64,000 bases of DNA from Mumia flava (GTDB lineage: Bacteria > Actinomycetota > Actinomycetes > Propionibacteriales > Nocardioidaceae): assembly GCF_002797495.1 (NCBI RefSeq), contig NZ_PGEZ01000001.1:744001-808000 (forward strand), in the 5' to 3' direction. The notes under the pieces were generated by a model. That model ran no database searches. It was not told the origin of the DNA and was given only the letters and a program-made list of their open reading frames with translations. Shown here piece after piece: positions 1 to 64,000 of this stretch (its first letter is position 1; each line of letters starts with the position of its first letter). The translations under genes and the position numbers were made by a program.

Positions 1-74
1 ACCCGGCCGGCGATCACGCCGACGAGCGGCCGTCGCCGGAGCCGGAGCCGGAGCCGGAGCCCACCGGGGTGTGA
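1..74 (+). CDS. C-terminal tail of an unidentified protein (cut by window edge)
   Basis: The third forward frame is open from the window edge to a TGA at 72-74 and encodes 23 residues ending in a Pro-Glu run (PSPEPEPEPEPTGV) made by a tandem GAGCCG hexanucleotide. A perfect hairpin follows 8 bases after the stop, as expected at a gene end facing the convergent ecfT gene. Too little is visible to name the protein; it could also be chance open frame. Confidence 0.4.
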   Translation, partial: PAGDHADERPSPEPEPEPEPTGV

Positions 75-81
75 TCCCGAG

Positions 82-122
82 GGACGGCGGGGATGCCCTC
101 GGGTCCGGCACCCCCGCCGTCC
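82..122. terminator. Bidirectional hairpin terminator between convergent genes
   Basis: Perfect 11-bp arms, GGACGGCGGGG at 82-92 and CCCCGCCGTCC at 112-122, enclose a 19-base loop. The hairpin sits between the stop of the partial forward gene (74) and the stop of ecfT (126), so it can end transcription from both sides. There is no long T run, which is common for actinobacterial terminators. Confidence 0.65.
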
Positions 123-125
123 GGC

Positions 126-956
126 TCAGAAGTCGCGTGCGTAGACCGGGTGCTCGGCGCCGACCGCGAACGCGACCGCGACCAGCGCGAGCGTCGCGAC
201 CATCAGCACCACGTCGGCCGGTCCGACGTGCAGGTACGCGAGCCTGATCCGGCGTCCCGCGGCACTCTCCCCGGCGAAGGTGAAGCCGCGGGTCTCGAGC
301 GCCTCGACGGTCGTCCTGGTGCGCTTCGCGGTGTTGAGCATCATCGGGTAGAAGCCCTGGACCAGGGTCGTCGCGACGCGGACCGGCACCTTGAGCCGCC
401 ACCAGCCACGCCGCTCGAGCGGGGCCGTCCGTAGACGCTGCCCGTCGACGATCGTGTGGAACTCGTCCATCAGGATCGGCAGCATGCGATACCCGTAGCT
501 GACCCCGAAGCTCAGCATCGCCGGAGCACGCATGCTGATCAGCGCGTCGGAGAGCTTCTCGGGATCGAGGGAGACGAACGCCGCCATGCTCGCGAGCGAG
601 ACCGTCCCGAGCTTGAGCGTGAGCGTGAGCAGCGAGACCACCGTGTTCACGTCGCCGTCGAAGAACCAGGCGACGATCAGCAGGTAGGTGGTCTCGGTGA
701 GCAGCCCGAACGCGAAGAGCCCCAGGATCAGCGGACCGACCCGGCACGCCAGCACGGTCGCGGCGCACATCCCGAACAGCACGGCCAGCGTCGTCACGTT
801 GTGGGTGAGCCACGGGACGATCGCGAGCACGAGGTACCAGCAGACCACGACCCGCGGGTCACGCCGGGCGAGCAGCCCGCCCCGGGTGGCGTACGCCGTG
901 CGCAGCAGCTCCAGCTTGACCCACTCCACCGACAGCACGTCGCGGTGCTTGCGCAC
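126..956 (-). CDS. ecfT: ECF transporter T component (EcfT)
   Basis: A 276-residue membrane protein of the CbiQ/EcfT family, the scaffold that links the substrate-binding S component to the two ATPase domains in energy-coupling-factor importers. The N-terminal half is a series of hydrophobic helices (about residues 40-130). The C-terminal half holds the cytoplasmic coupling region with the family-style sequences LISMRAPAMLSFGVSYGYRM and VEALETRGF, equivalent to the Ala-Arg-Gly-type coupling motifs. A further membrane helix lies near the end. It starts at GTG 956, three bases after the fused ATPase gene, as the last gene of the operon HAD - S - A - T. Confidence 0.88.
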   Translation of the reverse strand: MRKHRDVLSVEWVKLELLRTAYATRGGLLARRDPRVVVCWYLVLAIVPWLTHNVTTLAVLFGMCAATVLACRVGPLILGLFAFGLLTETTYLLIVAWFFDGDVNTVVSLLTLTLKLGTVSLASMAAFVSLDPEKLSDALISMRAPAMLSFGVSYGYRMLPILMDEFHTIVDGQRLRTAPLERRGWWRLKVPVRVATTLVQGFYPMMLNTAKRTRTTVEALETRGFTFAGESAAGRRIRLAYLHVGPADVVLMVATLALVAVAFAVGAEHPVYARDF

Positions 957-959
957 GGC

Positions 960-2696
960 TCAGCCCTCCCCGATCGTGGCGAGCACGCTCGCGCCGGCGT
1001 GCTCGAACGCGCCGACGAACGCGTCGACTCCCAGGGGCGGCGGGTGGATGCCCATCGCTCGCCCGAGCTCGGTGATCTGCGGCGGCACCAGATTGACCGT
1101 CTCCAGCAGGTCCGGGGTGTCGAACAGCTCCGACGGCGTCAGGTCGGCCAGGACGCGCGCCTGGTGCAGCACGATCACCCGGTCGGCCCACTCGGCGACC
1201 AGGTGCATGTCGTGGGTCGCGACCACGACGCAGCGGATGTGCTCGGCCAGCATCTGCAGCATGGCCGTGACGTCCTCGCGGGTGCCGACGTCCAGGCTCG
1301 CGGTCGGCTCGTCGAGGAGCAGGAGCCGGGGCGTCGTCGCCAGCCCGATCCCGAGCGTCGCGCGACGCTGCTGTCCGCCCGACAGGGTCCGGCCGTCGCG
1401 GTCGGCGAGCTCCGCCAGCCGCAGGCGTACGAGCACGTCGTCGACGATCGCGGCGGCGTCGGGTCGGCCGCGACCCGTGGGGAACATCGCGACGTCGTCG
1501 CGGATGCAGTCCTTCAGGAACATCTGCTCCGGCCGCTGGTACAGGTAGCAGACCCGGTCCGCGAGGTCGACCGGACGGGTCGCGCGCGTGTCGGCGCCGT
1601 CCACCGTCACCGTGCCGGCCCTCGGCACCATCAGCCCCGTCAGCAGCCGCAGCAGCGTCGACTTCCCGGCGCCGTTCGAGCCGACCACCGCGATCCGCTC
1701 GCCCTCGTGGAGGCTCAGGTCCACGTCGTCGAGCACGCGAGACGTGCGGCCGTGCACGTCGCGGTAGCCGTGGGTCACCCCCCTCAGCGTGGCGACCGGG
1801 GCACCCGAGCTCGGGGGACCCGCGTCCGCGGCCGCAGAGCCCGCGATCGGCGGCGCGCCCGCGGCGCCTACCCCGGCGGAACGCAGCGCCGTCGCCGCCT
1901 CGTCCACCGACAGCGGGACGGGGGCGTGCGGCACGAGCCGCGCTGTCGCCTGCACGACCTGCGGTGCCGGGATGCCGTGGGCAGCGAGGTCGGCCGTGCT
2001 GGCCAGCGCCTCGCGCACGCCACGGTGCCACCGGACCCGCCCGTCGGCCATCAGCACCACGCTGCGGGCGTAGCGGGCGACCAGCTCGGCGTGGTGCTCG
2101 ATCACCACGACCGTGGTGCCGCGCTCGTTGATCCGGGCGAGCATCCGGTAGGTCTCCTCCGCACGGGCAGGGTCGAGCTCGGCCACCGGCTCGTCGACGA
2201 CGATCACCTCGGGCCGCATCGCGAGCACACCGGCGAGCGCCGTGAGGTGCTGCTGCCCACCGGACAGCTCCCACACGAACCGGTCGGCGATCGCGGCGAT
2301 CCCGAGCGTCTCGAGCGCGGCGGCGGTCCGCTCGGCGTGGTCGGCGAGCCCGTAGTTGACCGGGCCGAACGCGACGTCGTCGCGCACGGTCGGCCGTACG
2401 AGCTGGTTGCCGAAGTCCTGGTAGACGTAGCCGACCAGCCGCGACAACGCCGCGACCGACGAGCCGGCGACGTCGTGTCCGGCGACGCGGACGCTCCCGT
2501 CGACGTCGCCGGACCAGAAGTGCGGAACCAGCCCGTTGAACGTCTTGCACAGCGTCGTCTTGCCCGAGCCGTTGCCGCCGACCACCGCGACGAAGTCGCC
2601 GGCCTCGATCGTGAGGTCGACCCCGCGCAGGGTGTCCTCGTCCGCTCCGGGATAGCGGAACCGGAACCCGTCGACCTCGATGACCGGGTCCGTCAC
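960..2696 (-). CDS. ecfA: ECF transporter ATPase, two ABC domains fused in one chain (EcfAA')
   Basis: 578 residues with two complete ABC ATPase domains, replacing the usual separate EcfA1 and EcfA2. Domain 1 has Walker A GGNGSGKTT, signature LSGGQQH and Walker B VIVVDEPVAELD. Domain 2 has GSNGAGKST, LSGGQQRR and LLLLDEPTASLD. It powers import by the S and T proteins on either side. I chose the GTG at 2694-2696 because it gives a GTGA overlap with the S-component stop and begins directly with the conserved TDPVIEVDGFRFRYPG; the frame upstream of it is an extension inside the S gene without homology. Confidence 0.9.
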   Translation of the reverse strand: MTDPVIEVDGFRFRYPGADEDTLRGVDLTIEAGDFVAVVGGNGSGKTTLCKTFNGLVPHFWSGDVDGSVRVAGHDVAGSSVAALSRLVGYVYQDFGNQLVRPTVRDDVAFGPVNYGLADHAERTAAALETLGIAAIADRFVWELSGGQQHLTALAGVLAMRPEVIVVDEPVAELDPARAEETYRMLARINERGTTVVVIEHHAELVARYARSVVLMADGRVRWHRGVREALASTADLAAHGIPAPQVVQATARLVPHAPVPLSVDEAATALRSAGVGAAGAPPIAGSAAADAGPPSSGAPVATLRGVTHGYRDVHGRTSRVLDDVDLSLHEGERIAVVGSNGAGKSTLLRLLTGLMVPRAGTVTVDGADTRATRPVDLADRVCYLYQRPEQMFLKDCIRDDVAMFPTGRGRPDAAAIVDDVLVRLRLAELADRDGRTLSGGQQRRATLGIGLATTPRLLLLDEPTASLDVGTREDVTAMLQMLAEHIRCVVVATHDMHLVAEWADRVIVLHQARVLADLTPSELFDTPDLLETVNLVPPQITELGRAMGIHPPPLGVDAFVGAFEHAGASVLATIGEG

Positions 2697-3592
2697 CGCT
2701 GCCGTCCGACCTCGTCGCGCCGTTCCTGGGCCACGATCCGCGCCGTGATCACGATGCCGATCAGCACGATCGCGCAGACCGCGACCGACACCCACAGGAA
2801 GCTCAGGCCGTACTGGTCGAGGAAGTCAGGCTCCCACGAGCCGTACGCCATGTCGGCGGCCTCCATGAACGCGAAGACGGCCGAGGCGAACATCAGCAGG
2901 ACGGCCAGCGCGATGAAGGCCGCACTGGAGCGCGCGAGCCCGGGCGTGCGGCGGGCGGGATCGCGCGGCGCCATGCCCATCAGCGGCTCGATCTTGCCGT
3001 ACAGCCGCGGCGCGAGGTAGGCGGCGGGGATCGCTCCGAAGAGCACGCCGCTGATCACGAAGTCGGTGGTGAAGGCGATCCCTTCGAGCATGAGGATCGA
3101 CTCCGGGAGACCGTCGACGTACTCGGCGTCCTCGACGCCGACCCACACCTTGGTGAAGTCGACGATCCCGCCGACTCCCTTGTCGATCAGGACCGCGATC
3201 ATCGCCGCGGACGCGACCTGCCAGCGCTTGCGGGGGTCGCGCACGAGCGAGCCGGCGACATACAGCCCGAGCGCCATCTGGAGGTAGCCCTCGACCTCGC
3301 CGATGCCCGAGAAGTTGCCCATCAGGAGATCCACGAACACGATCTCGCCGAGCGGGGCGCCGAGCGCGGCGTAGAGCGGGTGGAAGAGGCTCACCATCAG
3401 GACGGGGACGAACGCGAGGTACGACACCGACAGCTCGACCGGGCCGACGGTGATCTCGGGGAGCACCTCGGTGACGATGTTGGCGAGGCCGAACAGCGTC
3501 ATCGACAGGACGAAGACCATCAGCTTCTGCGACGAGGTCAGGTCGGGGGCAGGTTCGCGCAAGCGCCTGCGGGTGGTGGTGGACTCGGACAT
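2693..3592 (-). CDS. ECF transporter S component, substrate unknown
   Basis: 299 residues, integral membrane, about six to seven hydrophobic segments, first of the three transporter genes. Position and coupling to ecfA and ecfT show it is the substrate-capture (S) subunit. It is longer than typical S components (about 180-200 residues): a loop around residues 115-190 and a C-terminal extra pair of helices (about 225-285) add length. It starts at ATG 3592 behind a good Shine-Dalgarno (CAGGAG). I see no motif that identifies the ligand as thiamine, biotin, riboflavin, cobalt or queuosine. The upstream tandem HAD gene and the LacI regulator are the best clues to the substrate. Confidence 0.8.
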   Translation of the reverse strand: MSESTTTRRRLREPAPDLTSSQKLMVFVLSMTLFGLANIVTEVLPEITVGPVELSVSYLAFVPVLMVSLFHPLYAALGAPLGEIVFVDLLMGNFSGIGEVEGYLQMALGLYVAGSLVRDPRKRWQVASAAMIAVLIDKGVGGIVDFTKVWVGVEDAEYVDGLPESILMLEGIAFTTDFVISGVLFGAIPAAYLAPRLYGKIEPLMGMAPRDPARRTPGLARSSAAFIALAVLLMFASAVFAFMEAADMAYGSWEPDFLDQYGLSFLWVSVAVCAIVLIGIVITARIVAQERRDEVGRQR

Positions 3593-3656
3593 CGGAATCT
3601 CCTGGGGGTCTGGGTCGGACGGGTCGTACGGCGGGTGGCGGGTGGTCGTGCGGCGG

Positions 3657-5390
3657 TCAGGGCGCGTCGGCGGCGCTGCGCAACGCGTCGTGCACGTCGG
3701 TCATCGAAGCGAGCAGCAGGTCAGGACGGTGCTCGCCCAGAGACGCGGCCAGGGCGTCGCCGTCGGGGGCACCACCGCGTACGACGACCGTGGTGCCCAC
3801 GCCCGCAGCCCGGGCGGCGGCGACGTCGCGCCACGGCTTGTCGCCGACGAACCAGCAGTCGGCCGGGTCGACGTCGAGCGCACGGACGGCCTCGGCGACG
3901 ATCGCCGGGTCGGGCTTGCGGCGGCCGACCTCGTCGGAGTAGAGGTGCACGCCGATCAGGTCGGCGACTCCGGCGCGCTCCAGCCGCTCCCGACCGCTGC
4001 GGCCGCAGATCGTGTTGGAGACGACGCCGACCTTGACGTCGTTCGCGCGGCACCAGCGCAGCAGGTCGGCGACCCCGTCGCGCAGCCGGGCGGTGCTCTT
4101 GGCCCGGGCGTAGCGGTGGTTCAGGTCCTCGGCCTCGGCGAGCAGCCAGGAGCGCGCCCCGGCGTCGAACCCGGGAGCGACCATCTCGCCCCAGAACGTC
4201 CGCGCGTCCACCTCGTACGCGACCGGGGTGCGGTCGACGGTGTCGGTCTCGGCGGCCTTGTGCTCGGCGTACGCCTCGCGGCCGCGCGCCAGCGCGTCGG
4301 CCATCGCGAGGTCCGGGACCTGGTGCCCGGCCGCACGCAACCGGGCAGCCGTCTCGCGGGCGAGCGCCGCGAGGCCGTCGGTCCGCTTCTCCGACGTGGT
4401 CAGCACGCCGCCCTGGTCCAGCAGCAGCGCACGCGGGCGGCGGCGCGGGGCAGCGGCAGGCGCGGACGGCGGCGCGGTCGCTGCGGTAGCGTCCGGTCCC
4501 CCGGCGTCCGGTCCCCCGGTCGAGGGTCCCCGCGGCGCGGCCTCACGCAGGACGGCCACGAGGTCGGCGGGCGCGTCGACGACGAGGTCGGCCGTGTCGC
4601 GAACCCCGAACGGCGGCGCGTCGGTGTGCTTGCTGCGCGTGAGCAGCACCGCGCCGACCCCGGCGCGCCGGCCCGCCTGGACATCGCGGTCCTGGGTGTC
4701 GCCCACGTACCAGCAGTGCTGCGGCACGGAGCCGAGCGCACGGGCGGCACGCTCGATCATCTCCGGGTTCGGCTTGCGGACTCCGACCTCGTCGGAGTAC
4801 AGCTGCACCGCCACGAACCGCTCGAGCCCGTGCTCGCGCATCAGGCGGCGGTGGGCACGACCGGCGTGAGCGTTGCTCACGATCCCGACCCGGATCCCCG
4901 CCTCGCGCGCGGTGCGGAGCAGGTCCTCGGCGCCGTCGCGGACCAGGTGATCGTTCAGCAGCGGGTTGATCAGCTCCATCAGCCGCGCGCCGGCGGCGGC
5001 AGCGGTGGCGCGCACGGGCTCCGACTGGTCGGCGAGCAGGAACTCCTCCCACAGCATCCGGTGGGTGAGCTCGGCCGGTCGCTGGGTCCGTCCCATCGCG
5101 TGCTTCCAATGGGTCAGGGCCTTCGTCCCCGCGCGCATCGACTCGGCGATGTCGTCGACGGCGACGGCGTGGCCCGCCCGGCCGAGCACGTCGGCGACGA
5201 GGGCGGCCGCATCGGTCATGCCCTCCGGGCGCTTGCGGGTCTCGAACACGACGCCGCCGAAGTCGAGCAGCAGCACCTCCGGCCGTACGGCGAGCGCCGG
5301 CGGCACGAGGGACGCGTCCTCGTCGGCCGGCCGCGGGGAATGCGGATCGGCTGGGGGCCGCAGCGTCGGCGGCAGGTCCGTGGTGGTCAC
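3657..5390 (-). CDS. Tandem HAD-superfamily hydrolase (two HAD domains in one protein)
   Basis: About 577 residues holding two HAD-like hydrolase domains that resemble each other. The N-terminal copy begins EVLLLDFGGVVFETRKR and the C-terminal copy ALLLDQGGVLTTSEKR. Each keeps the nucleophile Asp but has DxGG instead of the DxD of classic phosphatases. Both then carry the motif II serine (GIVSNA / GVVSNT), a motif III lysine in SDEVGVRKPNP / SDEVGRRKPDP, and an acidic motif IV (YVGDTQDRD / FVGDKPWRD). A low-complexity Ala/Pro linker joins them. It is probably a phosphatase acting on the transported compound or its product. It heads the ECF operon, 64 bases before the S gene. The GTG start at 5390 is a best guess; the frame stays open further upstream over the lacI start. 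Confidence 0.75.
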   Translation of the reverse strand: MTTTDLPPTLRPPADPHSPRPADEDASLVPPALAVRPEVLLLDFGGVVFETRKRPEGMTDAAALVADVLGRAGHAVAVDDIAESMRAGTKALTHWKHAMGRTQRPAELTHRMLWEEFLLADQSEPVRATAAAAGARLMELINPLLNDHLVRDGAEDLLRTAREAGIRVGIVSNAHAGRAHRRLMREHGLERFVAVQLYSDEVGVRKPNPEMIERAARALGSVPQHCWYVGDTQDRDVQAGRRAGVGAVLLTRSKHTDAPPFGVRDTADLVVDAPADLVAVLREAAPRGPSTGGPDAGGPDATAATAPPSAPAAAPRRRPRALLLDQGGVLTTSEKRTDGLAALARETAARLRAAGHQVPDLAMADALARGREAYAEHKAAETDTVDRTPVAYEVDARTFWGEMVAPGFDAGARSWLLAEAEDLNHRYARAKSTARLRDGVADLLRWCRANDVKVGVVSNTICGRSGRERLERAGVADLIGVHLYSDEVGRRKPDPAIVAEAVRALDVDPADCWFVGDKPWRDVAAARAAGVGTTVVVRGGAPDGDALAASLGEHRPDLLLASMTDVHDALRSAADAP

Positions 5391-5455
5391 GATGACCACG
5401 CTGGTGGCCACCGGTGAACGTGACCGGCCCGGACGGTGTCCAGCAGGTGAACGAT

Positions 5456-5469
5456 CTGGAACGTTCCAG
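5456..5469. promoter_or_regulatory. LacI-family operator between HAD-ECF operon and lacI-type gene
   Basis: CTGGAACGTTCCAG is a perfect 14-bp palindrome centred on CpG, the symmetry typical of LacI/GalR-family operators. It lies 66 bases upstream of the HAD start and 54 bases upstream of the regulator start, in the only divergent promoter region available, so one repressor dimer could control both directions. Confidence 0.65.
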
Positions 5470-5523
5470 GAATCCGCGCCGTGACCATGGGCGGGGGCGA
5501 GGGCCGCGAGGCAGGATGGGGGC

Positions 5524-6510
5524 GTGACCACGAGGAGCCGACGGCCCACGATCCGCGACGTCGCCGAGCGCGCAGGCGTCTCCAAGTCCCTCGTCTCGCT
5601 CGCCCTGCGCGACGACGCGGGCGTCAGCGACACCACCCGGGCCCGGATCAAGCAGGCCGCAGCCGACCTCGGCTACCGCTCGAACTCGCTCGCACGCGCG
5701 CTCGTCCAGGGCCGGACCGGGCAGGTCGGCGTGGTGGTCACCGACCTGACGAACCCGTACCACGCCGAGGTCGCCCTCGGGGTGGAGGACGCGGCGACCA
5801 CGGCCGGACTGACGACCCTGCTCGCGAACGGCCGACGCGACCCCGGTCGGCTGGCCGCGCACCTCCACACGTTCCTCGAGCTCAACGTCGACGGCCTCGT
5901 CGTGGTGAGCTCCCGCGTCGAGCCGGAGGTCCTGTCCTCGGTCGCGCGCGAGGTCCCGGTCACGGTCGTCGGACGACCCGAGTCGCTGCCGGCCGGCGTC
6001 GACAACGTCGCCGGCGACGACCGGCACGGCGCCCGGCTCGCGACCGAGCACCTGCTCGGGGCCGGCCATCGACGGATCGCGTTCGCCACCGCCTCGACCC
6101 GACCGGCAGCGCGGGCGCGCCGCGCAGGCTACGCGGAGGCGATGCGGGCGGCCGGACTCGGAGACGGGACCGTGCACGTGGTGGGCGACGACGCCCGGGA
6201 CGACTCGATCGACGCCGTGCTGGACAGCGACGCGACCGCGGTGTTCGCGAACCACGACCTGCTCGCGGTCGACCTGCTCGACCGCGCCGTCGACCGCGGG
6301 ATCGCCGTGCCGGAGCGCCTCGCGGTGATCGGGTACGACGACACCGATCTCGCCGCGCGCGTACGGCCCCGACTGAGCAGCGTCGACCAGCGAGGTGCAG
6401 CACTCGGTGGGACCGCGCTCGACCTGCTGCGCGAGCGAGCGGGGGGCCGGTCGGAGGACCGCCACGCCGTCCTCACCCCCGTGCTGCGCGTCCGATCGTC
6501 GAGTGCCTGA
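5524..6510 (+). CDS. LacI-family transcriptional regulator
   Basis: 328 residues. The N-terminal LacI helix-turn-helix (TIRDVAERAGVSKSLVSLAL) and the hinge helix (YRSNSLARAL) are intact. They are followed by a periplasmic-binding-protein-like sensor domain with the family features GVVVTDLTNPY and AVIGYDDTDLAARVRPRLSSVDQ. It starts at GTG 5524. It is divergent from the HAD-ECF operon, with a 14-bp palindrome between them, and is likely the operon's repressor and its own. The effector is unknown; LacI proteins usually sense sugars or nucleosides, which hints at the class of compound imported. Confidence 0.88.
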   Translation: MTTRSRRPTIRDVAERAGVSKSLVSLALRDDAGVSDTTRARIKQAAADLGYRSNSLARALVQGRTGQVGVVVTDLTNPYHAEVALGVEDAATTAGLTTLLANGRRDPGRLAAHLHTFLELNVDGLVVVSSRVEPEVLSSVAREVPVTVVGRPESLPAGVDNVAGDDRHGARLATEHLLGAGHRRIAFATASTRPAARARRAGYAEAMRAAGLGDGTVHVVGDDARDDSIDAVLDSDATAVFANHDLLAVDLLDRAVDRGIAVPERLAVIGYDDTDLAARVRPRLSSVDQRGAALGGTALDLLRERAGGRSEDRHAVLTPVLRVRSSSA

Positions 6511-6547
6511 CGGTCTTCGTAGCCGGCTGGGCGGGTGCCGGTCCGGA

Positions 6548-6571
6548 GACTCCCCAGCCGGCTGGGGAGTC
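6548..6571. terminator. 24-bp perfect palindrome after the LacI gene
   Basis: The arms GACTCCCCAGCC (6548-6559) and GGCTGGGGAGTC (6560-6571) are perfectly complementary with no loop, 38 bases after the lacI-type stop. It can form a strong hairpin and probably ends that transcript. The same GGCTGGGGAGTC sequence is the start of the repeat units that follow, so it may simply be part of the repeat family. Confidence 0.45.
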
Positions 6572-6915
6572 CGCAGCTCGCCTCCGATGGCGGGCTGCCC
6601 AGTTGGCTGGGGAGTCCCGCACTGGACGCGGGAAACCTCCCCAGCCCGGTGAAGGCTTCCCCAGTTGGCTACGAAGACCGCCCGGGCGGATCCGCCGGGA
6701 GACCGTCGGGGGACGCGCTGGGGAGTCCGCAGCTCGCCTCCGATGACGGGCTGCCCAGTTGGCTGGGGAGTCCCGCACTGGACGCGGGAAACCTCCCCAG
6801 CCCAGTGAAGGCTTCCCCAGTTGGCTAGGAAGACCGCCGGGGCGGATCCGCCGGAAGACCGCCCGGGCGGATCCGCCGGGAGACCGTCGGGGGACGACCG
6901 GCTGGGGAGTCCGCG
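6561..6915. repeat. Gene-free tandem repeat block, 156-bp period
   Basis: The unit starting GCTGGGGAGTCCGC at 6561 recurs with few changes at 6717, a 156-base period, and begins a third time at 6903 (after an extra partial copy of the GGCGGATCCGCC segment near 6841-6900). Within each unit lie short inverted sequences: GGCTGGGGAGTC, CCAGTTGGCT and the palindrome GGCGGATCCGCC. GGTCTTCGTAGCC at 6512-6524 is the exact reverse complement of 6667-6679. This fills the 411 bases between the LacI gene and gnd; I see no gene here. Open frames through it are repeat-encoded and not credible proteins. Confidence 0.75.
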
Positions 6916-6921
6916 AGGCGG

Positions 6922-8385
6922 TCAGTCGCGAGACTCCTCGGAGCGGTCGCCGGCCCAGAGCGTGTGGAACGTGCCGGGCTTGTCGACCCGGCGGTACGTG
7001 TGGGCGCCGAAGTCGTCCCGCAGCCCCTGGATGAGCGCCGCCGGGAGGCGCTCGGCCCGCAGGGCGTCGAACGACGCGAGCGAGGTCGAGAACGCCGGCG
7101 CCGGGACACCGAGCCGGGCGGCGGTCGCGACGACACGCCGCCACGAAGGGAGCCCGTCCGCCACCGCGTCGCGGAAGAACGGCGCGACGAGCAGCGAGGT
7201 CAGGTCGGGGTCGGAGTCGTACGCCTCGCGGATCCGGTCGAGGAACCGTGCCCGGATGATGCAGCCCCCGCGCCAGATCGTCGCCATCGAACCCAGGTCG
7301 ATCCCCCATCCGTACTCGTCGCTCCCGGCGCGGATCTGGTCGAAGCCCTGCGCGTACGCGAGCACCTTCGACGCATAGAGCGCGCGTCGCACGTCCTCGA
7401 CGAAGCGGTCGGCCTCCTCACCGGCGAGCGGGGCGGAGTCAACGGCCGGATCGACCTGCGCATAGGCCGCCCGGACCGCCTCACGCTGGTCTGCGTGCCC
7501 GGACAGCGACCGGGCGAATGTCGCCTCCGCGATCGCGGTGACCGGCACGCCGAGCTCGAGCGCGTTCTGGACCGTCCAGCGGCCCGTGCCCTTCTGCTCG
7601 GCCTGGTCCAGCACGACGTCGACGAACGGTCGGCCCGTCTCCGCGTCGGTGTGGCCGAGCACGTCGGCGGTGATCTCGATCAGGTACGACTCGAGCTCGC
7701 CGCCGTTCCAGTCCGAGAAGATCTCGGCGATCCGCGCAGGATCGGCGCCGGTGCCGTGCCGCAGCAGGTCGTACGCTTCCGCGATCAGCTGCATGTCGGC
7801 GTACTCGATGCCGTTGTGCACCATCTTCACGAAGTGGCCGGCGCCGTCCGCTCCGACGTGGGTGCAGCACGGGGTGCCGTCGACCTCGGCCGCGATCGAC
7901 TCGAACATCGGCCCGAGGGTCTCGTACGCGTGGTCGGATCCGCCGGGCATGATGCTCGGGCCGTGCAGCGCTCCCTCCTCCCCGCCGGAGACGCCCGAGC
8001 CGACGAAGTGCAGGCCGTGCTCGCGGAGCGCGGCCTCACGGCGCCGGGTGTCCAGGAAGTGGGCGTTGCCGCAGTCCACGATCACGTCACCCTCGTCGAG
8101 CAGCGGCACCAGCTCGTCGATCACGGCGTCGGTCGGCTCACCGGCCTTCACCATCACGATCACCGAGCGGGGGCGCTCGATCGAGGCGACGAAGTCGGCC
8201 ATCGACTCCGACGGCACGAACGTCCCCTCGTCGCCGTGCTCGTCGACCAACGAGCGCGTCCGCTCGTACGTGCGGTTGTGCAGCGCGACGGACCAGCCGT
8301 GACGCGCGAGGTTCCGGGCCAGGTTGCGACCCATCACCGCGAGCCCGGTCACCCCGATCCGCGCGGTCGCCTGCGTGTCGTCCAT
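6922..8385 (-). CDS. gnd: 6-phosphogluconate dehydrogenase, decarboxylating
   Basis: 487 residues, the normal length of the homodimeric enzyme that oxidises 6-phosphogluconate to ribulose 5-phosphate and CO2 with NADP (oxidative pentose phosphate pathway, cytosol). The N-terminal Rossmann motif GVTGLAVMGRNLARNLARHG, the glycine-rich GSGVSGGEEGAL and the catalytic FVKMVHNGIEYADMQ (Lys and His-Asn) are all present. The C-terminal all-helical domain is complete (GGCIIRARFLDRI). ATG 8385 has a strong Shine-Dalgarno (GGAGGTG). It is monocistronic by appearance; the repeat block lies directly downstream. Confidence 0.95.
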   Translation of the reverse strand: MDDTQATARIGVTGLAVMGRNLARNLARHGWSVALHNRTYERTRSLVDEHGDEGTFVPSESMADFVASIERPRSVIVMVKAGEPTDAVIDELVPLLDEGDVIVDCGNAHFLDTRRREAALREHGLHFVGSGVSGGEEGALHGPSIMPGGSDHAYETLGPMFESIAAEVDGTPCCTHVGADGAGHFVKMVHNGIEYADMQLIAEAYDLLRHGTGADPARIAEIFSDWNGGELESYLIEITADVLGHTDAETGRPFVDVVLDQAEQKGTGRWTVQNALELGVPVTAIAEATFARSLSGHADQREAVRAAYAQVDPAVDSAPLAGEEADRFVEDVRRALYASKVLAYAQGFDQIRAGSDEYGWGIDLGSMATIWRGGCIIRARFLDRIREAYDSDPDLTSLLVAPFFRDAVADGLPSWRRVVATAARLGVPAPAFSTSLASFDALRAERLPAALIQGLRDDFGAHTYRRVDKPGTFHTLWAGDRSEESRD

Positions 8386-8508
8386 CGTGCACCTCCGACG
8401 TCCTCGGGCCAGTGGTGGTCCCGCCGAGCGCTCCGGCGTCCCCAGTCGAGGCTAGGCGCCACCCCGCATCGGCGCAGGGCGCAACTCCCGCCAGGCAGTC
8501 CTCCCCCG

Positions 8509-11400
8509 TCAGCCGAGCAGCTCGGGGTGACGGGCGGCGATCGCCGCGGCCTCGGTCCGGGTGGCGACACCCAGCTTGGCGAGGATGTTGGAGACGTGGA
8601 CGGACGCCGTCTTGGTCGAGATGAAGAGCCGCGAGGCGATCTGGCCGTTCGTCAAACCTTCGGTCAGACGTGCCAGCACCTCCCGCTCACGCGGCGTCAG
8701 CGTCGGGAGCTCGGGCCCCGACGTCTCGGACTCGTCCGCGACCGGCGCCTTCGAGCGACGCCGGGGGACCACCGCCTCCAGCTCTGCCTGGAGCGGAGCG
8801 GCACGCAGCCTGCTCGCGCTCTGCCAGGCCTCCTCCGCGGCCCCCGCCGCGCCGGCCCGGTCACCGCGGGCCTGGAGCACGGCGGCGAGCCGGGCACGGG
8901 ACCGCGCGGCCTCGAAGACGTGGCCGAGCTCGTCGAACCGCGCCACGCAGTCGCGCCAGGTCTCGGTCTCCGCCTCGACGTCGGTCTCCTCGCCCAGCAG
9001 CCTCCGCAGGCGCGCGTCCTCAGCGGCCACCCGGACCTGCCACGCGCCACCCTCGGGGCCGAACGGGCCCCGGGTCTGCACCGAGCGCTCCGCGTCGCGG
9101 ATCAGCGCGTCGGCACGCTCGCCCAGGGCCTCGGCCTGCGCACCGCGGGCCGTCGTCGCCGCCGCCGCGAGCCGGCCCAGCGCGAGCCCGGACATCCGCA
9201 CCCGCGCCGGGGCGTACCGGTCGTGCCAGTCCTCGGTCAGGCACCGCACGAGGTCGTCGTGCCACCGCATCGCCGACTCGGCGTCCGGTGCCAGATCGAT
9301 CGCAGCCGTGCCCGCGTAGATCGCCAGCGCGACGTCGCGGCTCCAGTGCGTGCGCAGCTCGTCGGCCGTCGCGATCCCGTCGTCCGCAGCACGGCCCGCC
9401 GACACCAGCAGGCCGATCGCCCTCAGGGCCGCCGCCGCGACCGTCGGCGGACGCAGGCGCTCGACGTCCCCCAGCGTGTCGACGAGGTCCCACTGGCCGA
9501 GCAGATAGGCGGTGAGGGACCCGAAGAACCGCCCGTCGAACCCGTACGGAGCCCACCGTCGTCCCGCCCGCTCGGCCAGCTCCATCGCGGCGAGGAACTC
9601 GCGCTCCGCGTCCTCGAGCTCACCGCGGTCGTGGAAGTGGAACGCGAGGATGTGGTGCGCGCGCAACTCACCGACCTCGTTGCCCTGCTCGCGCGTGGTC
9701 TCGACCAGCTCCTCGAGCCTGCGGCGGTTGGCTGCCGGGTCGTCGCCGGTGCGCGAGCGGACCCGTGTCTGAGTGATCACGGCGTCGTCGATGACGCGCC
9801 GCAGACCGAGCCGTCTGGCCAGGGCGATCGCCTGCTCCGACCAGCGCAGCGCCTCGTCGTCGCGCCGCTCCGACATCGCCAGGTATGCGGCGAGGTTCTC
9901 GACCTGGGCACGCAGTGCGGTCGGCTCCTCCGGGACGAGCGTGAACAGCGTCTCCAGCGTCTCGGCGGTCTCGCGATTGCGCTCCGACAGCGAGCACGCC
10001 GTCCCGAAGGCGATCAGGAGCCGGACCCGGTCGTCCACGGCGACCTCGGGGTCGAGACGGTCGATGTGGTCCCGGACCAGGTCGCCGGCTCGCCGGACGT
10101 ACCCCGCGGCGATCAGGGCCTCGCTCGCCGCGAGCACGAGCTCGACGGTGTCCGTGCCCTCGGGCGCCGAGTCGACCAGCCCGAGCGCCCGCTCGTAGTG
10201 CTGCGCGGCCTCCTCGTGCCCTGCGACCCGGGTCGCGCGCTCCGCCGCCGTCACGCTGGCGGTGAAGGCCGCCTCGTACATCCCCGCCTCCATCGCGTGC
10301 CGCGCCACGTCGGCGGCGTGCGCCTGGGGATCGAGCGCCGCGACGTAGGCGGCGTGCAGCCGGCGTCGCTCACCGGGCAGCAGGTCGTCACGCACCACCT
10401 CGCCGAGCAGCGCGTGCCGGAACACGTAGGTGTCACGGGTGGTGCGGGACAGGATCCGGTGGTCCAGGGCGGACCGGATCGCGGTCTCCAGGGACGCCGG
10501 GTCGAGCCCGGCGACCTGGGCCAGCAGGTCGTCGTCGACCTCGCCACCCGCGCACGCCATCACCCGGACCAGCTGGCGCGCGTCGTCGTCGAGGCGGTCG
10601 AGGCGCACCAGCAGGAGCTCCGCCAGCGTCCACGGCAGCGGACCGTCCTCGACGTCCAGGAGCTCCTCGACGATGAACGCGTTGCCGCCGGCGCGCCGGA
10701 CGATGGCGTCCAGCGACTCCGTGCTCAGGGTGCGACCCCGGGAGACCGCGAGGTCTCGAACCTCGTCGGCGGCGAGCGGCCGCAGGTCGAGCCGCTGGAC
10801 GTCCGGCAGCCGTCCCCACTCGGCGACGTCGCTGCGCAGGGGGTGTCGGCGGTGCAGGTCGTCGCTGCGGTAGGAGACCACCACCCGGACCGGGCCGTCG
10901 AAGCGCTGGGTGAGGACGTAGCGCAGCAGGTGGCGCGTCGACGCGTCGGCCCAGTGCGCGTCCTCCACCACCAGCAGCACCGGCGCCGCCGTCGCGAGCG
11001 TCTCCAGCGACGCCGTCACCGCCGCGAACAGCTCCCCGCGGTCCGCCTCCGGCGGGTCTCCCCCGCCGAGCAGCCCGGCGAGCACCGGCGAACGCTCCCC
11101 GAGAGCCGCGCGGGTCGGCGGTTCCAGGCCGCTCAGCACCTCCGCGAACGGTTGGTACGGGATCCCCGCGTCGCCGAGGTCGACGCAGTGGCCGACGAGC
11201 ACCCGATGACCCAGGTCCGACGCGCGGACCGCGGTCTCGCGCAGCAGGCGCGTCTTGCCCATGCCGGCGTCGCCGCTGAGCAGCACGGCCCCGCGCGCGT
11301 CGGGGTCGTCGACCCCGACCGCGGCGAGGAGCTTGTCGAGCTCGACGACGCGGCCCACGAGCGGCGTCGTCGGCCTCCAGTCGGCCATGTTCTCCATCAT
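8509..11400 (-). CDS. Large ATP-binding LuxR-family regulator (LAL type)
   Basis: 963 residues: an N-terminal AAA/ATPase module with Walker A SGDAGMGKTRLLRE (about residues 35-50) and Walker B VLLVVEDAHWAD, a long helical TPR-like middle part, and a C-terminal GerE/LuxR helix-turn-helix (LTPREREVLARLTEGLTNGQ, then FISTKTASVHVSNILAKLGV). This is the domain order of MalT/LAL activators, which bind ATP and an inducer before binding DNA. The first in-frame ATG (MMENMADW) is at 11400; the frame beyond it has no start with support and no homology. Target genes cannot be inferred from the neighbours. Confidence 0.88.
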   Translation of the reverse strand: MMENMADWRPTTPLVGRVVELDKLLAAVGVDDPDARGAVLLSGDAGMGKTRLLRETAVRASDLGHRVLVGHCVDLGDAGIPYQPFAEVLSGLEPPTRAALGERSPVLAGLLGGGDPPEADRGELFAAVTASLETLATAAPVLLVVEDAHWADASTRHLLRYVLTQRFDGPVRVVVSYRSDDLHRRHPLRSDVAEWGRLPDVQRLDLRPLAADEVRDLAVSRGRTLSTESLDAIVRRAGGNAFIVEELLDVEDGPLPWTLAELLLVRLDRLDDDARQLVRVMACAGGEVDDDLLAQVAGLDPASLETAIRSALDHRILSRTTRDTYVFRHALLGEVVRDDLLPGERRRLHAAYVAALDPQAHAADVARHAMEAGMYEAAFTASVTAAERATRVAGHEEAAQHYERALGLVDSAPEGTDTVELVLAASEALIAAGYVRRAGDLVRDHIDRLDPEVAVDDRVRLLIAFGTACSLSERNRETAETLETLFTLVPEEPTALRAQVENLAAYLAMSERRDDEALRWSEQAIALARRLGLRRVIDDAVITQTRVRSRTGDDPAANRRRLEELVETTREQGNEVGELRAHHILAFHFHDRGELEDAEREFLAAMELAERAGRRWAPYGFDGRFFGSLTAYLLGQWDLVDTLGDVERLRPPTVAAAALRAIGLLVSAGRAADDGIATADELRTHWSRDVALAIYAGTAAIDLAPDAESAMRWHDDLVRCLTEDWHDRYAPARVRMSGLALGRLAAAATTARGAQAEALGERADALIRDAERSVQTRGPFGPEGGAWQVRVAAEDARLRRLLGEETDVEAETETWRDCVARFDELGHVFEAARSRARLAAVLQARGDRAGAAGAAEEAWQSASRLRAAPLQAELEAVVPRRRSKAPVADESETSGPELPTLTPREREVLARLTEGLTNGQIASRLFISTKTASVHVSNILAKLGVATRTEAAAIAARHPELLG

Positions 11401-11479
11401 GGCCGATGCCACCGACAGGACTCGAACGGATTCCGGACAGCAGACCGGTCTCCGACGGCCCTGCTCGACCGCGGGCGCG

Positions 11480-11869
11480 TCAGCGGGGTGCGTCGCCCTC
11501 CTCGGCCGTGGTCCACGCCAGGCCCTCGTCGACGTCCACCGGGGTCCCGGTCGGTGTCGAGGAGTACGTGCCCTCGATGTCGGCGTCGTCGGTGGCGGAG
11601 TGCGCTCCACCCGTCACCTTGTGCGCCGCGTCGGACACCTTGTCCTTCACGACCGGCGCCTGCGTCTTGATCGTGTCGGTCACCTTGTCCTTGACCACCG
11701 GCGCCTGCGTCTTGATCGTGTCTCCGGCCTTGGACATCCCGCTCTGGACCGGCTGGCTGCCGACCAGCTTCTTCGTCTGGGCCACGATCTGGTCGTACCG
11801 CTCGCGGCCGGCCCGGGTGCCCAGCACGTATCCCACTCCTGCGGCGAGGAGAAGTGAAGTCTTGCGCAT
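11480..11869 (-). CDS. Small YtxH-like membrane-anchored protein with internal repeat
   Basis: 129 residues. It starts MRKTSLLLAAGVGYVLGTRAG, a hydrophobic N-terminal segment ending in the GxxxGxRAGRERYDQI pattern seen in YtxH-domain proteins of actinobacteria. An amphipathic helical stretch follows with a 14-residue sequence (DTIKTQAPVVKDKV) present twice in tandem, then an acidic, disordered tail. ATG 11869 has a Shine-Dalgarno (GAGAGGAA). It is likely a membrane-tethered stress or envelope protein; the exact role is not known. Confidence 0.7.
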   Translation of the reverse strand: MRKTSLLLAAGVGYVLGTRAGRERYDQIVAQTKKLVGSQPVQSGMSKAGDTIKTQAPVVKDKVTDTIKTQAPVVKDKVSDAAHKVTGGAHSATDDADIEGTYSSTPTGTPVDVDEGLAWTTAEEGDAPR

Positions 11870-11923
11870 GTACGTTCCTCTCGGTCGCGGCTGATCCTGC
11901 GACGCTAGCGCGTCCGGGCCGCG

Positions 11924-12877
11924 TCAACCACTGTCGGCGTCGGGCTCGGCCGGTTCGGCCGCCTCGTCGCGCTCCGCCCACTCCAACAGCGGCGCGATGG
12001 AGAACACCGCGTCGTCGATCCCCGCGTGCAGGTCGCCCACCTCGGCGAACCGCCCGGGCATCGTGGCGATCGTGAAGTCCGCCGGCTCCGCGTCGTCGAT
12101 CTCGTCCCAGCGCACCGGTGCGGAGACCAGACCCTCGGGCACGCCGCGGACCGAGTACGCGGCGGCGATCGTGTGGTCGCGGGCGTTCTGGTTGTAGTCG
12201 ACGAACAGCGCCGCCGGGTCGCGGTCCTTGCGCCACCAGGTCGTCGTGACGTCCTCGGGGGCGCGGCGCTCCACCTCCCGCGCGAACGCCCACGCGGCCC
12301 GCCGTACGTCGGCGAACCCGTGACCCGGCTCGATCCGGACGTAGACGTGCATCCCCGCCCCGCCCGAGGTCTTCGGCCATCCGGTCGCCCCGAGCTCGTC
12401 GAGGATCTCGTGCACCACGTGAGCGACCCGCCGTACGGTCGCGTAGTCGCAGGCCGGACCCGGGTCGAGGTCGATCCGCCACTCGTCGGGGGACTCGGTG
12501 TCCGCGCGCCGGGAGTTCCAGGGGTGGAACTCGACGGTCGACATCTGCACCGCCCAGATCACGCTCGCCGGCTCGGTCACGCACAGCTCGTACGCGTGGC
12601 GCCCGTAGCGCGGGAACTCCACCCGGACGGTCTCCAGCCACGGCGGCGCGCCGGCCGGGACCCGCTTCTGGTGGACCTTGTCGCCCGCGACGCCCTTGGG
12701 GAAGCGGTGCAGCATGCACGGCCGGTCCCGCAGCGCGCGGACGATCCCGTCGGAGACCGCCAGGTAGTACTCGACCAGGTCCAGCTTGGTCTCGCCGCGG
12801 GCGGGGAAGTACACGCGGTCGGGGTTCGTCACGCGTACGGTCCGAGGCCCGATCTCGATCTCGACGGCGTCCGCCAT
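11924..12877 (-). CDS. Stand-alone LigD-type DNA polymerase/primase domain protein
   Basis: 317 residues matching the polymerase (primase-like, AEP superfamily) domain of bacterial NHEJ LigD: VRVTNPDRVYFPARGETKLDLVEYY, MLHRFPKGVAGDKVHQKR, SVIWAVQMSTVEFHPWNSR, EWRIDLDPGP (metal-binding Asp pair DLD), GWPKTSGGAGMHVYVRIEP (catalytic KTSGG/HVY) and DYNQNARDHTIAAAYSVR. No ligase or nuclease domain is attached and no ku gene is visible nearby, so this is one of the free-standing PolDom/PrimPol paralogues common in actinobacteria, used in gap filling or end repair. I chose ATG 12877; the preceding in-frame residues show no homology. Confidence 0.9.
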   Translation of the reverse strand: MADAVEIEIGPRTVRVTNPDRVYFPARGETKLDLVEYYLAVSDGIVRALRDRPCMLHRFPKGVAGDKVHQKRVPAGAPPWLETVRVEFPRYGRHAYELCVTEPASVIWAVQMSTVEFHPWNSRRADTESPDEWRIDLDPGPACDYATVRRVAHVVHEILDELGATGWPKTSGGAGMHVYVRIEPGHGFADVRRAAWAFAREVERRAPEDVTTTWWRKDRDPAALFVDYNQNARDHTIAAAYSVRGVPEGLVSAPVRWDEIDDAEPADFTIATMPGRFAEVGDLHAGIDDAVFSIAPLLEWAERDEAAEPAEPDADSG

Positions 12878-12938
12878 GCGGTGATCCTCGCAGCGGCTCC
12901 GGCGCACCGCCAGTGCGCCGCGCGGGCACGGACGCAGA

Positions 12939-12981
12939 GAGCCGGCCCGGGCCGACCCCCCGGCCGGGCCCGAGCCGGCTC
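12939..12981. terminator. Hairpin terminator after the small-gene pair
   Basis: The 15-base arms at 12939-12953 and 12967-12981 pair with one mismatch around a 13-base loop. The hairpin lies 44 bases after the stop of the 46-residue gene that ends at 13025 on the reverse strand. The remaining bases between 12878 and 13024 hold no gene that I can support. Confidence 0.5.
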
Positions 12982-13024
12982 GCCGCCGCCGCCGACGCGG
13001 CGGCCTCGATCTCGGCCGCCTCGC

Positions 13025-13165
13025 TCACAGCGGCGGCGTGCGGCTGTCGAAGTCGTGGTGGGTGCCGACGCGGCGCGGTGCACCGTCGTGCGCCGTACGC
13101 AGCGTCATCATCGCGATCGCCAGCACGCCCGCGACGATCAGCAGTGCGCTCAGGAACTCGGTCAT
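13025..13165 (-). CDS. Very small single-span membrane protein (46 residues)
   Basis: MTEFLSALLIVAGVLAIAMM begins a short protein with one hydrophobic helix (about residues 5-21) followed by a basic, His-containing tail ending DSRTPPL. The ATG at 13163-13165 has an excellent Shine-Dalgarno (GAGAGGAGAAGG), which argues strongly that it is translated. It is followed by a hairpin terminator and preceded by another small gene on the same strand. I do not recognise the family; such one-helix proteins can be subunits or regulators of membrane complexes. Confidence 0.6.
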   Translation of the reverse strand: MTEFLSALLIVAGVLAIAMMTLRTAHDGAPRRVGTHHDFDSRTPPL

Positions 13166-13201
13166 GGTCCTTCTCCTCTCAGTTCTCGTACGGCGTCGGG
13201 C

Positions 13202-13330
13202 TCAGGCCGTGCGTCCGCCACGACGCCGACGACGACGGATCCTGCGACCCGGCGTCACGTCGTGCGGGCGCGCCTTCTCGATGCGGTAGGCGTTCTGAGC
13301 CGCCACCCACTCCTCCGGTGCGATCAGCAT
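13202..13330 (-). CDS. Very small basic protein (42 residues), hypothetical
   Basis: The reading frame from ATG 13330 gives MLIAPEEWVAAQNAYRIEKA followed by a highly basic tail with a run of arginines (GRRIRRRRRRGGRTA). The upstream GAGGGGG could serve as a ribosome site. The Trp- and Tyr-containing first half looks like genuine protein rather than frame noise, and a longer overlapping frame at 13179-13370 looks like noise. A nucleic-acid-binding role is possible from the basic tail, but nothing more can be said. Confidence 0.42.
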   Translation of the reverse strand: MLIAPEEWVAAQNAYRIEKARPHDVTPGRRIRRRRRRGGRTA

Positions 13331-13382
13331 CTCGGGCCCCCTCGTGCTCGTCCGTCCTCGTCGATGACACAAGAGTCGTCTC

Positions 13383-13453
13383 CTGAGGTACGCGCGGAAC
13401 TCGGCCGACTGCCGTATCTGCTACCTCAGATGCGGGGCCGTAGGTACCTCAGA
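13383..13453. promoter_or_regulatory. Three copies of TACCTCAG-type motif upstream of small genes
   Basis: CTGAGGTAC at 13383-13391 faces TACCTCAGA at 13422-13430 and again TACCTCAGA at 13445-13453. The 9-base identity in two direct copies plus one inverted copy within 71 bases, in the only upstream region of the small-gene pair, suggests binding sites for a regulator. No adjacent regulator gene is obvious. Confidence 0.4.
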
Positions 13454-13477
13454 AGCCCTCGACCCGCCCCTGGGGGG

Positions 13478-14617
13478 TCAGGCGCCGGCGACGAGGGTGC
13501 GAGCGACGAGCGGGACGCCGGGGCGGTACGCCAGGTGGACGTACGAGGGAGCGTCGAGGACGCAGAGGTCCGCGCGGGCCCCGACCCGCAGATGGCCGAC
13601 GTCGTCGCGGCGCAGCGACCCGGCGCCGCCGCAGGTGGCCGCGTGCAGCGCCTCCAGCGGGGTCATCCCCATCTCGCGGACCGCCAGCGCGATGCACAGC
13701 GGCATCGAGGACGTGTAGGAGCTGCCCGGGTTGCAGTCGGTCGCGAGAGCCACCCTGACGCCCGCGTCGATCAGGCGCCGCGCGTGCGGGTAGGGGTGGT
13801 GCGTGGAGAACTCGACCCCGGGCAGCAGTCCGGCCACGGTGTCGCTGCCGGCCAGCGCGTCGACGTCGGCGTCGGAGAGGTAGGTGCAGTGGTCCACCGC
13901 GGCGGCGCCGAGCTCGCAGGCCAGACGGACGCCGGGTCCCGGGCCGAGCTGGTTGGCGTGGAGCCGCATCCCGAGCCCGGCGTCGCGCCCGGCCACCAGC
14001 ACGGCCCGGGCGGCGTCGGCGTCGAACGCCCCGTCCTCGCAGAACGCGTCGATCCATCGCGCGTACGGAGCACAGGCCCCGAGCATCGGCCCGGTCACCA
14101 GGTCCACGTACGCCGCGGGGTCGGTGCCGTCGGGGACGACGTGAGCCCCGAGGAACGTGGTCTCCTCGGTCCGCCCGCGCGCGATCCGCAGCGCTCGCTC
14201 CTCGTCGTCGACGGTGAGCCCGTAGCCGCTCTTGATCTCCACGGTCGTCGTACCCTGCCGGCGCATCTCGGCGAGCAGCCGGTCGACGGTCGCGGCGAGG
14301 TCGGCGTCGGAGGCGGCACGGGTCGCGGCGACGGTCGTACGGATCCCGCCGGCGGTGTACCGGCGCCCGGACGCCCGGGCCTCGAACTCGCCCGCGCGGT
14401 CGCCGGCGAAGACCAGGTGGCTGTGCGCGTCCACGAACCCCGGCAGCACCGCCGCGCCGTCCACGTCGAGGACCTCGTCGGCCGCAGGGGCCTCGGTGGC
14501 CGCTCCGGTCCACGCCACCCGTCCGTCCTCGACCACCAGCGCCGCGTCCACCAGGACCGGCCGCTCGGGGTCCCAGGTGACCAGCTCGGCGGCGCCGGTG
14601 ACCAGCAGGCTGCTCAC
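13478..14617 (-). CDS. hutI: Imidazolonepropionase (histidine degradation)
   Basis: 379 residues, amidohydrolase superfamily. It hydrolyses 4-imidazolone-5-propionate to N-formimidoyl-L-glutamate in the third step of histidine breakdown. Visible family signatures: [16 protein letters not shown] (metal-binding HxH), [43 protein letters not shown] (metal His), [20 protein letters not shown] (catalytic Asp) and the C-terminal [25 protein letters not shown] 14617 overlaps the hutF stop as GTGA, so the two are translationally coupled. It is the last gene of the hut operon. Confidence 0.95.
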
Positions 14618-15756
14618 ACGCGCTCCCAGACCGCCCCGACTGCCTTGCGCATCAGCACCGCGACCTCGTCCGGCCCGTACGCGAGGTCCTGCGGCGGCTC
14701 CACGTCGGCGGCGGTCGCGGCCCACAGCGGTTCGGTCGCGCCGGCGGTCCGGACGGTGTCGGTGCGCAGCTCGAACGCGTCCGCGTCGGCGAGCGCCGGG
14801 TCGAACCCGAGCGAGCCGTACCCCGTCCGCGTCGCCGCCTCGGTCAGCGCGACGGCGTCGAAGGAGCCGCGCCGCCCGCTCGTCAGCCGCTCCCCCATCT
14901 CCACCGCCCTCGCCTCGACGAACGGGTCGATCACCGTCTGCCCGTCCGACCCGAGCGTGAGCCGCGCGCCCGCGTCGCGCAACCGGGCAGCCGGGCCGAT
15001 CCCGTCGGCGAGGTCCGCCTCGGTCGTCGGACAGAGACACACGTACGACCCGGCGTCGCCCAGCGCCGCGACGTCCGTGCCCGTCAGGTGCGTCGCGTGC
15101 ACGGCCGTGGTGCGCGACGTCAACGCGCCGGACTCGGCGAGCAGGGCCGTCGGCGTCCGGCCGGTCGCCGCGACGCAGTCGGCGTTCTCCGCCGGCTGCT
15201 CGGAGACGTGCGCGTGCAGGGGTGCTTCCGGGAGGGCCGCGGCGACGCCGGCCAGGTCCGCAGGCGGAACTGCCCGTACGGAGTGGATCGCCGCACCGAC
15301 CACGACGTCGTCGGCGCCGCGGTGCCGACGGGCGAGCTCGGCGACACGGGCTGCCCACGCGTCGACGTCGGGGTCGGCGAAGCGGCGCTGCACACCCTGG
15401 GGCGCACTCCCGAACCCCGACGCGCGGTAGCACGCGTCCAGCAGGCAGATCCTCAGGCCGGCCGCGCGGGCGGCAGCGATCAGCGCCTCCCCGGTCGCGT
15501 TCGGGTCGTCGTACGGACGCCCGTCGGGGCCGTGGTGCAGATAGTGGAACTCCCCCACGACGCCGATCCCGGCGAGCCGCATCTCGGCGTACGTCGCGAC
15601 CGCCAGGTCGTGCAGCAGGTCGGGGTCGAGCACGGCGGCCACGCCGTACATCCGCTCGCGCCAGCCCCAGAAGTCGTCCCCGCCGGTCACGCGGGCGCGC
15701 AGCGCGCGGTGGAAGACATGGCTGTGCGCGTTCGCGAACGCAGGATGACGGGTCAC
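14614..15756 (-). CDS. hutF: Formimidoylglutamate deiminase, short N-terminus
   Basis: 380 residues. It converts N-formimidoylglutamate to N-formylglutamate plus ammonia. The metal site [12 protein letters not shown] is intact, as are [60 protein letters not shown] and [13 protein letters not shown]. Family members usually have about 45 residues before the HxH motif (first strands of the composite beta domain). Here the HxH comes at residues 10-12 and the start, GTG 15756, is fixed by a GTGA overlap with the upstream gene. The upstream in-frame sequence has no HutF homology, so the protein is truly short or N-terminally eroded. Confidence 0.9.
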
Positions 15757-17192
15757 GCCAGGTCCCGTACGACGTCGGCGAGCGCGGCGACGCCCGCGTC
15801 GCAGTCCGCGTCCTCGGCGTGCTCGTCCGGGCTGTGCGACACCCCGGTGGGGTTGCGGACGAACAGCATCGTCGTCGGGATCGTCGCGCTGAGCACCCCG
15901 GCGTCGTGGCCCGCTCCGGTCGGGAGCACCGGCGCGTCCAGGAGGCGGGCGAGCCGGTCGGTCAGGGCCGGGTCGAACGTGACGGTCGGCGTCGTCGACT
16001 CCGCCGTGACGTCGATCCCGATCCCGGCCTGGTCGCCGGCCTCGCGGGCGGCGTCGGTGATCTCGGCGACGAGCCGCTCGAGCGTGGCGTCGTCGGCCGC
16101 GCGGGCGTCCAACCAGGCGGCGACCGCTGACGGGATCGCGTTCGCGCCGCCGGGATGGACGCGGAGCTTGCCGAACGTCGCGCGGGCGTCGCGGCGGGTC
16201 GCCGCCTCCGTGGCGGCGAGCACCGTCCGCGCGTACACCGGCATCGGGTCGCACCGGTCGCCCATCGGGGTCGTCCCGGCGTGGTCGGCGCGGCCCCGCA
16301 GGTCGAGGCGCCAGCGTCCGTGCGGCCAGATCGCGCTCGAGACGCCGACCGCGTCACCGGAGTGCACCAGCGCCCGGCCCTGCTCCACGTGCAGCTCCAC
16401 GAAGGTGCCGATCCGGTCCAGCCAGCCGGCGCGGCCCACGGCGTACGGGTCGCGCCCACGGGAACGCAGCACGTCGGCGAGGGTGTCGCCGTCGACGTCC
16501 CTCAGAGCGAGCGCACGGTCCGGGGCGAGGGTTCCGGCGGCGAGCCGCGATCCCGCGCAGGCGACGCCGAACCGCGCCCCCTCCTCGTCGGCGAAGCAGG
16601 CGACCGCGATCGGGCGGGACGGTACGAAGCCCTCGGCGCGGAGCCGGTCGACCGCCGCGAACGCGGAGACGACGCCGAGCGGCCCGTCGTACGCGCCGCC
16701 GTCGGGGACGGAGTCGAGGTGCGAGCCGAGGAGGAGGGCGCTGGGGTCTCGATCGCTCGCTGCGCTCGCGCCTCGACCAACGGTGGGATCGCTCCCCCCG
16801 CCTGCCCCGGTGGTCGAGGCGGGGGCGAGGGACGAGTCCCCGATCGAGACCCCAGGGTCTCGATCGCTCGCTGCGCTCGCGCCTCGACCAACGGTGGGAT
16901 CGCTCCCCCCGCCTGCCCCGGTGGTCGAGGCGGGGGCGAGGGACGAGTCCCCGATCGAGACCCCAGGGTCTCGATCGCTCGCTGCGCTCGCGCCTCGACC
17001 AACGGACAGTGCGGGTTGCCACCAGGCGACCTGGTTGCCGTTGCCGTCCTCGGTCAGCTCCATCGACCGGGCCGCGGCCTCGCCGGCGAACCACTCGCGC
17101 AGCTCGAGGTCGGCGTCGCTCCACGCGAACCGGCGGTACCCGCCGGTGCGCCGGTCGCGACCGACGTCCGCGATCGCGTCGAGCGCCTTCAC
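15753..17192 (-). CDS. M20-family amidohydrolase of the hut operon (allantoate/carbamoyl amidohydrolase-like), with in-frame repeat insert
   Basis: 479 residues. It resembles allantoate amidohydrolases and N-carbamoyl-L-amino-acid hydrolases: [21 protein letters not shown] (metal His and Asp), [12 protein letters not shown] (Glu-Glu), [46 protein letters not shown] (metal His). Within a hut operon that makes N-formylglutamate and lacks a hutG, it most likely removes the formyl group. Residues 63-150 are not part of the family: they are two and a third copies of a 37-residue repeat inserted just before the first metal ligand. Without them the length (about 390) is normal. GTG 17192 overlaps the hutU stop (GTGA); the stop overlaps hutF. 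Confidence 0.85.
16744..17005. repeat. 111-bp repeat array inside the hut amidohydrolase gene
   Basis: Units start at 16744, 16855 and 16966 with an exact 111-base (37-codon) period; the third is partial, ending at 17005. Each full unit is a nested palindrome: GGGTCTCGATCG (16744-16755) pairs with 16841-16852, and CGCCTCGACCA (16769-16779) pairs with 16811-16821. The reading frame is kept throughout, giving a low-complexity Gly/Ser/Ala/Asp protein insert. A partial copy of the same element occurs at 24993-25070 in another gene. Confidence 0.85.
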
Positions 17193-18862
17193 GCCTCCTC
17201 CATCGGGATCCGCACCCCGCGCTCGTGCGCGACCTCGCGCGCCCGGTCGTACCCCGCGTCGACGTGGCGCATCACCCCGGTGCCGGGGTCGTTCGTGAGG
17301 ACGCGCTCGATCTTCTGCGCGGCCAGGTCCGAGCCGTCGGCGACGACGACCTGACCGGCGTGGATCGACCGGCCGATCCCGACGCCGCCGCCGTGGTGGA
17401 GCGACACCCAGGTCGCGCCGGAGGCGGTGGTGAGCAGCGCGTTGAGCAGCGGCCAGTCGGCGATCGCGTCGGAGCCGTCGGCCATCGCCTCGGTCTCGCG
17501 GTACGGGGAGGCGACGGAGCCGGAGTCGAGGTGGTCGCGCCCGATCACCACCGGCGCGGACAGCTCGCCGGACGCCACCATCTCGTTGAACCGCAGACCG
17601 GCGCGGTGCCGCTCGCCGTACCCGAGCCAGCAGATCCGGGCCGGCAGCCCTTCGAAGTGGACCTTCTCGCCGGCCCGGGTGATCCAGCGGCGCAGGTGCT
17701 CGTCCTCTCCGAAGAGTTCGAGGATCGCGCGGTCGGTCGCCGCGATGTCGGCGGGATCACCGGACAGCGCGGCCCAGCGGAACGGACCCTTGCCCTCGCA
17801 GAACAGCGGACGGATGTACGCGGGGACGAACCCGGGGAACGCGAACGCGCGCGCGAAGCCGCCCAGACGCGCCTCCTCCCGGATCGAGTTGCCGTAGTCG
17901 AACACCTCGGCACCGGCGTCCATGAACCCGACCATCGCCTCGACGTGGCGCGCCATCGACTCCCGCGCACGCTCGGTGAAGCCCTCCGGGTCGCGGTCGG
18001 CCTCGGCCTTCCAGCCGGCGACGTCGATGCCGACCGGCAAGTAGCTCAGCGGGTCGTGCGCGCTGGTCTGGTCGGTCACGACGTCGATCTCGACCCCGCG
18101 CTCGAGCAGCGCCGGGAAGACCTCCGCGGCGTTGCCGACGAGGCCCACCGAGAGCGGGCGCTGGTCCTTCTTCGCGGCGAGCACACGCTGCACGGCGTCA
18201 TCGAGGTCGGCGGAGTACTCGTCGAGGTAGCCGTGGTCGACCCGGCGCGCGAGCCGGGTCTCGTCGACGTCCACGATCAGCACGACGCCCTCGTTCATCG
18301 TGACCGCGAGCGGCTGCGCACCACCCATCCCGCCGCAGCCGGCGGTCAGGGTGAGCGTGCCGGCGAGGGAGGGGCGGTCGAGCCTCTCGGCCGCGTAGAG
18401 CTTGCGGGCCACGGCACCGAACGTCTCGTACGTGCCCTGCAGGATCCCCTGCGTCCCGATGTAGATCCACGACCCGGCCGTCATCTGCCCGTACATCGTC
18501 AGACCCTCGGCCTCGAGCCGGCGGAACTCGGGCCAGGTGGCCCAGTCGCCGACGAGGTTGGAGTTCGCGATCAGGACGCGTGGCGCCCAGGCGTGCGTAC
18601 GGAACACCCCGACCGGCTTGCCGGACTGCACGAGCAGCGTCTCGTCGTCGTCGAGCGTGCGCAGGGCGGCGACGATCGCGTCGTACGCCTCCCAGGAGCG
18701 CGCGGCCCGGCCCGTACCGCCGTAGACGACGAGATCCTCGGGCCGCTCGGCGACCTCGGGGTCCAGGTTGTTCATCAGCATCCGCAGCGGCGCCTCGGTC
18801 TGCCAGGACCGGGCGCTGAGCTCGGAGCCGCGGGGTGCTCGAACGGCGCGGTGGCTCGTCAT
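17189..18862 (-). CDS. hutU: Urocanate hydratase
   Basis: 557 residues, the usual length. It is the NAD-dependent enzyme that hydrates urocanate to imidazolonepropionate, the second step of histidine degradation. Highly conserved segments are visible: [65 protein letters not shown] (dinucleotide-binding glycines) and [23 protein letters not shown] 18862 overlaps the hutH stop (TGATG) and the stop overlaps the amidohydrolase start, so it is central in the coupled hut operon. Confidence 0.96.
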
Positions 18863-20475
18863 CAGATCTCCTCGCTGTGGTTGCGTCCGGGCGTCCCCGA
18901 TTCGACGGGTTGCCCACCGAGTTCCCGGACCGAATCGGTGGGGAACCCGTCAGATCGGGAGCGCGAACGGGCCGCGGCGAGCAGGGAGCCGTCGCGGACC
19001 AGGGCGGTGGTGGACTCGATCTCGGGGGCCAGGAACCGGTCGGGCCCGGGACCGGGTACGTGGGTGCGGAGGCGGGCGATCGCGGCGCCGGTCGCCGGTG
19101 CCGGGGCCAGCGGGGCGCGCAGGTCGATCCCGCGGGCGGCGACCATGATCTCGATCGCCAGCACCCGGGTCAGCGCGTCCACAGCCGTACGGAGCTTGCG
19201 CGCGGCGGCCCAGCCCATCGAGACGTGGTCCTCCTGCATCGCGCTCGACGGGATCGTGTCGACGCTGGCCGGGACCGCGAGACGCTTGAGGTCGGAGACG
19301 AGGGCGGCCTGGGTGTACTGCGCGATCATCGCACCCGAGTCGACGCCGGGATCGTCGGCGAGGAACGGCGGCAGGCCCCGGCTGCGGGCCGCGTCGAGGA
19401 ACCGGTCCGTCCGACGCTCGCTGATCCCGGCGACGTCGGCGACCGCGATCGCGAGGAAGTCCAGCACGTACGCGAGCGGGGCGCCGTGGAAGTTGCCGTG
19501 CGACTCGAGCCGCCCGTCCGGAAGCACCGACGGGTTGTCGATCGCGGACTCCAGCTCGCGCTCGGCGACGCCCGCCGCGTGGGCGGCGGTGTCGCGAGCG
19601 GCGCCGTGGACCTGCGGGGAGCAGCGCAACGAGTACGCGTCCTGCACGACGCCGTCGCCGGTGCGGTGGCTCGCGACGATCGCGGAGCCGGCGAGGAACG
19701 CCCGGAGGTTCGCTGCGGACGCCGCCTGGCCCGGGTGGGGACGCAGCGCCATCAGCTCCGACGCGAAGACCCGGTCCGTCCCGAGCTGGCCCTCGACGCT
19801 CATCGCGGCCCCGAGGTCGGCGGTCTCGAGCAGGACCCCGAGGTCGTCGAGCGCGAGCAGCAGCATCCCGAGCATCCCCTCGGTGCCGTTGATCAGCGCG
19901 AGCCCCTCCTTCTCGGCGAGCACGACGGGCTTCAGCCCGTGGTCGGCGAGCGCCTCGGCGGCGGGGCGGACACGGTCGCCGTCGACGACCTCACCCTCCC
20001 CCATCACGGCGAGCGCGCAGTGCGACAGCGGCGCGAGGTCGCCGGAGCACCCGAGGCTCCCGTGCTCGCGGACCACGGGCACCAGACCGGCGTTCAGCAG
20101 GTCGGCGTACGCCTGGGCCGTGACCAGCCGGACGCCGCAGGTGCCGGTCGCCATCGTCGACAGGCGCAGCAGCATGAGGGCACGGACGACCTCGTCCTCC
20201 ACCCGCGGACCGGCACCAGCCGCGTGGGAGCGGACCAGCGCCCGCTGGAGGTCCTGGCGCCGGTCGGCCGGGATGTGCCGCGTCGCGAGCGCCCCGAACC
20301 CGGTGGAGATCCCGTACACCGGCTCGTCCGAGCCGGCCAGCGCCTCGATGTCGGCGCGCGCCTCGGCGATCGCGTCGCAGGCGGCATCGGTGAGCAGGAC
20401 CTTGGCGCCGTGACGGGCCACGGCGACCACGTCGGCGGGCCGCAGCGGGCCGGTGGAGACCTCGACGGTGTGCAT
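18862..20475 (-). CDS. hutH: Histidine ammonia-lyase
   Basis: 537 residues. It deaminates histidine to urocanate with a self-made MIO cofactor. The MIO loop reads [14 protein letters not shown], so the cyclising triad is Cys-Ser-Gly rather than the Ala-Ser-Gly of the Pseudomonas enzyme, a substitution I recall from actinobacterial HutH proteins. Other signatures: [48 protein letters not shown] 20475 begins MHTVEV, the conserved N-terminus. First gene of the operon; the palindrome at 20529-20546 lies 54 bases upstream. Confidence 0.95.
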
Positions 20476-20528
20476 GCCTTCATTCGAGCGCGCGGAGCGC
20501 CGCCGCACCACGACCGTACGGAGGTTGC

Positions 20529-20546
20529 TGTCTCGGATCCGAGACA
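20529..20546. promoter_or_regulatory. hut operator upstream of hutH
   Basis: TGTCTCGGATCCGAGACA is a perfect 18-bp palindrome, 54 bases before the hutH start. Its 14-base core TCTCGGATCCGAGA is repeated exactly at 21487-21500, next to the start of the divergent IclR gene. The shared site strongly suggests that the IclR protein controls both hutH and itself. Confidence 0.75.
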
Positions 20547-20600
20547 CCGCTGCCTCAGGCCGCCGCGCGCTCCCACGCCTCTGCGACCACGGAACCCGAG

Positions 20601-20795
20601 GAGGTGGGTCCGCGACAGGGCCGTACCCCCGAAGAACGTCAGCCGACCGGCGACCGCAGACTCGGCGATCGTGGCGAGCACGAGTGAGATCAGGTGGTCG
20701 CGCCGGACCTGCTCCTCTGCCACTCCGAACGCCTCCACCTGCGACGCGAGGTCCGCTCGGCTGAGGCCGCCGAGCAGCCGGTCGGAGCCCCTCAC
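20601..20795 (-). pseudogene. Truncated AbiEii-type toxin (nucleotidyltransferase) remnant
   Basis: Starting from GTG 20795, which overlaps the abiEi stop as GTGA, about 65 codons match the N-terminus of AbiEii/AbiGii toxins, ending in the family motif LTFFGGTALSRTHL. AbiEii toxins normally run to over 220 residues, with the catalytic Asp pair just after this motif. Here the homology stops and the frame runs into the hutH promoter and then overlaps hutH out of frame. The catalytic residues are missing, so the toxin is almost certainly dead. Confidence 0.75.
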
Positions 20796-21421
20796 TCCAC
20801 CACCGCCCGCATTCGGGCGACCGCTGCCCTGCCGCGCTGAGCTGCGGCGATCTCGTCAACCACGTCCTCGTCGGCGCGGCGCCACAACGACCTCAGCACC
20901 TCGTGCTCTTGCCCGGCATCCACCTCGGGGATGCCGTGACGCGCCAGGTCTACGACCGTCTGCTCGACCGTGGTGACCAGTCCGCTGCCGATCTCGTCGA
21001 GCGCGCGCATCTCGAGGTCGAGCGCTGCGGGATCTCGCATCACGAACCGCACCACCCCATCGCCTGCACCGGGCAGGCGGACCTCACGGTGCTGCTGCGG
21101 GGTCGCCACCACTGCGGTTCCGACCGCGCGAGGCAGCGCCCCGTGGACGCGTGCCGCGCTGACCCCCATGAGTGCGACGTCGTCCGGACCGTAGATCGCA
21201 GCGGCGATCCCGGCCGCGGCCGCCTCGAGCGTCGGTCGCCAGCGGGAATCACGGTCGTCCGGAATCGCGACGTAGTACCCGTGGCCGAGCCGGCGGACCA
21301 CGCCGGCACGCGTCAGCCTCGCCAGCTCCGCGCGCGGATGACGGTAGACGTCAGCGAGGTCCTTCGGTCGAACCGTGCGGAGCGGTGACCGGGTGAGCGC
21401 TCGTGGCACCGGTGTTGACAT
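20792..21421 (-). CDS. AbiEi-like antitoxin / transcriptional regulator
   Basis: 209 residues. The N-terminal winged-helix-like segment (VRPKDLADVYRHPRAELARLTRAGVVRRLGHGYYVAIP) and the C-terminal domain (GPDDVALMGVSAARVHGALP, then VTTVEQTVVDLARHG) are typical of AbiEi antitoxins of type IV toxin-antitoxin systems, which repress their own operon by binding inverted repeats. ATG 21421 has a Shine-Dalgarno (GAAGGG) and an unusually AT-rich upstream region. It remains intact although its toxin partner is truncated, and lies inserted between hutH and its regulator gene. Confidence 0.8.
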   Translation of the reverse strand: MSTPVPRALTRSPLRTVRPKDLADVYRHPRAELARLTRAGVVRRLGHGYYVAIPDDRDSRWRPTLEAAAAGIAAAIYGPDDVALMGVSAARVHGALPRAVGTAVVATPQQHREVRLPGAGDGVVRFVMRDPAALDLEMRALDEIGSGLVTTVEQTVVDLARHGIPEVDAGQEHEVLRSLWRRADEDVVDEIAAAQRGRAAVARMRAVVE

Positions 21422-21444
21422 AGGTGCCCTTCACTATGCGAAAC

Positions 21445-21472
21445 GTATGCTCATAGCCTACGAATTGCATAC
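21445..21472 (-). promoter_or_regulatory. Promoter/inverted repeat of the AbiEi gene
   Basis: GTATGC (21445-21450) and GCATAC (21467-21472) form an inverted repeat 16 bases apart inside an AT-rich patch (about 21430-21480) that stands out from the G+C-rich surroundings. Its position just upstream of abiEi fits the AbiEi habit of binding inverted repeats for negative autoregulation. The base composition suggests the segment arrived with the toxin-antitoxin locus. Confidence 0.45.
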
Positions 21473-21486
21473 CTTATGCGCAACCA

Positions 21487-21500
21487 TCTCGGATCCGAGA
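21487..21500. promoter_or_regulatory. hut operator at the IclR gene start
   Basis: TCTCGGATCCGAGA, a perfect 14-bp palindrome, identical to the core of the site before hutH. It ends 10 bases before the GTG at 21511 and covers the place where a ribosome site would be, so the mRNA may be very short-leadered or leaderless and binding would block the promoter. Confidence 0.7.
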
Positions 21501-21510
21501 CACTGGCCCC

Positions 21511-22260
21511 GTGAGCCGCCCTGTCCCCGCCGCGACCGCGACCCTGCGCGTCCTGCGCTTCCTCTCGACCCAGCCCGTGCCCGTCGCGGCCTCGCGGATC
21601 GCCGCGGAGATCGGGCTCGCCCGCTCGACCACGTACCACCTGCTCGATGCGATGGCCGAGCAGGACTTCGTCGTGCACTACCCCGACGAGCGCACCTGGG
21701 GGCTCGGCGTCGGCGCGTGGGAGGTCGGGGTGGCGTTCGCGGCGCAGGAGCCGCTCGCCCGGCTCGCGCGGCTCCCGCTGGCCCGGCTCGTCGACCGGGT
21801 CGGGCGCTCGGCGCACCTCGTGATGCTCCAGGGCGCGGACGTGCTCTACGTGATCGAGGAGCGCGCACGCGGCCGCCCGCCGCTGGTCACGGACGTGGGA
21901 GTCCGGTTGCCCGCGCACCTGACCGCGTCGGGACGCGCGATCCTCGCGACGCTCCCCCGCGCCCAGGTCCGCGCGCTGTACCCGAGCGCGGCCGCGTTCG
22001 TCTCCCGGACAGGGCGCGGCCCGGCGGCTCCGTCGGAGCTGCGCGAGGTGCTGACGGCGACCCGGACCCGCGGATACGCCGAGGAGGACGGCGAGGTCAC
22101 CGACGGCTTCGCGTCCGCCGCGGTCGCGCTGACCGAACCGGCCCTGCGCGCCTCGGTCGCGGTCACGTGGGAGACCCGCGACGACGTCGACGTCGAGGGG
22201 GTCCTCGAGGCCATCCGCGCAACGACGGCCGAGATCGACCGTCGGCTGCGTCACCGCTGA
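21511..22260 (+). CDS. IclR-family regulator, probable regulator of the hut operon
   Basis: 249 residues. It has an N-terminal winged helix-turn-helix (TLRVLRFLSTQPVPVAASRIAAEIGLARSTTYHLLDAMAEQDFV in outline) and a C-terminal IclR effector domain (RSAHLVMLQGADVLYVIEE, LTASGRAILATLP, YAEEDGEVTDGFASAAVAL). It is transcribed divergently from the hut operon and shares its palindromic operator. The likely inducer is histidine or urocanate, but that is inferred from context only. The GTG at 21511 lies directly behind the operator and lacks an obvious Shine-Dalgarno. Confidence 0.88.
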   Translation: MSRPVPAATATLRVLRFLSTQPVPVAASRIAAEIGLARSTTYHLLDAMAEQDFVVHYPDERTWGLGVGAWEVGVAFAAQEPLARLARLPLARLVDRVGRSAHLVMLQGADVLYVIEERARGRPPLVTDVGVRLPAHLTASGRAILATLPRAQVRALYPSAAAFVSRTGRGPAAPSELREVLTATRTRGYAEEDGEVTDGFASAAVALTEPALRASVAVTWETRDDVDVEGVLEAIRATTAEIDRRLRHR

Positions 22261-22283
22261 CGGGCGGTGCGCCGCGCGGGACG

Positions 22284-22359
22284 ACCATGCGGACGTACGA
22301 CTCGCCCCGTTGGAGGCGCACGCGCCCCGGTTCGACGCAGGATCGTACGTCCGCATGGT
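22284..22359. promoter_or_regulatory. 17-bp perfect inverted repeat with 42-base spacer
   Basis: ACCATGCGGACGTACGA (22284-22300) is the exact reverse complement of 22343-22359. It lies between the IclR stop (22260) and the start of the PPOX-fold gene (22388). With no T run and a 42-base spacer it is a poor terminator; two regulator sites in opposite orientation, or a long leader hairpin, are more likely. Confidence 0.5.
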
Positions 22360-22387
22360 TGCCCGCTCTGCGCCGTACGCTGCCGCC

Positions 22388-23017
22388 ATGCCGAACACCG
22401 ACGTCACCCGCCTCGCCGAGAAGCAGCGTCGCGACCGTCCCGCGCTCGACGCGTTGCTCGATGCCGAGCGGGTCTGCCACGTCGCCCTGGTCGTCGACGG
22501 GCACCCGCTCGTCGTCCCCACCGCGTACGCACGCGACGGCGACCGCCTGCTGCTGCACGGGTCCACCGGCTCCGGCTGGATGCGAGCCGCGGCCGGGGGT
22601 GCCGAGCTCGCGGTCGCGGTCACGGCGCTCGACGCGATCGTGGTGGCACGGTCGGCCTTCGAGTCGTCGATGCACTACCGCAGCGCGGTGGTCTTCGGGG
22701 TCGCGCACCGCGTCGAGGGCGGGGGGCAGGCGCGCGCCCTCGACCTGGTGACCGAGGCGCTGATCCCCCGACGCTCGGCGGAGGTCCGCGCCTCCACACG
22801 CAGGGAGCTCGCGGCCACGCTCGTGCTCGCGCTGCCGCTGGAGCGGTGGTCCCTCAAGGTGTCGGACGGCTGGCCCGAGGACGAACCCGCCGACGTCGCC
22901 GGCGACGCGTGGGCGGGGGTGGTCCCGCTGCGCCGGACGGTGGGCGAGCCGTTGCCGGCACCGGACCTGCGCGACGGCGTCGCCGTGCCGGCGTCCGTGC
23001 AGGCGCTGCGGGCCTGA
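22388..23017 (+). CDS. Pyridoxamine 5'-phosphate oxidase-fold (flavin-nucleotide-binding) protein
   Basis: 209 residues. The split-barrel pattern is clear: RVCHVALVVDGHPLVVPTAYARDGDRLLLHGSTGSGWM, then AVAVTALDAIVVARSAFESSMHYRSAVVFGVAHRVE, as in the flavin-nucleotide-binding/NimA-like branch of the PNPOx superfamily. Such proteins bind FMN, F420 or heme; the substrate cannot be told. The C-terminal third (SLKVSDGWPEDEPADVAGDAWAGVVPL) is typical of this branch. I chose ATG 22388 (MPNTDVTRLAEKQRRD) as the start, after the inverted repeat. Convergent with the next gene, 6 bases between stops. Confidence 0.8.
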   Translation: MPNTDVTRLAEKQRRDRPALDALLDAERVCHVALVVDGHPLVVPTAYARDGDRLLLHGSTGSGWMRAAAGGAELAVAVTALDAIVVARSAFESSMHYRSAVVFGVAHRVEGGGQARALDLVTEALIPRRSAEVRASTRRELAATLVLALPLERWSLKVSDGWPEDEPADVAGDAWAGVVPLRRTVGEPLPAPDLRDGVAVPASVQALRA

Positions 23018-23023
23018 GCGCCG

Positions 23024-24229
23024 CTACCCGAAGAGCGTGACGATCTCCTCGACCGGATCACCCGCGGCGTCGACGATCCAGGCCGAGCGCCAGCGGTCCA
23101 TCGTCGCGCACGGGTGGGAGATCCCGAACGCGACCAGGTCGCCGACGGCGAGCGCACGGGTGCCCGCGCCGACGAGGATCGCGTGCTGATCGAAGAGCCG
23201 CTCCACCGTCAGCTCCGCCAGGGCCGTCTCCTGACCGTCGCGCCGACGGCGCAGCGGGACCGGTGGCTCCACGTCGTACGACGCGTCGCGCTTGCCGACG
23301 CCGACGACCGCGCGGCCGGGTTCGGGGACGGACAGCACCGGACCCCACACCTCGAGCACGGGCTCGAAGACCGGCAGCCCGGCGCCGTCCGGCATCGCCG
23401 CCTGCGCCCGCGCGTACAGGCCGTGGTCGTGCAGCACGTAGCACCCGCTGCGCAGGACGACGCGGACGTCGTCGGGGTCGAACGCGTCCGCGAGACGCGC
23501 CACCACCGCCGGATACAGGTCGGAGCCGCCGAACGTCAGGATCGCCGGTCGCCGGTCGACCAGGTCGGCGTCGAGCAGGGCCCGGAGCGCCGTCTCCCCG
23601 TCACCGAGGTACGCATCGACGACGCGCGGCCGGTCGGCGACAGCACCCTGGCTCGCGAGCACGCCCTCGTACCCGCTTACCCCCACCACCTGCAGCCGCT
23701 CCGACGCCGCAGCAGCGCGGGCGACGGCCCGTGCCTCGTCGACGCCTCGCGCCCCCGTCCGGCCCCCGCTGGGCCCGACCTCGACGAGGACGCCCAGCGG
23801 GCCGAGGTCGGCGCCGGACCGCGCGAGGCCTCGGTCCATCGCCCCCACGGCGGCGGTCGAGTCGACGAACACCATCACCTCGAGGTCCGGGTGCTCCCGC
23901 CGCAGCCTGCACAGTGCCGCCAGGTCACCGGGCGCCACCACCTCGTTCGCGAGCAGCACCCGCCGTACGCCGGCGTGCTCGACCATCGCACGGACCTGCG
24001 CGACCGTCGCGAGCGTGCACGCGGTGGCGCCGTACGCCTCCTGCCGCCGCCACAGCTGCGGGCTCAGGTGCGTCTTCACGTGCGGAGCGAGCTCGACGTC
24101 GTGCCGCCGGGAGTAGTCGCGCATCGCCGCGAGATTGTGCTCGAGTGCCTGCCCGCGCAGCACGAGCACGGGCAGCGGCACCCGGTCCAGGAACGACTCG
24201 TCCACGGCGGGATCGCGCGACGCGGTCAC
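23024..24229 (-). CDS. D-threonine aldolase / D-serine dehydratase-like PLP enzyme
   Basis: 401 residues. The N-terminal alanine-racemase-like barrel carries the PLP lysine in ELAPHVKTHLSPQLWRRQ (H-V-K-T-H) and VFVDSTAAV. The C-terminal part has the D-serine-dehydratase-like domain with the metal ligands His and Cys in FGISHPCATMDRW. Enzymes of this group cleave D-threonine to glycine and acetaldehyde or deaminate other D-3-hydroxy amino acids. GTG 24229 follows 7 bases after the metal-receptor gene, so it belongs to the three-gene operon rhaM-like - receptor - aldolase. Confidence 0.82.
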   Translation of the reverse strand: MTASRDPAVDESFLDRVPLPVLVLRGQALEHNLAAMRDYSRRHDVELAPHVKTHLSPQLWRRQEAYGATACTLATVAQVRAMVEHAGVRRVLLANEVVAPGDLAALCRLRREHPDLEVMVFVDSTAAVGAMDRGLARSGADLGPLGVLVEVGPSGGRTGARGVDEARAVARAAAASERLQVVGVSGYEGVLASQGAVADRPRVVDAYLGDGETALRALLDADLVDRRPAILTFGGSDLYPAVVARLADAFDPDDVRVVLRSGCYVLHDHGLYARAQAAMPDGAGLPVFEPVLEVWGPVLSVPEPGRAVVGVGKRDASYDVEPPVPLRRRRDGQETALAELTVERLFDQHAILVGAGTRALAVGDLVAFGISHPCATMDRWRSAWIVDAAGDPVEEIVTLFG

Positions 24230-24236
24230 GGCTCGA

Positions 24237-25088
24237 TCATCGCCCGAGCGACGCGTGCGCGGTGATCAGCGACGGCCCGTACCACGTCATCAGGCGACCG
24301 GACACCAGCTCGGTCGGGGTGCGTACGAACGTCTCCGGCCCGTCGTCGTCGGTGAACACGTACGGCTCGTCCGGCAGCAGCACCACGTCCGCGCCCGCGG
24401 CGTCGAGGTCGGCGACGTCGACGTGCGGATAGCGGTCCGGGTCGTCGGCGTACACGTTCTCGGCTCCGGTCCGCCGCAGCAGGTCGCCGGTGAACGTCCG
24501 GCTGCCCACGACCATCCACGGGTCCCGCCAGATCGGCACAGCCACGCGGCGCTGCACCGGCGGCAGCGGCCCGCACCAGAGTCGCTCGGCCTCGGCGATC
24601 CACGCAGGCTCGGGCCAGCCGAGGGCCTCGCGGAACAGCCGCCGCAGCGAGTCGAGGGCCTGCGGCACGGTCTCGATCTCGGTCACCCAGACCGCGACGC
24701 CGGCGTCACGGAGGCGCTGCACGTCGAGCCGGCGGTTCTCCTCCTTGTTCGCGACGACGAGGTCGGGGCGCAGTGCGCGGATCGCGGCGAGGTCCGGGTT
24801 CTTGGTACCGCGGACCCGGGTGACGTCGAGGCCGGCCGGACGAGTGCACCACTCGGTCGCACCGACGAGCGCATCCGGTCGGGCCTCGGCGAGCGCCTCG
24901 GTGATCGACGGGACGAGCGAGACGACGCGGGTCGCGGGGCGGCGGACGTCGAGCGGCGTGCCGAGGTCGTCGACCGGGCGGGGCGTACGAGCGGGGTCTC
25001 GATCGCTCGCTCCGCTCGCGCCTCGACCATCGGAGGAGGCGGGGCTCCCGCTCGCGCCTCGACCGTCGGGTGGGGGTGCCATGGTCAC
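24237..25088 (-). CDS. Helical-backbone metal-receptor protein (BtuF/FhuD-like fold) without signal peptide
   Basis: 283 residues. The core (RVVSLVPSITEALAEARPDALVGATEWCTRP, TKNPDLAAIRALRPDLVVANKEENR, FVRTPTELVSGRLMTWYGPS) is that of cobalamin/iron ABC-importer binding proteins. There is no secretion signal or lipobox and no permease or ATPase beside it, so it is probably cytosolic and not a normal transporter subunit. The first 30 or so residues (GRGAS repeats) are encoded by a partial copy of a dispersed repeat. GTG 25088 overlaps the upstream stop as GTGA; an ATG lies two codons further in. Confidence 0.72.
   Translation of the reverse strand: MTMAPPPDGRGASGSPASSDGRGASGASDRDPARTPRPVDDLGTPLDVRRPATRVVSLVPSITEALAEARPDALVGATEWCTRPAGLDVTRVRGTKNPDLAAIRALRPDLVVANKEENRRLDVQRLRDAGVAVWVTEIETVPQALDSLRRLFREALGWPEPAWIAEAERLWCGPLPPVQRRVAVPIWRDPWMVVGSRTFTGDLLRRTGAENVYADDPDRYPHVDVADLDAAGADVVLLPDEPYVFTDDDGPETFVRTPTELVSGRLMTWYGPSLITAHASLGR
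24993..25070. repeat. Partial copy of the hut-gene 111-bp repeat family
   Basis: GGGGTCTCGATCGCTCGCT begins a 37-base match at 24993-25029 to the element found three times at 16744-17005 (one base differs, TCCGCTCGCG for TGCGCTCGCG). A second, shorter piece (CCGCTCGCGCCTCGACC) lies at 25048-25064. The copy sits at the 5' end of the metal-receptor gene and is translated in frame as Gly-Arg-Gly-Ala-Ser-rich sequence. Confidence 0.7.
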
Positions 25089-25426
25089 TCCAGCGTGGCC
25101 AGCTGGTCCTCCAGGTGGAAGACCTCCGGCACACGCACGAACGCCTCGTCGGGGCTGCCGTCGACCACGAAGAACTCCCCCATCTCGGCCTGCCAGCGCG
25201 CGTTCACGTCGGTCGCCGCCATCGCCGCCTGGGCTGCGTCCAGGTCCTCGGACTCGACGTACCCGATCAGCAGGCCGTCGGGTCGGAGGAAGAGCGAGTA
25301 GTTGTGCCAGCCCGACGTCTTGAGCGCCTCGAGCATCTCGGGCCACACCGCGCGGTGGCGCTCCACGTACTCGTCGAGCCGCTCGGGATCGACCTGCTGG
25401 TAGAAGCAGTAGCGCGGCACAGGCAC
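25085..25426 (-). CDS. rhaM: L-rhamnose mutarotase family protein
   Basis: 113 residues, normal for the RhaM/YiiL family, which interconverts alpha and beta anomers of L-rhamnose. Key features are visible: YCFYQQVDPERLDEYVERHRAVWPEMLEALKTSGWHNYSLF (His and the Tyr/Trp active-site residues in order), GLLIGYVES and the C-terminal MGEFF. No rhamnose catabolic genes are near, and the gene is coupled by GTGA to the metal-receptor gene and then to a D-threonine-aldolase-like gene. The true sugar may therefore differ; the family name is firm, the substrate is not. Confidence 0.85.
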   Translation of the reverse strand: MPVPRYCFYQQVDPERLDEYVERHRAVWPEMLEALKTSGWHNYSLFLRPDGLLIGYVESEDLDAAQAAMAATDVNARWQAEMGEFFVVDGSPDEAFVRVPEVFHLEDQLATLE

Positions 25427-25474
25427 TCCTCGGGTCCGGGTGGGGGCGGGGACGTCGTCCCCAGTCTGCCCCGG

Positions 25475-26167
25475 TCACGCCTGCACGAACCACCGGGCCA
25501 GCAGCGTCCCGTCCTCCTCCAGCAGCGTCGCGAGTCGGGTGGGGACGTCGAGGTGGGACCCGACGGTGATCCGCCGGTGGTCGCCGCCGACCAGGCGCGG
25601 GACCTGGCTGGTGCACACCTCGTCGACGATGCCGGCGGCGAGCATGTCGGTGAGCAGGTGAGGCCCGCCCTCGCTCAGGATGCGCCCCCAGCCCCGCTCG
25701 ACCAGCGCCTCGCGGAGCGCCACCAGGTCCACTCGGTCGTCGCCGAGGACGAGAACCCCGTCCTCCCCCAGCCGCTCGACGGTCTCGGAGAGCCCGGGCG
25801 CCGCCGCGCAGGTCGCCATCAGCACCGATCCGCGCGGCGCGTCGACCAGGCTGACCGGCAGGTCGCCGCTGCGCGAGACCAGCACGATCGGTACGCCGGC
25901 CGTGCCGTACTCCTCCGCCCGGACCGTCCCCGCGCCCACGAGCACGACGTCGGCACGGGCGCGCAGCGCGTGGAACACGCGGCCGTCCGGGTCGTTGTTG
26001 ATCGAGCCGGACCGGCCGTCCGGACCGGTCGCGGCACCGTCGACGGTCTCGACCATGTTCACGCGCAGCCAGGGCAGCCGCGGCGCCCCGTACAGCGCGT
26101 CGAGCTGGCCGTCGTCGGGCTCCGTGCCCGACGTCAGGCCGGTGACCTCGTCGATCAGGACGCGCAC
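25475..26167 (-). CDS. RibD C-terminal / dihydrofolate reductase-fold protein
   Basis: 230 residues with the reductase domain of RibD-like proteins: RLPWLRVNMVETVDGAATGPDGRSG, DGRVFHALRARADVVLVGAGTVRAEEYG (dinucleotide binding), RILSEGGPHLLTDML (the SEGG loop). Enzymes of this type reduce pyrimidine or pterin-like ribityl compounds with NADPH. In this operon, after a FolP2-type protein, a folate- or pterin-related role is possible but unproven. The start is probably GTG 26167, overlapping the LigB-like gene by 13 bases; the open frame upstream is not homologous. Confidence 0.78.
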   Translation of the reverse strand: MRVLIDEVTGLTSGTEPDDGQLDALYGAPRLPWLRVNMVETVDGAATGPDGRSGSINNDPDGRVFHALRARADVVLVGAGTVRAEEYGTAGVPIVLVSRSGDLPVSLVDAPRGSVLMATCAAAPGLSETVERLGEDGVLVLGDDRVDLVALREALVERGWGRILSEGGPHLLTDMLAAGIVDEVCTSQVPRLVGGDHRRITVGSHLDVPTRLATLLEEDGTLLARWFVQA

Positions 26168-26748
26168 GCGATCGTCACCACCCACCACCGGACGCCGTAC
26201 GGGTCGTCGGCGTAGGTCGTCGTCACCGCGCCCGATGCGCTCGGCAGGGTGGCGCACGCACGCAGGCCTCGGATCCCGGAGGCGAGGAGCGCGTCGCCGA
26301 GGTCGGCGTCGAGGTTCGCGAGGGCGGTCAGGTCCCCGGCGGAGAACGCCGCCTCCGCCGCGTCGTCGAACGCGAACGCGCGCTCGTCGAGGTGGCCCGG
26401 CGCCTTCTCGCTGCGCCGGGCGCTGCCGTTCGCCATCACGAGCAGCGCGTCGCTGCCCGGCTCGCCGCTCGCGGGCAGACCTGCCGCGACGTCGACACGA
26501 CCGTCGAACCCGGCGGCGGCGAGCAGCGACCGCGCGACCCGCTCCCCGGTCGACATGCCGACGCCGCGGCGCAGGTCTGCCTCGTCGGGTGCGTCGGTCA
26601 CCACGACCACGCGATCCGGAGCGACCGCCATCAGCCGCCGTACCGCCTCGTCGACGGCGCGGCGCAGCTCGGGCACCGGGTCGGTCAGGCTCGCGTGCTC
26701 CGGGAGCAGCACCGGCGCCGGCGGCACCACGGCCGCAGCGGCGATCAT
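26155..26748 (-). CDS. Class III extradiol-dioxygenase (LigB)-fold protein
   Basis: 197 residues: MIAAAAVVPPAPVLLPEHAS, VDEAVRRLMAVAPDRVVVVTDAP and ALLVMANGSARRSEKAPGHLDERAFAFDD fit the LigB/MEMO-like fold found next to miaA or folP genes in actinobacteria. The usual iron-binding histidines are hard to assign and the function of this branch is not established. ATG 26748 overlaps the folP2 stop (ATGA). Confidence 0.7.
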   Translation of the reverse strand: MIAAAAVVPPAPVLLPEHASLTDPVPELRRAVDEAVRRLMAVAPDRVVVVTDAPDEADLRRGVGMSTGERVARSLLAAAGFDGRVDVAAGLPASGEPGSDALLVMANGSARRSEKAPGHLDERAFAFDDAAEAAFSAGDLTALANLDADLGDALLASGIRGLRACATLPSASGAVTTTYADDPYGVRWWVVTIACAS

Positions 26749-27608
26749 GCGAGCCCCCGGATCGCGCGCGACGGCGGCCGTACGCCCTGGATCGTCCGCA
26801 CCATGTCGACGACCTGGCGGGTCTCGACCACCTCGTGAACCCGGAAGACGCGCGCGCCGGCGAGCGCGCAGACCGCGGTCGCCGCCAGCGTGCCGGTGAG
26901 CCGCTCCCCGACGGGCAGGTCGAGCGACTCGCCGACGAAGTCCTTGTTCGACAGGGACACCAGCACCGGCCAGCCGGTCGCGGTCATCTCGGCGAGCCGC
27001 CGGGTGACCTCGAGGGAGTGGAAGGTGTTCTTGCCGAAGTCGTGGGCCGGGTCGATCAGCACCGACTCCCGGTCGACACCCGCCGCGACGGCCCGCTCGG
27101 CGTACGCGGTGGTGGACGCGATCGCGTCGGCGACCACGTCGTCGTACTCGATCCGGTGCGGCCGCGTCCGCGGCGTCACCCCGCCCGTGTGGGTGCAGAC
27201 CAGCGCCACGTCGTACGCCGCGGCGACGTCCGCCAGCTCGGGGTCGTGGCCGCCCCACGCGTCGTTCAGCAGGTCGGCCCCGGCCTCGCACACCGCGCGC
27301 CCGACCTCGGCCCGCCACGTGTCGACGCTGATCACCAGATCCGGGTGGGCGGTGCGGACCCGCTCGACGAACCCGACCACGCGTCGCCGCTCCTCGGACG
27401 CGTCGATCTCGGCCCCCGGCGCCGCCTTGATCCCGCCGATGTCGACGATCTCCGCGCCCTCGTCGACGACCTGCGCGACCCGGTCGAACGCCCGGTCCTC
27501 GGCCCACGTCGCGCCCTTGTCGTAGAACGAGTCCGGGGTGCGGTTCACGATTGCCATCATCAGGGTCGCGTCGTCGTCGAAGCGACGGCGCCCGAGGCGC
27601 AGGGTCAT
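26745..27608 (-). CDS. folP2: Dihydropteroate synthase homologue, FolP2 type
   Basis: 287 residues, TIM-barrel DHPS family. The first signature reads AIVNRTPDSFYDKGAT instead of the canonical NxTPDSFSDGG. This is the hallmark of the FolP2 paralogue, which in Mycobacterium also lies next to gpgS and is reported not to act as a normal sulfonamide-sensitive DHPS. Other barrel motifs: DIGGIKAAPGAEID, ISVDTWRAEV, LLNDAWGG, LIDPAHDFGKNTFHSLEVTR, RVFRVHEV. ATG 27608 overlaps the gpgS stop. It probably serves a pterin-linked or still unknown reaction, not primary folate synthesis. Confidence 0.85.
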   Translation of the reverse strand: MTLRLGRRRFDDDATLMMAIVNRTPDSFYDKGATWAEDRAFDRVAQVVDEGAEIVDIGGIKAAPGAEIDASEERRRVVGFVERVRTAHPDLVISVDTWRAEVGRAVCEAGADLLNDAWGGHDPELADVAAAYDVALVCTHTGGVTPRTRPHRIEYDDVVADAIASTTAYAERAVAAGVDRESVLIDPAHDFGKNTFHSLEVTRRLAEMTATGWPVLVSLSNKDFVGESLDLPVGERLTGTLAATAVCALAGARVFRVHEVVETRQVVDMVRTIQGVRPPSRAIRGLA

Positions 27609-28531
27609 CGGAGGCCTCTCGCCGGAGGCCGCTCGTAGGTGACGACCTCGCGCTCGGCGGCGGCGATCCCGCCCTCGCCCGGCACGTACTGCCGCAGGGC
27701 CACCACCTGCGGGTGCTCGCCCCCGTACGTCCGGGCCTGGACGGCGGTGATCACCTGGGTGGCCATCGCACCGAGGTCCCGCAGGGACTGGTGGCGGTGC
27801 GCGCGACGTCCGAGGTCGACCTGAGCGATCGCCTCCGGACCCAGCGCGTTGGCGGTGTCGATCAGCGCGGCGATCTCCACGGCGTACCCGGTCGGGACGG
27901 TCAGCGCCTCGAACCACTCCCGGCGGATCGCCCACTCCCCGGCCAGCGGCTGCACGAGCCACGCCAGCCGGGGGTAGGACCGCGCGATCAGCGGTCGCGC
28001 GACGAGCTCGGTCACGCGACCTCCCTCGTACGCCTCGCTGCGGGTCCCGTCGTCGAACGGGCGCTCGTAGAAGCCCTTGACCAGCGTCACGTCGTCGCGG
28101 GTCAGGAGCGGTCCGAGGAGACCGGGGACGAAGTGGGTGTCCCAGTCGGTCAGGTCGGCGTCCATGAACACGATCAGGTCGCCGGTCGTGACGAACTGTG
28201 CCTTCCACATCGCCTCGCCCTTGCCCGGGTACGAGCCCAGGTCGGGGCGGATGTCGCGTGCGCGGTGCACCCGCGCTCCGGCGCCGGCGGCGACCTCGTA
28301 CGTGTCGTCGTCGGAGTCGGAGTCGATCACGACGATCTCGTCGAGCAGGTCCACGGTGTCGACCAGCGCCTCGCGGACGCGTGCGACCACGTCACCGACC
28401 GTGGCGGCCTCGTTGCGGGCCGGCACGACGAGGCTGACGGTCGTGCCGGAGGTCCGCTTGACCTCGACGAGGTCGTTCAGGTCCCACTCCTGCCAGCGGT
28501 ACGTCGCGGCGTCGAACCAGTCGTCGGGCAC
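27605..28531 (-). CDS. gpgS: Glucosyl-3-phosphoglycerate synthase
   Basis: 308 residues, GT81-type glycosyltransferase that makes glucosyl-3-phosphoglycerate, the first step toward glucosylglycerate and polymethylated polysaccharides. Seen: VSLVVPARNEAATVGDVV, VIDSDSDDDT, GKGEAMWKAQFVTTGDLIVFMDADL (donor/metal Asp-Ala-Asp), VKGFYERPF, PLAGEWAIRREWFE and LGRRAHRHQSL. GTG 28531 (VPDDWFDAATY) is the first start before conserved sequence. It heads the operon gpgS-folP2-LigB-RibD and is divergent from the MFS exporter gene. Confidence 0.9.
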   Translation of the reverse strand: MPDDWFDAATYRWQEWDLNDLVEVKRTSGTTVSLVVPARNEAATVGDVVARVREALVDTVDLLDEIVVIDSDSDDDTYEVAAGAGARVHRARDIRPDLGSYPGKGEAMWKAQFVTTGDLIVFMDADLTDWDTHFVPGLLGPLLTRDDVTLVKGFYERPFDDGTRSEAYEGGRVTELVARPLIARSYPRLAWLVQPLAGEWAIRREWFEALTVPTGYAVEIAALIDTANALGPEAIAQVDLGRRAHRHQSLRDLGAMATQVITAVQARTYGGEHPQVVALRQYVPGEGGIAAAEREVVTYERPPARGLR

Positions 28532-28651
28532 GTCGTCACAGTACCCACGCCGCTCCAGCTCGGCGGGGCGCGGTGGACGCACCGGGCGGGTGCGGGCGGG
28601 ATCCCGCCTCGTGGACCGCTGCCGCGGTCTCCCGTCCGTCGTGATGGAATG

Positions 28652-28681
28652 CCCAGGTGTGAACATCTGTTCACGCCTGGG
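28652..28681. promoter_or_regulatory. 30-bp near-perfect palindrome upstream of the MFS-TetR operon
   Basis: The 13-base arms at 28652-28664 and 28669-28681 match at 12 positions around ATCT. The inner core GTGAACATCTGTTCAC has perfect 7-base arms. It ends 16 bases before the MFS start and is the likely operator for the TetR protein encoded in the same operon. The rest of the 28532-28697 divergent region shows no gene. Confidence 0.65.
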
Positions 28682-28697
28682 GCGATCGGGGGTCCGG

Positions 28698-30644
28698 ATG
28701 AGCACGCGTGGCGAGGCGGAGCGGGCACGCGGCGGGCTGGTGATCGCCGTCCTCGCGCTGTGCGGGACCACGGTGTCCCTCCAGCAGACCCTCGTCCTCC
28801 CGCTGCTCCCGGACTTCCCGCACCTGCTCGACACGACCGCCGACACCGCGTCGTGGCTCGTCACGGCGACGCTGCTGGCCGGCGCCGTCGCCACGCCGAC
28901 GATCGCGCGGCTGGCGGACATGTTCGGCAAGAAGCGCATGATGCTCGTCGCGCTCGCCGTGATGATCGCCGGCTCCGTCCTCGGCGCGCTCGGCACGTCG
29001 ATCCCGCTGATCATCGCCGCCCGGGCGATGCAGGGTGTCGGGATGTCGCTGATCCCGGTCGGGATCGCGATCATGCGGGACGAACTGCCGCGCGACCGCG
29101 TCCCACTCGGCGTCGCCCTGATGAGCGCGACGCTCGCGATCGGCGCCGGCATCGGCCTCCCGGCCTCCGGGCTGATCGCGGCGCACACGAGCTGGCACGG
29201 CATCTTCGTGCTGACCGCGGTCGTCGGCGCGATCATGCTCGCCGCGGTCGCCGCGGTCGTGCCGGAGTCGCCCGTACGCACGCACGGGAGCTTCGACTAC
29301 CGCGGAGCCGCGCTGCTGACCGTCGCGCTCACGGCCGGCCTGCTCGCGCTGTCGAAGGGCGACCACTGGGGTTGGACGTCGGCACCGACGATCGGTCTCG
29401 CGACGCTGGCGGTCGTCGTCCTCGTGGCCTGGATCCCGGTCGAGCTGCGGGTCCCCAACCCGCTCGTGGACGTACGCGTCGCCGCGCGACCGGCGGTCCT
29501 GCTGGTCAACCTCGCGGCGCTGCTGACCGGCATGACGCTCTTCCTCAACATGCTCGTGACGACGCAGCTGCTCCAGCTGCCGACCGAGACGGGCTTCGGG
29601 CTCGGGCTCGACACCCTGCACAGCGGACTCTGGATGGCGCCCGGCGCGATCGTGTTCGGAGTGATGGCCCCGGTCTCGGCGGCCTCGATCCGGCGCTTCG
29701 GCGCCCAGATGACGCTGCTCGCCGGCGGAGCTCTGATGGCCGTCGCGTACGGAGCGCGGGTGATCTGGTCGCACGACCTCGCGCAGGTCGTCACCGGTTC
29801 GATGCTGGTCAACGTCGGCACGGCACTCACGTACGCCGCGATGCCGACCCTCATCATGCGCGCGGTCCCGGTGACCGAGTCGGCCTCGGCCAACGGCCTG
29901 AACACCCTGATGCGCTCGATCGGCACCTCGACCTCGAGCGCGCTGATGGCCGCGGTCGTGAGCAGCAGCGCGGTGATGATCGGCGGACAGGTCGTCCCGT
30001 CCTTCGGGGCGCTGACCGCCGTGATGGCGCTGGCCGCAGCCGCATCCGTCGGCGTGGTCGCGCTCGCCGTGCCGACGTTCCGGATGCGCGACGTCGGCGA
30101 GGACGGCGAGCAGGCCCACCGGCACGACACGGTGGTCCGCGGTGAGGTCACGGACCGCGGTGGACGCGGCATCCGGCACGCCGTGGTCACCGTGCTGACG
30201 CCGTCCGGTGAGGCGGTCGACTGGAGCCAGGTCGACCCGACGGGGAGGTTCACGGTCGCCGTTCCGGGCGAGGGCCAGTACCTCGTGGTCGCCGCCGCCG
30301 ACGGGTGGACTCCGGCGTCGCGTCTGACCCGCCTGTGCGAGGAGGAGCCGGCGATCATCGTGCTGCACGAACGCCTGGTGCTGTCGGGCACGGTGAGCGA
30401 CCGGACGGGCCCGGCGGCGGGCGCGGTGATGGCGCTGACCCGCACCAGCGGCGAGGCCGTGATGTCGGCGACCACCGACGACGCGGGCGCGTACGAGGTC
30501 CCGCTCCCGCCGAACGGACGGTACGTGCTCTCGGTCGTGCACGGCGGCCGTACGGCCGCTCGGCCGGTGACCGTCTGGGGTGCCTCGCGCACCGCCGACG
30601 TGGAGATCGGGACCGACGCCGCCGTCGCGGGGGACCCGACGTGA
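28698..30644 (+). CDS. MFS multidrug exporter with two C-terminal carboxypeptidase-regulatory-like domains
   Basis: 648 residues. Residues 1-455 form an MFS exporter, probably of 14 helices, with the loop 2-3 motif RLADMFGKKRM and motif C-like GAGIGLPASGLIAA. After an acidic linker come two Ig-like carboxypeptidase-regulatory repeats (about 475-545, VRGEVTDRGGRGIRHAVVTV, and 548-635, LVLSGTVSDRTGPAAGAVMA). With an even helix number these lie in the cytosol. ATG 28698 follows GGGGG. The gene is coupled to a TetR gene (GTGA). The MFS part is a close paralogue of the protein at 47032-48483, which lacks the extra domains. Confidence 0.85.
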   Translation: MSTRGEAERARGGLVIAVLALCGTTVSLQQTLVLPLLPDFPHLLDTTADTASWLVTATLLAGAVATPTIARLADMFGKKRMMLVALAVMIAGSVLGALGTSIPLIIAARAMQGVGMSLIPVGIAIMRDELPRDRVPLGVALMSATLAIGAGIGLPASGLIAAHTSWHGIFVLTAVVGAIMLAAVAAVVPESPVRTHGSFDYRGAALLTVALTAGLLALSKGDHWGWTSAPTIGLATLAVVVLVAWIPVELRVPNPLVDVRVAARPAVLLVNLAALLTGMTLFLNMLVTTQLLQLPTETGFGLGLDTLHSGLWMAPGAIVFGVMAPVSAASIRRFGAQMTLLAGGALMAVAYGARVIWSHDLAQVVTGSMLVNVGTALTYAAMPTLIMRAVPVTESASANGLNTLMRSIGTSTSSALMAAVVSSSAVMIGGQVVPSFGALTAVMALAAAASVGVVALAVPTFRMRDVGEDGEQAHRHDTVVRGEVTDRGGRGIRHAVVTVLTPSGEAVDWSQVDPTGRFTVAVPGEGQYLVVAAADGWTPASRLTRLCEEEPAIIVLHERLVLSGTVSDRTGPAAGAVMALTRTSGEAVMSATTDDAGAYEVPLPPNGRYVLSVVHGGRTAARPVTVWGASRTADVEIGTDAAVAGDPT

Positions 30645-31180
30645 CCGGACCGGGCGCCCGGGAGTCGCGCGACGCCGTCACCGCCGCGGCCGCCGAGCTC
30701 TTCGCCGAGCGAGGGTACGCCTCGGTCACGATCCGCGACATCGCCGAGGCCGCCGGCGTCTCCCCTGCGCTCGTGATGAAGTGCGGGGGCAGCAAGAAGG
30801 AGCTGTTCCTGCGGGTCGCGACCGTCACCGCGCCACCACTCCCCGACGTCCCGGCGCACCGGCTCGGGGAGACGCTCGTCGCGGCGCTGGTCGAGCGCTA
30901 CACCGTCGACGCCGTCGAGCCGCTGACGCGCGCGGTCCTGCTCCGGTTGTCGGCGCCCGAGCCCGACGCCGTGCGGGAGCGGTTCGTGGCGGAGTACCTC
31001 GTACCGCTCACAGCTCGGCTCGACGGCCCGGACGCGGCCGTACGGGCCGAGCTGGCCCTGGCAGCACTCGCCGGGCTCGCGACCACCCAGCGGATCCTGC
31101 AGCTGCCGCGGTCCCGCGAGGCGCTGGACTCCGTCGTCGCCCGCTACGCCCCCGTCGTCCAGGCCCTCCTCGACGGCTGA
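30641..31180 (+). CDS. TetR-family regulator of the MFS exporter
   Basis: 179 residues. The N-terminal helix-turn-helix VTAAAAELFAERGYASVTIRDIAEAAGVSPALV is typical of TetR. The recognition-helix end reads MKCGGSKKELF where most have a YFGSKEGLF-like sequence, so the position usually held by a Tyr-Phe pair is changed. The C-terminal ligand domain is short and unassigned. Its GTG overlaps the exporter stop, so both come from one message; the palindrome before the exporter is its expected operator. Confidence 0.85.
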   Translation: MTGPGARESRDAVTAAAAELFAERGYASVTIRDIAEAAGVSPALVMKCGGSKKELFLRVATVTAPPLPDVPAHRLGETLVAALVERYTVDAVEPLTRAVLLRLSAPEPDAVRERFVAEYLVPLTARLDGPDAAVRAELALAALAGLATTQRILQLPRSREALDSVVARYAPVVQALLDG

Positions 31181-31199
31181 CCCTCCCGACCGTGCGGGG

Positions 31200-33221
31200 T
31201 CAGTCGCCGACCCAGAAGCCGCGGCCGCCGAACAAGTCGCCGTAGTCGCCGAAGCCCGACGGGCCGCCACGTCCACCGAGGTAGCTGTCGACCACGGCGA
31301 CGCCGAGGTCCTCCAGCTCCGGAGCCTGGACCCGACCGTCGACGCGGCGCGCGAGCTGGTCGATGAAGCGGGCCAGACCCGGATCCTCCCCGAGCCGGAA
31401 GAACGTCGTCTGGGCCCCCAGCCGCCCGACCTCGTCGAGCGCCCGGACCGTCTGCGCGACGGTCTGCGGCGACGGCGGGTACGCGAACGAGACCCGGCCG
31501 TCCGGCTCGAGGTGCGAGGTCGGCTCGCCGTCGGTCACGACCAGCAGCACCGGCTGAGCGTTCGGGTGCTTGCGGAAGTGCCGGTGCGCGAGCAGCAGCG
31601 CGTGGTGGAGGTTCGTGCCCTTGTCCCACTTCGGGTCGAGCGCGGTCAGCTCCTCGATGTCCATCGCCTGGGCGTGCGGGCCGAACCCGATCAGCGCGAG
31701 GTGGTCGCCGCGGAACCGCGTCCCGACGAGCGTGTGGAGCGCGAGCGCCGTGCGCTTCATCGGCACCCAGCGACCGTCCATCGCCATCGAGAACGACGTG
31801 TCGACCAGCAGCGCGACCGCAGCCTGCGTCCGCGCCTCGGTCTCGCTGACCTCCACGTCACCGATCTCGAGCCGGACCCCGCCCCGCGGGTCGCCACCCT
31901 CACCGACCGTACGGACGACGGCGTTGGTCACCGTCCGGGTCACGTCCCACGGCTCGGTGTCGCCGTACTCCCAGGCTCGGGTCGCGCCGGACAGCTCGCC
32001 CGCCGCCCCGGCCCGCCGTACGTCGCGAGCGCCCTGCCGACCCGACATCCGGTCGGCGACGTCCCGGAGCAGCGCACGGCCGAGCCGCCGGATCGCCCGC
32101 GGCGACAGCCGCAGCGCCCCGTCGGTCCCGCGCTTGAGCAGCCCGGACTCGCGCAGCGCCTTCTCGAGCTCGGAGAGCGTGCGCGCGTCGGCCGCAGCGT
32201 CCTCACCGAGTGCGTGCGCGAGCTTGTCGAGGTCGATGTCGCCCATCCGAGCACCCGGGTACGCCTGCGACAGCTGCTCGGCGAGCTCGTCCAGGTCCGC
32301 CAGCTCGTTCATCACGCCGGCGCCGGCACCGAGGCCCAGGCCCTCGCCGCCGTCGAACTCCTGCGACCCGGACCAGTCCTCGCCGGGGCGCAGGGCCTGG
32401 AGGGTCGCGTCGAGCTGCGCGAGGGCCTGTGCGAGCTCAGGGCTGCCGAACGCCTGCTGCGACAGCGCCATCAGCTCCTCGCGCTGCTCGGGCGTCATGG
32501 AGTTGAGCATCCGTTGCGCGGCCGCGGACCGGGCTGCGAGCGCGTCGATCAGCTCGTCGACGTTCTGCGGGTTCTCGGGGAAGTAGTCCCCGTGCTTGTC
32601 CATGAACTGCTCGAACTGCTCGGTCGTGTCCTGGCCGGCCGCGTGCGACGCCAGCAGGTCGTTGAGGTCCGACAGCATCTCGGTGACCGCCTGGCGGTCG
32701 GAGTCGGTGGCGCTCTCGAGCGCCTGCTTCATCCCCGCGAACCGCGCGTCGAGCATCTCGCGCCCGAGGAGGTCCTTGATCTTGTCGTAGTCAGCGCGGG
32801 CGTCGCTGCTGCGCCACTGGTAGTCGGCGAGCTCCGAGACGGCCGACGCGGTGGAGCTCGGGAGGTTCTCGAGACGCATCTCGGCGAACTCGACCTCGTC
32901 GTCGAGGTCCCGCGCGAGCTGGCTGCGCTCGGCCAGCACGGCACGGTCGAGGAGCTCGCGGACCTCCTGCATCGTGCCGTCGAGGTCGTGACGGCGGAGC
33001 AGGTCGCGGCGGCGCTGCGCAACCCGCCGGGCGAGGTCGTCGAGACCCTGCTGGCCGTTGGTGCCGCGGCGCAGCACCTCGCGCAGCGCGGACTCCGGCG
33101 AGTAGCCCGCCATCACCTCCTCGCCGATCGCGTCCAGAGCCTCGGCGACGTCGACGGGCGGGGCGAGCGGATCGCCCCCGTGGTAGCGCCCGTACCGCGA
33201 ACCGCCGCGTGCCGGGCTCAT
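31200..33221 (-). CDS. VWA-domain protein paired with MoxR ATPase
   Basis: 673 residues. A long, charged helical N-terminal part (about residues 1-430, with many Gln/Leu/Ala helices such as LSDLNDLLASHAAGQDTTEQ) precedes a C-terminal von Willebrand A domain with the MIDAS signature LLVDTSFSMAMDGRW, TNLHHALLLAHRHF and VTDGEPT. The tail is Gly-rich and aromatic (GGRGGPSGFGDYGDLFGGRG). VWA proteins of this sort act as adaptors of a MoxR-type AAA+ chaperone; the ATPase gene directly upstream overlaps its ATG (ATGA). Cytosolic, no signal peptide. Confidence 0.85.
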   Translation of the reverse strand: MSPARGGSRYGRYHGGDPLAPPVDVAEALDAIGEEVMAGYSPESALREVLRRGTNGQQGLDDLARRVAQRRRDLLRRHDLDGTMQEVRELLDRAVLAERSQLARDLDDEVEFAEMRLENLPSSTASAVSELADYQWRSSDARADYDKIKDLLGREMLDARFAGMKQALESATDSDRQAVTEMLSDLNDLLASHAAGQDTTEQFEQFMDKHGDYFPENPQNVDELIDALAARSAAAQRMLNSMTPEQREELMALSQQAFGSPELAQALAQLDATLQALRPGEDWSGSQEFDGGEGLGLGAGAGVMNELADLDELAEQLSQAYPGARMGDIDLDKLAHALGEDAAADARTLSELEKALRESGLLKRGTDGALRLSPRAIRRLGRALLRDVADRMSGRQGARDVRRAGAAGELSGATRAWEYGDTEPWDVTRTVTNAVVRTVGEGGDPRGGVRLEIGDVEVSETEARTQAAVALLVDTSFSMAMDGRWVPMKRTALALHTLVGTRFRGDHLALIGFGPHAQAMDIEELTALDPKWDKGTNLHHALLLAHRHFRKHPNAQPVLLVVTDGEPTSHLEPDGRVSFAYPPSPQTVAQTVRALDEVGRLGAQTTFFRLGEDPGLARFIDQLARRVDGRVQAPELEDLGVAVVDSYLGGRGGPSGFGDYGDLFGGRGFWVGD

Positions 33222-34603
33222 CCGTACACCGTCTCCGAGGCGTCGGAGTCCTTGCCGATCTTGCGGGCGAGGAACAGCCCTTCCAACGCCAGCTCGAGCG
33301 CGGCGGCCCGCTCGCCGTCGTCGGTCGCGCCGAGCCGCTCCATCACCTCGTCGTAGAGGTCCGACTCACCGAGCACAGGGAGCCCCGCGAGGAAGTCGGC
33401 CGCGCTCACCTGCTCGCCGGTCACGACGGTGGCGCCCTCGGTGAACGCCTCGACCAGCAGCGCGAAGTCGATCCCGGCCAGCCGGTCCCGTACGGTCGCC
33501 GCCGTCGCGGTGCGCAGCACGTGGTCGAGCACCGCTCGCTCGCGGCCCTCCTCCCCGGTCTCGAACTCGACCTTGCCGCCGAGCACGTCGACCGCGGTCT
33601 CGAGATCGACCACACGAGCGACCCCGTGCTCCTCGCCCTGCCGGGTGGCGCGGTGCAGCGCCGCCGCCGCGATCGTCTCGGCCCCGGCGATCGCGAACCG
33701 GGCCGAGACGCCGGCGCGCTGGTCGACGGCGTTCGACTCCCGCAATCCGCGGGTGAACCGGGCGAGGATCTCCAGCAGGTAGTCCGGCACGGTCGTGACC
33801 AGCGACGCCTCCTGCCGGATCACGGCGACCTCGTCGGCGAGCTCGAGCGGGTAGTGCGTACGGATCTCGGCGCCGAAGCGGTCCTTGAGCGGCGTGATGA
33901 TCCGACCGCGGTTCGTGTAGTCCTCCGGGTTGGCGGTGGCGAGGACGAGCACGTCGAGCGGCAGGCGCAGGACGTACCCGCGGACCTGGATGTCGCGCTC
34001 CTCCATCACGTTGAGCATCGCGACCTGGATCCGCTCCGCGAGGTCGGGCAGCTCGTTGATCGCCACGATCCCGCGGTGGCTGCGCGGGACCAGACCGAAG
34101 TGGATGGTCTCGGGATCGCCGAGGCTGCGCCCCTCGGCGACCTTCATCGGGTCGACGTCGCCGATCAGGTCCGCGACGCTCGTGTCCGGCGTCGCGAGCT
34201 TCTCGGCGTACCGCTCGTCGCGGTGCCGCCACGCGATCGGCAGGTCGTCGCCGAGCTCGGCGGCGCGGCGCCGGCTGGCGGGGACGATCGGGTCGTACGG
34301 GTGCTCGCCGAGCTCGGAGCCGGCGATCACCGGGGTCCACTCGTCGAGGAGTCCGACCAGGGTGCGCAGCAGGCGGGTCTTGCCCTGGCCGCGCTCGCCG
34401 AGGAGCACCACGTCGTGGCCGGCGATCAGGGCCCGCTCGAGCTGCGGGATGACGGTGTCGTCGAGGCCGTGCAGGCCGGGCCACGGGTCGCGGCCCTCGG
34501 CCAGCGCGGCCACGAGGTTGTCGCGGATCTCGGATCGGAGATCCTTCTGGACGTGCCCGGAGGCGCGAAGCTCACCGAGCGTGGACGGTGCAGGCGCGTT
34601 CAC
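33218..34603 (-). CDS. MoxR / magnesium-chelatase-like AAA+ ATPase
   Basis: 461 residues. Walker A GERGQGKTRLL, Walker B GIVAINELPDLAERIQVAMLNVMEERD (Asn-Glu in place of Asp-Glu), sensor 1 VLATANPEDYTNRG and arginine-finger region ITPLKDRFGAEI are clear, as in ChlI/MoxR ATPases. It probably remodels target proteins together with the VWA partner next to it. The first supported start is GTG 34603; no better upstream start exists and no strong Shine-Dalgarno is seen. The 270 bases upstream carry a cluster of palindromes. Confidence 0.87.
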   Translation of the reverse strand: MNAPAPSTLGELRASGHVQKDLRSEIRDNLVAALAEGRDPWPGLHGLDDTVIPQLERALIAGHDVVLLGERGQGKTRLLRTLVGLLDEWTPVIAGSELGEHPYDPIVPASRRRAAELGDDLPIAWRHRDERYAEKLATPDTSVADLIGDVDPMKVAEGRSLGDPETIHFGLVPRSHRGIVAINELPDLAERIQVAMLNVMEERDIQVRGYVLRLPLDVLVLATANPEDYTNRGRIITPLKDRFGAEIRTHYPLELADEVAVIRQEASLVTTVPDYLLEILARFTRGLRESNAVDQRAGVSARFAIAGAETIAAAALHRATRQGEEHGVARVVDLETAVDVLGGKVEFETGEEGRERAVLDHVLRTATAATVRDRLAGIDFALLVEAFTEGATVVTGEQVSAADFLAGLPVLGESDLYDEVMERLGATDDGERAAALELALEGLFLARKIGKDSDASETVYG

Positions 34604-34675
34604 CTCGACAACGGTAGCCCGCGCGCGTGAACGCTCGGTTTCGCCGATCGGAGCTGGACCCTGCTGGCGCGGGTT

Positions 34676-34811
34676 TGCGTTGCCGGCAACGCATGCTGGC
34701 CCTTCCCCGGATCGCGTTTGCGTTGCCGGCAACGGAAACACGTTCAGGGCACCGACGAAGCGCGCGCCGTTCCGTTGCCCTGATCCACCTTCCGTTGCCG
34801 GCAACGGAAGG
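34676..34811. repeat. Cluster of three CGTTGCCGGCAACG palindromes between divergent genes
   Basis: CGTTGCCGGCAACG occurs as the centre of three palindromes. TGCGTTGCCGGCAACGCA is perfect over 18 bp at 34676-34693. A 24-bp version with one mismatched pair lies at 34716-34739. A perfect 24-bp version with CCTTC/GAAGG flanks lies at 34788-34811. A half site CCGTTGCC is at 34772-34779. All lie between the MoxR start (34603) and the next forward gene (34874). They may be operators for an unknown regulator or members of a dispersed palindromic repeat; no gene is credible in this stretch. Confidence 0.75.
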
Positions 34812-34873
34812 CGGCTGCCGTACCGCGGGCAATGGATCGGACAAATCCGCTGAAACCGGTCTAGCGTCGAAGG

Positions 34874-35365
34874 ATGTCCGAAGAGAGCATGGTCGCGCTG
34901 CTGCAGGACGGTCTCGCGCAGCACGGAATCCACGACACGCTGCTGGCCGCGGGCCAGTTCGCTCCACGCGGCTCGTCCGGAGCGCGGTTCGCCGGCGGGA
35001 TGATCGGCGACACGGTCGGCGGCGAGCTCGGCAACCTCGGGTCGGCCGTCGGGGTCGGCGTCGGCTACATCGCCGGCGGGGAGGCCGCCTCGCAGGCCAG
35101 CGGCCTCCCGCGCTCGATGCTGGTCGGCGTCTCGGCGACGACGGTCTACGGCATGCATGCGGCCACCCGCCGCAGCGAGCCCGACCGCCTGCTCTTCGCG
35201 GTGCCGCGCGACGAGCTGACGGTCCACGTCCACCAGCGCGGGATGGTCCGGGTCCTCGAGCTGGTCGACGACGAGAGCGACGCGCACATCGAGCTCGAGG
35301 GGAACCGCCTCCCGGTGACGCACTCCAAGGACGTGATCGAGCACCTGCAGGAGCCCGTACGCTGA
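34874..35365 (+). CDS. Hypothetical protein, Gly-rich N-terminus
   Basis: 163 residues. A weakly hydrophobic, glycine-rich stretch with GxxxG spacing (ARFAGGMIGDTVGGELGNLG and VGVGVGYIAGGEA, about residues 38-72) resembles membrane-inserting glycine-zipper segments. It is followed by a beta-rich C-terminal half (DRLLFAVPRDELTVHVHQRG). ATG 34874 is preceded by GTCGAAGGATG, a usable Shine-Dalgarno. I do not recognise the family. It precedes the DUF808-like gene on the same strand. Confidence 0.65.
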   Translation: MSEESMVALLQDGLAQHGIHDTLLAAGQFAPRGSSGARFAGGMIGDTVGGELGNLGSAVGVGVGYIAGGEAASQASGLPRSMLVGVSATTVYGMHAATRRSEPDRLLFAVPRDELTVHVHQRGMVRVLELVDDESDAHIELEGNRLPVTHSKDVIEHLQEPVR

Positions 35366-35404
35366 GCCCGTGACCCTGACCCCGCACCTTGCTCGGACCC
35401 GCGC

Positions 35405-36343
35405 GTGAGCGCCGGGCTCGCCGCCCTCCTCGACGACGTCGCCGCGCTGGCCCGCCTGGCCGCCGCCTCGGTGGACGACGTCGGCGCGGCCGCCGGGCGC
35501 GCGAGCGCAAAGGCCGCCGGCGTGATCGTGGACGACGCGGCCGTGACGCCCCGCTACGTCCAGGGCCTCGAGGCCCGGCGTGAGCTCGCGGTGATCAAGA
35601 AGATCGCCGTCGGATCGCTGCGCAACAAGCTGCTCTTCATCCTCCCGGCCGCGCTGCTGCTCAGCCAGTTCGCTCCGTGGCTGCTCACGCCCATCCTCAT
35701 GGTCGGCGGCGCGTACCTGTGCTTCGAGGGCGCGGAGAAGATCTGGGAGAAGGTCTCGGGGCACCACCCGCCCGAGGCGCCGTCCACGGCACGCGGCGCG
35801 GACGCCGAGGCAGCCGTGGTCTCGTCGGCGGTACGGACCGACTTCATCCTCTCGGCCGAGATCATGGTGATCGCCCTGAACGAGGTCGCCGACGAGCCGT
35901 TCGTCTCGCGCGCGCTCATCCTCGCCGTCGTCGCGCTCGCCATCACCGCCCTCGTGTACGGGGTGGTGGGCCTGATCGTGAAGATGGACGACGTCGGTCT
36001 CTCGTTGTCGACCCGCAGCTCCGATGCCGCCGCGGCGATCGGCCGTGGACTCGTCCGCGCGATGCCGGTCGTGCTCGCGACCCTGTCGGTGGTCGGCGTG
36101 ATCGCGATGCTGTGGGTCGGCGGCCACATCCTGCTCGTCGGCGTCGACGACCTCGGCTGGCACGCGCTGTACGACGCCGTCCACCACCTCGAGGAGGCGG
36201 CGCACGACGCCCTTCCCGCGCTCGGGGGCGCGGCCGGGTGGCTCGTCAACACCGCCGCGTCGGCCGTGATCGGGCTGCTCGTCGGCGCCGGCGTCGTCGC
36301 GGCCGTGCACCTGGTCCAGCGGGTGCGGGGCGGCCGGCACTGA
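35405..36343 (+). CDS. DUF808-family membrane protein (YedI-like)
   Basis: 312 residues. It begins MSAGLAALLDDVAALARLAA and keeps the family pattern: DDAAVTPRYVQGLEARRELAVIKKIAVGSLRNKLLFILPAALLLS in outline, GGAYLCFEGAEKIWEKV, RTDFILSAEIMVIALNEV, AALGRGLVRAMPVVLATLSVVG-like end helices. About five to six membrane helices. The function of DUF808 is unknown. GTG 35405 is chosen as the first residue of conserved sequence. It could be co-transcribed with the preceding gene (39-base gap). Confidence 0.85.
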   Translation: MSAGLAALLDDVAALARLAAASVDDVGAAAGRASAKAAGVIVDDAAVTPRYVQGLEARRELAVIKKIAVGSLRNKLLFILPAALLLSQFAPWLLTPILMVGGAYLCFEGAEKIWEKVSGHHPPEAPSTARGADAEAAVVSSAVRTDFILSAEIMVIALNEVADEPFVSRALILAVVALAITALVYGVVGLIVKMDDVGLSLSTRSSDAAAAIGRGLVRAMPVVLATLSVVGVIAMLWVGGHILLVGVDDLGWHALYDAVHHLEEAAHDALPALGGAAGWLVNTAASAVIGLLVGAGVVAAVHLVQRVRGGRH

Positions 36344-36392
36344 CGGCACCCGTCAGCAGCTCACCGCGACCCCGGGACGGGCGGCGGGCAGG

Positions 36393-37865
36393 TCAGGCGG
36401 TCGCTCCGGAGTGCGGGCAGACAGCGGGTGCCCCGGCCCCGGCGGCGACCGCGTCGGCCGCCACCGCGTCCTCGGTGCCGGCCCCGGGCGTACGGCGCGT
36501 CAGGGTCACCTCCAGGCCCTGCGGCATCAGTGTCAGCCGCTCGTCGATCCGCAGCGTGTACGCCGGGTCGGCCGCGACGTCGTAGCGGTGCAGGATCCGC
36601 GCCAGCGCCATCGTCGCCTCGTGCAGCGCGAACTGACGGCCGATGCACGCGCGCTCCCCCGTGCCGAACGGCTTGGTCGTGCTCGACAGGCGCGTCCGCG
36701 ACCGCTCCGGGTCGAACGTGTCGGCCGACTCGCCCCACGCGGCCGGATCACGCTGGACGAGAGGCAGCACCACCAGCGCCCAGTCCTCCGGGGTCATGGT
36801 CCACCGGCCGCCGAGCGTCGTGGTCTCGCGCGGGCTGCGCGCGTACCCGGGCGCGGTCGGCCACAGCCGCAGCGCCTCGTCGAGCACCTTGCGGACGTAG
36901 CGGAACCGCGGCACCTGCTCGTACGAGGGTGTGGCGTCCGCGTCGCTGCCGAGGATCGCGTCGGTCTCCGCCTGCGCCTTGGCCATCACCTCGGGGTCGC
37001 GGGTCAGGTAGTAGAGCGCGAACGAGAGGGCGCCCGAGGTCGTCTCGTGCCCGGCGACGAGGAACGTGAGGATCTGGTAGCGGATGTTCTCGTCGGACAG
37101 CCGCTGCCCGGTCTCGGGGTGCGCCTGCTCCAGCATGATGCCGAGCAGGTCGTCGCCTCCGGTCGTCGCACCCGACCGGCGGGACGCGACGATGTCGTCG
37201 AGGAAGCGCTGGGCGTAGTCGAGCTGGTGCGCGTGCTTGCGGTCCAGCCGACGGGCGAGCAGCGTCGAGCCGGGCAGCGCCAGGAGGACGCCCTTGCGCC
37301 GGCCCAGCGTCAGGGCCACGACCATGGCCTCCACGAACGGGTGCACCTCGTCGGTGGCGAAGGAGTCGAACGCCTGGCTGAACCCGGTGCGTCCGATCGT
37401 CTCCAGGGTCAGCCGGGTCATGTCCGCCGAGACGTCGACGCGTCCCGACCCGGCGTCCCAGGCCGCGAAGAGCTCGTCGAGCGTCTCGGCCATCACCGGG
37501 TGGTAGCGCTGCATCGCGTGCTTGGTGAACGCGGGCGCGAGCAGGTCGTGGGCGAGCTGCCAGTTGGGCTCGTCGTTGTGCGCGGTGAACAGGCCGTCAC
37601 CGGCGATCCCCCGCAGGCCCTCGAGGGCCGGGGAGTTCGCCTTCACGAACCGGCTCTCGTCGTTGAGCTCGGCCGCGAGCTCCGCAGAGGTGACGAAGAC
37701 GAACTTCTGCCCGAACACGACGATCTCGAAGATCGGCCCGAGGTCGCGGTGGCGCTCGAGGATCGACTGGACGGGGCGCTCGGGGTCGATGGCGTGGGCG
37801 TCCTTCATCCAGCGGCGCCGTCCAGCGGGGTGCGGGAACGTGAAGCCGGACCAGTCGTTGCGCAT
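36393..37865 (-). CDS. Cytochrome P450, CYP102-like heme domain without reductase
   Basis: 490 residues. It matches the heme domain of self-sufficient CYP102 (P450 BM3-type) fatty-acid hydroxylases along its length: GDGLFTAHNDEPNWQLAHDLLAPAF, I-helix LVAGHETTSGALSFALYYL, K-helix ExxR in EALRLW and heme loop PFGTGERACIGRQFALHEAT with the Cys ligand. The chain ends about where BM3's linker begins, with an Ala/Gly-rich tail CPHSGATA, so no FMN/FAD reductase is fused and none is adjacent; electrons must come from elsewhere. ATG 37865 has a strong Shine-Dalgarno (CGAGGAG). Divergent from a TetR gene. Confidence 0.9.
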   Translation of the reverse strand: MRNDWSGFTFPHPAGRRRWMKDAHAIDPERPVQSILERHRDLGPIFEIVVFGQKFVFVTSAELAAELNDESRFVKANSPALEGLRGIAGDGLFTAHNDEPNWQLAHDLLAPAFTKHAMQRYHPVMAETLDELFAAWDAGSGRVDVSADMTRLTLETIGRTGFSQAFDSFATDEVHPFVEAMVVALTLGRRKGVLLALPGSTLLARRLDRKHAHQLDYAQRFLDDIVASRRSGATTGGDDLLGIMLEQAHPETGQRLSDENIRYQILTFLVAGHETTSGALSFALYYLTRDPEVMAKAQAETDAILGSDADATPSYEQVPRFRYVRKVLDEALRLWPTAPGYARSPRETTTLGGRWTMTPEDWALVVLPLVQRDPAAWGESADTFDPERSRTRLSSTTKPFGTGERACIGRQFALHEATMALARILHRYDVAADPAYTLRIDERLTLMPQGLEVTLTRRTPGAGTEDAVAADAVAAGAGAPAVCPHSGATA

Positions 37866-37906
37866 CGGTAACTCCTCGTTGCACGTCGGTTCAACAAGCG
37901 TCCTTC

Positions 37907-37930
37907 ACTACTGAACCGGTGTCAAGTAGT
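37907..37930. promoter_or_regulatory. Candidate TetR operator between P450 and regulator genes
   Basis: ACTACT (37907-37912) and AGTAGT (37925-37930) are inverted 12 bases apart, ending 8 bases before the TetR start. A second inverted pair, CGGTTCA (37887-37893) and TGAACCG (37912-37918), overlaps it. The intergenic region is only 73 bases, so either site would control both genes. Confidence 0.5.
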
Positions 37931-37938
37931 CTCGCTGC

Positions 37939-38568
37939 ATGGCACCGTCGAGGACTCGGCTCTCCCCCGAGGAGCGTCGCGAGCAGCTGCTCGCGCTGGG
38001 CGCACGCCTGTTCGCCACCGAGCCGTACGAGGACGTGCACATCGAGCGCGTCGCCGAGAGCGCAGAGGTCTCGCGCGGCCTGCTCTACCACTACTTCCCG
38101 ACCAAGCGAGCGTTCTTCGCCGCACTGCTCGCCCGCGCGGCCGAGCAGCTCGCGCACGACACCGCCCCCGACCCGACCGCGACACCACGCCAGCAGCTGC
38201 TCGCCGGGATCGAGCGCTACCTCGACCACTGCGCGGCCAACCCGTCGGCCGCCCGGACGATCCATCGCGGCGCCGCGAGCGCGGACCCCGAGGTGCAGGC
38301 GATCATCGAGCAGTCGACCCAGCTGCACGAGGACCGGATCCTGGAGGTCCTCACCGGCCCGGAGGCGCCCGACGACCTGCTCCGGATGGCCGTACGGTCG
38401 TGGCTGATGCTCTTGCGCACCGCGACCCACGCGTGGATCGAGGCCGGCGCCGACAGCGCCCCGTCGCGCGACGAGGTCCGCGACACCTGTGCCGGCGCGC
38501 TGGTCGGCGCGCTCGTGGCCTTGCCGGACCGCGCGCGACCCGCGCGCGTGGCCGACCTGCTGGCCTGA
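37939..38568 (+). CDS. TetR-family regulator divergent to the P450 gene
   Basis: 209 residues. The helix-turn-helix is typical: REQLLALGARLFATEPYEDVHIERVAESAEVSRGLLYHYFPTKRAFF in outline, with the YHYFPTKRAFF recognition-helix end. The C-terminal part (LLAGIERYLDHCAANPSAARTIHRG) fits regulators of lipid or P450 genes. It is probably the repressor of the P450; the ligand could be a fatty acid, by analogy with CYP102 systems, but this is inference. Confidence 0.87.
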   Translation: MAPSRTRLSPEERREQLLALGARLFATEPYEDVHIERVAESAEVSRGLLYHYFPTKRAFFAALLARAAEQLAHDTAPDPTATPRQQLLAGIERYLDHCAANPSAARTIHRGAASADPEVQAIIEQSTQLHEDRILEVLTGPEAPDDLLRMAVRSWLMLLRTATHAWIEAGADSAPSRDEVRDTCAGALVGALVALPDRARPARVADLLA

Positions 38569-38585
38569 GCGACGGCTGCGAGGCC

Positions 38586-38852
38586 TCAGTCGGTCGAGCG
38601 CGGGAGCAGTCCCGCCTCGGTCAGCAGCCGGCGCACGGTGACCTCGACGACCAGCGAGACCCCGACCAGCGCGAACACGATCGCCGCCGCCGCGAGGGCA
38701 CCCAGCATCAGCCAGCCGATCACCTCGGCCGCGCGCGGCTGGGAGTCGGTCGTCAGCGCGAGACGGAAGATCCCGGCGAGCCCGAGCAAGCAGAAGCCCA
38801 CTCCGACGGACGTGCCTCGGGTCCAGGCGGGGCGGTCGGTCTGCGTCGTCAT
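38586..38852 (-). CDS. Small two-helix membrane protein, hypothetical
   Basis: 88 residues from ATG 38852 (a GTG three codons upstream at 38861 is an alternative). Two hydrophobic segments, GVGFCLLGLAGIFRLAL and VIGWLMLGALAAAAIVFALVGVSLVV (in outline), suggest a hairpin in the membrane with both ends in the cytosol. The C-terminus is charged (RRLLTEAGLLPRSTD). Family not recognised. It converges on the TetR gene and is divergent from the large membrane-propeller gene, 65 bases away. Confidence 0.6.
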   Translation of the reverse strand: MTTQTDRPAWTRGTSVGVGFCLLGLAGIFRLALTTDSQPRAAEVIGWLMLGALAAAAIVFALVGVSLVVEVTVRRLLTEAGLLPRSTD

Positions 38853-38917
38853 GTCCGGCACCGTAGCGAGGTGGAGGGGTCACGAACTGCGTCCGTGCGA
38901 CCTGGGACAGTGGGACC

Positions 38918-41119
38918 GTGACGGGTTGGCGCCGCGTGGTCTCGCGTCCGGTGCTGGTGCTGCTCGTGCTCCTGCCGGCGGTCGCCGCCCTCGCCCTCAC
39001 CGCGGCACTCCGGACGCCCGAGCAGCCGCACCGCGTCCCGATCCAGCTCGTGGCGCCGCCACTGGTCGCGACCACGCTCGCGGCCGAGGCGAACGACCTC
39101 GCGAACCGGCCGTTCGACGCAGCCGCGACCGACGACGCGGACGCGGCCCGCGCCGACGTCGCGGACGGGACCGCCGTCGCGTCCATCGAGGTCGACCTCG
39201 CCGGCACGCAGGACACGCTCGTGGTGAACCGGCACACCGACGACGCGCTGGCGGATGCCGTACGCAAGCAGATCGACGCCCTCGAGCAGAGCTACGGGCG
39301 GACCGTGACGGTCGAGGAGGTCACCGCCGACGGCGTCGGGCCGGCGCCGCCCGGGCGCGGGCACGCGTACGCGCTGGTGCTGTCCGCGATCCTGCTGGGG
39401 TTCGGGACGGTGGTCGTGATCTCGCTGGCCCGTGGGCCGGTCGCGCTCACGCTGCGCCTGGGGGTGGTCCGGCTGGTCGGGATCGCCGCGGCCTCCGTCG
39501 CGGGCGGGATCGTGCTTCCGCGCCTGGGGCCGCTGACGGTCCCCGGCGAACCCGTGGCGATCGGGGTGTCGGTCGCACTCGGTGTTGCCGCCGCGGCGAC
39601 CATCACGCTGGCGCTGGAGTCCCTGGCCGGGCTCGCCGGGCTCGGCCTGGCGGCGATCACGTTCCTGGCCTTCGAACCGGGCCTGCTGCGCGGCACCGAC
39701 CCGGCGCTCCAGAACGCCCCCTGGAACCAGGTCTCGTCCGTCCTCCCGAGCGGGGCCCTGCTGGACGCCGTGACCACCGCCGCGTTCTACGGCGGGACCG
39801 GCTGGGCCGTGGCGATCGCGCTGCTCGTCACGTGGGTCGCCGTCGCAGTCATGACGTCGATCACGGCGCGGTTCGTCCGCGCGCGGTACGGGATCACCCT
39901 CGACCGGCTCGGACCGATCCACCCACCACCGGACCCGAGTGACGACGCCGCGCCGACCCACCCGACCCTGTGGCGGCTCCGCGTCCTGGCCGTGGTCGTC
40001 CCGGTCGCCGTGCTGGCGCTGGCCGCGACCGCGCTCGTCCCGTCCGGAGGCTCCGCGGAGGTCGCTCGCCCGCCGAGCCGCGCGACCGAGACCGAGTGCC
40101 TGGCGACCGGCGACGTGACCAGCGTGGCCGACCTCAACCGGATCGCGAGCGACGTCCGCGGAGCGCCGCAGTTCCAGGGCGGCGACGTCGGCGCCGACGT
40201 GGAGCTGTCGGACGGGCGGCGGCTGATGCTGTTCGGCGACACCCTGCGGGCGCCGGACTTCGACGGCCAGCGGTTCGTCCGCAACTCGATGCTGGTCTTC
40301 CAGCCCGACTGTGCCCAGGTGGTGGTCCCGGCGGACCACGGCGCGCTGATCCCGGATCGCGGCGACGGCGTGGGCTACTGGCCGATGTCGGTGGGCGCGG
40401 TCGCGTACCCGGGCTACGACCTGGTGGCCGTCGCGACGCAGCGCGTCCGCACGACCGGCGCGACGGCGCTGTCGTTCGAGAACCTCGGGCCGTCCTTCGC
40501 GATCTTCGTGGTGCGGCCGGGCCAGCCGCCTCAGCTCGTCGCCCAGGGCGACATCGGGCCGGACGACCCCGACCCGGCCCGCCCGACGTGGGGGGCGGCC
40601 TCGGCCGTGCACGACGGGTGGGTCTACCTGTACGGGACCGCGCGACCGGTGACGGACGGTGTGTTCGGGTTCTCGCTGAGCCTCGCGCGCGTCCGCCCGG
40701 AGAACATCCTCGAGCACGACCGCTGGCGCTATTGGGACGGGCGCCGCTGGTCCCGCGAGGCCGGCGAGGCCACCGAGCTGATCGGAGCCGAGGGCGGGGT
40801 CTCGCAGACGCTGAGCGTCTTCGAGTCGGACGGCACCTGGTACGCGCTCAGCAAGCGCGACGAGTTCCTCGGCGACGACCTCGTGCTCTGGAGCGCTCCG
40901 GCACCGACCGGCCCGTTCACCGCCCAGCCGCCCGTCGCGCAGCTGCCCAGCGACACGACCCGCGGGCTGCTGCGCTACATGCCGCTCGCGCACCCCGACC
41001 TGCTGCCCCGGAAGGACACCGTCGTCGTCTCGTACAGCCGCAATCGCACCGACGTCGACGAGGTGATCGACAACCCGCTGCGCTACCGCCCGCGGTTCCT
41101 CCGCGTCCCGCTGCCCTGA
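38918..41119 (+). CDS. Membrane protein fused to a DUF4185-like beta-propeller domain
   Basis: 733 residues. Residues 1-350 look like an ABC-2/YhgE-type membrane module: a first helix (VLVLLVLLPAVAALALTAAL), an outside loop of about 115 residues, then five or more helices. Another helix (about 350-375) precedes residues 388-733, which resemble DUF4185-type five-bladed glycosidase-like propellers: DVELSDGRRLMLFGDTLRAPDFDGQRFVRNSM, ENLGPSFAIFVV, WVYLYGTAR, SFSLSLARV-like, WYALSKRDEFLG, VVVSYSRN. The propeller would face outside. GTG 38918; alone on its strand here. Substrate unknown; a cell-wall or surface glycan role is a guess. Confidence 0.72.
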   Translation: MTGWRRVVSRPVLVLLVLLPAVAALALTAALRTPEQPHRVPIQLVAPPLVATTLAAEANDLANRPFDAAATDDADAARADVADGTAVASIEVDLAGTQDTLVVNRHTDDALADAVRKQIDALEQSYGRTVTVEEVTADGVGPAPPGRGHAYALVLSAILLGFGTVVVISLARGPVALTLRLGVVRLVGIAAASVAGGIVLPRLGPLTVPGEPVAIGVSVALGVAAAATITLALESLAGLAGLGLAAITFLAFEPGLLRGTDPALQNAPWNQVSSVLPSGALLDAVTTAAFYGGTGWAVAIALLVTWVAVAVMTSITARFVRARYGITLDRLGPIHPPPDPSDDAAPTHPTLWRLRVLAVVVPVAVLALAATALVPSGGSAEVARPPSRATETECLATGDVTSVADLNRIASDVRGAPQFQGGDVGADVELSDGRRLMLFGDTLRAPDFDGQRFVRNSMLVFQPDCAQVVVPADHGALIPDRGDGVGYWPMSVGAVAYPGYDLVAVATQRVRTTGATALSFENLGPSFAIFVVRPGQPPQLVAQGDIGPDDPDPARPTWGAASAVHDGWVYLYGTARPVTDGVFGFSLSLARVRPENILEHDRWRYWDGRRWSREAGEATELIGAEGGVSQTLSVFESDGTWYALSKRDEFLGDDLVLWSAPAPTGPFTAQPPVAQLPSDTTRGLLRYMPLAHPDLLPRKDTVVVSYSRNRTDVDEVIDNPLRYRPRFLRVPLP

Positions 41120-41175
41120 CCCGGCGGGCTGAGGTCCCGCCGCAGCGGAGCCCGGGGCGCCGCCGCGCCGCGGGG

Positions 41176-42810
41176 TCAGACCCGCAGGTCGCGGCGGCGC
41201 AGCCCGGCCAGTCCGAGCAGGCCGAGCGCGACCCCGAGCGCGAGGAGCACGACCACGGCCGTGGTGTCCACGTCGTCGACGGGCAGCATGCCGAGCGCGT
41301 CGTACGGCGAGAGCGTCCGCAGCCAGTCGGCGAGCTCGAGGGTGTCCCCCAGCGTCGCGACCACGGCCGCCCACGCGACCACGACCCAGCACACGCTCTG
41401 CAGGCGCGGCACGAGACCGAGCACCGCCAGGCACAGACCCGCGAGCAGGACGAGGGCCGGCACGTACCCCGCACCGGCCGCGGTCAGCGACCCCACACGC
41501 TCCCCGTCGTCGAGGCTGAGGGCAGCCCCGGCGCCGGTCGCGAACGCGCCGACGACGAGCGTGGCGGCCCCGGTGACGAGCGACGCGGTCACCCAGGCGA
41601 GCGCCCACGAGAACCGGCCGACCGGCCGTGCGAGGACCACCTCGGCGATGCCGTCGGTCTCCTGCTCCGCCACGCGCGCGACGCCCTGCACGACGGCCGC
41701 GCCGGCGACCAGCGCGACGATCACGAGGGTGAACGACAGGTAGCCGTCCTCGGGGCTCACCCCGCCGCCCCCGCCGAGCACCTCGGCGACCTGGGCGTTC
41801 GAGTCGAGCGCACTCGCCGCCTCCTTCGTCAGCCCGGCGAACACCAGGCCGATCAGCACCGAGACCGCGGACCACGAGGCGACGAGCGAGAGCGACGTAC
41901 GCGCGGCCAGGCCCCACGGCGAGGTGAGCGCCGCGGCGGCGGACTCCGGCCCCGGCCGGGACGCCAGCACGCCCGAGCCGAGGTCACGCCGCGACAGCAC
42001 GGTGACGGCCACGCCGACGAGCACCGCCACGGCGACGAGCGGGATCACCAGGGGCCACCACCGGGCGTCGTCGGCGAACGCGCGGGTCTCCTGGAACCAC
42101 ACGAGCGGCGACGCCCACTTGACCCAGATGTCCTCGACGTCGCCGTACGCCCGCACGAGGTACGCGGCGAGCAGCAGGCCGAGCGAGAGGGTCCACACAC
42201 CGCGCGTGTGCCGGACCAGCTGGGCGGCCAGCCCGGAGATGCCGAGCCAGACGAGACCGAGCCCGGTCAGCGACGCCCCGTACAGGAACGACGGGCCGGT
42301 CGGCACCCCGTACGCCGCGAGGATCGCGCCGGCCGCGACGCCGATCACGACCAGCACGCCGGCGACGACGATCGACGCAGCGGCCAGCGGCGCCGTACGG
42401 GAGACGCCGCGGGACCGCACGAGCTCGACCAGCCCGGACTCCTCCGCGCCGCGGGTGGCGCGCGCGATCAGCGAGGTGACGAGCACCGGCAGCAGCACGG
42501 GGGCGATGAACGCGAACTCGTCGGCCACGATCCCGCCGAGCGTGTCGGCGCCGTACGGGATGCCGTTGATCGCGACGAACGCCTGGTTGCCCTCGAGCGC
42601 CTGGGCGTAGCCGGCCTGGAGCTTCGGAGTCGGGTAGAGGGACTTGATCGACGCGACCACCGACCAGAACAGCACGATCGTCGACAGCGTCCAGACGGTG
42701 ATCCGGACGCGGTCGCTGCGCAGCCGGATCCGCAGCATCGCGGCGAGGCCGGAGCCCGATCGCGGCTGATCCGTACGCGGAGGTGCCGGTGCCTGCGTCG
42801 CCACGCTCAC
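41176..42810 (-). CDS. ABC exporter permease (polyketide-antibiotic-exporter type)
   Basis: 544 residues with about 12 hydrophobic helices in two similar halves, as in the TetB(58)/tetronasin-type ABC-2 exporters of actinobacteria. It begins LRIRLRSDRVRITVWTLSTI and includes LVELVRSRGVSRTAPLAAAS and EQETDGIAEVVLARPVGR in matching positions of the two halves. GTG 42810 overlaps the ATPase stop (GTGA), so ATPase and permease form a coupled pair. Efflux of a drug or lipid-like compound is expected; the upstream TetR gene suggests inducible resistance. Confidence 0.88.
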   Translation of the reverse strand: MSVATQAPAPPRTDQPRSGSGLAAMLRIRLRSDRVRITVWTLSTIVLFWSVVASIKSLYPTPKLQAGYAQALEGNQAFVAINGIPYGADTLGGIVADEFAFIAPVLLPVLVTSLIARATRGAEESGLVELVRSRGVSRTAPLAAASIVVAGVLVVIGVAAGAILAAYGVPTGPSFLYGASLTGLGLVWLGISGLAAQLVRHTRGVWTLSLGLLLAAYLVRAYGDVEDIWVKWASPLVWFQETRAFADDARWWPLVIPLVAVAVLVGVAVTVLSRRDLGSGVLASRPGPESAAAALTSPWGLAARTSLSLVASWSAVSVLIGLVFAGLTKEAASALDSNAQVAEVLGGGGGVSPEDGYLSFTLVIVALVAGAAVVQGVARVAEQETDGIAEVVLARPVGRFSWALAWVTASLVTGAATLVVGAFATGAGAALSLDDGERVGSLTAAGAGYVPALVLLAGLCLAVLGLVPRLQSVCWVVVAWAAVVATLGDTLELADWLRTLSPYDALGMLPVDDVDTTAVVVLLALGVALGLLGLAGLRRRDLRV

Positions 42811-43739
42811 GAGGCAGCCCCTGACTCGTACGCCGAGGCGAACAGCTCGTCCAGCGACGGCGGGGTCGCCGTCAGGGTGAGCAGCCCCGCGTCCTGGAGG
42901 GCGACCAGGGCCTCCGGCAGGTGGTCCGGCGGCACGGTGAAGCTCGACTCGACCTGCCCGTCGACGCGGGTCGACGCCAGATCCGCGAGCGCGGCGACCG
43001 AGTCCAGCCCCGCGACGTCGCCCGAGGTCGTCGCGCGCACCTTGGTGCGGGTCCGGCGGCGCAGGTCCGCGAGCGCGCTCGACTCGACCGTGCGGCCCTG
43101 GCGGATGATCGTGACCGTGTCGGCCAGCGCGTCGACCTCACCGAGGATGTGGCTCGACAGGAGCACGGTCGTCCCGGCCTGCGCGCGCTCCCGTACGCAC
43201 TCCTGGAAGACCTCCTCCATCAGGGGGTCCAACCCCGACGTCGGCTCGTCCAGCACGAGCAGGTCGACGTCGCTGGCGAGCGCGGCCACCAGGGCTACCT
43301 TCTGGCGCGTGCCCTTCGACAGGTCGCGGGCGCGCTTGGTCGGGTCGAGATCGAACCGCTCGGTCAGCTCGGATCGCCGGTCGGCGTTGATCCGCGGGCC
43401 GGAGGTCGCGAGGAGGTCGATGCACTCGCCGGCGCTCAGCGAGGGCCAGAGCACGACGTCGCCCGGGACGTACGCGAGCCGCTCGTGCAGCTCGACGGCG
43501 TGCCGCCACGGGTCGCGACCGAAGAGCAGGGGCCGACCGCCGTCCGCGCGTACCAGGCCGAGCAGGATCCGGATCGTCGTCGACTTCCCGGCGCCGTTCG
43601 GGCCGAGGAACCCGTGGACCGAGCCCGGCTCGACCCGCAGATCGAGGCCGTCGAGGGCGTGCGTACGGCCGAAGTGCTTGTCGACGCCGGCGAAGTCGAC
43701 GATCGGGTCGCTGGTCGGACCGGTGGTCGGATCGGGCAT
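42807..43739 (-). CDS. ABC exporter ATP-binding protein
   Basis: 310 residues. Walker A GPNGAGKSTT, Q-loop YVPGDVVLWP, signature LSKGTRQKVALV (LSxGxRQK variant typical of DrrA-like exporters) and Walker B LLVLDEPTSGLDPLM with switch His in LLSSHIL. The C-terminal extension (residues 220-310) is the usual DrrA-type tail. ATG 43739 has a Shine-Dalgarno (AGGGGA). First gene of the exporter operon, divergent from a TetR gene with an operator-like palindrome between. Confidence 0.92.
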   Translation of the reverse strand: MPDPTTGPTSDPIVDFAGVDKHFGRTHALDGLDLRVEPGSVHGFLGPNGAGKSTTIRILLGLVRADGGRPLLFGRDPWRHAVELHERLAYVPGDVVLWPSLSAGECIDLLATSGPRINADRRSELTERFDLDPTKRARDLSKGTRQKVALVAALASDVDLLVLDEPTSGLDPLMEEVFQECVRERAQAGTTVLLSSHILGEVDALADTVTIIRQGRTVESSALADLRRRTRTKVRATTSGDVAGLDSVAALADLASTRVDGQVESSFTVPPDHLPEALVALQDAGLLTLTATPPSLDELFASAYESGAAS

Positions 43740-43758
43740 CCGCGTCCCCTTTTGGCAG

Positions 43759-43778
43759 TGACTGTCAATTGGCAGTCA
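43759..43778. promoter_or_regulatory. TetR operator between ABC exporter and TetR gene
   Basis: TGACTGTCAATTGGCAGTCA is a 20-bp palindrome with one mismatched pair, and TTGGCAGT also occurs as a direct repeat at 43752-43759 and 43769-43776. A TACAAT -10-like hexamer follows at 43782-43787 for the forward gene. The site lies 19 bases from the exporter start, so binding would shut both promoters. Confidence 0.7.
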
Positions 43779-43833
43779 ATGTACAATCTGGCCCACGACA
43801 CCGGCAACCGCACCACGCGTGAGAGGAGCCACC

Positions 43834-44484
43834 GTGACCCGACCGGCCGGACCCCCGGGGCTCTCCTTGCGCGAGACGAAGCGCCGCGCCGCGATGGCCC
43901 GGATCCAGGAGTCGGCCCTCGACCTCTTCGACGAGCACGGCTACCAGCAGGTCACGGTCGAGGCGATCGCCGCAGCGGCCGAGGTGGCGCCACGGACGGT
44001 GTACCGCTACTTCGGGACCAAGGAGGGCATCATCCTCCTCCAGCCCGAGGACGACGACGCGATCGAGGCGATCGCAGCGGCCGCGGGCACCGTCGACCTG
44101 GTCGACGCCGTCCGGGCGGTGGTGCCGGCGTTCACCGGTCCCGAGTTCACCGACCGCTCCGGCTACTGGGCCCGGGTCATGCACTACGCCCTGACCGTGC
44201 CCGAGCTGCGCCGGGCCACGTTCGCGTTCGCGCTGGAGCTGGCCGACCGGCTCGCCGAGGCCGCCGCGACCGCGCGCGGCCTGCCGGCCGACGACCTCGC
44301 GACGCGCGTCCGGTCACGGGCCGCGACGGCCGCGCTGACGACCGGCCTCGCTGCCTGGTACAGCGGGTCGGCGCCGGGCACGCTCGCCGAGACCGTACAC
44401 GCTGCGCTGGACGCGCTGGACGGGTCGGGCAGCGGGTCGGACGAGACCAGTCCGCCCGACCCCTCCGCGCGCGTCAGCGAGTGA
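43834..44484 (+). CDS. TetR-family regulator of the ABC exporter
   Basis: 216 residues from GTG 43834, chosen for its strong Shine-Dalgarno (GAGAGGAGCC); the frame opens a few codons earlier. The helix-turn-helix region reads ALDLFDEHGYQQVTVEAIAAAAEVAPRTVYRYFGTKEGI, canonical TetR with RYFGTKE. The C-terminal ligand domain is Ala-rich. The 3' end overlaps the convergent helicase gene by 11 bases. Confidence 0.9.
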   Translation: MTRPAGPPGLSLRETKRRAAMARIQESALDLFDEHGYQQVTVEAIAAAAEVAPRTVYRYFGTKEGIILLQPEDDDAIEAIAAAAGTVDLVDAVRAVVPAFTGPEFTDRSGYWARVMHYALTVPELRRATFAFALELADRLAEAAATARGLPADDLATRVRSRAATAALTTGLAAWYSGSAPGTLAETVHAALDALDGSGSGSDETSPPDPSARVSE

Positions 44485-46630
44485 GGTCCAGCGACCGGCT
44501 CCGCGCCCGAGCCTGCTCACGCCGCTCGAGCTCAGCGGTGAGCAGCGCGGCCAGGGCCTCGAGCTGGACGTCGACGGACGCGGACTCCACCTCGCCGGCA
44601 CCGTCGAGCGCCCGGGCGGCCAGACCGGCCTTGCTGTCGATCAGCTCCGCGATCCGGGCGTCGACGGTCTGTGCCGCGATCACGCGCCACGCGGTGACCG
44701 GCTGGTCCTGTCCGATCCGGTGCACTCGGTCGATCGCCTGCGTCTGCTCGGCGTCGGTCCAGGAGAGCTCCGCGAGGACGAGGTCCGAGGCGACCTGGAG
44801 GTTGATCCCGACACCGGCCGCGGTGAGCGAGCAGACGACGACGGCGACCTCCGGGTCGTGCAGGAACGCCTCGACGTTGCGGTCCCGTACGGCCGTGGTC
44901 TGGTCGCCGCGGATCGAGGCGTACCCGAGACCGCGCTTGCGGAAGGTCTCCTCGGCCGTGTCCATCACCTCGATGTGCTTGGCGAAGAACACGACCTTGC
45001 CGACGCTGTGCGCGAGCTGCGCTGCGTAGTCCGCGGCCAGCCCGGCCTTCGCGCGACCGATCCGGCGCATCATGCTGAAGACGTTCTCGCCGGTCGCGGA
45101 ATCGGTGTCCTCGCGCTCCCACTTCGCCACGTGCTGCACGAGCTCGTGGTCGATCCCCTCGACCACGACCCCGGACGTACGGGCCTCGAGCGCACGGTCG
45201 TAGCGCGAGACCATCCGGCGGGCGAGCTCCCGCTCGGCGTCCCGGATCGACCGGCCGGCCTCCTCGTCCAGCTCGACCGGCAGGTCGGCGATCCGGCGGG
45301 CCGGGATGTCGGCGGCGACGTCGGCCTTGCGGCGGCGGACGATCCCCATGTCGACGACGGTGCGGCGCGCGACTCCGTAGAACCCGGGGTCGCCGGGCGA
45401 CAGGCCGGTCTCCTCCAAGGACACCATGAGGTCGCCGATGGGCTTCTTGTCGTCGATCCAGCCGAGGAACTGCCAGATCGCACGGAAGTCGTCGATGTCG
45501 TTGATCAGTGGCGTGCCGGTCAGCGCCATCAGCAGAGGACGGGCCGTACGGGCGCGGATCCGCTCGGAGATCTCCAGCACGTTGCGCGAGCGCTGGGAGG
45601 ACTTGTTCTTGATGAAGTGCGCCTCGTCGACGACCATCCCACGGAAGCCATGGGTGCCGATCCAGCCGACGTGGCGATCGAGGACCTCGTAGTTGACCAC
45701 GATGACGTCGGCGAACCCGTCCGCGCTGTCCCCGTCGCCGTGGATCACGGTCGCGGTACGGTTCGGGACCCACATCGCGACCTCGTGGGCCCAGTTCGTC
45801 TTGACGACGTTCGGGACGACGGCGAGCAGGGGGAACGCGTCGGCGGCCTCGGCCGCGAGCAGCGCCTGGGCGGTCTTTCCGAGGCCGGGCTCGTCGGCCA
45901 GCAGGAAGGTCCGGTGTCCCTCGCGAGCGGACTCCACGAGCTGGGCCTGGTGACGCATCAGCGACCGGCCGGACCGGGTCTGGAGGTCCGGCGGCTCCGG
46001 AAGGTCCATGCACGAGGAGTCGCCGGCAGCGGCGTACTCGAACGACCGGAGCAGCGGGCCGAGCAGCTCCCACGTGACGAGCCGGTGCGTCTGAGGCTTC
46101 GCCGGCGTGGCGGAGAAGTCGGGAGTGAGGAAGGGGTTGGCGAGCTGGCGCGCCATCACGGAGGTCGGCACGGCCGTCCGGGGCGCTGGAGTCTCGGCGG
46201 CGTCGCTCGAGGGCGCGGCCGGCTCCTCCTCCTCGGACTCGATCCCGGCAGCGGCGAGCATCTCGCGCCGCAGCAGCCGCGCCGAGGGCTCGACGCCGGC
46301 GTCCTCGTCGAGCAGCGTGAAGAGGCTGGGGTCCTGCGTCGCGGTCTTGGCGAGGATCGTGGCGATCCCGTCGAGCCGCTTGAGCTGGTCGGCGCGGCGG
46401 GCCTCGGACAGCTCCTCGTCCGACTTCAGACGGGCCCGCTCCTCGCGGACGAGCAGGGCGACGACCTGGAACTTGTCCCTCACCGACGAGGTGGCGGGGC
46501 GACGCGCGACGGCGTTCTCCACCTCACGTACGCCGCGCGCCAGGACGGGGATGATCCCCTCCTGGTCCTGCGCGCGCCCACGACGGGCTCGATCGCGTGC
46601 GCCGGATCGGCGCTGGCCTCCACGTGCCAC
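44474..46630 (-). CDS. SNF2/RapA-like superfamily 2 helicase
   Basis: 718 residues. A charged N-terminal region is followed by the SNF2 ATPase core: motif I LLADEPGLGKTAQALLA, motif Ia VPNVVKTNWAHEV, motif II MVVDEAHFIKN, motif III MALTGTPLIND, then the C-terminal lobe KVVFFAKHIEVMDTAEE, ASIRGDQTTAVRDRNVEAF, motif V SLTAAGVGINLQVAS and motif VI QAIDRVHRIGQDQPV. It is a DNA translocase, likely in repair or remodelling. GTG 46630 (VARGGQRR) has an excellent Shine-Dalgarno (GAAGGAGAG). An in-frame ATG at 46849, just past a TAGCAT -10-like sequence, is an alternative that adds an Arg-rich stretch of low credibility. Confidence 0.87.
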   Translation of the reverse strand: MARGGQRRSGARDRARRGRAQDQEGIIPVLARGVREVENAVARRPATSSVRDKFQVVALLVREERARLKSDEELSEARRADQLKRLDGIATILAKTATQDPSLFTLLDEDAGVEPSARLLRREMLAAAGIESEEEEPAAPSSDAAETPAPRTAVPTSVMARQLANPFLTPDFSATPAKPQTHRLVTWELLGPLLRSFEYAAAGDSSCMDLPEPPDLQTRSGRSLMRHQAQLVESAREGHRTFLLADEPGLGKTAQALLAAEAADAFPLLAVVPNVVKTNWAHEVAMWVPNRTATVIHGDGDSADGFADVIVVNYEVLDRHVGWIGTHGFRGMVVDEAHFIKNKSSQRSRNVLEISERIRARTARPLLMALTGTPLINDIDDFRAIWQFLGWIDDKKPIGDLMVSLEETGLSPGDPGFYGVARRTVVDMGIVRRRKADVAADIPARRIADLPVELDEEAGRSIRDAERELARRMVSRYDRALEARTSGVVVEGIDHELVQHVAKWEREDTDSATGENVFSMMRRIGRAKAGLAADYAAQLAHSVGKVVFFAKHIEVMDTAEETFRKRGLGYASIRGDQTTAVRDRNVEAFLHDPEVAVVVCSLTAAGVGINLQVASDLVLAELSWTDAEQTQAIDRVHRIGQDQPVTAWRVIAAQTVDARIAELIDSKAGLAARALDGAGEVESASVDVQLEALAALLTAELERREQARARSRSLDLTR

Positions 46631-47031
46631 AGACTCTCCTTCAGGTGACCGGCCCGGTGTTGCGGCGGGGTCGCCCCGTCTCCCGTGGCCGGGATCATCC
46701 GTGCGCCGGCCCGACGTACGGACGGACCGCGCCCTCACGGCACCCACCCGCGCGCAGCGGGCCGACGCCGTCGAAGCGCCCCGGCCGGTCCTGCGTCCAT
46801 CGGCCGGAGGTCGCGCGCGGGCTGGTCGGACGTCCGTCGCTCCAGGCATCGCGCAGGGACCATGCTAGCGCGCTCCGGTCCGGCGCGGGCAGAGCGGTGC
46901 GCGAGGTCAGGGCCCGCGCCCGGCAAAGGACAGGGTCTGGCCGGCGAGAGCGAGATCACACGGCGTGACTTAGTTGCTGAAGGCAATCAAATGTAAGGTA
47001 CATGCGAATGCCCCCGACAGGAGCCACCATC
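46631..47031. other. Divergent intergenic region, no credible gene
   Basis: 401 bases between the helicase and MFS starts. A TAGCAT -10-like hexamer for the helicase lies at 46862-46867 on the reverse strand. Near the MFS gene are two small palindromes, TTGC-N5-GCAA (46974-46986) and ATGTA-AGG-TACAT (46991-47003), possible sites for the MarR protein encoded downstream. The forward open frame at 46685-46996 is Arg/Pro/Gly-rich noise. Confidence 0.4.
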
Positions 47032-48483
47032 ATGTCCTCTCCCTCGCGTACGCGAGACCTGCCTCCCGCGCTGTCCGTGGTCGCGCTGTGCATCGGCGGG
47101 CTGGCGGCAGCCCTGACCCAGACCCTGGTCATCCCGATCCAGCCGGAGCTGCCCGACCTGCTCGACACCTCGGCGTCGAACGCCGCCTGGGTCGTCACCA
47201 TCACCCTGCTCACCGCAGGCGTCGCGACGGTCGTCGCCGGACGCCTCGCCGACATGTTCGGCAAGCAGCGCGTGCTCGCGGTCAGCGCCACGATCCTCGT
47301 CGTCGGCTCGGTCGTCTGCGCCCTCTCCGACTCGCTCGTCCCGATGCTGGTGGGCCGCGGGATGCAGGGCCTCGCGATGGGCTTCATCCCCGTCGGCATC
47401 TCGCTCATCCGGGAGATCACCCCACCCGACATGGCTGCCACCGCGGTCGCCGCGATGAGCGCCACGCTGGGCGTCGGCGCCGCGATCGGCCTGCCGCTCG
47501 CGGCGTGGATCGTCGAGGTCGGCAACTGGCACACGCTGTTCTGGGCGTCGGCCGGGGTGGCCGCGATCGTCCTGGCGCTCGTCGTGCTCGTCGTCCCACA
47601 CGTCCACGACGCCCACCCGGCCCGGCTCGACCTCGTCGGGACGATCGGACTCGCGGTCGGGCTCGTCGCCTTCCTCGTCGGCATCTCCAAGGCGACCACC
47701 TGGGGCTGGGCCGACGCCAGGACCATCGGGGCGATCGTCGGCGGCCTCGTCGTCCTCGTGCTGTGGGGCCTCTACGAGCTGCGTCAGAGCGACCCGCTGG
47801 TCGATCTGCGTGCGAGCGCGCAGCTGCCCGTCCTCATGACGAACGTCGCCGCGGTCGCGATCGGCTTCGGCATGATGGCGCAGTCGATCGTCGTCCCGCA
47901 GCTGCTCCAGCTCCCCGAGGCGACCGGCTACGGACTCGGGCAGACGATCCTCCAGGCCGGCCTCTGGATGGCCCCGGCCGGCCTCATGATGATGGTCTTC
48001 GCCCCGGTCTCCAGCCGTCTGATCACCGGCATCGGGGCCAGGATCACGCTGGTGATCGGCGCGATCGTCCTCGGGTGCGGCTACGTGGTCGCCGTCTTCA
48101 TGATGGACGCACCCTGGCAGCTCCTGGTCGCGTCGATCGTCGCGTCCGCCGGTGTCGGGATCGGCTACGCCGCGATGCCGACCCTGATCCTCGACAGCAC
48201 GCCGCCGAACGAGGCTGCCGCCGCGGTCGGCCTGAACACGCTCACCCGCTCTCTCGGCACGACGCTCGCCGCGGCCGTGATGGGCACGGTGCTGAGCAGC
48301 AACACGGTCGCGTTCGGCGACGGGTTCGCCGTGCCGAGCCAGGACGCGTTCACCGCGTGCTTCGTGATCGGAGCGGCCGCGGCGCTGCTGGGTGCGGCGC
48401 TGGCGGCAACGATCCCGTCGCGCCACCGTCGTGCGGACACCACCGTGCCCGAGCCGCTCGAACCGGTCGCAGCCGAGGGGTGA
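47032..48483 (+). CDS. MFS multidrug exporter (paralogue of the 28698 exporter)
   Basis: 483 residues, about 14 helices. Signature segments: RLADMFGKQRVLAV after helix 2, GRGMQGLAMGFIPVGISLIRE, and GVGAAIGLPLAAWIVE (antiporter motif C region). The N-terminal sequence runs parallel to the exporter at 28698-30644 (IPIQPELPDLLDTSASNAAWVV against LPLLPDFPHLLDTTADTASWLV in outline), but no C-terminal regulatory domains are present. ATG 47032 has a Shine-Dalgarno (ACAGGAG). The MarR gene lies convergently 27 bases downstream. Confidence 0.9.
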   Translation: MSSPSRTRDLPPALSVVALCIGGLAAALTQTLVIPIQPELPDLLDTSASNAAWVVTITLLTAGVATVVAGRLADMFGKQRVLAVSATILVVGSVVCALSDSLVPMLVGRGMQGLAMGFIPVGISLIREITPPDMAATAVAAMSATLGVGAAIGLPLAAWIVEVGNWHTLFWASAGVAAIVLALVVLVVPHVHDAHPARLDLVGTIGLAVGLVAFLVGISKATTWGWADARTIGAIVGGLVVLVLWGLYELRQSDPLVDLRASAQLPVLMTNVAAVAIGFGMMAQSIVVPQLLQLPEATGYGLGQTILQAGLWMAPAGLMMMVFAPVSSRLITGIGARITLVIGAIVLGCGYVVAVFMMDAPWQLLVASIVASAGVGIGYAAMPTLILDSTPPNEAAAAVGLNTLTRSLGTTLAAAVMGTVLSSNTVAFGDGFAVPSQDAFTACFVIGAAAALLGAALAATIPSRHRRADTTVPEPLEPVAAEG

Positions 48484-48510
48484 TCCTCGCGAGGAGCGGC
48501 CGGCCCCGGC

Positions 48511-49011
48511 TCACGCGTCGGGGTCGGCCGCCCGCGCGCGATCCAGGGCGTCGTTGAATGCTCGCAGGTCCGCTGCGAGGACGCGCACGTGCTCGGCACC
48601 GAGCTCCCCCAGGGCCTGCCGGAACCGCTCCCCGCGCAGGCGTGCATCGTGCCAGTACGCCTCCTCGCCCGCCGCGGTCGCCCGCACGACCCGCTGCCGC
48701 GTCCCTTCGGTGATCACTCGCTCGACCAGTCCGTGCCGCACCGCCGCCTTCACCTGACGGCTGACGGTCGACTGCTCGAGCTGCAGCTCCTCGCCGAGCT
48801 CACCGAGCCCGAGCGGGCCGTGGTCGACGAGCGACCACAGGATGCGGTAGGCCGACGGGTCGAGCACCGAACCTGCCGGTACGGAGACGCGCCGGCGGCT
48901 GATCCGCATCACCTCGTCGCCGAACGCACGCAGCAGGTCGTCGTCGATCTCCGGCTCGTGCGAGCGGTGCGCGCCCGAGATGTGCTCGGGCTCGCGCGCC
49001 GGCTGACTCAT
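48511..49011 (-). CDS. MarR-family regulator
   Basis: 166 residues. The winged helix LSAYRILWSLVDHGPLGLGELGEELQLEQSTVSRQVKAAVRHGLVERVI (outline; DPSAYRILWSL at its start) is typical MarR, with the recognition helix QSTVSRQVKA and the wing TRQRVVRATAAG. ATG 49011 has a Shine-Dalgarno (CAGGTGA). It is convergent with one MFS exporter (47032) and on the same strand as another (49146), so it could control either. Confidence 0.87.
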   Translation of the reverse strand: MSQPAREPEHISGAHRSHEPEIDDDLLRAFGDEVMRISRRRVSVPAGSVLDPSAYRILWSLVDHGPLGLGELGEELQLEQSTVSRQVKAAVRHGLVERVITEGTRQRVVRATAAGEEAYWHDARLRGERFRQALGELGAEHVRVLAADLRAFNDALDRARAADPDA

Positions 49012-49145
49012 GCGATCACCTGCGTCGGTGCGGCGACCTCCACCGCTCGACGCCGATCGTACGACGAGCACGTCCCGCATCCTCGCGAGTCAACCGTGGT
49101 GGTGTCGCGAGTCCCGCCGGGGCCGGGCTGTCGCTCCCACCGCCG

Positions 49146-50522
49146 TCACGCCGGCTCGTCGCCGCGCAGCGCGAGCACGGCGATCGCTGCGCCGACGACA
49201 CCGAGCGACGCGTCCAGCACGAACGCCCGGCGGATCCCCTCGGCGAAGTCCGCGGAGGCCAGCACGACGGCGGTGTTGGCGCCGATCCACAGCGATCCCG
49301 CGGCGATGTTCGCCATGTAGACGACGCCGCCGGCGAGGCTCGCGTCGGAGTCGGCGACCGCGGTGACCGCGACCGTGGTGAGCGCCGAGAAGTACAGCCC
49401 GATCCCGACCCCGATCGTGAGCAGCCCGGGCACCAGGACCGCGTACCCCGACCCGATCGTCGCCGCGAGCCAGACCGCTCCGAGGGCGAGGCAGACCGCA
49501 CCCGCGCCGACCACCGGGCGGGCTCCGAGGCGGTCGTAGAGCGTGGTGGCGGCGAGCGAGACGAGGGCGAAGACGAGCATCATCGGGAGCAGCCCGGCAC
49601 CCGCGGCCAGCGCATCCCACCCGAGGACCTTCTCGGTGTACTGCGGGACGTAGACGAGAGCGCCGAACAGCACGGCCGCCATCGGCACGACCGAGACCAC
49701 CGAGGCGGTGAAGCGACGGCTCCGCGTGATCCGCCGGGGCACGAGCGCATCGTCGCCCATCCGCCGCTGCACGACCACGAAGACCGGCAGGAGCAGCGCG
49801 CCGACCACGATCGTCGCGATCACCCCCGGATCGTCGAACCCGACCGTGGTCCCGGTGTCGAGGCCGACGAGCAGCAGGATCACCGCGGCCGACAGCGTGG
49901 CGATCCCCAGGTAGTCGACGCGCTGCCGCCCACCGGTCGTGCTGCGCGGCACCGCCCACAGCGTGACCACGATCGCGACCAGCGCGACCGGGACGTTCAC
50001 GAAGAACACACACCGCCACCCGACCGTGTCGGTGAGCACCCCCGCTGTCAGCGGACCGAGCGCGTTTCCCAGGCCGGCGACGCCGATCACCAGGCCGCCG
50101 GCGAGGCTGGCCCGCGCCTCGGGAAGGATCTCGTACATCATCCCGAGCACCGACGGCCACATCATGGCCGCGCCGACCCCCATCACGGCGCGGGCGCCGA
50201 TCAGGAGCCCGATGTCATCGGTGAGACCGCCGAGCAACGAGAACAGCCCGAACACGGCGGCGCCGATCAGGAAGACGAGCCGACGGCCGAACATGTCGGC
50301 CAGCCGTCCGCCGGTGACGATCAGCACCCCGAAGACGACCGTGTAGGCGTTGATCACCCACTGCACACGGTTCAGTGAGGTCCCGAGGTCGTCCTCGATC
50401 TGCACGACCGCGACGCTGAGAGCGGTGAAGTCGTTGGCGACGACGAACACCCCGAGGCACATCGCGACCAGCGCGAGCACGGTGCTCCGGTCGAGTCGTT
50501 CGGTCGAGGCCTGCTCCGTCAA
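49146..50522 (-). CDS. MFS drug exporter, EmrB/QacA type
   Basis: 458 residues, about 14 helices. Typical pieces: VFVVANDFTALSVAVVQIEDDLG (helix 1 with Asn-Asp), WVINAYTVVFGVLIVTGGRLADMFGRR, LLIGARAVMGVGAAMMWPSVLGM and GVAGLGNALGPLTAGVLTD (motif C). The start is a TTG at 50522 with a strong Shine-Dalgarno (GAGGGGGAT) 8 bases upstream; no better ATG or GTG exists before the first helix. Confidence 0.9.
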   Translation of the reverse strand: MTEQASTERLDRSTVLALVAMCLGVFVVANDFTALSVAVVQIEDDLGTSLNRVQWVINAYTVVFGVLIVTGGRLADMFGRRLVFLIGAAVFGLFSLLGGLTDDIGLLIGARAVMGVGAAMMWPSVLGMMYEILPEARASLAGGLVIGVAGLGNALGPLTAGVLTDTVGWRCVFFVNVPVALVAIVVTLWAVPRSTTGGRQRVDYLGIATLSAAVILLLVGLDTGTTVGFDDPGVIATIVVGALLLPVFVVVQRRMGDDALVPRRITRSRRFTASVVSVVPMAAVLFGALVYVPQYTEKVLGWDALAAGAGLLPMMLVFALVSLAATTLYDRLGARPVVGAGAVCLALGAVWLAATIGSGYAVLVPGLLTIGVGIGLYFSALTTVAVTAVADSDASLAGGVVYMANIAAGSLWIGANTAVVLASADFAEGIRRAFVLDASLGVVGAAIAVLALRGDEPA

Positions 50523-50563
50523 GCGATCCCCCTCACGACGGTCGTCCCTCGTGACGGTGCGGC

Positions 50564-51595
50564 TCAGCCTAGCGAGCGCGGCTCACCCGACCCCGGATCG
50601 TGCATCTCCTCGACGGTCAACGACGGCTCGTCGGGAGTCGCGAGAGTGAGGACGGCGTCCTCGATCAGCGGCGTCTGCTCGAGGTCGCGCTCGACCCGAC
50701 GCAGCCGGACCGCGAGGTGCTCCTCGGAGTCGTCGCCGACCAGGTCGACCGCCACGACGACGAAGACGCGCTGCGGTCCGACCCACTCGAGGTGGAGGTA
50801 GCCGACGCGTTCGACCTGCGGGTGCTCGAGCACCCGCGCGAGCACGAAGGACCGGACACGCGTCGGCGGGATCTCGCCGACGAGGTAGTCCATGTTGCGG
50901 GCGATCAGGAACACCGCGACGACCCCGAGCAGGATCCCGATCACGATCGATCCCAGCGCGTCGTAGATCGCGTCGCCCGTCAGCTCGTGCAGCCCGATCC
51001 CCGCCGTGGCGACGACGATGCCGATGAGAGCCGCGAGATCCTCGAAGAACACGGCGCGCAGGGTCGGGTTCGACGTCCGTGCCACGAAGCGCAGCGGGTG
51101 CAGTCCCGTCCGTCGAGCGTCCCCACGCACCTGCCGGCTCGCCTGGAAGAAGGACGTTCCTTCCATCACCAGCGCGACCGCCAGGACGACGTAGTTGATC
51201 AGGTAGTCGGTCTCCTCGACGTCGGAGCCGAGCTCGCTGACGCCGTGCCACACCGAGACCACGGCGCCGGCGGCGAACAGGCCGAAGCCCGCGATCAGGG
51301 ACCACGCGTACGTCGCGCGTCCGTAGCCACGTGGATGGCTCTCGTCGCGGGGCCGGCTGCCGCTGCGCTCGGCGACCAGCAGGAACACCTCGTTGCCGGT
51401 GTCCGCCCACGAGTGCGCCGCCTCCGCCACCATCGCGGCCGAGCCGCTCAGCACCGCGGCCGCGGTCTTCGCGACCGCGAGCAGGCCGTTCGCGAGCAGC
51501 GCGACGACGACGGTGAGAAGCGACTCGCCGCCGTCGCGCTGACCGGGCTCGCTCGTCCCCGGCTCGCTCTCTCCCGACCCGCTCGACTCCGCCAC
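50564..51595 (-). CDS. Cation diffusion facilitator family transporter
   Basis: 343 residues. Six membrane helices. The metal-site motifs are VAEAAHSWADTGNEVFLL (His/Asp of helix 2) and GIVVATAGIGLHELTGDAIYDALGS (helix 5 region). The loop with HPRGYGRATYAWSL is typical of the larger bacterial CDF branch. A cytosolic C-terminal domain (VERVGYLHLEWVGPQRVFVVVAVDL) follows. GTG 51595 lies 5 bases after the dehalogenase-like gene, implying one operon. Probable Zn/Fe/Mn efflux; the ion cannot be told. Confidence 0.88.
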   Translation of the reverse strand: MAESSGSGESEPGTSEPGQRDGGESLLTVVVALLANGLLAVAKTAAAVLSGSAAMVAEAAHSWADTGNEVFLLVAERSGSRPRDESHPRGYGRATYAWSLIAGFGLFAAGAVVSVWHGVSELGSDVEETDYLINYVVLAVALVMEGTSFFQASRQVRGDARRTGLHPLRFVARTSNPTLRAVFFEDLAALIGIVVATAGIGLHELTGDAIYDALGSIVIGILLGVVAVFLIARNMDYLVGEIPPTRVRSFVLARVLEHPQVERVGYLHLEWVGPQRVFVVVAVDLVGDDSEEHLAVRLRRVERDLEQTPLIEDAVLTLATPDEPSLTVEEMHDPGSGEPRSLG

Positions 51596-51600
51596 CCGCG

Positions 51601-52287
51601 TCAGCCGAGCCGCTCGGCGAGCTCGACGAGCGAGCCGGCGGTGATGGTCGGTGCACGGAAGTACGACGGGTACGCGCCGGAGCCGGCCCGGTCGATCCAC
51701 GCCGCCCGCATCCCGGCCCGGACGGCGCCGTCGGTGTCCCACGGGTGCACGGCGACGAGCATCGCGTCCGCCGCGGCGACCCCGCACTGCTCCAGGGCGT
51801 ACGCGTAGGCGCGGGCGTCGGGCTTCCACACGCCCGCCTGCTCCACCGACAGCAGCGCGTCGAGCCGGTCACGCACGCCGGCCCGACCGAGCAGTCCGTC
51901 GGCGACGGCGGTGGCGCCGTTCGTCAGGGTGACGAGCCGGATGCCCAGATCGGCGAGCGCGCCGATCCCGTCGACCACGTCGGGGTGGCACGGCAGCGCA
52001 CCGAAACCGGCGAGGACGTGCGCGACGTCGTCGTCGAGCCGCGCCGCCGGGCTGGTCGGGGCGAGCAGCCTGCTGAGCCCGTCGGCGGCCAGGTCGGCGA
52101 ACGTCGGGTTCTCGGCGTGCACCGTGAGGGCGAAACCGTCACGCAGCAACCCCGAGAACCACACCGGCGCGAGCGCGCGGTCGGCTCCGACGTCGGCGAG
52201 CCGGTCGCCGATCGGCGCCATGTCCGACAGGGTCTCGTTGACGTCGAGGACGATCAGCCGGGGGCGGTCTGGAACGAGGGCGTCCAT
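51601..52287 (-). CDS. Haloacid dehalogenase type II-like HAD hydrolase
   Basis: 228 residues. LIVLDVNETLSDMAPI is the motif I of the L-2-haloacid dehalogenase branch (Asp nucleophile, DVNETL); motif II is LVTLTNGATAV, motif III lysine lies in GVWKPDARAYAYAL and motif IV reads AVHPWDTDGAVRAG. The family removes halide from short 2-haloacids, although many members act on other substrates. ATG 52287 begins MDALVPDRPR. Divergent from the CmtR-like gene. Confidence 0.85.
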   Translation of the reverse strand: MDALVPDRPRLIVLDVNETLSDMAPIGDRLADVGADRALAPVWFSGLLRDGFALTVHAENPTFADLAADGLSRLLAPTSPAARLDDDVAHVLAGFGALPCHPDVVDGIGALADLGIRLVTLTNGATAVADGLLGRAGVRDRLDALLSVEQAGVWKPDARAYAYALEQCGVAAADAMLVAVHPWDTDGAVRAGMRAAWIDRAGSGAYPSYFRAPTITAGSLVELAERLG

Positions 52288-52338
52288 GTCTCCGTTCTAG
52301 CGTGTCGACGTCACCACCACCAGAGTCCCACCTGGCGC

Positions 52339-52359
52339 TATCATCGCCGAATGGCGATG
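52339..52359 (+). promoter_or_regulatory. -10 box and operator overlapping the CmtR-like start codon
   Basis: TATCAT (52339-52344) lies 6 bases before the ATG at 52351, the spacing of a leaderless transcript; there is no Shine-Dalgarno. CATCGCC (52342-52348) and GGCGATG (52353-52359) are perfect inverted arms around GAAT, covering the -10 end and the start codon. Binding by the encoded ArsR-type protein would block its own promoter. Confidence 0.6.
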
Positions 52360-52731
52360 CAGAGCTCGGTGCGGCACCGACCCGTCCCGGAACCGCGCGA
52401 GGTGGCGGCGAGCACGGCGGCGGCTTGCTTGTTCCGCGGCATGAGCGACCCGTCACGAGTCGCGATCCTGCGCCACCTGATGCTCGGGGAGCACAACGTC
52501 GCCGAACTCACGGCCCACCTCGGCCTCGCCCAGTCGACGGTCTCCAAGCACCTCGCGTGCCTGCGTGACTGCGGTCTGGTCAGCTCGCGCCCGCAGGGCC
52601 GCGCCTCGGTGTTCTCGCTGTCCCACCCTGACGCGGTGCGCCGGGTCTTCGCGGCAGCGGAGGTCCTGCTGGCAGAGACCGGGGACGCCGTGGTGCTGTG
52701 CCCGGTCTACGGAGACAGGACCACCCCGTGA
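52351..52731 (+). CDS. ArsR/SmtB-family metal sensor, CmtR-like
   Basis: 126 residues. The winged helix (DPSRVAILRHLMLGEHNVAELTAHLGLAQSTVSKHLACLRDCGLV in outline) ends with HLACLRDCGLV, matching the HLSCLRGCGLV of CmtR, where the two cysteines bind Cd/Pb in the recognition-helix region. A third Cys near the C-terminus (VVLCPVYGD) parallels CmtR's tail ligand. It is predicted to repress the downstream CDF transporter until thiophilic metal is bound. The stop overlaps the transporter's GTG. Confidence 0.87.
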   Translation: MAMQSSVRHRPVPEPREVAASTAAACLFRGMSDPSRVAILRHLMLGEHNVAELTAHLGLAQSTVSKHLACLRDCGLVSSRPQGRASVFSLSHPDAVRRVFAAAEVLLAETGDAVVLCPVYGDRTTP

Positions 52732-53498
52732 GCCCGGGGAGCCGCCAGCGGGTGACCGACCCGTCACGGCGACGCGTCCTCGGCCGCCGAGCGCAGCTGC
52801 TCGCCGCCGCCTCGGTCGCCTACAACCTCGTCGAGGCCGTGGTGGCGATCAGTGCCGGCCTGGTGGCCGGTTCGGTCGCGCTCGTGGGCTTCGGCTTGGA
52901 CTCGACCGTCGAGGTCAGCAGCGGCCTGATCATCCTCTGGCAGTTCCGCCACCCGATGCCGGAGGCCCGTGAAGACCGAGCGCTCCGACTGATGGCCCTG
53001 TCGTTCTTCGCGCTGGCCGGCTATGTGGCGTTCGAGTCGGTGCGTGCACTGCTCGTAGGTCACGAGCCCGACACCTCTCCCGTGGGCATCGGTCTGGCCG
53101 CCGCATCGCTGGTGATCATGCCGTTCCTCTCGTGGGCCCAGCGTCGGACGGGGCGGGCACTCGGCTCCGGCGCCGTCGTCGCCGACTCCACGCAGACGCT
53201 GCTGTGCACGTATCTGTCGGCCGTGCTCCTCGGTGGCCTGCTGCTGAATGCGACGCTGGGCTGGTCCTGGGCGGACCCGGTCGCGGCGCTCGTGATCGCG
53301 GCCGTCGCCGCCCGCGAGGGGTTCGAGGCCTGGCGCGGCGAGGCGTGCGCCTGCACGCCAGCCCCGCTCGGCCGTCCTGACCTCCGTGAGGATGCCCGCG
53401 GACAGGGCGTCGCCGACGACGGGTGTGCTGACGGGTGCTGTGCAGGCAACGACGCGAGCACCCCCGCCAGGGTCGACCTCAGCAAGTCCGGCCGCTGA
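52728..53498 (+). CDS. CDF-type heavy-metal efflux transporter with Cys-rich tail
   Basis: 256 residues. Cation-transporter signatures: SVALVGFGLDSTVEVSSG (helix 2 Asp), GSGAVVADSTQTLLCTYLS (helix 5 Asp) and SWADPVAALVIAAVAAREG. The C-terminal tail has clustered cysteines (GEACACTPAP, DDGCADGCCAGND) in place of the usual cytosolic CDF domain, probably a ligand site for soft metals. GTG 52728 overlaps the sensor stop (GTGA). Together they form a metal-responsive efflux pair. Confidence 0.87.
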   Translation: MSPGSRQRVTDPSRRRVLGRRAQLLAAASVAYNLVEAVVAISAGLVAGSVALVGFGLDSTVEVSSGLIILWQFRHPMPEAREDRALRLMALSFFALAGYVAFESVRALLVGHEPDTSPVGIGLAAASLVIMPFLSWAQRRTGRALGSGAVVADSTQTLLCTYLSAVLLGGLLLNATLGWSWADPVAALVIAAVAAREGFEAWRGEACACTPAPLGRPDLREDARGQGVADDGCADGCCAGNDASTPARVDLSKSGR

Positions 53499-53515
53499 GC
53501 ATCACGGGCTGCCAC

Positions 53516-54088
53516 TCAGCGCAGGTCGAGCCGCATCAGGACGCGCGGCATCCCGTTGCTCCGCGAGGTCGTGTCGGCGGCCTTGACGAACCCCGCGCGC
53601 TCGAACAGCGCACGGGTCCCGACGTAGGCCATCGTCAGATCGACCTTCGCGCCGGCGTTGTCGACCGGGTAGCCCTCGATCGCAGGGGCGCCTCTCTCGC
53701 GCGCGTGCGCCACCGCGCCGGCGACCAGGTCGTGCGCGATGCCCTGACCGCGGTGGCCCGGACGCACCCGGACGCACCACAGAGACCACACGTCGAGGTC
53801 GTCGACGTGCGGGATCTTGCGGTTGCGGGCGAAGCTGGTGTGCGCGCGCGGGTGGACCGCCGCCCATCCGACCACCTCGTCGCCGTCGTACGCGAGCACG
53901 CCCGGCGGCGGGTCCTCACCGAGGAGCTCGCGCACGCGCTCACCGCGCTCCGGGCCGGCGAGCGCGACGTTCTCCTTCGACGGCAGCCGGTAGCTCAGGC
54001 ACCAGCAGACGTTCGCGTCCGGTCGCTTGGGGCCGACCATCGTCGCGACGTCGTCGAACGACGTGGCCGGACGTACCTCGATACCCAT
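53516..54088 (-). CDS. GNAT-family N-acetyltransferase
   Basis: 190 residues from ATG 54088 (GTG 54094 is an alternative). The acetyl-CoA-binding motif is clear: WSLWCVRVRPGHRGQGIAHDLVAGAVAHARERGAPAIEGYPVD (V-x-x-x-x-R-G-x-G-I in RGQGIA). The N-terminal part (CWCLSYRLPSKENVALAGPERGERVRELL) is typical of a small actinobacterial subgroup with Trp-Cys-rich beginnings. Substrate unknown. Confidence 0.87.
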   Translation of the reverse strand: MGIEVRPATSFDDVATMVGPKRPDANVCWCLSYRLPSKENVALAGPERGERVRELLGEDPPPGVLAYDGDEVVGWAAVHPRAHTSFARNRKIPHVDDLDVWSLWCVRVRPGHRGQGIAHDLVAGAVAHARERGAPAIEGYPVDNAGAKVDLTMAYVGTRALFERAGFVKAADTTSRSNGMPRVLMRLDLR

Positions 54089-54125
54089 GCACACGACGCT
54101 AGCCCGGACGACTGACAGTGTCGGG

Positions 54126-55574
54126 TCACGCGGCTCCCGTACGGGTGGCCGCGCCCAGCCGGTCGCCGAGCAGACGGCCGAAGGTGATGGCGGGGGTGAG
54201 GAGCATCCCGGAGCAGAAGCTGTTGCCGCAGGTCGCCCCGGCGCCGATCACCTCGCCGACCGCGTACAGCCCGTCGATCGGCACGCCGTGCTCGGACCGG
54301 ACGCGCATCGCGTCGTCGACGTCGAGGCCCTGGAACGTGACGAGCGTGATCGCGTGGTTGCGGATCGCGTAGAACGGCGGCGTCGCGATCGGCGCCGGCA
54401 GGTGGCGCCGCCCGAAGCGAGGGTCGGTCCCCGCCGCCACCGCCTCGCCGTACTCCGCGACCGTGGCGACCAGCCCGTCGGCGTCGATCCCGGCCGCGAG
54501 CGCGAGCTCCGCCACCGAGCCAGCGGCGTGCACGCCGACGCGACGGTTCGCCATCGCCCGCACCTCGTCGGGCTCCTTGCCGACCACCAGCCGGCGGCGC
54601 GACCCGGACGCCTCGGTGAGCGCGGCCTCGTCGAAGACGGTCCAGAAGGTGCCGTCGTCGAGCCTGGCGAGCGCCCGCTCCTTCTCGTCGATCGACGGCT
54701 CGTCCTCGGCCACCCAGCGGCGGCCCCGCGCGTCCACGTAGATCTCGACCGGGGGCCGCTCGGCCGTGAGCAGCTGGCGGTCGGCCCAGTTCGCCCGCCC
54801 GGGGGTGGCCGCGTCCGGCAGCCCGCCGAACGACGGCAGGTGCATCCCCTGGCCCTGGAGGCGGGCGCCGGCGCTCAGGCCGAGGTGGATGCCGTCGCCG
54901 GTCGAGGTCCGCGAGGCCGCGGAGACCAGCGGGACGCCCTCGAGCTCGGCGAACAGCTCGGGCGACGCGCCGTAGCCGCCGGTGGCCAGCACCACCGCGG
55001 GCGCGCGCACCTCGACGTCGGCGCCGGCCCGGTCCGCCTCGACGCCGACCACCCGGCCGCCGGCGTCGGTGAGCAGGCCGACGACGGCCGCCCGCGTCCA
55101 CACCTCGACCCCGCCCGGTCGTGCGACGTGGTCGAGCTCGCGCTCCAGTACGGCGAGCAGCGACATCCCGGCGTCGACCCCGTAGTACGTCCGCGGCGTG
55201 CCGTACGGCTCGTGGCCGTGCACGATCCTCGGGGTCTCCGGCGCGAGATCCAGGCCGAGGTCGACGAGCCAGTCGACGGTCGCGGCGGCGTGGCGGACGA
55301 ACCGGTCGGCGAGGTCGCGCCGTGCGGTGCCGCGGCTGATCCGCGTCAGGTCGTCGAGGTGGTCCTGCGGGGTGTCGTCGATCCCTCGCTCGCGCTGGCG
55401 CCGAGTCCCGGCGGCGGCCAGATGGCCGCCGGTGAGGTGCAGGGTCCCGCCGATCCGGGTGTCCTTCTCCACCAGGACCACCCGGGCGCCGGCGCGGGCC
55501 GCGCGGACGGCGCAGGCGATCCCGGCCGCACCCGCGCCGACGACGACCACGTCCGCCGCAGTGACGGCGCTCAT
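54126..55574 (-). CDS. FAD-dependent oxidoreductase (fumarate reductase / 3-ketosteroid dehydrogenase-like flavoprotein)
   Basis: 482 residues. The N-terminal FAD motif VVVVGAGAAGIACAVRAARAGARVVLVEK, an internal PAVVLATGGYGASPELF, and the C-terminal GVPIDGLYAVGEVIGAGATCGNSFCSGMLLTPAI match the FAD-binding_2 family. Substrate-domain residues such as LPSFGGLPD and HAITLVTFQGLDVDDAM are present. Oxidation of a cyclic ketone or reduction of an enoate are both possible. ATG 55574 overlaps the VOC-protein stop (ATGA), so the two are coupled and probably act on one compound. Confidence 0.85.
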   Translation of the reverse strand: MSAVTAADVVVVGAGAAGIACAVRAARAGARVVLVEKDTRIGGTLHLTGGHLAAAGTRRQRERGIDDTPQDHLDDLTRISRGTARRDLADRFVRHAAATVDWLVDLGLDLAPETPRIVHGHEPYGTPRTYYGVDAGMSLLAVLERELDHVARPGGVEVWTRAAVVGLLTDAGGRVVGVEADRAGADVEVRAPAVVLATGGYGASPELFAELEGVPLVSAASRTSTGDGIHLGLSAGARLQGQGMHLPSFGGLPDAATPGRANWADRQLLTAERPPVEIYVDARGRRWVAEDEPSIDEKERALARLDDGTFWTVFDEAALTEASGSRRRLVVGKEPDEVRAMANRRVGVHAAGSVAELALAAGIDADGLVATVAEYGEAVAAGTDPRFGRRHLPAPIATPPFYAIRNHAITLVTFQGLDVDDAMRVRSEHGVPIDGLYAVGEVIGAGATCGNSFCSGMLLTPAITFGRLLGDRLGAATRTGAA

Positions 55575-56536
55575 GCGAGGCCTCCGACCACGACGTGGGG
55601 AACGCCGTGCGGCGGCCGGATGCGGGTGGCCCGGACGGCACCGACGCACGACAGGGCGAGGTCGACGACCGGCCCGCTGCGCGAGTCGCCCGCTCGCGTC
55701 CGAGCGTCGTCGGCGTCGCCCGCCACGACCAGGCCCACCAGCCCTCGTCGCGGCGCATCCCGGCGCCCGTGCGAGGACGGGCGGTCGGGTTGCAGCGTGC
55801 GCCCGGACGTCTCGTACGTCACGAGTCCGAGATACGGGTCGCGCGTCGCCGTGCCGACGTTGCGCGCGCGCAGCGTGACGGGCCCGGCCGACCCGACGAG
55901 CGCGGACAGCGACGGGCCGTCGATCGCGTACTCGTACACGACCTCCCAGCCGAGCACGTCGGCGTAGAAGGCGACCGACGGCTCGGCGTCGTCGACCGGC
56001 AGCGGCAGGCTCAGGACCTCGCTGGTGCGCCGGTCGGTGACCCGGACGAACGATGTGAAGAACGTCGGGTCGCCGGACAGCATCGCGACCCGGACCTCGT
56101 CCGGACCCGCGACGTGAGCCTCGCGCAGCGTGCCGCCCGGGAGGTCGTAGCGCGCGATCGCGCCGAGCCGGGCGTACCCGAGTCCGTGCGCGTGCCCCAG
56201 CGCGGCCTCGAGGTCGGGGGCGTAGACGTCGACGGCCTTCAGCAGGGACCGCTCCCGGGGGACGCCGGTCGGTCCCGGCTCGTCGCCGGACGGGCCGGAG
56301 CAGCACAGCAGCGCCCCGGTCGGTGTCCCGGGCGTCTCGAGCAGACGGAGGTCGACCGCGCCCGCGCCCGGCCCGACGAGCGCCGCGCCGGCGTCGGCGT
56401 CGAGCCGCCCCTCGCCGCGGACGTCCATGCCGACGACGTCCGCCAGGAAGCGGGTCTGCGCGTCGAGGTCGGCGACCGAGACCAGGGGACCGTAGATCCG
56501 GGCTCGTCGGCCCGACGCACCGGCCGGTACCGCCAT
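55571..56536 (-). CDS. Two-domain VOC (glyoxalase/extradiol-dioxygenase-fold) protein
   Basis: 321 residues with two VOC units: one from RRARIYGPLVSVADLDAQTRFLADVVGMD, the second from EVLSLPLPVDDAEPSVAFYADVLGWEV. The metal-ligand pattern is incomplete: few histidines at the expected positions, so an enzymatic metal site is uncertain. ATG 56536 has a strong Shine-Dalgarno (GGGAGGTG). It precedes and is coupled to the flavoprotein gene; a short divergent promoter with GGAAC-GGT-GTTCC at 56613-56625 separates it from the MDR gene. Confidence 0.8.
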   Translation of the reverse strand: MAVPAGASGRRARIYGPLVSVADLDAQTRFLADVVGMDVRGEGRLDADAGAALVGPGAGAVDLRLLETPGTPTGALLCCSGPSGDEPGPTGVPRERSLLKAVDVYAPDLEAALGHAHGLGYARLGAIARYDLPGGTLREAHVAGPDEVRVAMLSGDPTFFTSFVRVTDRRTSEVLSLPLPVDDAEPSVAFYADVLGWEVVYEYAIDGPSLSALVGSAGPVTLRARNVGTATRDPYLGLVTYETSGRTLQPDRPSSHGRRDAPRRGLVGLVVAGDADDARTRAGDSRSGPVVDLALSCVGAVRATRIRPPHGVPHVVVGGLA

Positions 56537-56665
56537 CGCACCTCCCGATGTCGTGACGACCCCCGCAGTGGACGGCACGCTAGCAGCCGCTGGACACCGG
56601 CGGAGGGAGTCTGGAACGGTGTTCCGCATCGTGGGCACCACCACCGCGCGACCGGGAGGACGACC

Positions 56666-57682
56666 GTGACGACCCCGACTTCCGTACGGGCGGTGGTGCT
56701 GCGCCGCCGCCCGGACGGGCTCCCCCGCACCGACGACGTCACCGTCACCGTGACCGACCTGCCCGAGCGGGGCGTCGAGGACGTCCTGCTCGGCGTCGCC
56801 GACCTCTCGCTGGACCCGTACCTGCGCTCCACGCTCGCCGGCACCCACCTCGACGACCCGGCAGTCGCGATCGGCGGCGTCGTCCCCGGCCGGTCGGTCG
56901 CCCGGGTCCTGGCATCGGACGACCCGACCGTCCCGGTCGGCACCTGGGTGGTCGCCGAGACCGGGTGGCGCAGCCACGCCGTCGTCCCGGCCCGTGCGGT
57001 CCGCCCGGTCTCGGTGCCCACGGGCGTACGACCGTCCGCGGCGCTCGGCGCGCTCGGCATGCCGGGCCTCACCGCCTACGCCGCGATCGAGCGACACCTG
57101 CGGCCGGGGCGCGGTGAGACGGTCGTCGTGTCCGCGGCCACGGGCGGGGTCGGAGCGGTCGCCGGGGCGCTGGCGCGGGCCCGCGGCGCACGCACGGTGG
57201 CGATCACGGGCTCGTCAGCCAAGGCCGACGACGCGCTCGGCCTCGGCTACGACGCCGCGGTCGTGCGCGGCGAGGACGGATGGACCGGCGCGCTGCGGCG
57301 CGCGTGCCCCGAGCGCGTCGACTGCTACCTGCACATGGGCGACCAGGCCACGCTCGACGGCGTGCTCGCGCAGCTCTCCCTCGGCGCGCGCGTGTCGCTG
57401 TGCGGCCTGATGGACCAGTACAACGGCGCGGGCCGTACGACCCTGCCGGCCGGCACGATCATGGCGGCGCGGGCGCAGGTGCACGGGATGGTCGTCCACG
57501 ACCACGGGGACCTCGAGCCCGCCTTCGTCGACGCGGTCGGAGCGCTGCTGCGGACGGGCGGCCTGCGCCTGCACGAGGAGCGCCATCGTGGCCTCGAGAG
57601 CGCCGGTGCGGCGTTCGCCCGGCTGATGGCGGGCCACAACCGCGGCAAGGTCGTCGTCGAAGTCGACCCGGACCCCCGCTGA
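56666..57682 (+). CDS. Zinc-independent MDR-family NADP-dependent oxidoreductase
   Basis: 338 residues. It belongs to the leukotriene-B4-dehydrogenase / quinone-reductase-like branch: LSLDPYLRSTLAG, GRSVARVLASDDPTVPVGTWV, ALGMPGLTAYAAIERHLRPGRGETVVVSAATGGVGAVAGALARARGARTV in outline (Rossmann), and C-terminal LMAGHNRGKVVVEV. No zinc ligands. GTG 56666 has a Shine-Dalgarno (GGGAGGA). Divergent from the VOC/flavoprotein pair, which could mean a shared pathway. Confidence 0.87.
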   Translation: MTTPTSVRAVVLRRRPDGLPRTDDVTVTVTDLPERGVEDVLLGVADLSLDPYLRSTLAGTHLDDPAVAIGGVVPGRSVARVLASDDPTVPVGTWVVAETGWRSHAVVPARAVRPVSVPTGVRPSAALGALGMPGLTAYAAIERHLRPGRGETVVVSAATGGVGAVAGALARARGARTVAITGSSAKADDALGLGYDAAVVRGEDGWTGALRRACPERVDCYLHMGDQATLDGVLAQLSLGARVSLCGLMDQYNGAGRTTLPAGTIMAARAQVHGMVVHDHGDLEPAFVDAVGALLRTGGLRLHEERHRGLESAGAAFARLMAGHNRGKVVVEVDPDPR

Positions 57683-57689
57683 CCCGGCG

Positions 57690-57709
57690 AACCTGCACGA
57701 AACCTGCAC
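57690..57709 (+). promoter_or_regulatory. Direct repeats for the response regulator
   Basis: AACCTGCAC occurs at 57690-57698 and again, as AACCTGCAC, from 57701, an 11-base period. OmpR/PhoB-type regulators bind tandem half-sites with about 10-11-base spacing. The pair lies 45 to 65 bases before the response-regulator start, so autoregulation is likely. Confidence 0.55.
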
Positions 57710-57754
57710 ACGTCGTCCGCACCCTCTGCAGCCCGACGCTCGTAGCCTTCCGGC

Positions 57755-58477
57755 ATGAGCACACGACAGCGGCGGGTCCTCGTCGTCGAGGACGACCCGG
57801 TGATCAACCAGGCCGTGGCCGACCGTCTCGCCACCGAGGGGTACGCCGTGGCGCGGGCCGCCGACGGCCCCGGCGCCGTGGCCGCCTTCGAGCGGGAGCC
57901 GGCCGACCTCGTGGTCCTCGACGTGATGCTCCCGGGCTTCGACGGGTACGAGGTGTGCCGGCGGATCCAGGCCGCGCAGCCCGTCCCGGTGCTGATGCTG
58001 ACCGCCCGGACCGAGGAGGCCGACATCCTGGTCGGGCTGGGCGTCGGCGCCGACGACTACCTGACCAAGCCGTTCCGGATGCGCGAGCTGGTGGCCCGGG
58101 TCGGCGCGCTGCTCCGACGGGTCGAGCGCGCCGCGGACCTCGCCGGACGTCGGCCGCTGGAGCTCGCGGGCCTGCGCCTCGACCTCGACGCCCGCCGCCT
58201 CTGGCGCGACGGGGACGAGGTGCGGCTGACGCCGACGGAGTTCGACCTCCTCGCCTGCCTCGCGTCGGCGCCCGGGACGGTGATCACCCGCGAGCGCCTG
58301 ATGGCGGAGGTCTGGGGCTGGCCCGGTGCCACCGGGACCCGCACGCTCGACAGCCACGTCCGCGGCCTGCGGGCGAAGGTCGGGTCGCAGCGGATCCGCA
58401 CCGTCCACGGCGTCGGCTACGCCCTCAGCACGGACGACGCGCGCACCGACGACCCGCGAACCGAGGACCCGGCATGA
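57755..58477 (+). CDS. OmpR/PhoB-family response regulator
   Basis: 240 residues. Receiver domain: acidic pair VVEDDPV, phospho-acceptor Asp56 in LVVLDVMLPGFDGY, Thr in LMLTARTEE and Lys in DDYLTKPF. C-terminal winged helix: LTPTEFDLLACLASAPGTVITRERLMAEVWGW and DSHVRGLRAKVG. The stop overlaps the kinase start (ATGA), so it pairs with the fused kinase next to it. Confidence 0.93.
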   Translation: MSTRQRRVLVVEDDPVINQAVADRLATEGYAVARAADGPGAVAAFEREPADLVVLDVMLPGFDGYEVCRRIQAAQPVPVLMLTARTEEADILVGLGVGADDYLTKPFRMRELVARVGALLRRVERAADLAGRRPLELAGLRLDLDARRLWRDGDEVRLTPTEFDLLACLASAPGTVITRERLMAEVWGWPGATGTRTLDSHVRGLRAKVGSQRIRTVHGVGYALSTDDARTDDPRTEDPA

Positions 58478-61068
58478 GCCGCGAACCGCTCGCCCCGGTG
58501 ACCTCGATCAAGGTCAAGCTCGGGCTCCTGGTGGTCGCGAGCGCGGCGGTGGCGGCCACGGTCGCCGTGGTCGGGGAGATCGGCGGCGTGCCGCTGTGGC
58601 TGAGCATCCCGGTCACGATCCTGCTCGCGCTCGCCGTCACCCAGCTGCTCGCGGTCGGGATGACCGCCCCGCTGCGGCAGATGACCGAGGCGGCCCGTCG
58701 GATGGCGACCGGCGACTACGCGGTCCGCGTCGCCGACGGCGGCGGCGACGAGGTCGGAGAGCTGGCACGCGCCTTCAACACGATGGCGCGCGACCTCGAC
58801 GCCGTCGACCGACAGCGCCGCGAGCTGGTCGCGAACGTCAGCCACGAGCTCCGCACCCCGCTCGCCGGGCTCTGCGCCGTCCTGGAGAACCTCGCCGACG
58901 GGGTCGGTCCCGCCGACCCCGCCGCCCTGCGGGTCGCGCTCGACCAGGCCGAGCGGCTCAGCGCGCTCGTCGAGGACCTGCTCGACCTCGCCCGCGTCGA
59001 CGCAGGGAAGGCTCCGCTGGACCCGGAGCGGGTGGCGCTGCGCACCCTGCTGGCCGACGCGGTGCGCGAGGCCGAGGGACTCGGCCGGCCCGTGTCGTAC
59101 GCCGTCGCGATCGACCCGACGGACCTGGAGGTGGAGGCGGACCCGGCCCGGCTCCACCAGCTGGTCGCCAACCTGCTGGACAACGCCTCCCGGCACAGCC
59201 CGGCCGGGGCGAGCGTCCGGGTGACGGCGCGCCGCCACGGCGCCCGGGTGCGCCTCGAGATCCTCGACTCCGGACCCGGCGTCGAGCAGCAGGACCGTGA
59301 CCGGGTCTTCGAGCCGTTCGGCACGCTGAGCGCGACCGAGGGCGGCGGCGGGACCGGCCTCGGGCTCGCGATCGCTCGCTGGGTCACCGACCTGCACGGC
59401 GGGACGATCGGCTTCGTCAACCCCGAGCCGGGCGAGCCGGGTGGCCGGGTCCGCGTCGAGCTGCCGCTGACCCAGGCGGACGGCGCACGCCGTACGCCCG
59501 CCGCCGACCCCGCGAACCGTCCTGTCAGCCCGCAGGAACGAACGAAGGAGATGCCCGTGCCCGCAGCCACGCCACCGCCGGCCGCGCCGACCCCGCCGTC
59601 GGCACCCGTCGACGTCGCGCCCCGGCCGATCCTCGACGACGTCTTCGGCGAGTTCTGGCCGGACCGGACCTCAGCCCGCCTCCCGATCCTCCTCGGAGCC
59701 CTCGCGGTCGGTGTGCTCGGCGGTCTCGTGCTCCCGTTCCACGACCTCGGGCTCGGCACGACACTCGTCCTCCTCGCCGCGGGCGCGGTGGTCCTGACCG
59801 CGAGCCGGCGCCGCACCGATCCGTACACGCTGGTCTGCGCCGGCTTGTGCGCGCTGCTCGCAGCCACCGCCTCGGTCCGCGCCGCCGAGTGGATCACGGT
59901 GCTCTGCCTGCTGGCCGGGGCAGCCCTGTGCGTCTCGGCGGTGACCGGCGCGCGCAGCCTGCTCGGCTTCGTCCTGTCGGGCCTGGCCTGGCCGCTCGCG
60001 GGGCTGCGCGGGGTCCCCTGGCTCGGACGGACGCTCGCGACGCTCACCGGCCTCGGCCGCGGCGCCGCGCTGCTGCGGACGGGAGTGCTGTCGATCCTGG
60101 CGCTGATCGTGTTCGGGGCTTTGTTCGCCTCGGCCGACGCCCTGCTCGCCGAGTGGATCGACGCCGTGATCCCGGACCTCACGATGGACACGTTCGTGCT
60201 CCGCGCCTTCGTCACCGTGGCGGTCGGCGGCGCGGTCCTCGCCGCGGCGTACGTCGCACTGAACCCGCCGCGCGTCGAGCGCGACGGCCGCCGGTCGCGA
60301 CCCGTCGCACAGCGGTACGAGTGGCTCGCACCGGTGCTCGTCGTGGACGCCGTCTTCGCCGCGTTCCTGCTGGCGCAGGCGACCGTCGTCTTCGGCGGTC
60401 ACGACTACCTGCTGCGCACGACCGGCATCACCTACGCCGACTACGTCCACCAGGGCTTCGGCCAGCTCACCGTCGCGACCGCCCTGACCCTGCTGGTCGT
60501 CGGTGTCGCCGCACGCAAGGCCCGCCGCGACAGCGCGGCGGACCGGGCGTGGCTGCGGGCAGCCCTCGGGCTGCTGTGCGTGCAGACGCTCGTCGTCGTG
60601 GCCTCGGCCCTGTACCGGATGGACGTGTACCAGGACGCGTACGGCTTCACCCGGCTGCGTCTGCTCGTCGACGTCTTCGAGGGCTGGCTCGGGGTGCTCG
60701 TGCTCGCCGTGCTGGCCGCGGGGGTCACGCTGCGTGGCGCGTGGCTGCCGCGGTTCGCGGTGATCACCGGCGTCGTCGCCCTCCTCGGCCTCGCCTCGAT
60801 CAACCCGGACGCGTGGGTGGCCGAGCGCAACCTGGACCGCTACGCGGACTCGGGCCGGGTCGACAGCCGCTACCTCAGCGACCTCTCCGCCGACGCCGTG
60901 CCCGTCCTCGACGACGCGCCGCCGCTGATCCGGCAGTGCGCGCTCGCCGGACGGGAGCCCGACACGGACAGCTGGCTGGAGTGGAACCTCGGGCGCGCCC
61001 GCGCCACCGACGCGCTGGAGTCGGATCCGGTCGAGCCGCCCGCTGCGGGCGCCTGCCCGTCGTACTGA
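58474..61068 (+). CDS. Sensor histidine kinase fused in frame to a DUF4173/DUF4153-type membrane domain
   Basis: 864 residues in one open frame. Residues 1-340 are a kinase: two helices (about 15-35, 44-64), HAMP, HisKA with His124 in NVSHELRTPL, and an ATPase domain with LLDNASRHSP and GGTGLGLAIARW. After a Pro/Ala-rich linker, residues about 375-864 are a multi-helix membrane domain of the DUF4173 kind (YEWLAPVLVVDAVFAAFLLAQ, DYVHQGFGQLTVATALTL). At the joint, AAGGAG followed 6 bases later by GTG 59557 (and ATG 59551) looks like an intact internal start, so the second part may also be made alone. The kinase start ATG 58474 overlaps the regulator stop. Confidence 0.85.
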   Translation: MSREPLAPVTSIKVKLGLLVVASAAVAATVAVVGEIGGVPLWLSIPVTILLALAVTQLLAVGMTAPLRQMTEAARRMATGDYAVRVADGGGDEVGELARAFNTMARDLDAVDRQRRELVANVSHELRTPLAGLCAVLENLADGVGPADPAALRVALDQAERLSALVEDLLDLARVDAGKAPLDPERVALRTLLADAVREAEGLGRPVSYAVAIDPTDLEVEADPARLHQLVANLLDNASRHSPAGASVRVTARRHGARVRLEILDSGPGVEQQDRDRVFEPFGTLSATEGGGGTGLGLAIARWVTDLHGGTIGFVNPEPGEPGGRVRVELPLTQADGARRTPAADPANRPVSPQERTKEMPVPAATPPPAAPTPPSAPVDVAPRPILDDVFGEFWPDRTSARLPILLGALAVGVLGGLVLPFHDLGLGTTLVLLAAGAVVLTASRRRTDPYTLVCAGLCALLAATASVRAAEWITVLCLLAGAALCVSAVTGARSLLGFVLSGLAWPLAGLRGVPWLGRTLATLTGLGRGAALLRTGVLSILALIVFGALFASADALLAEWIDAVIPDLTMDTFVLRAFVTVAVGGAVLAAAYVALNPPRVERDGRRSRPVAQRYEWLAPVLVVDAVFAAFLLAQATVVFGGHDYLLRTTGITYADYVHQGFGQLTVATALTLLVVGVAARKARRDSAADRAWLRAALGLLCVQTLVVVASALYRMDVYQDAYGFTRLRLLVDVFEGWLGVLVLAVLAAGVTLRGAWLPRFAVITGVVALLGLASINPDAWVAERNLDRYADSGRVDSRYLSDLSADAVPVLDDAPPLIRQCALAGREPDTDSWLEWNLGRARATDALESDPVEPPAAGACPSY

Positions 61069-61188
61069 CCGGCCCGACCCCCGGCCACGGACCGCTCCGA
61101 CCCGGCCGTCCGCGCTGAATTCGTGATGCGGACCACGCTCGGCGGGCCTATGGTCGGCCCGCAGAACGTCCACCACACCGGAGGAGCC

Positions 61189-62772
61189 GTGAGCCACGTC
61201 GACACCACCCCCAGCGAGGAACGCCGGGGCGCATTCACCTCACGCCGGGTCTTCATCCTGGCTGCGATCGGGTCGGCCGTCGGGTTGGGCAACATCTGGC
61301 GCTTCCCGTACGTCGCGTACGAGAACGGCGGCGGCGCGTTCATCCTCCCGTACCTCGTCGCGCTGCTGACCGCGGGCATCCCGTTCCTTCTGCTCGACTA
61401 CGCGCTCGGTCACCGCAACCGCGGTTCGGCGCCGTTGTCGTTCGCACGACAGTCCCGCGGGACCGAGGGACTGGGCTGGTGGCAGGTCGGGATCTGCTTC
61501 ATGATCGCGGTCTACTACGCGGCGGTCCTGGCCTGGGCCGTCCGCTACACGCTCTTCTCGTTCACCGAGGCGTGGGGCGACGACGCCGAGGCGTACTTCT
61601 TCGGCGAGTTCCTCCAGGTCGGTGACCCCGGCGTCACGATGGACTTCGTCGCCGGCGTCGTGTTCCCGCTCGCGCTGGTCTGGCTCGCGCTGATCGTCGT
61701 GCTCGTCCTGGGGGTGCAGCGCGGGATCGGTGCGATGTCGATGATCTTCATCCCGATCCTGATCGTCGCGTTCGCGGTGCTCGTGATCTACGCCCTCACG
61801 CTCGACGGGGCGGGCGAGGGCCTGAACACGCTCTTCACCCCGAACTGGGACGCGCTGAGCGAGCCAGGTGTGTGGGCCGCGGCGTACGGGCAGATCTTCT
61901 TCTCGCTGTCGATCGGCTTCGGCATCATGATCACCTACGCCTCGTACGTGCGGCGCGGCACCGACATGCCGGGCTCCGGCCTGGTCGTCGGCTTCTCGAA
62001 CTCCGGCTTCGAGCTGCTCGCCGGCATCGGCGTGTTCGCCGCGCTCGGGTTCATGGCGCAGGCGTCCGGCGTGCAGGTGAGCGAGGTCGCCAGCTCCGGC
62101 GTCGGTCTCGCGTTCATCGCGTTCCCGACGATCATCAGCGAGGCGCCGCTCGGCGCGTTCCTCGGCGTGCTGTTCTTCGGCTCGTTGGTGATCGCCGGCT
62201 TCACCTCGCTGGTCAGCGTGATCGAGGTGGTGATCTCGGCGGTCCGCGACAAGTTCGAGATGACCCGGCGCGGCGCCACGCTCGCCGTCTCGATCCCGGC
62301 GGCGATCGTCAGCCTGATCTTCCTCGGCACGACGTCCGGTCTGTACGTGCTGGACATCGTGGACAACTTCATCAACAAGTTCGGGATCCTGCTCGTCGCG
62401 GTCGTCAGCATGGTCGTGCTGGCCTACGCCGTGCGTGCGCTGCCGTCGCTGGCCGAGGCGCTGAACGACCACACCTCGGTGCACGTCGGAGCGTGGTGGC
62501 GTGCGCTGATCGCCGTGGTCGCGCCGATCGCCCTCGCCTACGTGCTGATCCGGGACTTCCTCGACACCCTCGAGGAGCCGTACGGCGGGTACCCCGAGTG
62601 GATGCTCGCGGTCTTCGGCTGGGGCGCCGCCGGGATCGTGATCGTGTTCGGCTTCCTGGCGGCACTCGTGCCGTGGCGACCCGGCACCTCGCTGGAGGTC
62701 CCGGACCTGCCGCCGACCAGGCCGGGCCCGGACCGGACCGACCGGTCGCGACCCGATGAGGAGGTGCGCTGA
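61189..62772 (+). CDS. metP: Sodium-dependent methionine/alanine importer, NSS family
   Basis: 527 residues, 11-12 helices. The NSS signature GSAVGLGNIWRFPYVAYENGGGAFILPYL marks helix 1 with the sodium and substrate sites; later helices contain GFGIMITYASYV and GFSNSGFELLAGIGVF. GTG 61189 has an excellent Shine-Dalgarno (GGAGGAG). It is followed with a TGATG overlap by a 34-residue MetS-type subunit, the arrangement of MetPS in Corynebacterium glutamicum, which imports methionine and alanine. Confidence 0.92.
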   Translation: MSHVDTTPSEERRGAFTSRRVFILAAIGSAVGLGNIWRFPYVAYENGGGAFILPYLVALLTAGIPFLLLDYALGHRNRGSAPLSFARQSRGTEGLGWWQVGICFMIAVYYAAVLAWAVRYTLFSFTEAWGDDAEAYFFGEFLQVGDPGVTMDFVAGVVFPLALVWLALIVVLVLGVQRGIGAMSMIFIPILIVAFAVLVIYALTLDGAGEGLNTLFTPNWDALSEPGVWAAAYGQIFFSLSIGFGIMITYASYVRRGTDMPGSGLVVGFSNSGFELLAGIGVFAALGFMAQASGVQVSEVASSGVGLAFIAFPTIISEAPLGAFLGVLFFGSLVIAGFTSLVSVIEVVISAVRDKFEMTRRGATLAVSIPAAIVSLIFLGTTSGLYVLDIVDNFINKFGILLVAVVSMVVLAYAVRALPSLAEALNDHTSVHVGAWWRALIAVVAPIALAYVLIRDFLDTLEEPYGGYPEWMLAVFGWGAAGIVIVFGFLAALVPWRPGTSLEVPDLPPTRPGPDRTDRSRPDEEVR

Positions 62773-62876
62773 TGAGCGGTGAGGCGATCGCGATGATGAT
62801 CGTGGCGATCCTGGTGATCTGGGGTGGTCTGGCCGTCGCCGTGTGGAACCTGTCGGCCCGCAGCCCGGAGGAGTAG
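62772..62876 (+). CDS. metS: Small subunit of the NSS methionine/alanine importer
   Basis: 34 residues: MSGEAIAMMIVAILVIWGG, then LAVAVWNLSARSPEE. One membrane helix with a conserved tryptophan and an acidic end, matching the small MetS subunit needed for MetP activity. The ATG overlaps the metP stop (TGATG), so translation is coupled. It is too short to be found by usual length limits. Confidence 0.9.
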   Translation: MSGEAIAMMIVAILVIWGGLAVAVWNLSARSPEE

Positions 62877-62883
62877 CCCGGCG

Positions 62884-64000
62884 CTACCGAGTCGCGGCGA
62901 GGGCCGCGCGCTCGGCGTCGCGCTGGTGCTCCGCGACCCACGCCTGCGTCGCCATCTGGACGGCGTCCCACGGCGAGCCGAGCGGTGGTGTGTACGCCAG
63001 GTCGAGCGCGGTCAGGTCCGCGACCGTCATCGCGTGGAAGAGGGCGGTGGCGTAGGTGTCGACGCGCTTCGCGACCTCCGCTCCCCGGCGCCCGACCAGC
63101 TGCGCCCCGAGCAGCCGCCCGGTCTCGGCGTCGCCGGTGATCCGGATCGTGATCGGGGTGGCGCCCGGGTAGTACGCCTTGTGGTCGTCGACGGCGACCG
63201 TGGTCGAGACCGGCGCGAACCCGGCCGTACGTGCCTCGTGCTCGCGCAGACCGGTCCGTGCCGCCACCACGTCGAAGACCTTGACCACCTGCGTCCCCAC
63301 CGAGCCGGCGAACCGTGCCGCGCCGCCGAGTGCGTTCTCCCCCGCGACGCGTCCCTGCTTGTGCGCGGTCGTGCCGAGCGGGAGGTACGTGGTCCCGAGC
63401 TGGCGGTGGTGCGTGACCACGCAGTCGCCGGCCGCCCACACGTACGGGAGGTTCGTCGCCATCGACTCCTCGACCACCACGGCGCCGCCGGGGCCCGTCT
63501 CGGCGCCTGCCCGGACCAGCAGGTCGGTGTCGGGGCGCACGCCGACGACGACGAGCACGAGGTCGACGTCCCAGCCCACGGTCTCCCCGTCGTCGGTCCG
63601 GCCGTCGACGCGCAGGCCGGACCCGGTCGTGCCGATCGACGTCACGGTCGCGCCGGTCCGGACGTCGACACCGCGCTCGACGAGCTCGTCGCGCACGATC
63701 GCGCCGAGCTCCTCGTCGACCGTCGGGAGCACCTCGCCGAGCCGCTCGACCTGGGTGACCGCGATGCCGCGCGCGGTCAGTCCTTCGGCCATCTCCAGCC
63801 CGACGTAGCCCGCGCCGACGATCAAGGCCGTCCTCGGCTCGATCCGCTCGAGCGCGTCGGTGAGCGCGAAGGTGTCGCCCATCGAGTGCAGCAGGTGGAC
63901 CCCGTCGGCCGGCCCGAGGCTCGCCAGGCCGTCGATCGGCGGCACGGCCGGGACCGCGCCGGTCCCGACGACCAGTGCGTCGTACGCGAGTGCGTCGGTG
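62884..64000 (-). CDS. Flavin-dependent NAD(P)H/disulfide oxidoreductase, CoA-disulfide-reductase/NADH-oxidase type (5' end outside window)
   Basis: At least 372 residues; the frame is still open at the window edge (LAYDALVVGTGAVPAVPPIDG precedes an internal ATG), so the FAD-binding N-terminus and the possible redox Cys are missing. Seen: NADH-binding TALIVGAGYVGLEMAEGL, second FAD motif LPYVWAAGDCVVTHHRQLGTTYLPLGTTAHKQGRVAGENALGG in outline, and a C-terminal dimerisation domain (ITGDAETGRLLGAQLVG, AVAKRVDTYATALFHAMTV-like). It may detoxify peroxide or reduce CoA disulfide. Convergent with metS, 7 bases between stops. Confidence 0.85.
   Translation of the reverse strand, partial: TDALAYDALVVGTGAVPAVPPIDGLASLGPADGVHLLHSMGDTFALTDALERIEPRTALIVGAGYVGLEMAEGLTARGIAVTQVERLGEVLPTVDEELGAIVRDELVERGVDVRTGATVTSIGTTGSGLRVDGRTDDGETVGWDVDLVLVVVGVRPDTDLLVRAGAETGPGGAVVVEESMATNLPYVWAAGDCVVTHHRQLGTTYLPLGTTAHKQGRVAGENALGGAARFAGSVGTQVVKVFDVVAARTGLREHEARTAGFAPVSTTVAVDDHKAYYPGATPITIRITGDAETGRLLGAQLVGRRGAEVAKRVDTYATALFHAMTVADLTALDLAYTPPLGSPWDAVQMATQAWVAEHQRDAERAALAATR

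Follow-up and report, generated by a model that had tools for sequence, protein, structure and literature searches.

A candidate REP-type palindrome expanded in frame in a loop of the hut-operon amidohydrolase of Mumia flava, and inserts of other kinds across the genus

Introduction

How a palindromic repeat came to lie in frame inside a catalytic gene of the hut operon, and what kind of element it is, are the questions raised by a locus in Mumia flava (Nocardioidaceae). The window analysed is the whole 64,000 nt stretch between positions 744,001 and 808,000 of contig NZ_PGEZ01000001.1, and coordinates below are those of the window unless a genome contig is named. A first-pass annotation of the letters had read the repeat as a palindromic mobile element that became protein-coding and that may vary in number between strains. 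The M. flava genome holding the window (G000) was compared here with five sister species of Mumia (G001–G005) and with more distant relatives.

The repeat array

TRF reports a tandem array at 16744–17005 with a period of 111, 2.4 copies, 100 % matches and a score of 524. Two full units and one partial unit had been described within the amidohydrolase gene, and this count holds: unit 1 (16744–16854) and unit 2 (16855–16965) are identical, and the partial unit 3 (16966–17005) consists of the first 40 bases of the unit and contains one REP only, giving 2.36 units of 111 bp. The array reads on the minus strand, is free of stops and is in frame with the minus-strand gene at 15753–17192, of which it encodes residues 63–150.

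Each 111-bp unit combines a good REP-like palindrome with an inverted partner that has diverged, plus a spacer. A search of the window with the 34-bp core of the good palindrome found exact cores on the plus strand at 16745–16778, 16856–16889 and 16967–17000. The inverted partners lie on the minus strand at approximately 16807–16855 in unit 1 (inverted repeats I3 and I9) and approximately 16918–16966 in unit 2 (inverted repeats I5 and I10). The palindromic character given to the unit by the first-pass annotation is thus confirmed in the form of two inverted REP-like elements per unit that fold as one long hairpin, with a computed energy of −65.8 kcal/mol for a single unit. Four matches to the 34-bp core occur in the window and none in each of 100 shuffles; its presence is far beyond chance.

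Over 223 nt the array folds at −140.2, compared with −116.9 ± 5.5 in shuffles (z −4.3), and this very stable fold is seen on the coding strand. Together with the position inside an operon, such stability would suit an array that acts as DNA or RNA, with a strong hairpin in the hut transcript modulating processing or ribosome passage and the peptide as a by-product. We regard that role as improbable, given that the insert is missing from the hut loop of one sister species, that the inserts of the other sisters differ in sequence and length, and that frame keeping argues for translation. Counting further against it, we know of no operon setting in common to the inserts in Mfd, DnaX and CobBC described below.

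Identical 111-bp units are prone to mis-assembly, and the copy number of the array could in principle be an assembly artefact. However, the junctions to unique sequence are in frame, inserts occur at the same loop in other assembled genomes, and an assembly error could alter the number of units but not the presence of the REP; this explanation is very unlikely.

Codon usage of the array scores −0.30, compared with +0.35 and +0.28 for the rest. Gene-unlike codon usage is what is expected of an insert, and nothing in it points to prolonged selection for coding. Openness of the array in all six frames was considered as a sign of selection and rejected, being equalled in 513 of 3000 shuffles.

Two other tandem repeats are present in the window. 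At 6561–6861 a 156 bp unit is repeated 1.9 times with 96 % matches and contains inverted CTGGGGAGTCC / GGACTCCCCAG-like stretches, in a sequence unlike the REP. At 11630–11722 a 45-bp unit, a length that is a multiple of three, is repeated 2.1 times.

The host enzyme and its loop

The host gene (15753–17192, minus strand) encodes a 479 aa M20-type amidohydrolase. The protein scores 578.8 bits against the NCBIfam allantoate amidohydrolase model NF006770 (cut-off 372) and matches Pfam PF01546; by sequence and fold it matches structures 3n5f and 1z2l, an L-N-carbamoylase and an allantoate amidohydrolase, which are its top Foldseek hits. On these matches it is assigned to the allantoate amidohydrolase / N-carbamoyl amino-acid hydrolase family. 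Its start overlaps the end of hutU, and its other hut operon neighbours are hutH, the formimidoylglutamate deiminase gene and hutI. N-formylglutamate as its substrate, from the operon context, is only a guess.

Residues H158, D169, E203/E204, H268 and H453 are invariant in a 27-sequence alignment (A2) and presumably have metal-binding or catalytic roles, with H158 taken to be the first residue of an HxD metal motif. H158 sits 8 residues past the end of the array, in agreement with the earlier placement of the array right before the first metal ligand. In the AlphaFold (AF2) model 347 of the 479 residues have a pLDDT of at least 90. Residues 63–147 fall below 50, between beta strands 54–58 and 152–158, and the array-encoded segment is predicted to be disordered. 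The most fitting interpretation of the insert is a flexible loop in a modelled enzyme that is otherwise intact. The protein carrying the array is presumably made and active.

Measured from the GN motif to GSHLDS, the loop has 102 aa here, against a family mode of 16 aa found in 70 of 109 homologous loci (a 110th, L196, escaped the pattern, and two of the loci, L022 and L127, are one genome). About 86–88 residues are therefore extra and the remainder is of normal family length, as had been claimed for the protein once the array is removed. An identical insert, which in distant homologues would have counted against the first-pass reading, occurs in none of the 108 other loci measured. Among viral contigs there were nine distant homologues only, with 26–32 % identity in the best segment. 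Longer loops are present at the same place in four loci outside Mumia: 53 aa in L039 (G054), 42 aa in L128 (Streptomyces sp. I6), 32 aa in L135 (Kribbella kalugense) and 28 aa in L180 (Streptomyces carminius).

Dispersal of the element in the genome

Allowing up to 3 mismatches, the 34-bp core has 128 matches in the 4.4-Mb genome of M. flava and none for a reversed-pattern control, and the same search found no match in 57 related genomes. The core is thus a short, high-copy, dispersed and imperfect palindrome of the REP kind, a 40-nt copy folding as an imperfect hairpin. Inverted pairs of the REP are present at many loci. The strand split of the cores is 81 versus 47 (binomial P 0.003).

The flanks of 62 cores with distinct surroundings carry G on one side (55/62) and A-purine-CGG on the other, with CG in 62/62; no terminal GTAG or CGTC tag is seen. 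A target motif for insertion was considered and set aside, there being little conservation past the element ends. No match to the Y1 transposase family (RAYT-type, TnpA-REP; PF01797) was found at E ≤ 0.001 in this 99.75 % complete genome, in a search whose control gave matches in 5 of 14 named genomes. A RAYT/Y1 transposase was therefore rejected as the mobilizer, and the usual engine of REP spread appears to be missing. Some enzyme presumably moves the elements.

Tandem growth of the REP is also seen elsewhere in the genome. Array L093 (G000:C2, about 937,820–938,130) has a full core followed by seven more 32-bp units, and array L113 (G000:C1:1721813–1722018) has five cores 43 bp apart; the codon model does not place either site inside a gene. 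Within the window, a second REP site at 24995–25067 on the plus strand would be read in the same frame as the array, as DGRGASGASDRDP, in a 459-aa ORF (24237–25616, minus strand). It lies upstream of a weak PF01497 match in that ORF, whose true start may be downstream of the REP site.

In-frame copies in other genes

A codon model trained on the window places 9 of 53 examined REP clusters of M. flava in frame inside genes. The 53 clusters comprise L001–L020 (with L003, L004 and L019 merged) and 36 further stretches, hold part of the 128 cores, and already include the clusters duplicated by L061 and L066. The nine genes, identified from profile matches, encode the hut enzyme, Mfd, DnaX, CobBC, HsdR, urea carboxylase, AtuA, a flavin monooxygenase and an ABC ATPase fusion, the matches of Mfd and the ABC ATPase being below NCBIfam cut-offs. 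The remaining 44 clusters fail the in-gene rule, although this rule also overlooks genuine insertions, as in hut and Mfd of G005. In five of the eight other genes (ABC fusion, HsdR, DnaX, AtuA and CobBC) the insert lies between annotated domains; the 13 aa insert of urea carboxylase lies inside an annotated domain and not in a linker. The sequence GRGxSxxSDRDx recurs at five of the nine in-gene sites (hut, DnaX, AtuA, monooxygenase and Mfd), too few to claim a preferred reading frame.

In G005, 57 stretches gave 58 clusters; stretch-end clusters were skipped, and two stretches overlap so that one cluster is possibly counted twice. Five of the 58 pass the rule, in genes for DnaX, a PabB fusion, the monooxygenase, a maltokinase-like protein and a ketoacyl-synthase protein, some of these profile matches again being below NCBIfam cut-offs. 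With hut and Mfd added by comparison, at least seven genes of G005 carry in-frame inserts; the Mfd locus and the G005 loci are cut by stretch ends. In-frame insertion into several unrelated conserved genes, as described for RPE-type elements, is thus found in both species (nine genes in M. flava, seven in G005), and the insert lies in a predicted non-structured segment in the window protein, the one for which an AF2 model was made. Four of the nine M. flava genes (hut, Mfd, monooxygenase and DnaX) have in-frame REP matches in G005 as well. The chance of such an overlap is about 4e-10 for nine and seven genes drawn from an assumed 4000 equally likely genes, a generous assumption.

The same loops in sister species

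The hut, Mfd, monooxygenase and AtuA loops were aligned across the sister species, and DnaX was compared in G005 only. Each of the four aligned loops holds dissimilar repeats in different species. In the hut loop, G001 has 46 aa with four QARSTSxx-type units, G005 has 54 aa with five APRPAG-type units, G004 has 23 aa with one short REP-like insert, and G002 has 26 aa with a non-REP insert. The hut loop of G003 is empty, at 14 aa two below the family mode. Presence of the insert therefore varies between species, the loop being empty in one sister and occupied by other sequences in four. Taken with the 128 dispersed cores (control 0), which answer the earlier suggestion to search the genome for the unit, and with the in-frame position in the gene, the sequences support the reading of a palindromic mobile repeat that has probably turned coding.

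The hut insert of G001 starts with a core at 0 mismatches that is present 12 times in G001. That of G005 likewise starts with a core at 0 mismatches, with 81 copies in G005 and 90 in G001; the G005-type core had no match in the four remaining Mumia genomes. No second copy of the hut-loop core of G004 was found in G004. Repeats dispersed in their own genome occupy the hut, Mfd and monooxygenase loops of G005 and the hut and monooxygenase loops of G001, while the Mfd and AtuA inserts of G001 and G003 appear REP-like by sequence only.

Short-unit repeats with much S, T and G make up several of the sister inserts. These, the hut insert of G002 without a REP core and the 28–53 aa loops in the four loci outside Mumia would fit permissive low-complexity linkers of GC-rich genomes that grow by slippage, with the REP likeness a matter of base composition. 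Slippage is nevertheless a far-fetched account of the inserts. The exact 34-bp cores of the array, matched in 0 of 100 shuffles, exclude a chance origin for the window array, and the 0-mismatch species-type cores of the G001 and G005 hut loops stand equally against it.

Four genomes (G000, G001, G003 and G005) carry dissimilar REP-like inserts in the Mfd loop; alignment shows 8 additional residues there in G002 and none in G004. The monooxygenase and AtuA loops likewise show turnover among species; G004 is without a close monooxygenase orthologue (38 %). Counting indel blocks of more than 5 columns, the repeat site is the sole one in hut and in Mfd, monooxygenase has one besides the repeat site (12 columns), and all those of AtuA are in the insert region.

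A tree of the four proteins, in which the outgroups are represented by the hut protein alone and two inner nodes have support of 74 and 77, joins G003 and G004 as sisters with a bootstrap of 99. These sisters are in reciprocal states, the hut loop being empty in G003 and filled in G004 and the Mfd loop filled in G003 and empty in G004.

History of the inserts

Several inserts agree between species. Type, place and phase are the same for the monooxygenase inserts of G001 and G005, type and phase agree for the AtuA inserts of G001 and G003, and the hut inserts of G001, G004 and G005 have orientation and phase in common. Such agreement would follow from a single ancient insertion per loop in the Mumia ancestor, with later gene conversion to the abundant REP of each species, some losses and no repeated insertion. 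We hold this scenario to be rather unlikely, as the hut insert of G000 starts the other way round from those of G001, G004 and G005, the phases of the Mfd inserts relative to the repeat differ among G000/G005, G001 and G003, and the reciprocal empty sites of G003 and G004 would require clean losses. The reciprocal states and the opposite orientation in G000 thus favour more than one insertion per loop, and the common type and phase of the monooxygenase (G001/G005) and AtuA (G001/G003) inserts indicate that part of the sharing is inheritance. The best reading of these sequences is a history that would mix inheritance, turnover and new insertion, with tandem growth.

The array in the window is very probably a species-specific REP element that lies in frame in an enzyme loop and has expanded in tandem, as one case of a process common to the genus Mumia. 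A species-specific REP-type element would have entered as an inverted pair, preserving the reading frame, at the turn that joins two beta strands, immediately before the one bearing the first metal ligand. Tandem duplication of the 111-bp unit would have come next, its length being such that the frame is kept. The gene would keep encoding a full M20 enzyme, plus a long loop that the model predicts to be disordered.

Across Mumia, short-palindrome families would multiply, differently in each species, and copies landing in genes would be retained where the protein tolerates an unstructured insert, so that selection for tolerance would pick the insertion sites. The same few loops would be refilled, some through inherited inserts that turn over and some through fresh insertion, after which tandem copying of a portion of the repeat would make the filled loops longer. 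There is perhaps an even chance that the hut, Mfd, DnaX, monooxygenase and AtuA loops are recurrent landing pads for the palindromic family active in each species, moved by a non-Y1 mechanism, such that orthologues carry unrelated, species-specific disordered segments of selfish-DNA origin.

Comparison with known systems

Palindromes in frame within genes are described for Rickettsia, Wolbachia and Methanocaldococcus in the available portions of three reports (PMC10969869, PMC3733652, PMC2996958). Like the Mumia REPs, the Rickettsia palindromic elements are, as these portions present them, dispersed palindromes in frame in unrelated genes at unstructured places (PMC10969869, PMC3733652, PMC2996958). 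In contrast to them, the Mumia inserts belong to a high-GC actinobacterium and consist of short REP-type units with a 111-bp tandem expansion, and the same loops of orthologues bear different repeats in sister species.

For several species, one of these sources reports intragenic REPs whose targets include repair genes (PMC3733652). According to that text, the REPs tagged with GTAG/CGTC resemble those of Mumia in being short, often in inverted pairs and inside ORFs; their repair and replication targets are uvrA, uvrB and dnaE2, and those in Mumia are Mfd and DnaX (PMC3733652). The Mumia REP differs in being untagged, with a constant CGG just outside the core. Within the text available from this source, Actinobacteria are not among the phyla named and the word ‘actinobacteria’ occurs 0 times (PMC3733652).

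REPINs and BIMEs with a RAYT (TnpA-REP), as far as the partial sources describe them, share inverted REP pairs, arrays and families that differ between species with Mumia; unlike in REPIN/RAYT systems, no PF01797 (Y1) transposase was found in the M. flava genome. The protein-coding palindromes of Wolbachia and Methanocaldococcus, intragenic ERIC and other MITE ORFs, and the enterobacterial RU elements are likewise palindromic repeats adding peptides to proteins; they belong to other hosts and are likened here by their description in partial sources. The kind of element is itself known. New here are an untagged actinobacterial REP, no detected Y1 transposase, and the use of the same loops by species-specific repeats; among the matches listed in the open-licence literature, none described coding REPs in Actinobacteria, and none a loop that had been refilled in sister species.

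Implications

For annotation, the findings are a warning that such loops are not features of the protein family. In Mumia, a genus outside the obligate intracellular bacteria, housekeeping proteins take up palindromic repeats at the same loops, and the genus offers a setting in which to seek the enzyme that moves the repeats. Empty and filled alleles in close sisters give a direct test ground for the long-standing idea that new protein segments arise from inserted palindromes. Judged from these sequences, selfish DNA seems to land in such loops repeatedly and would there become part of proteins.
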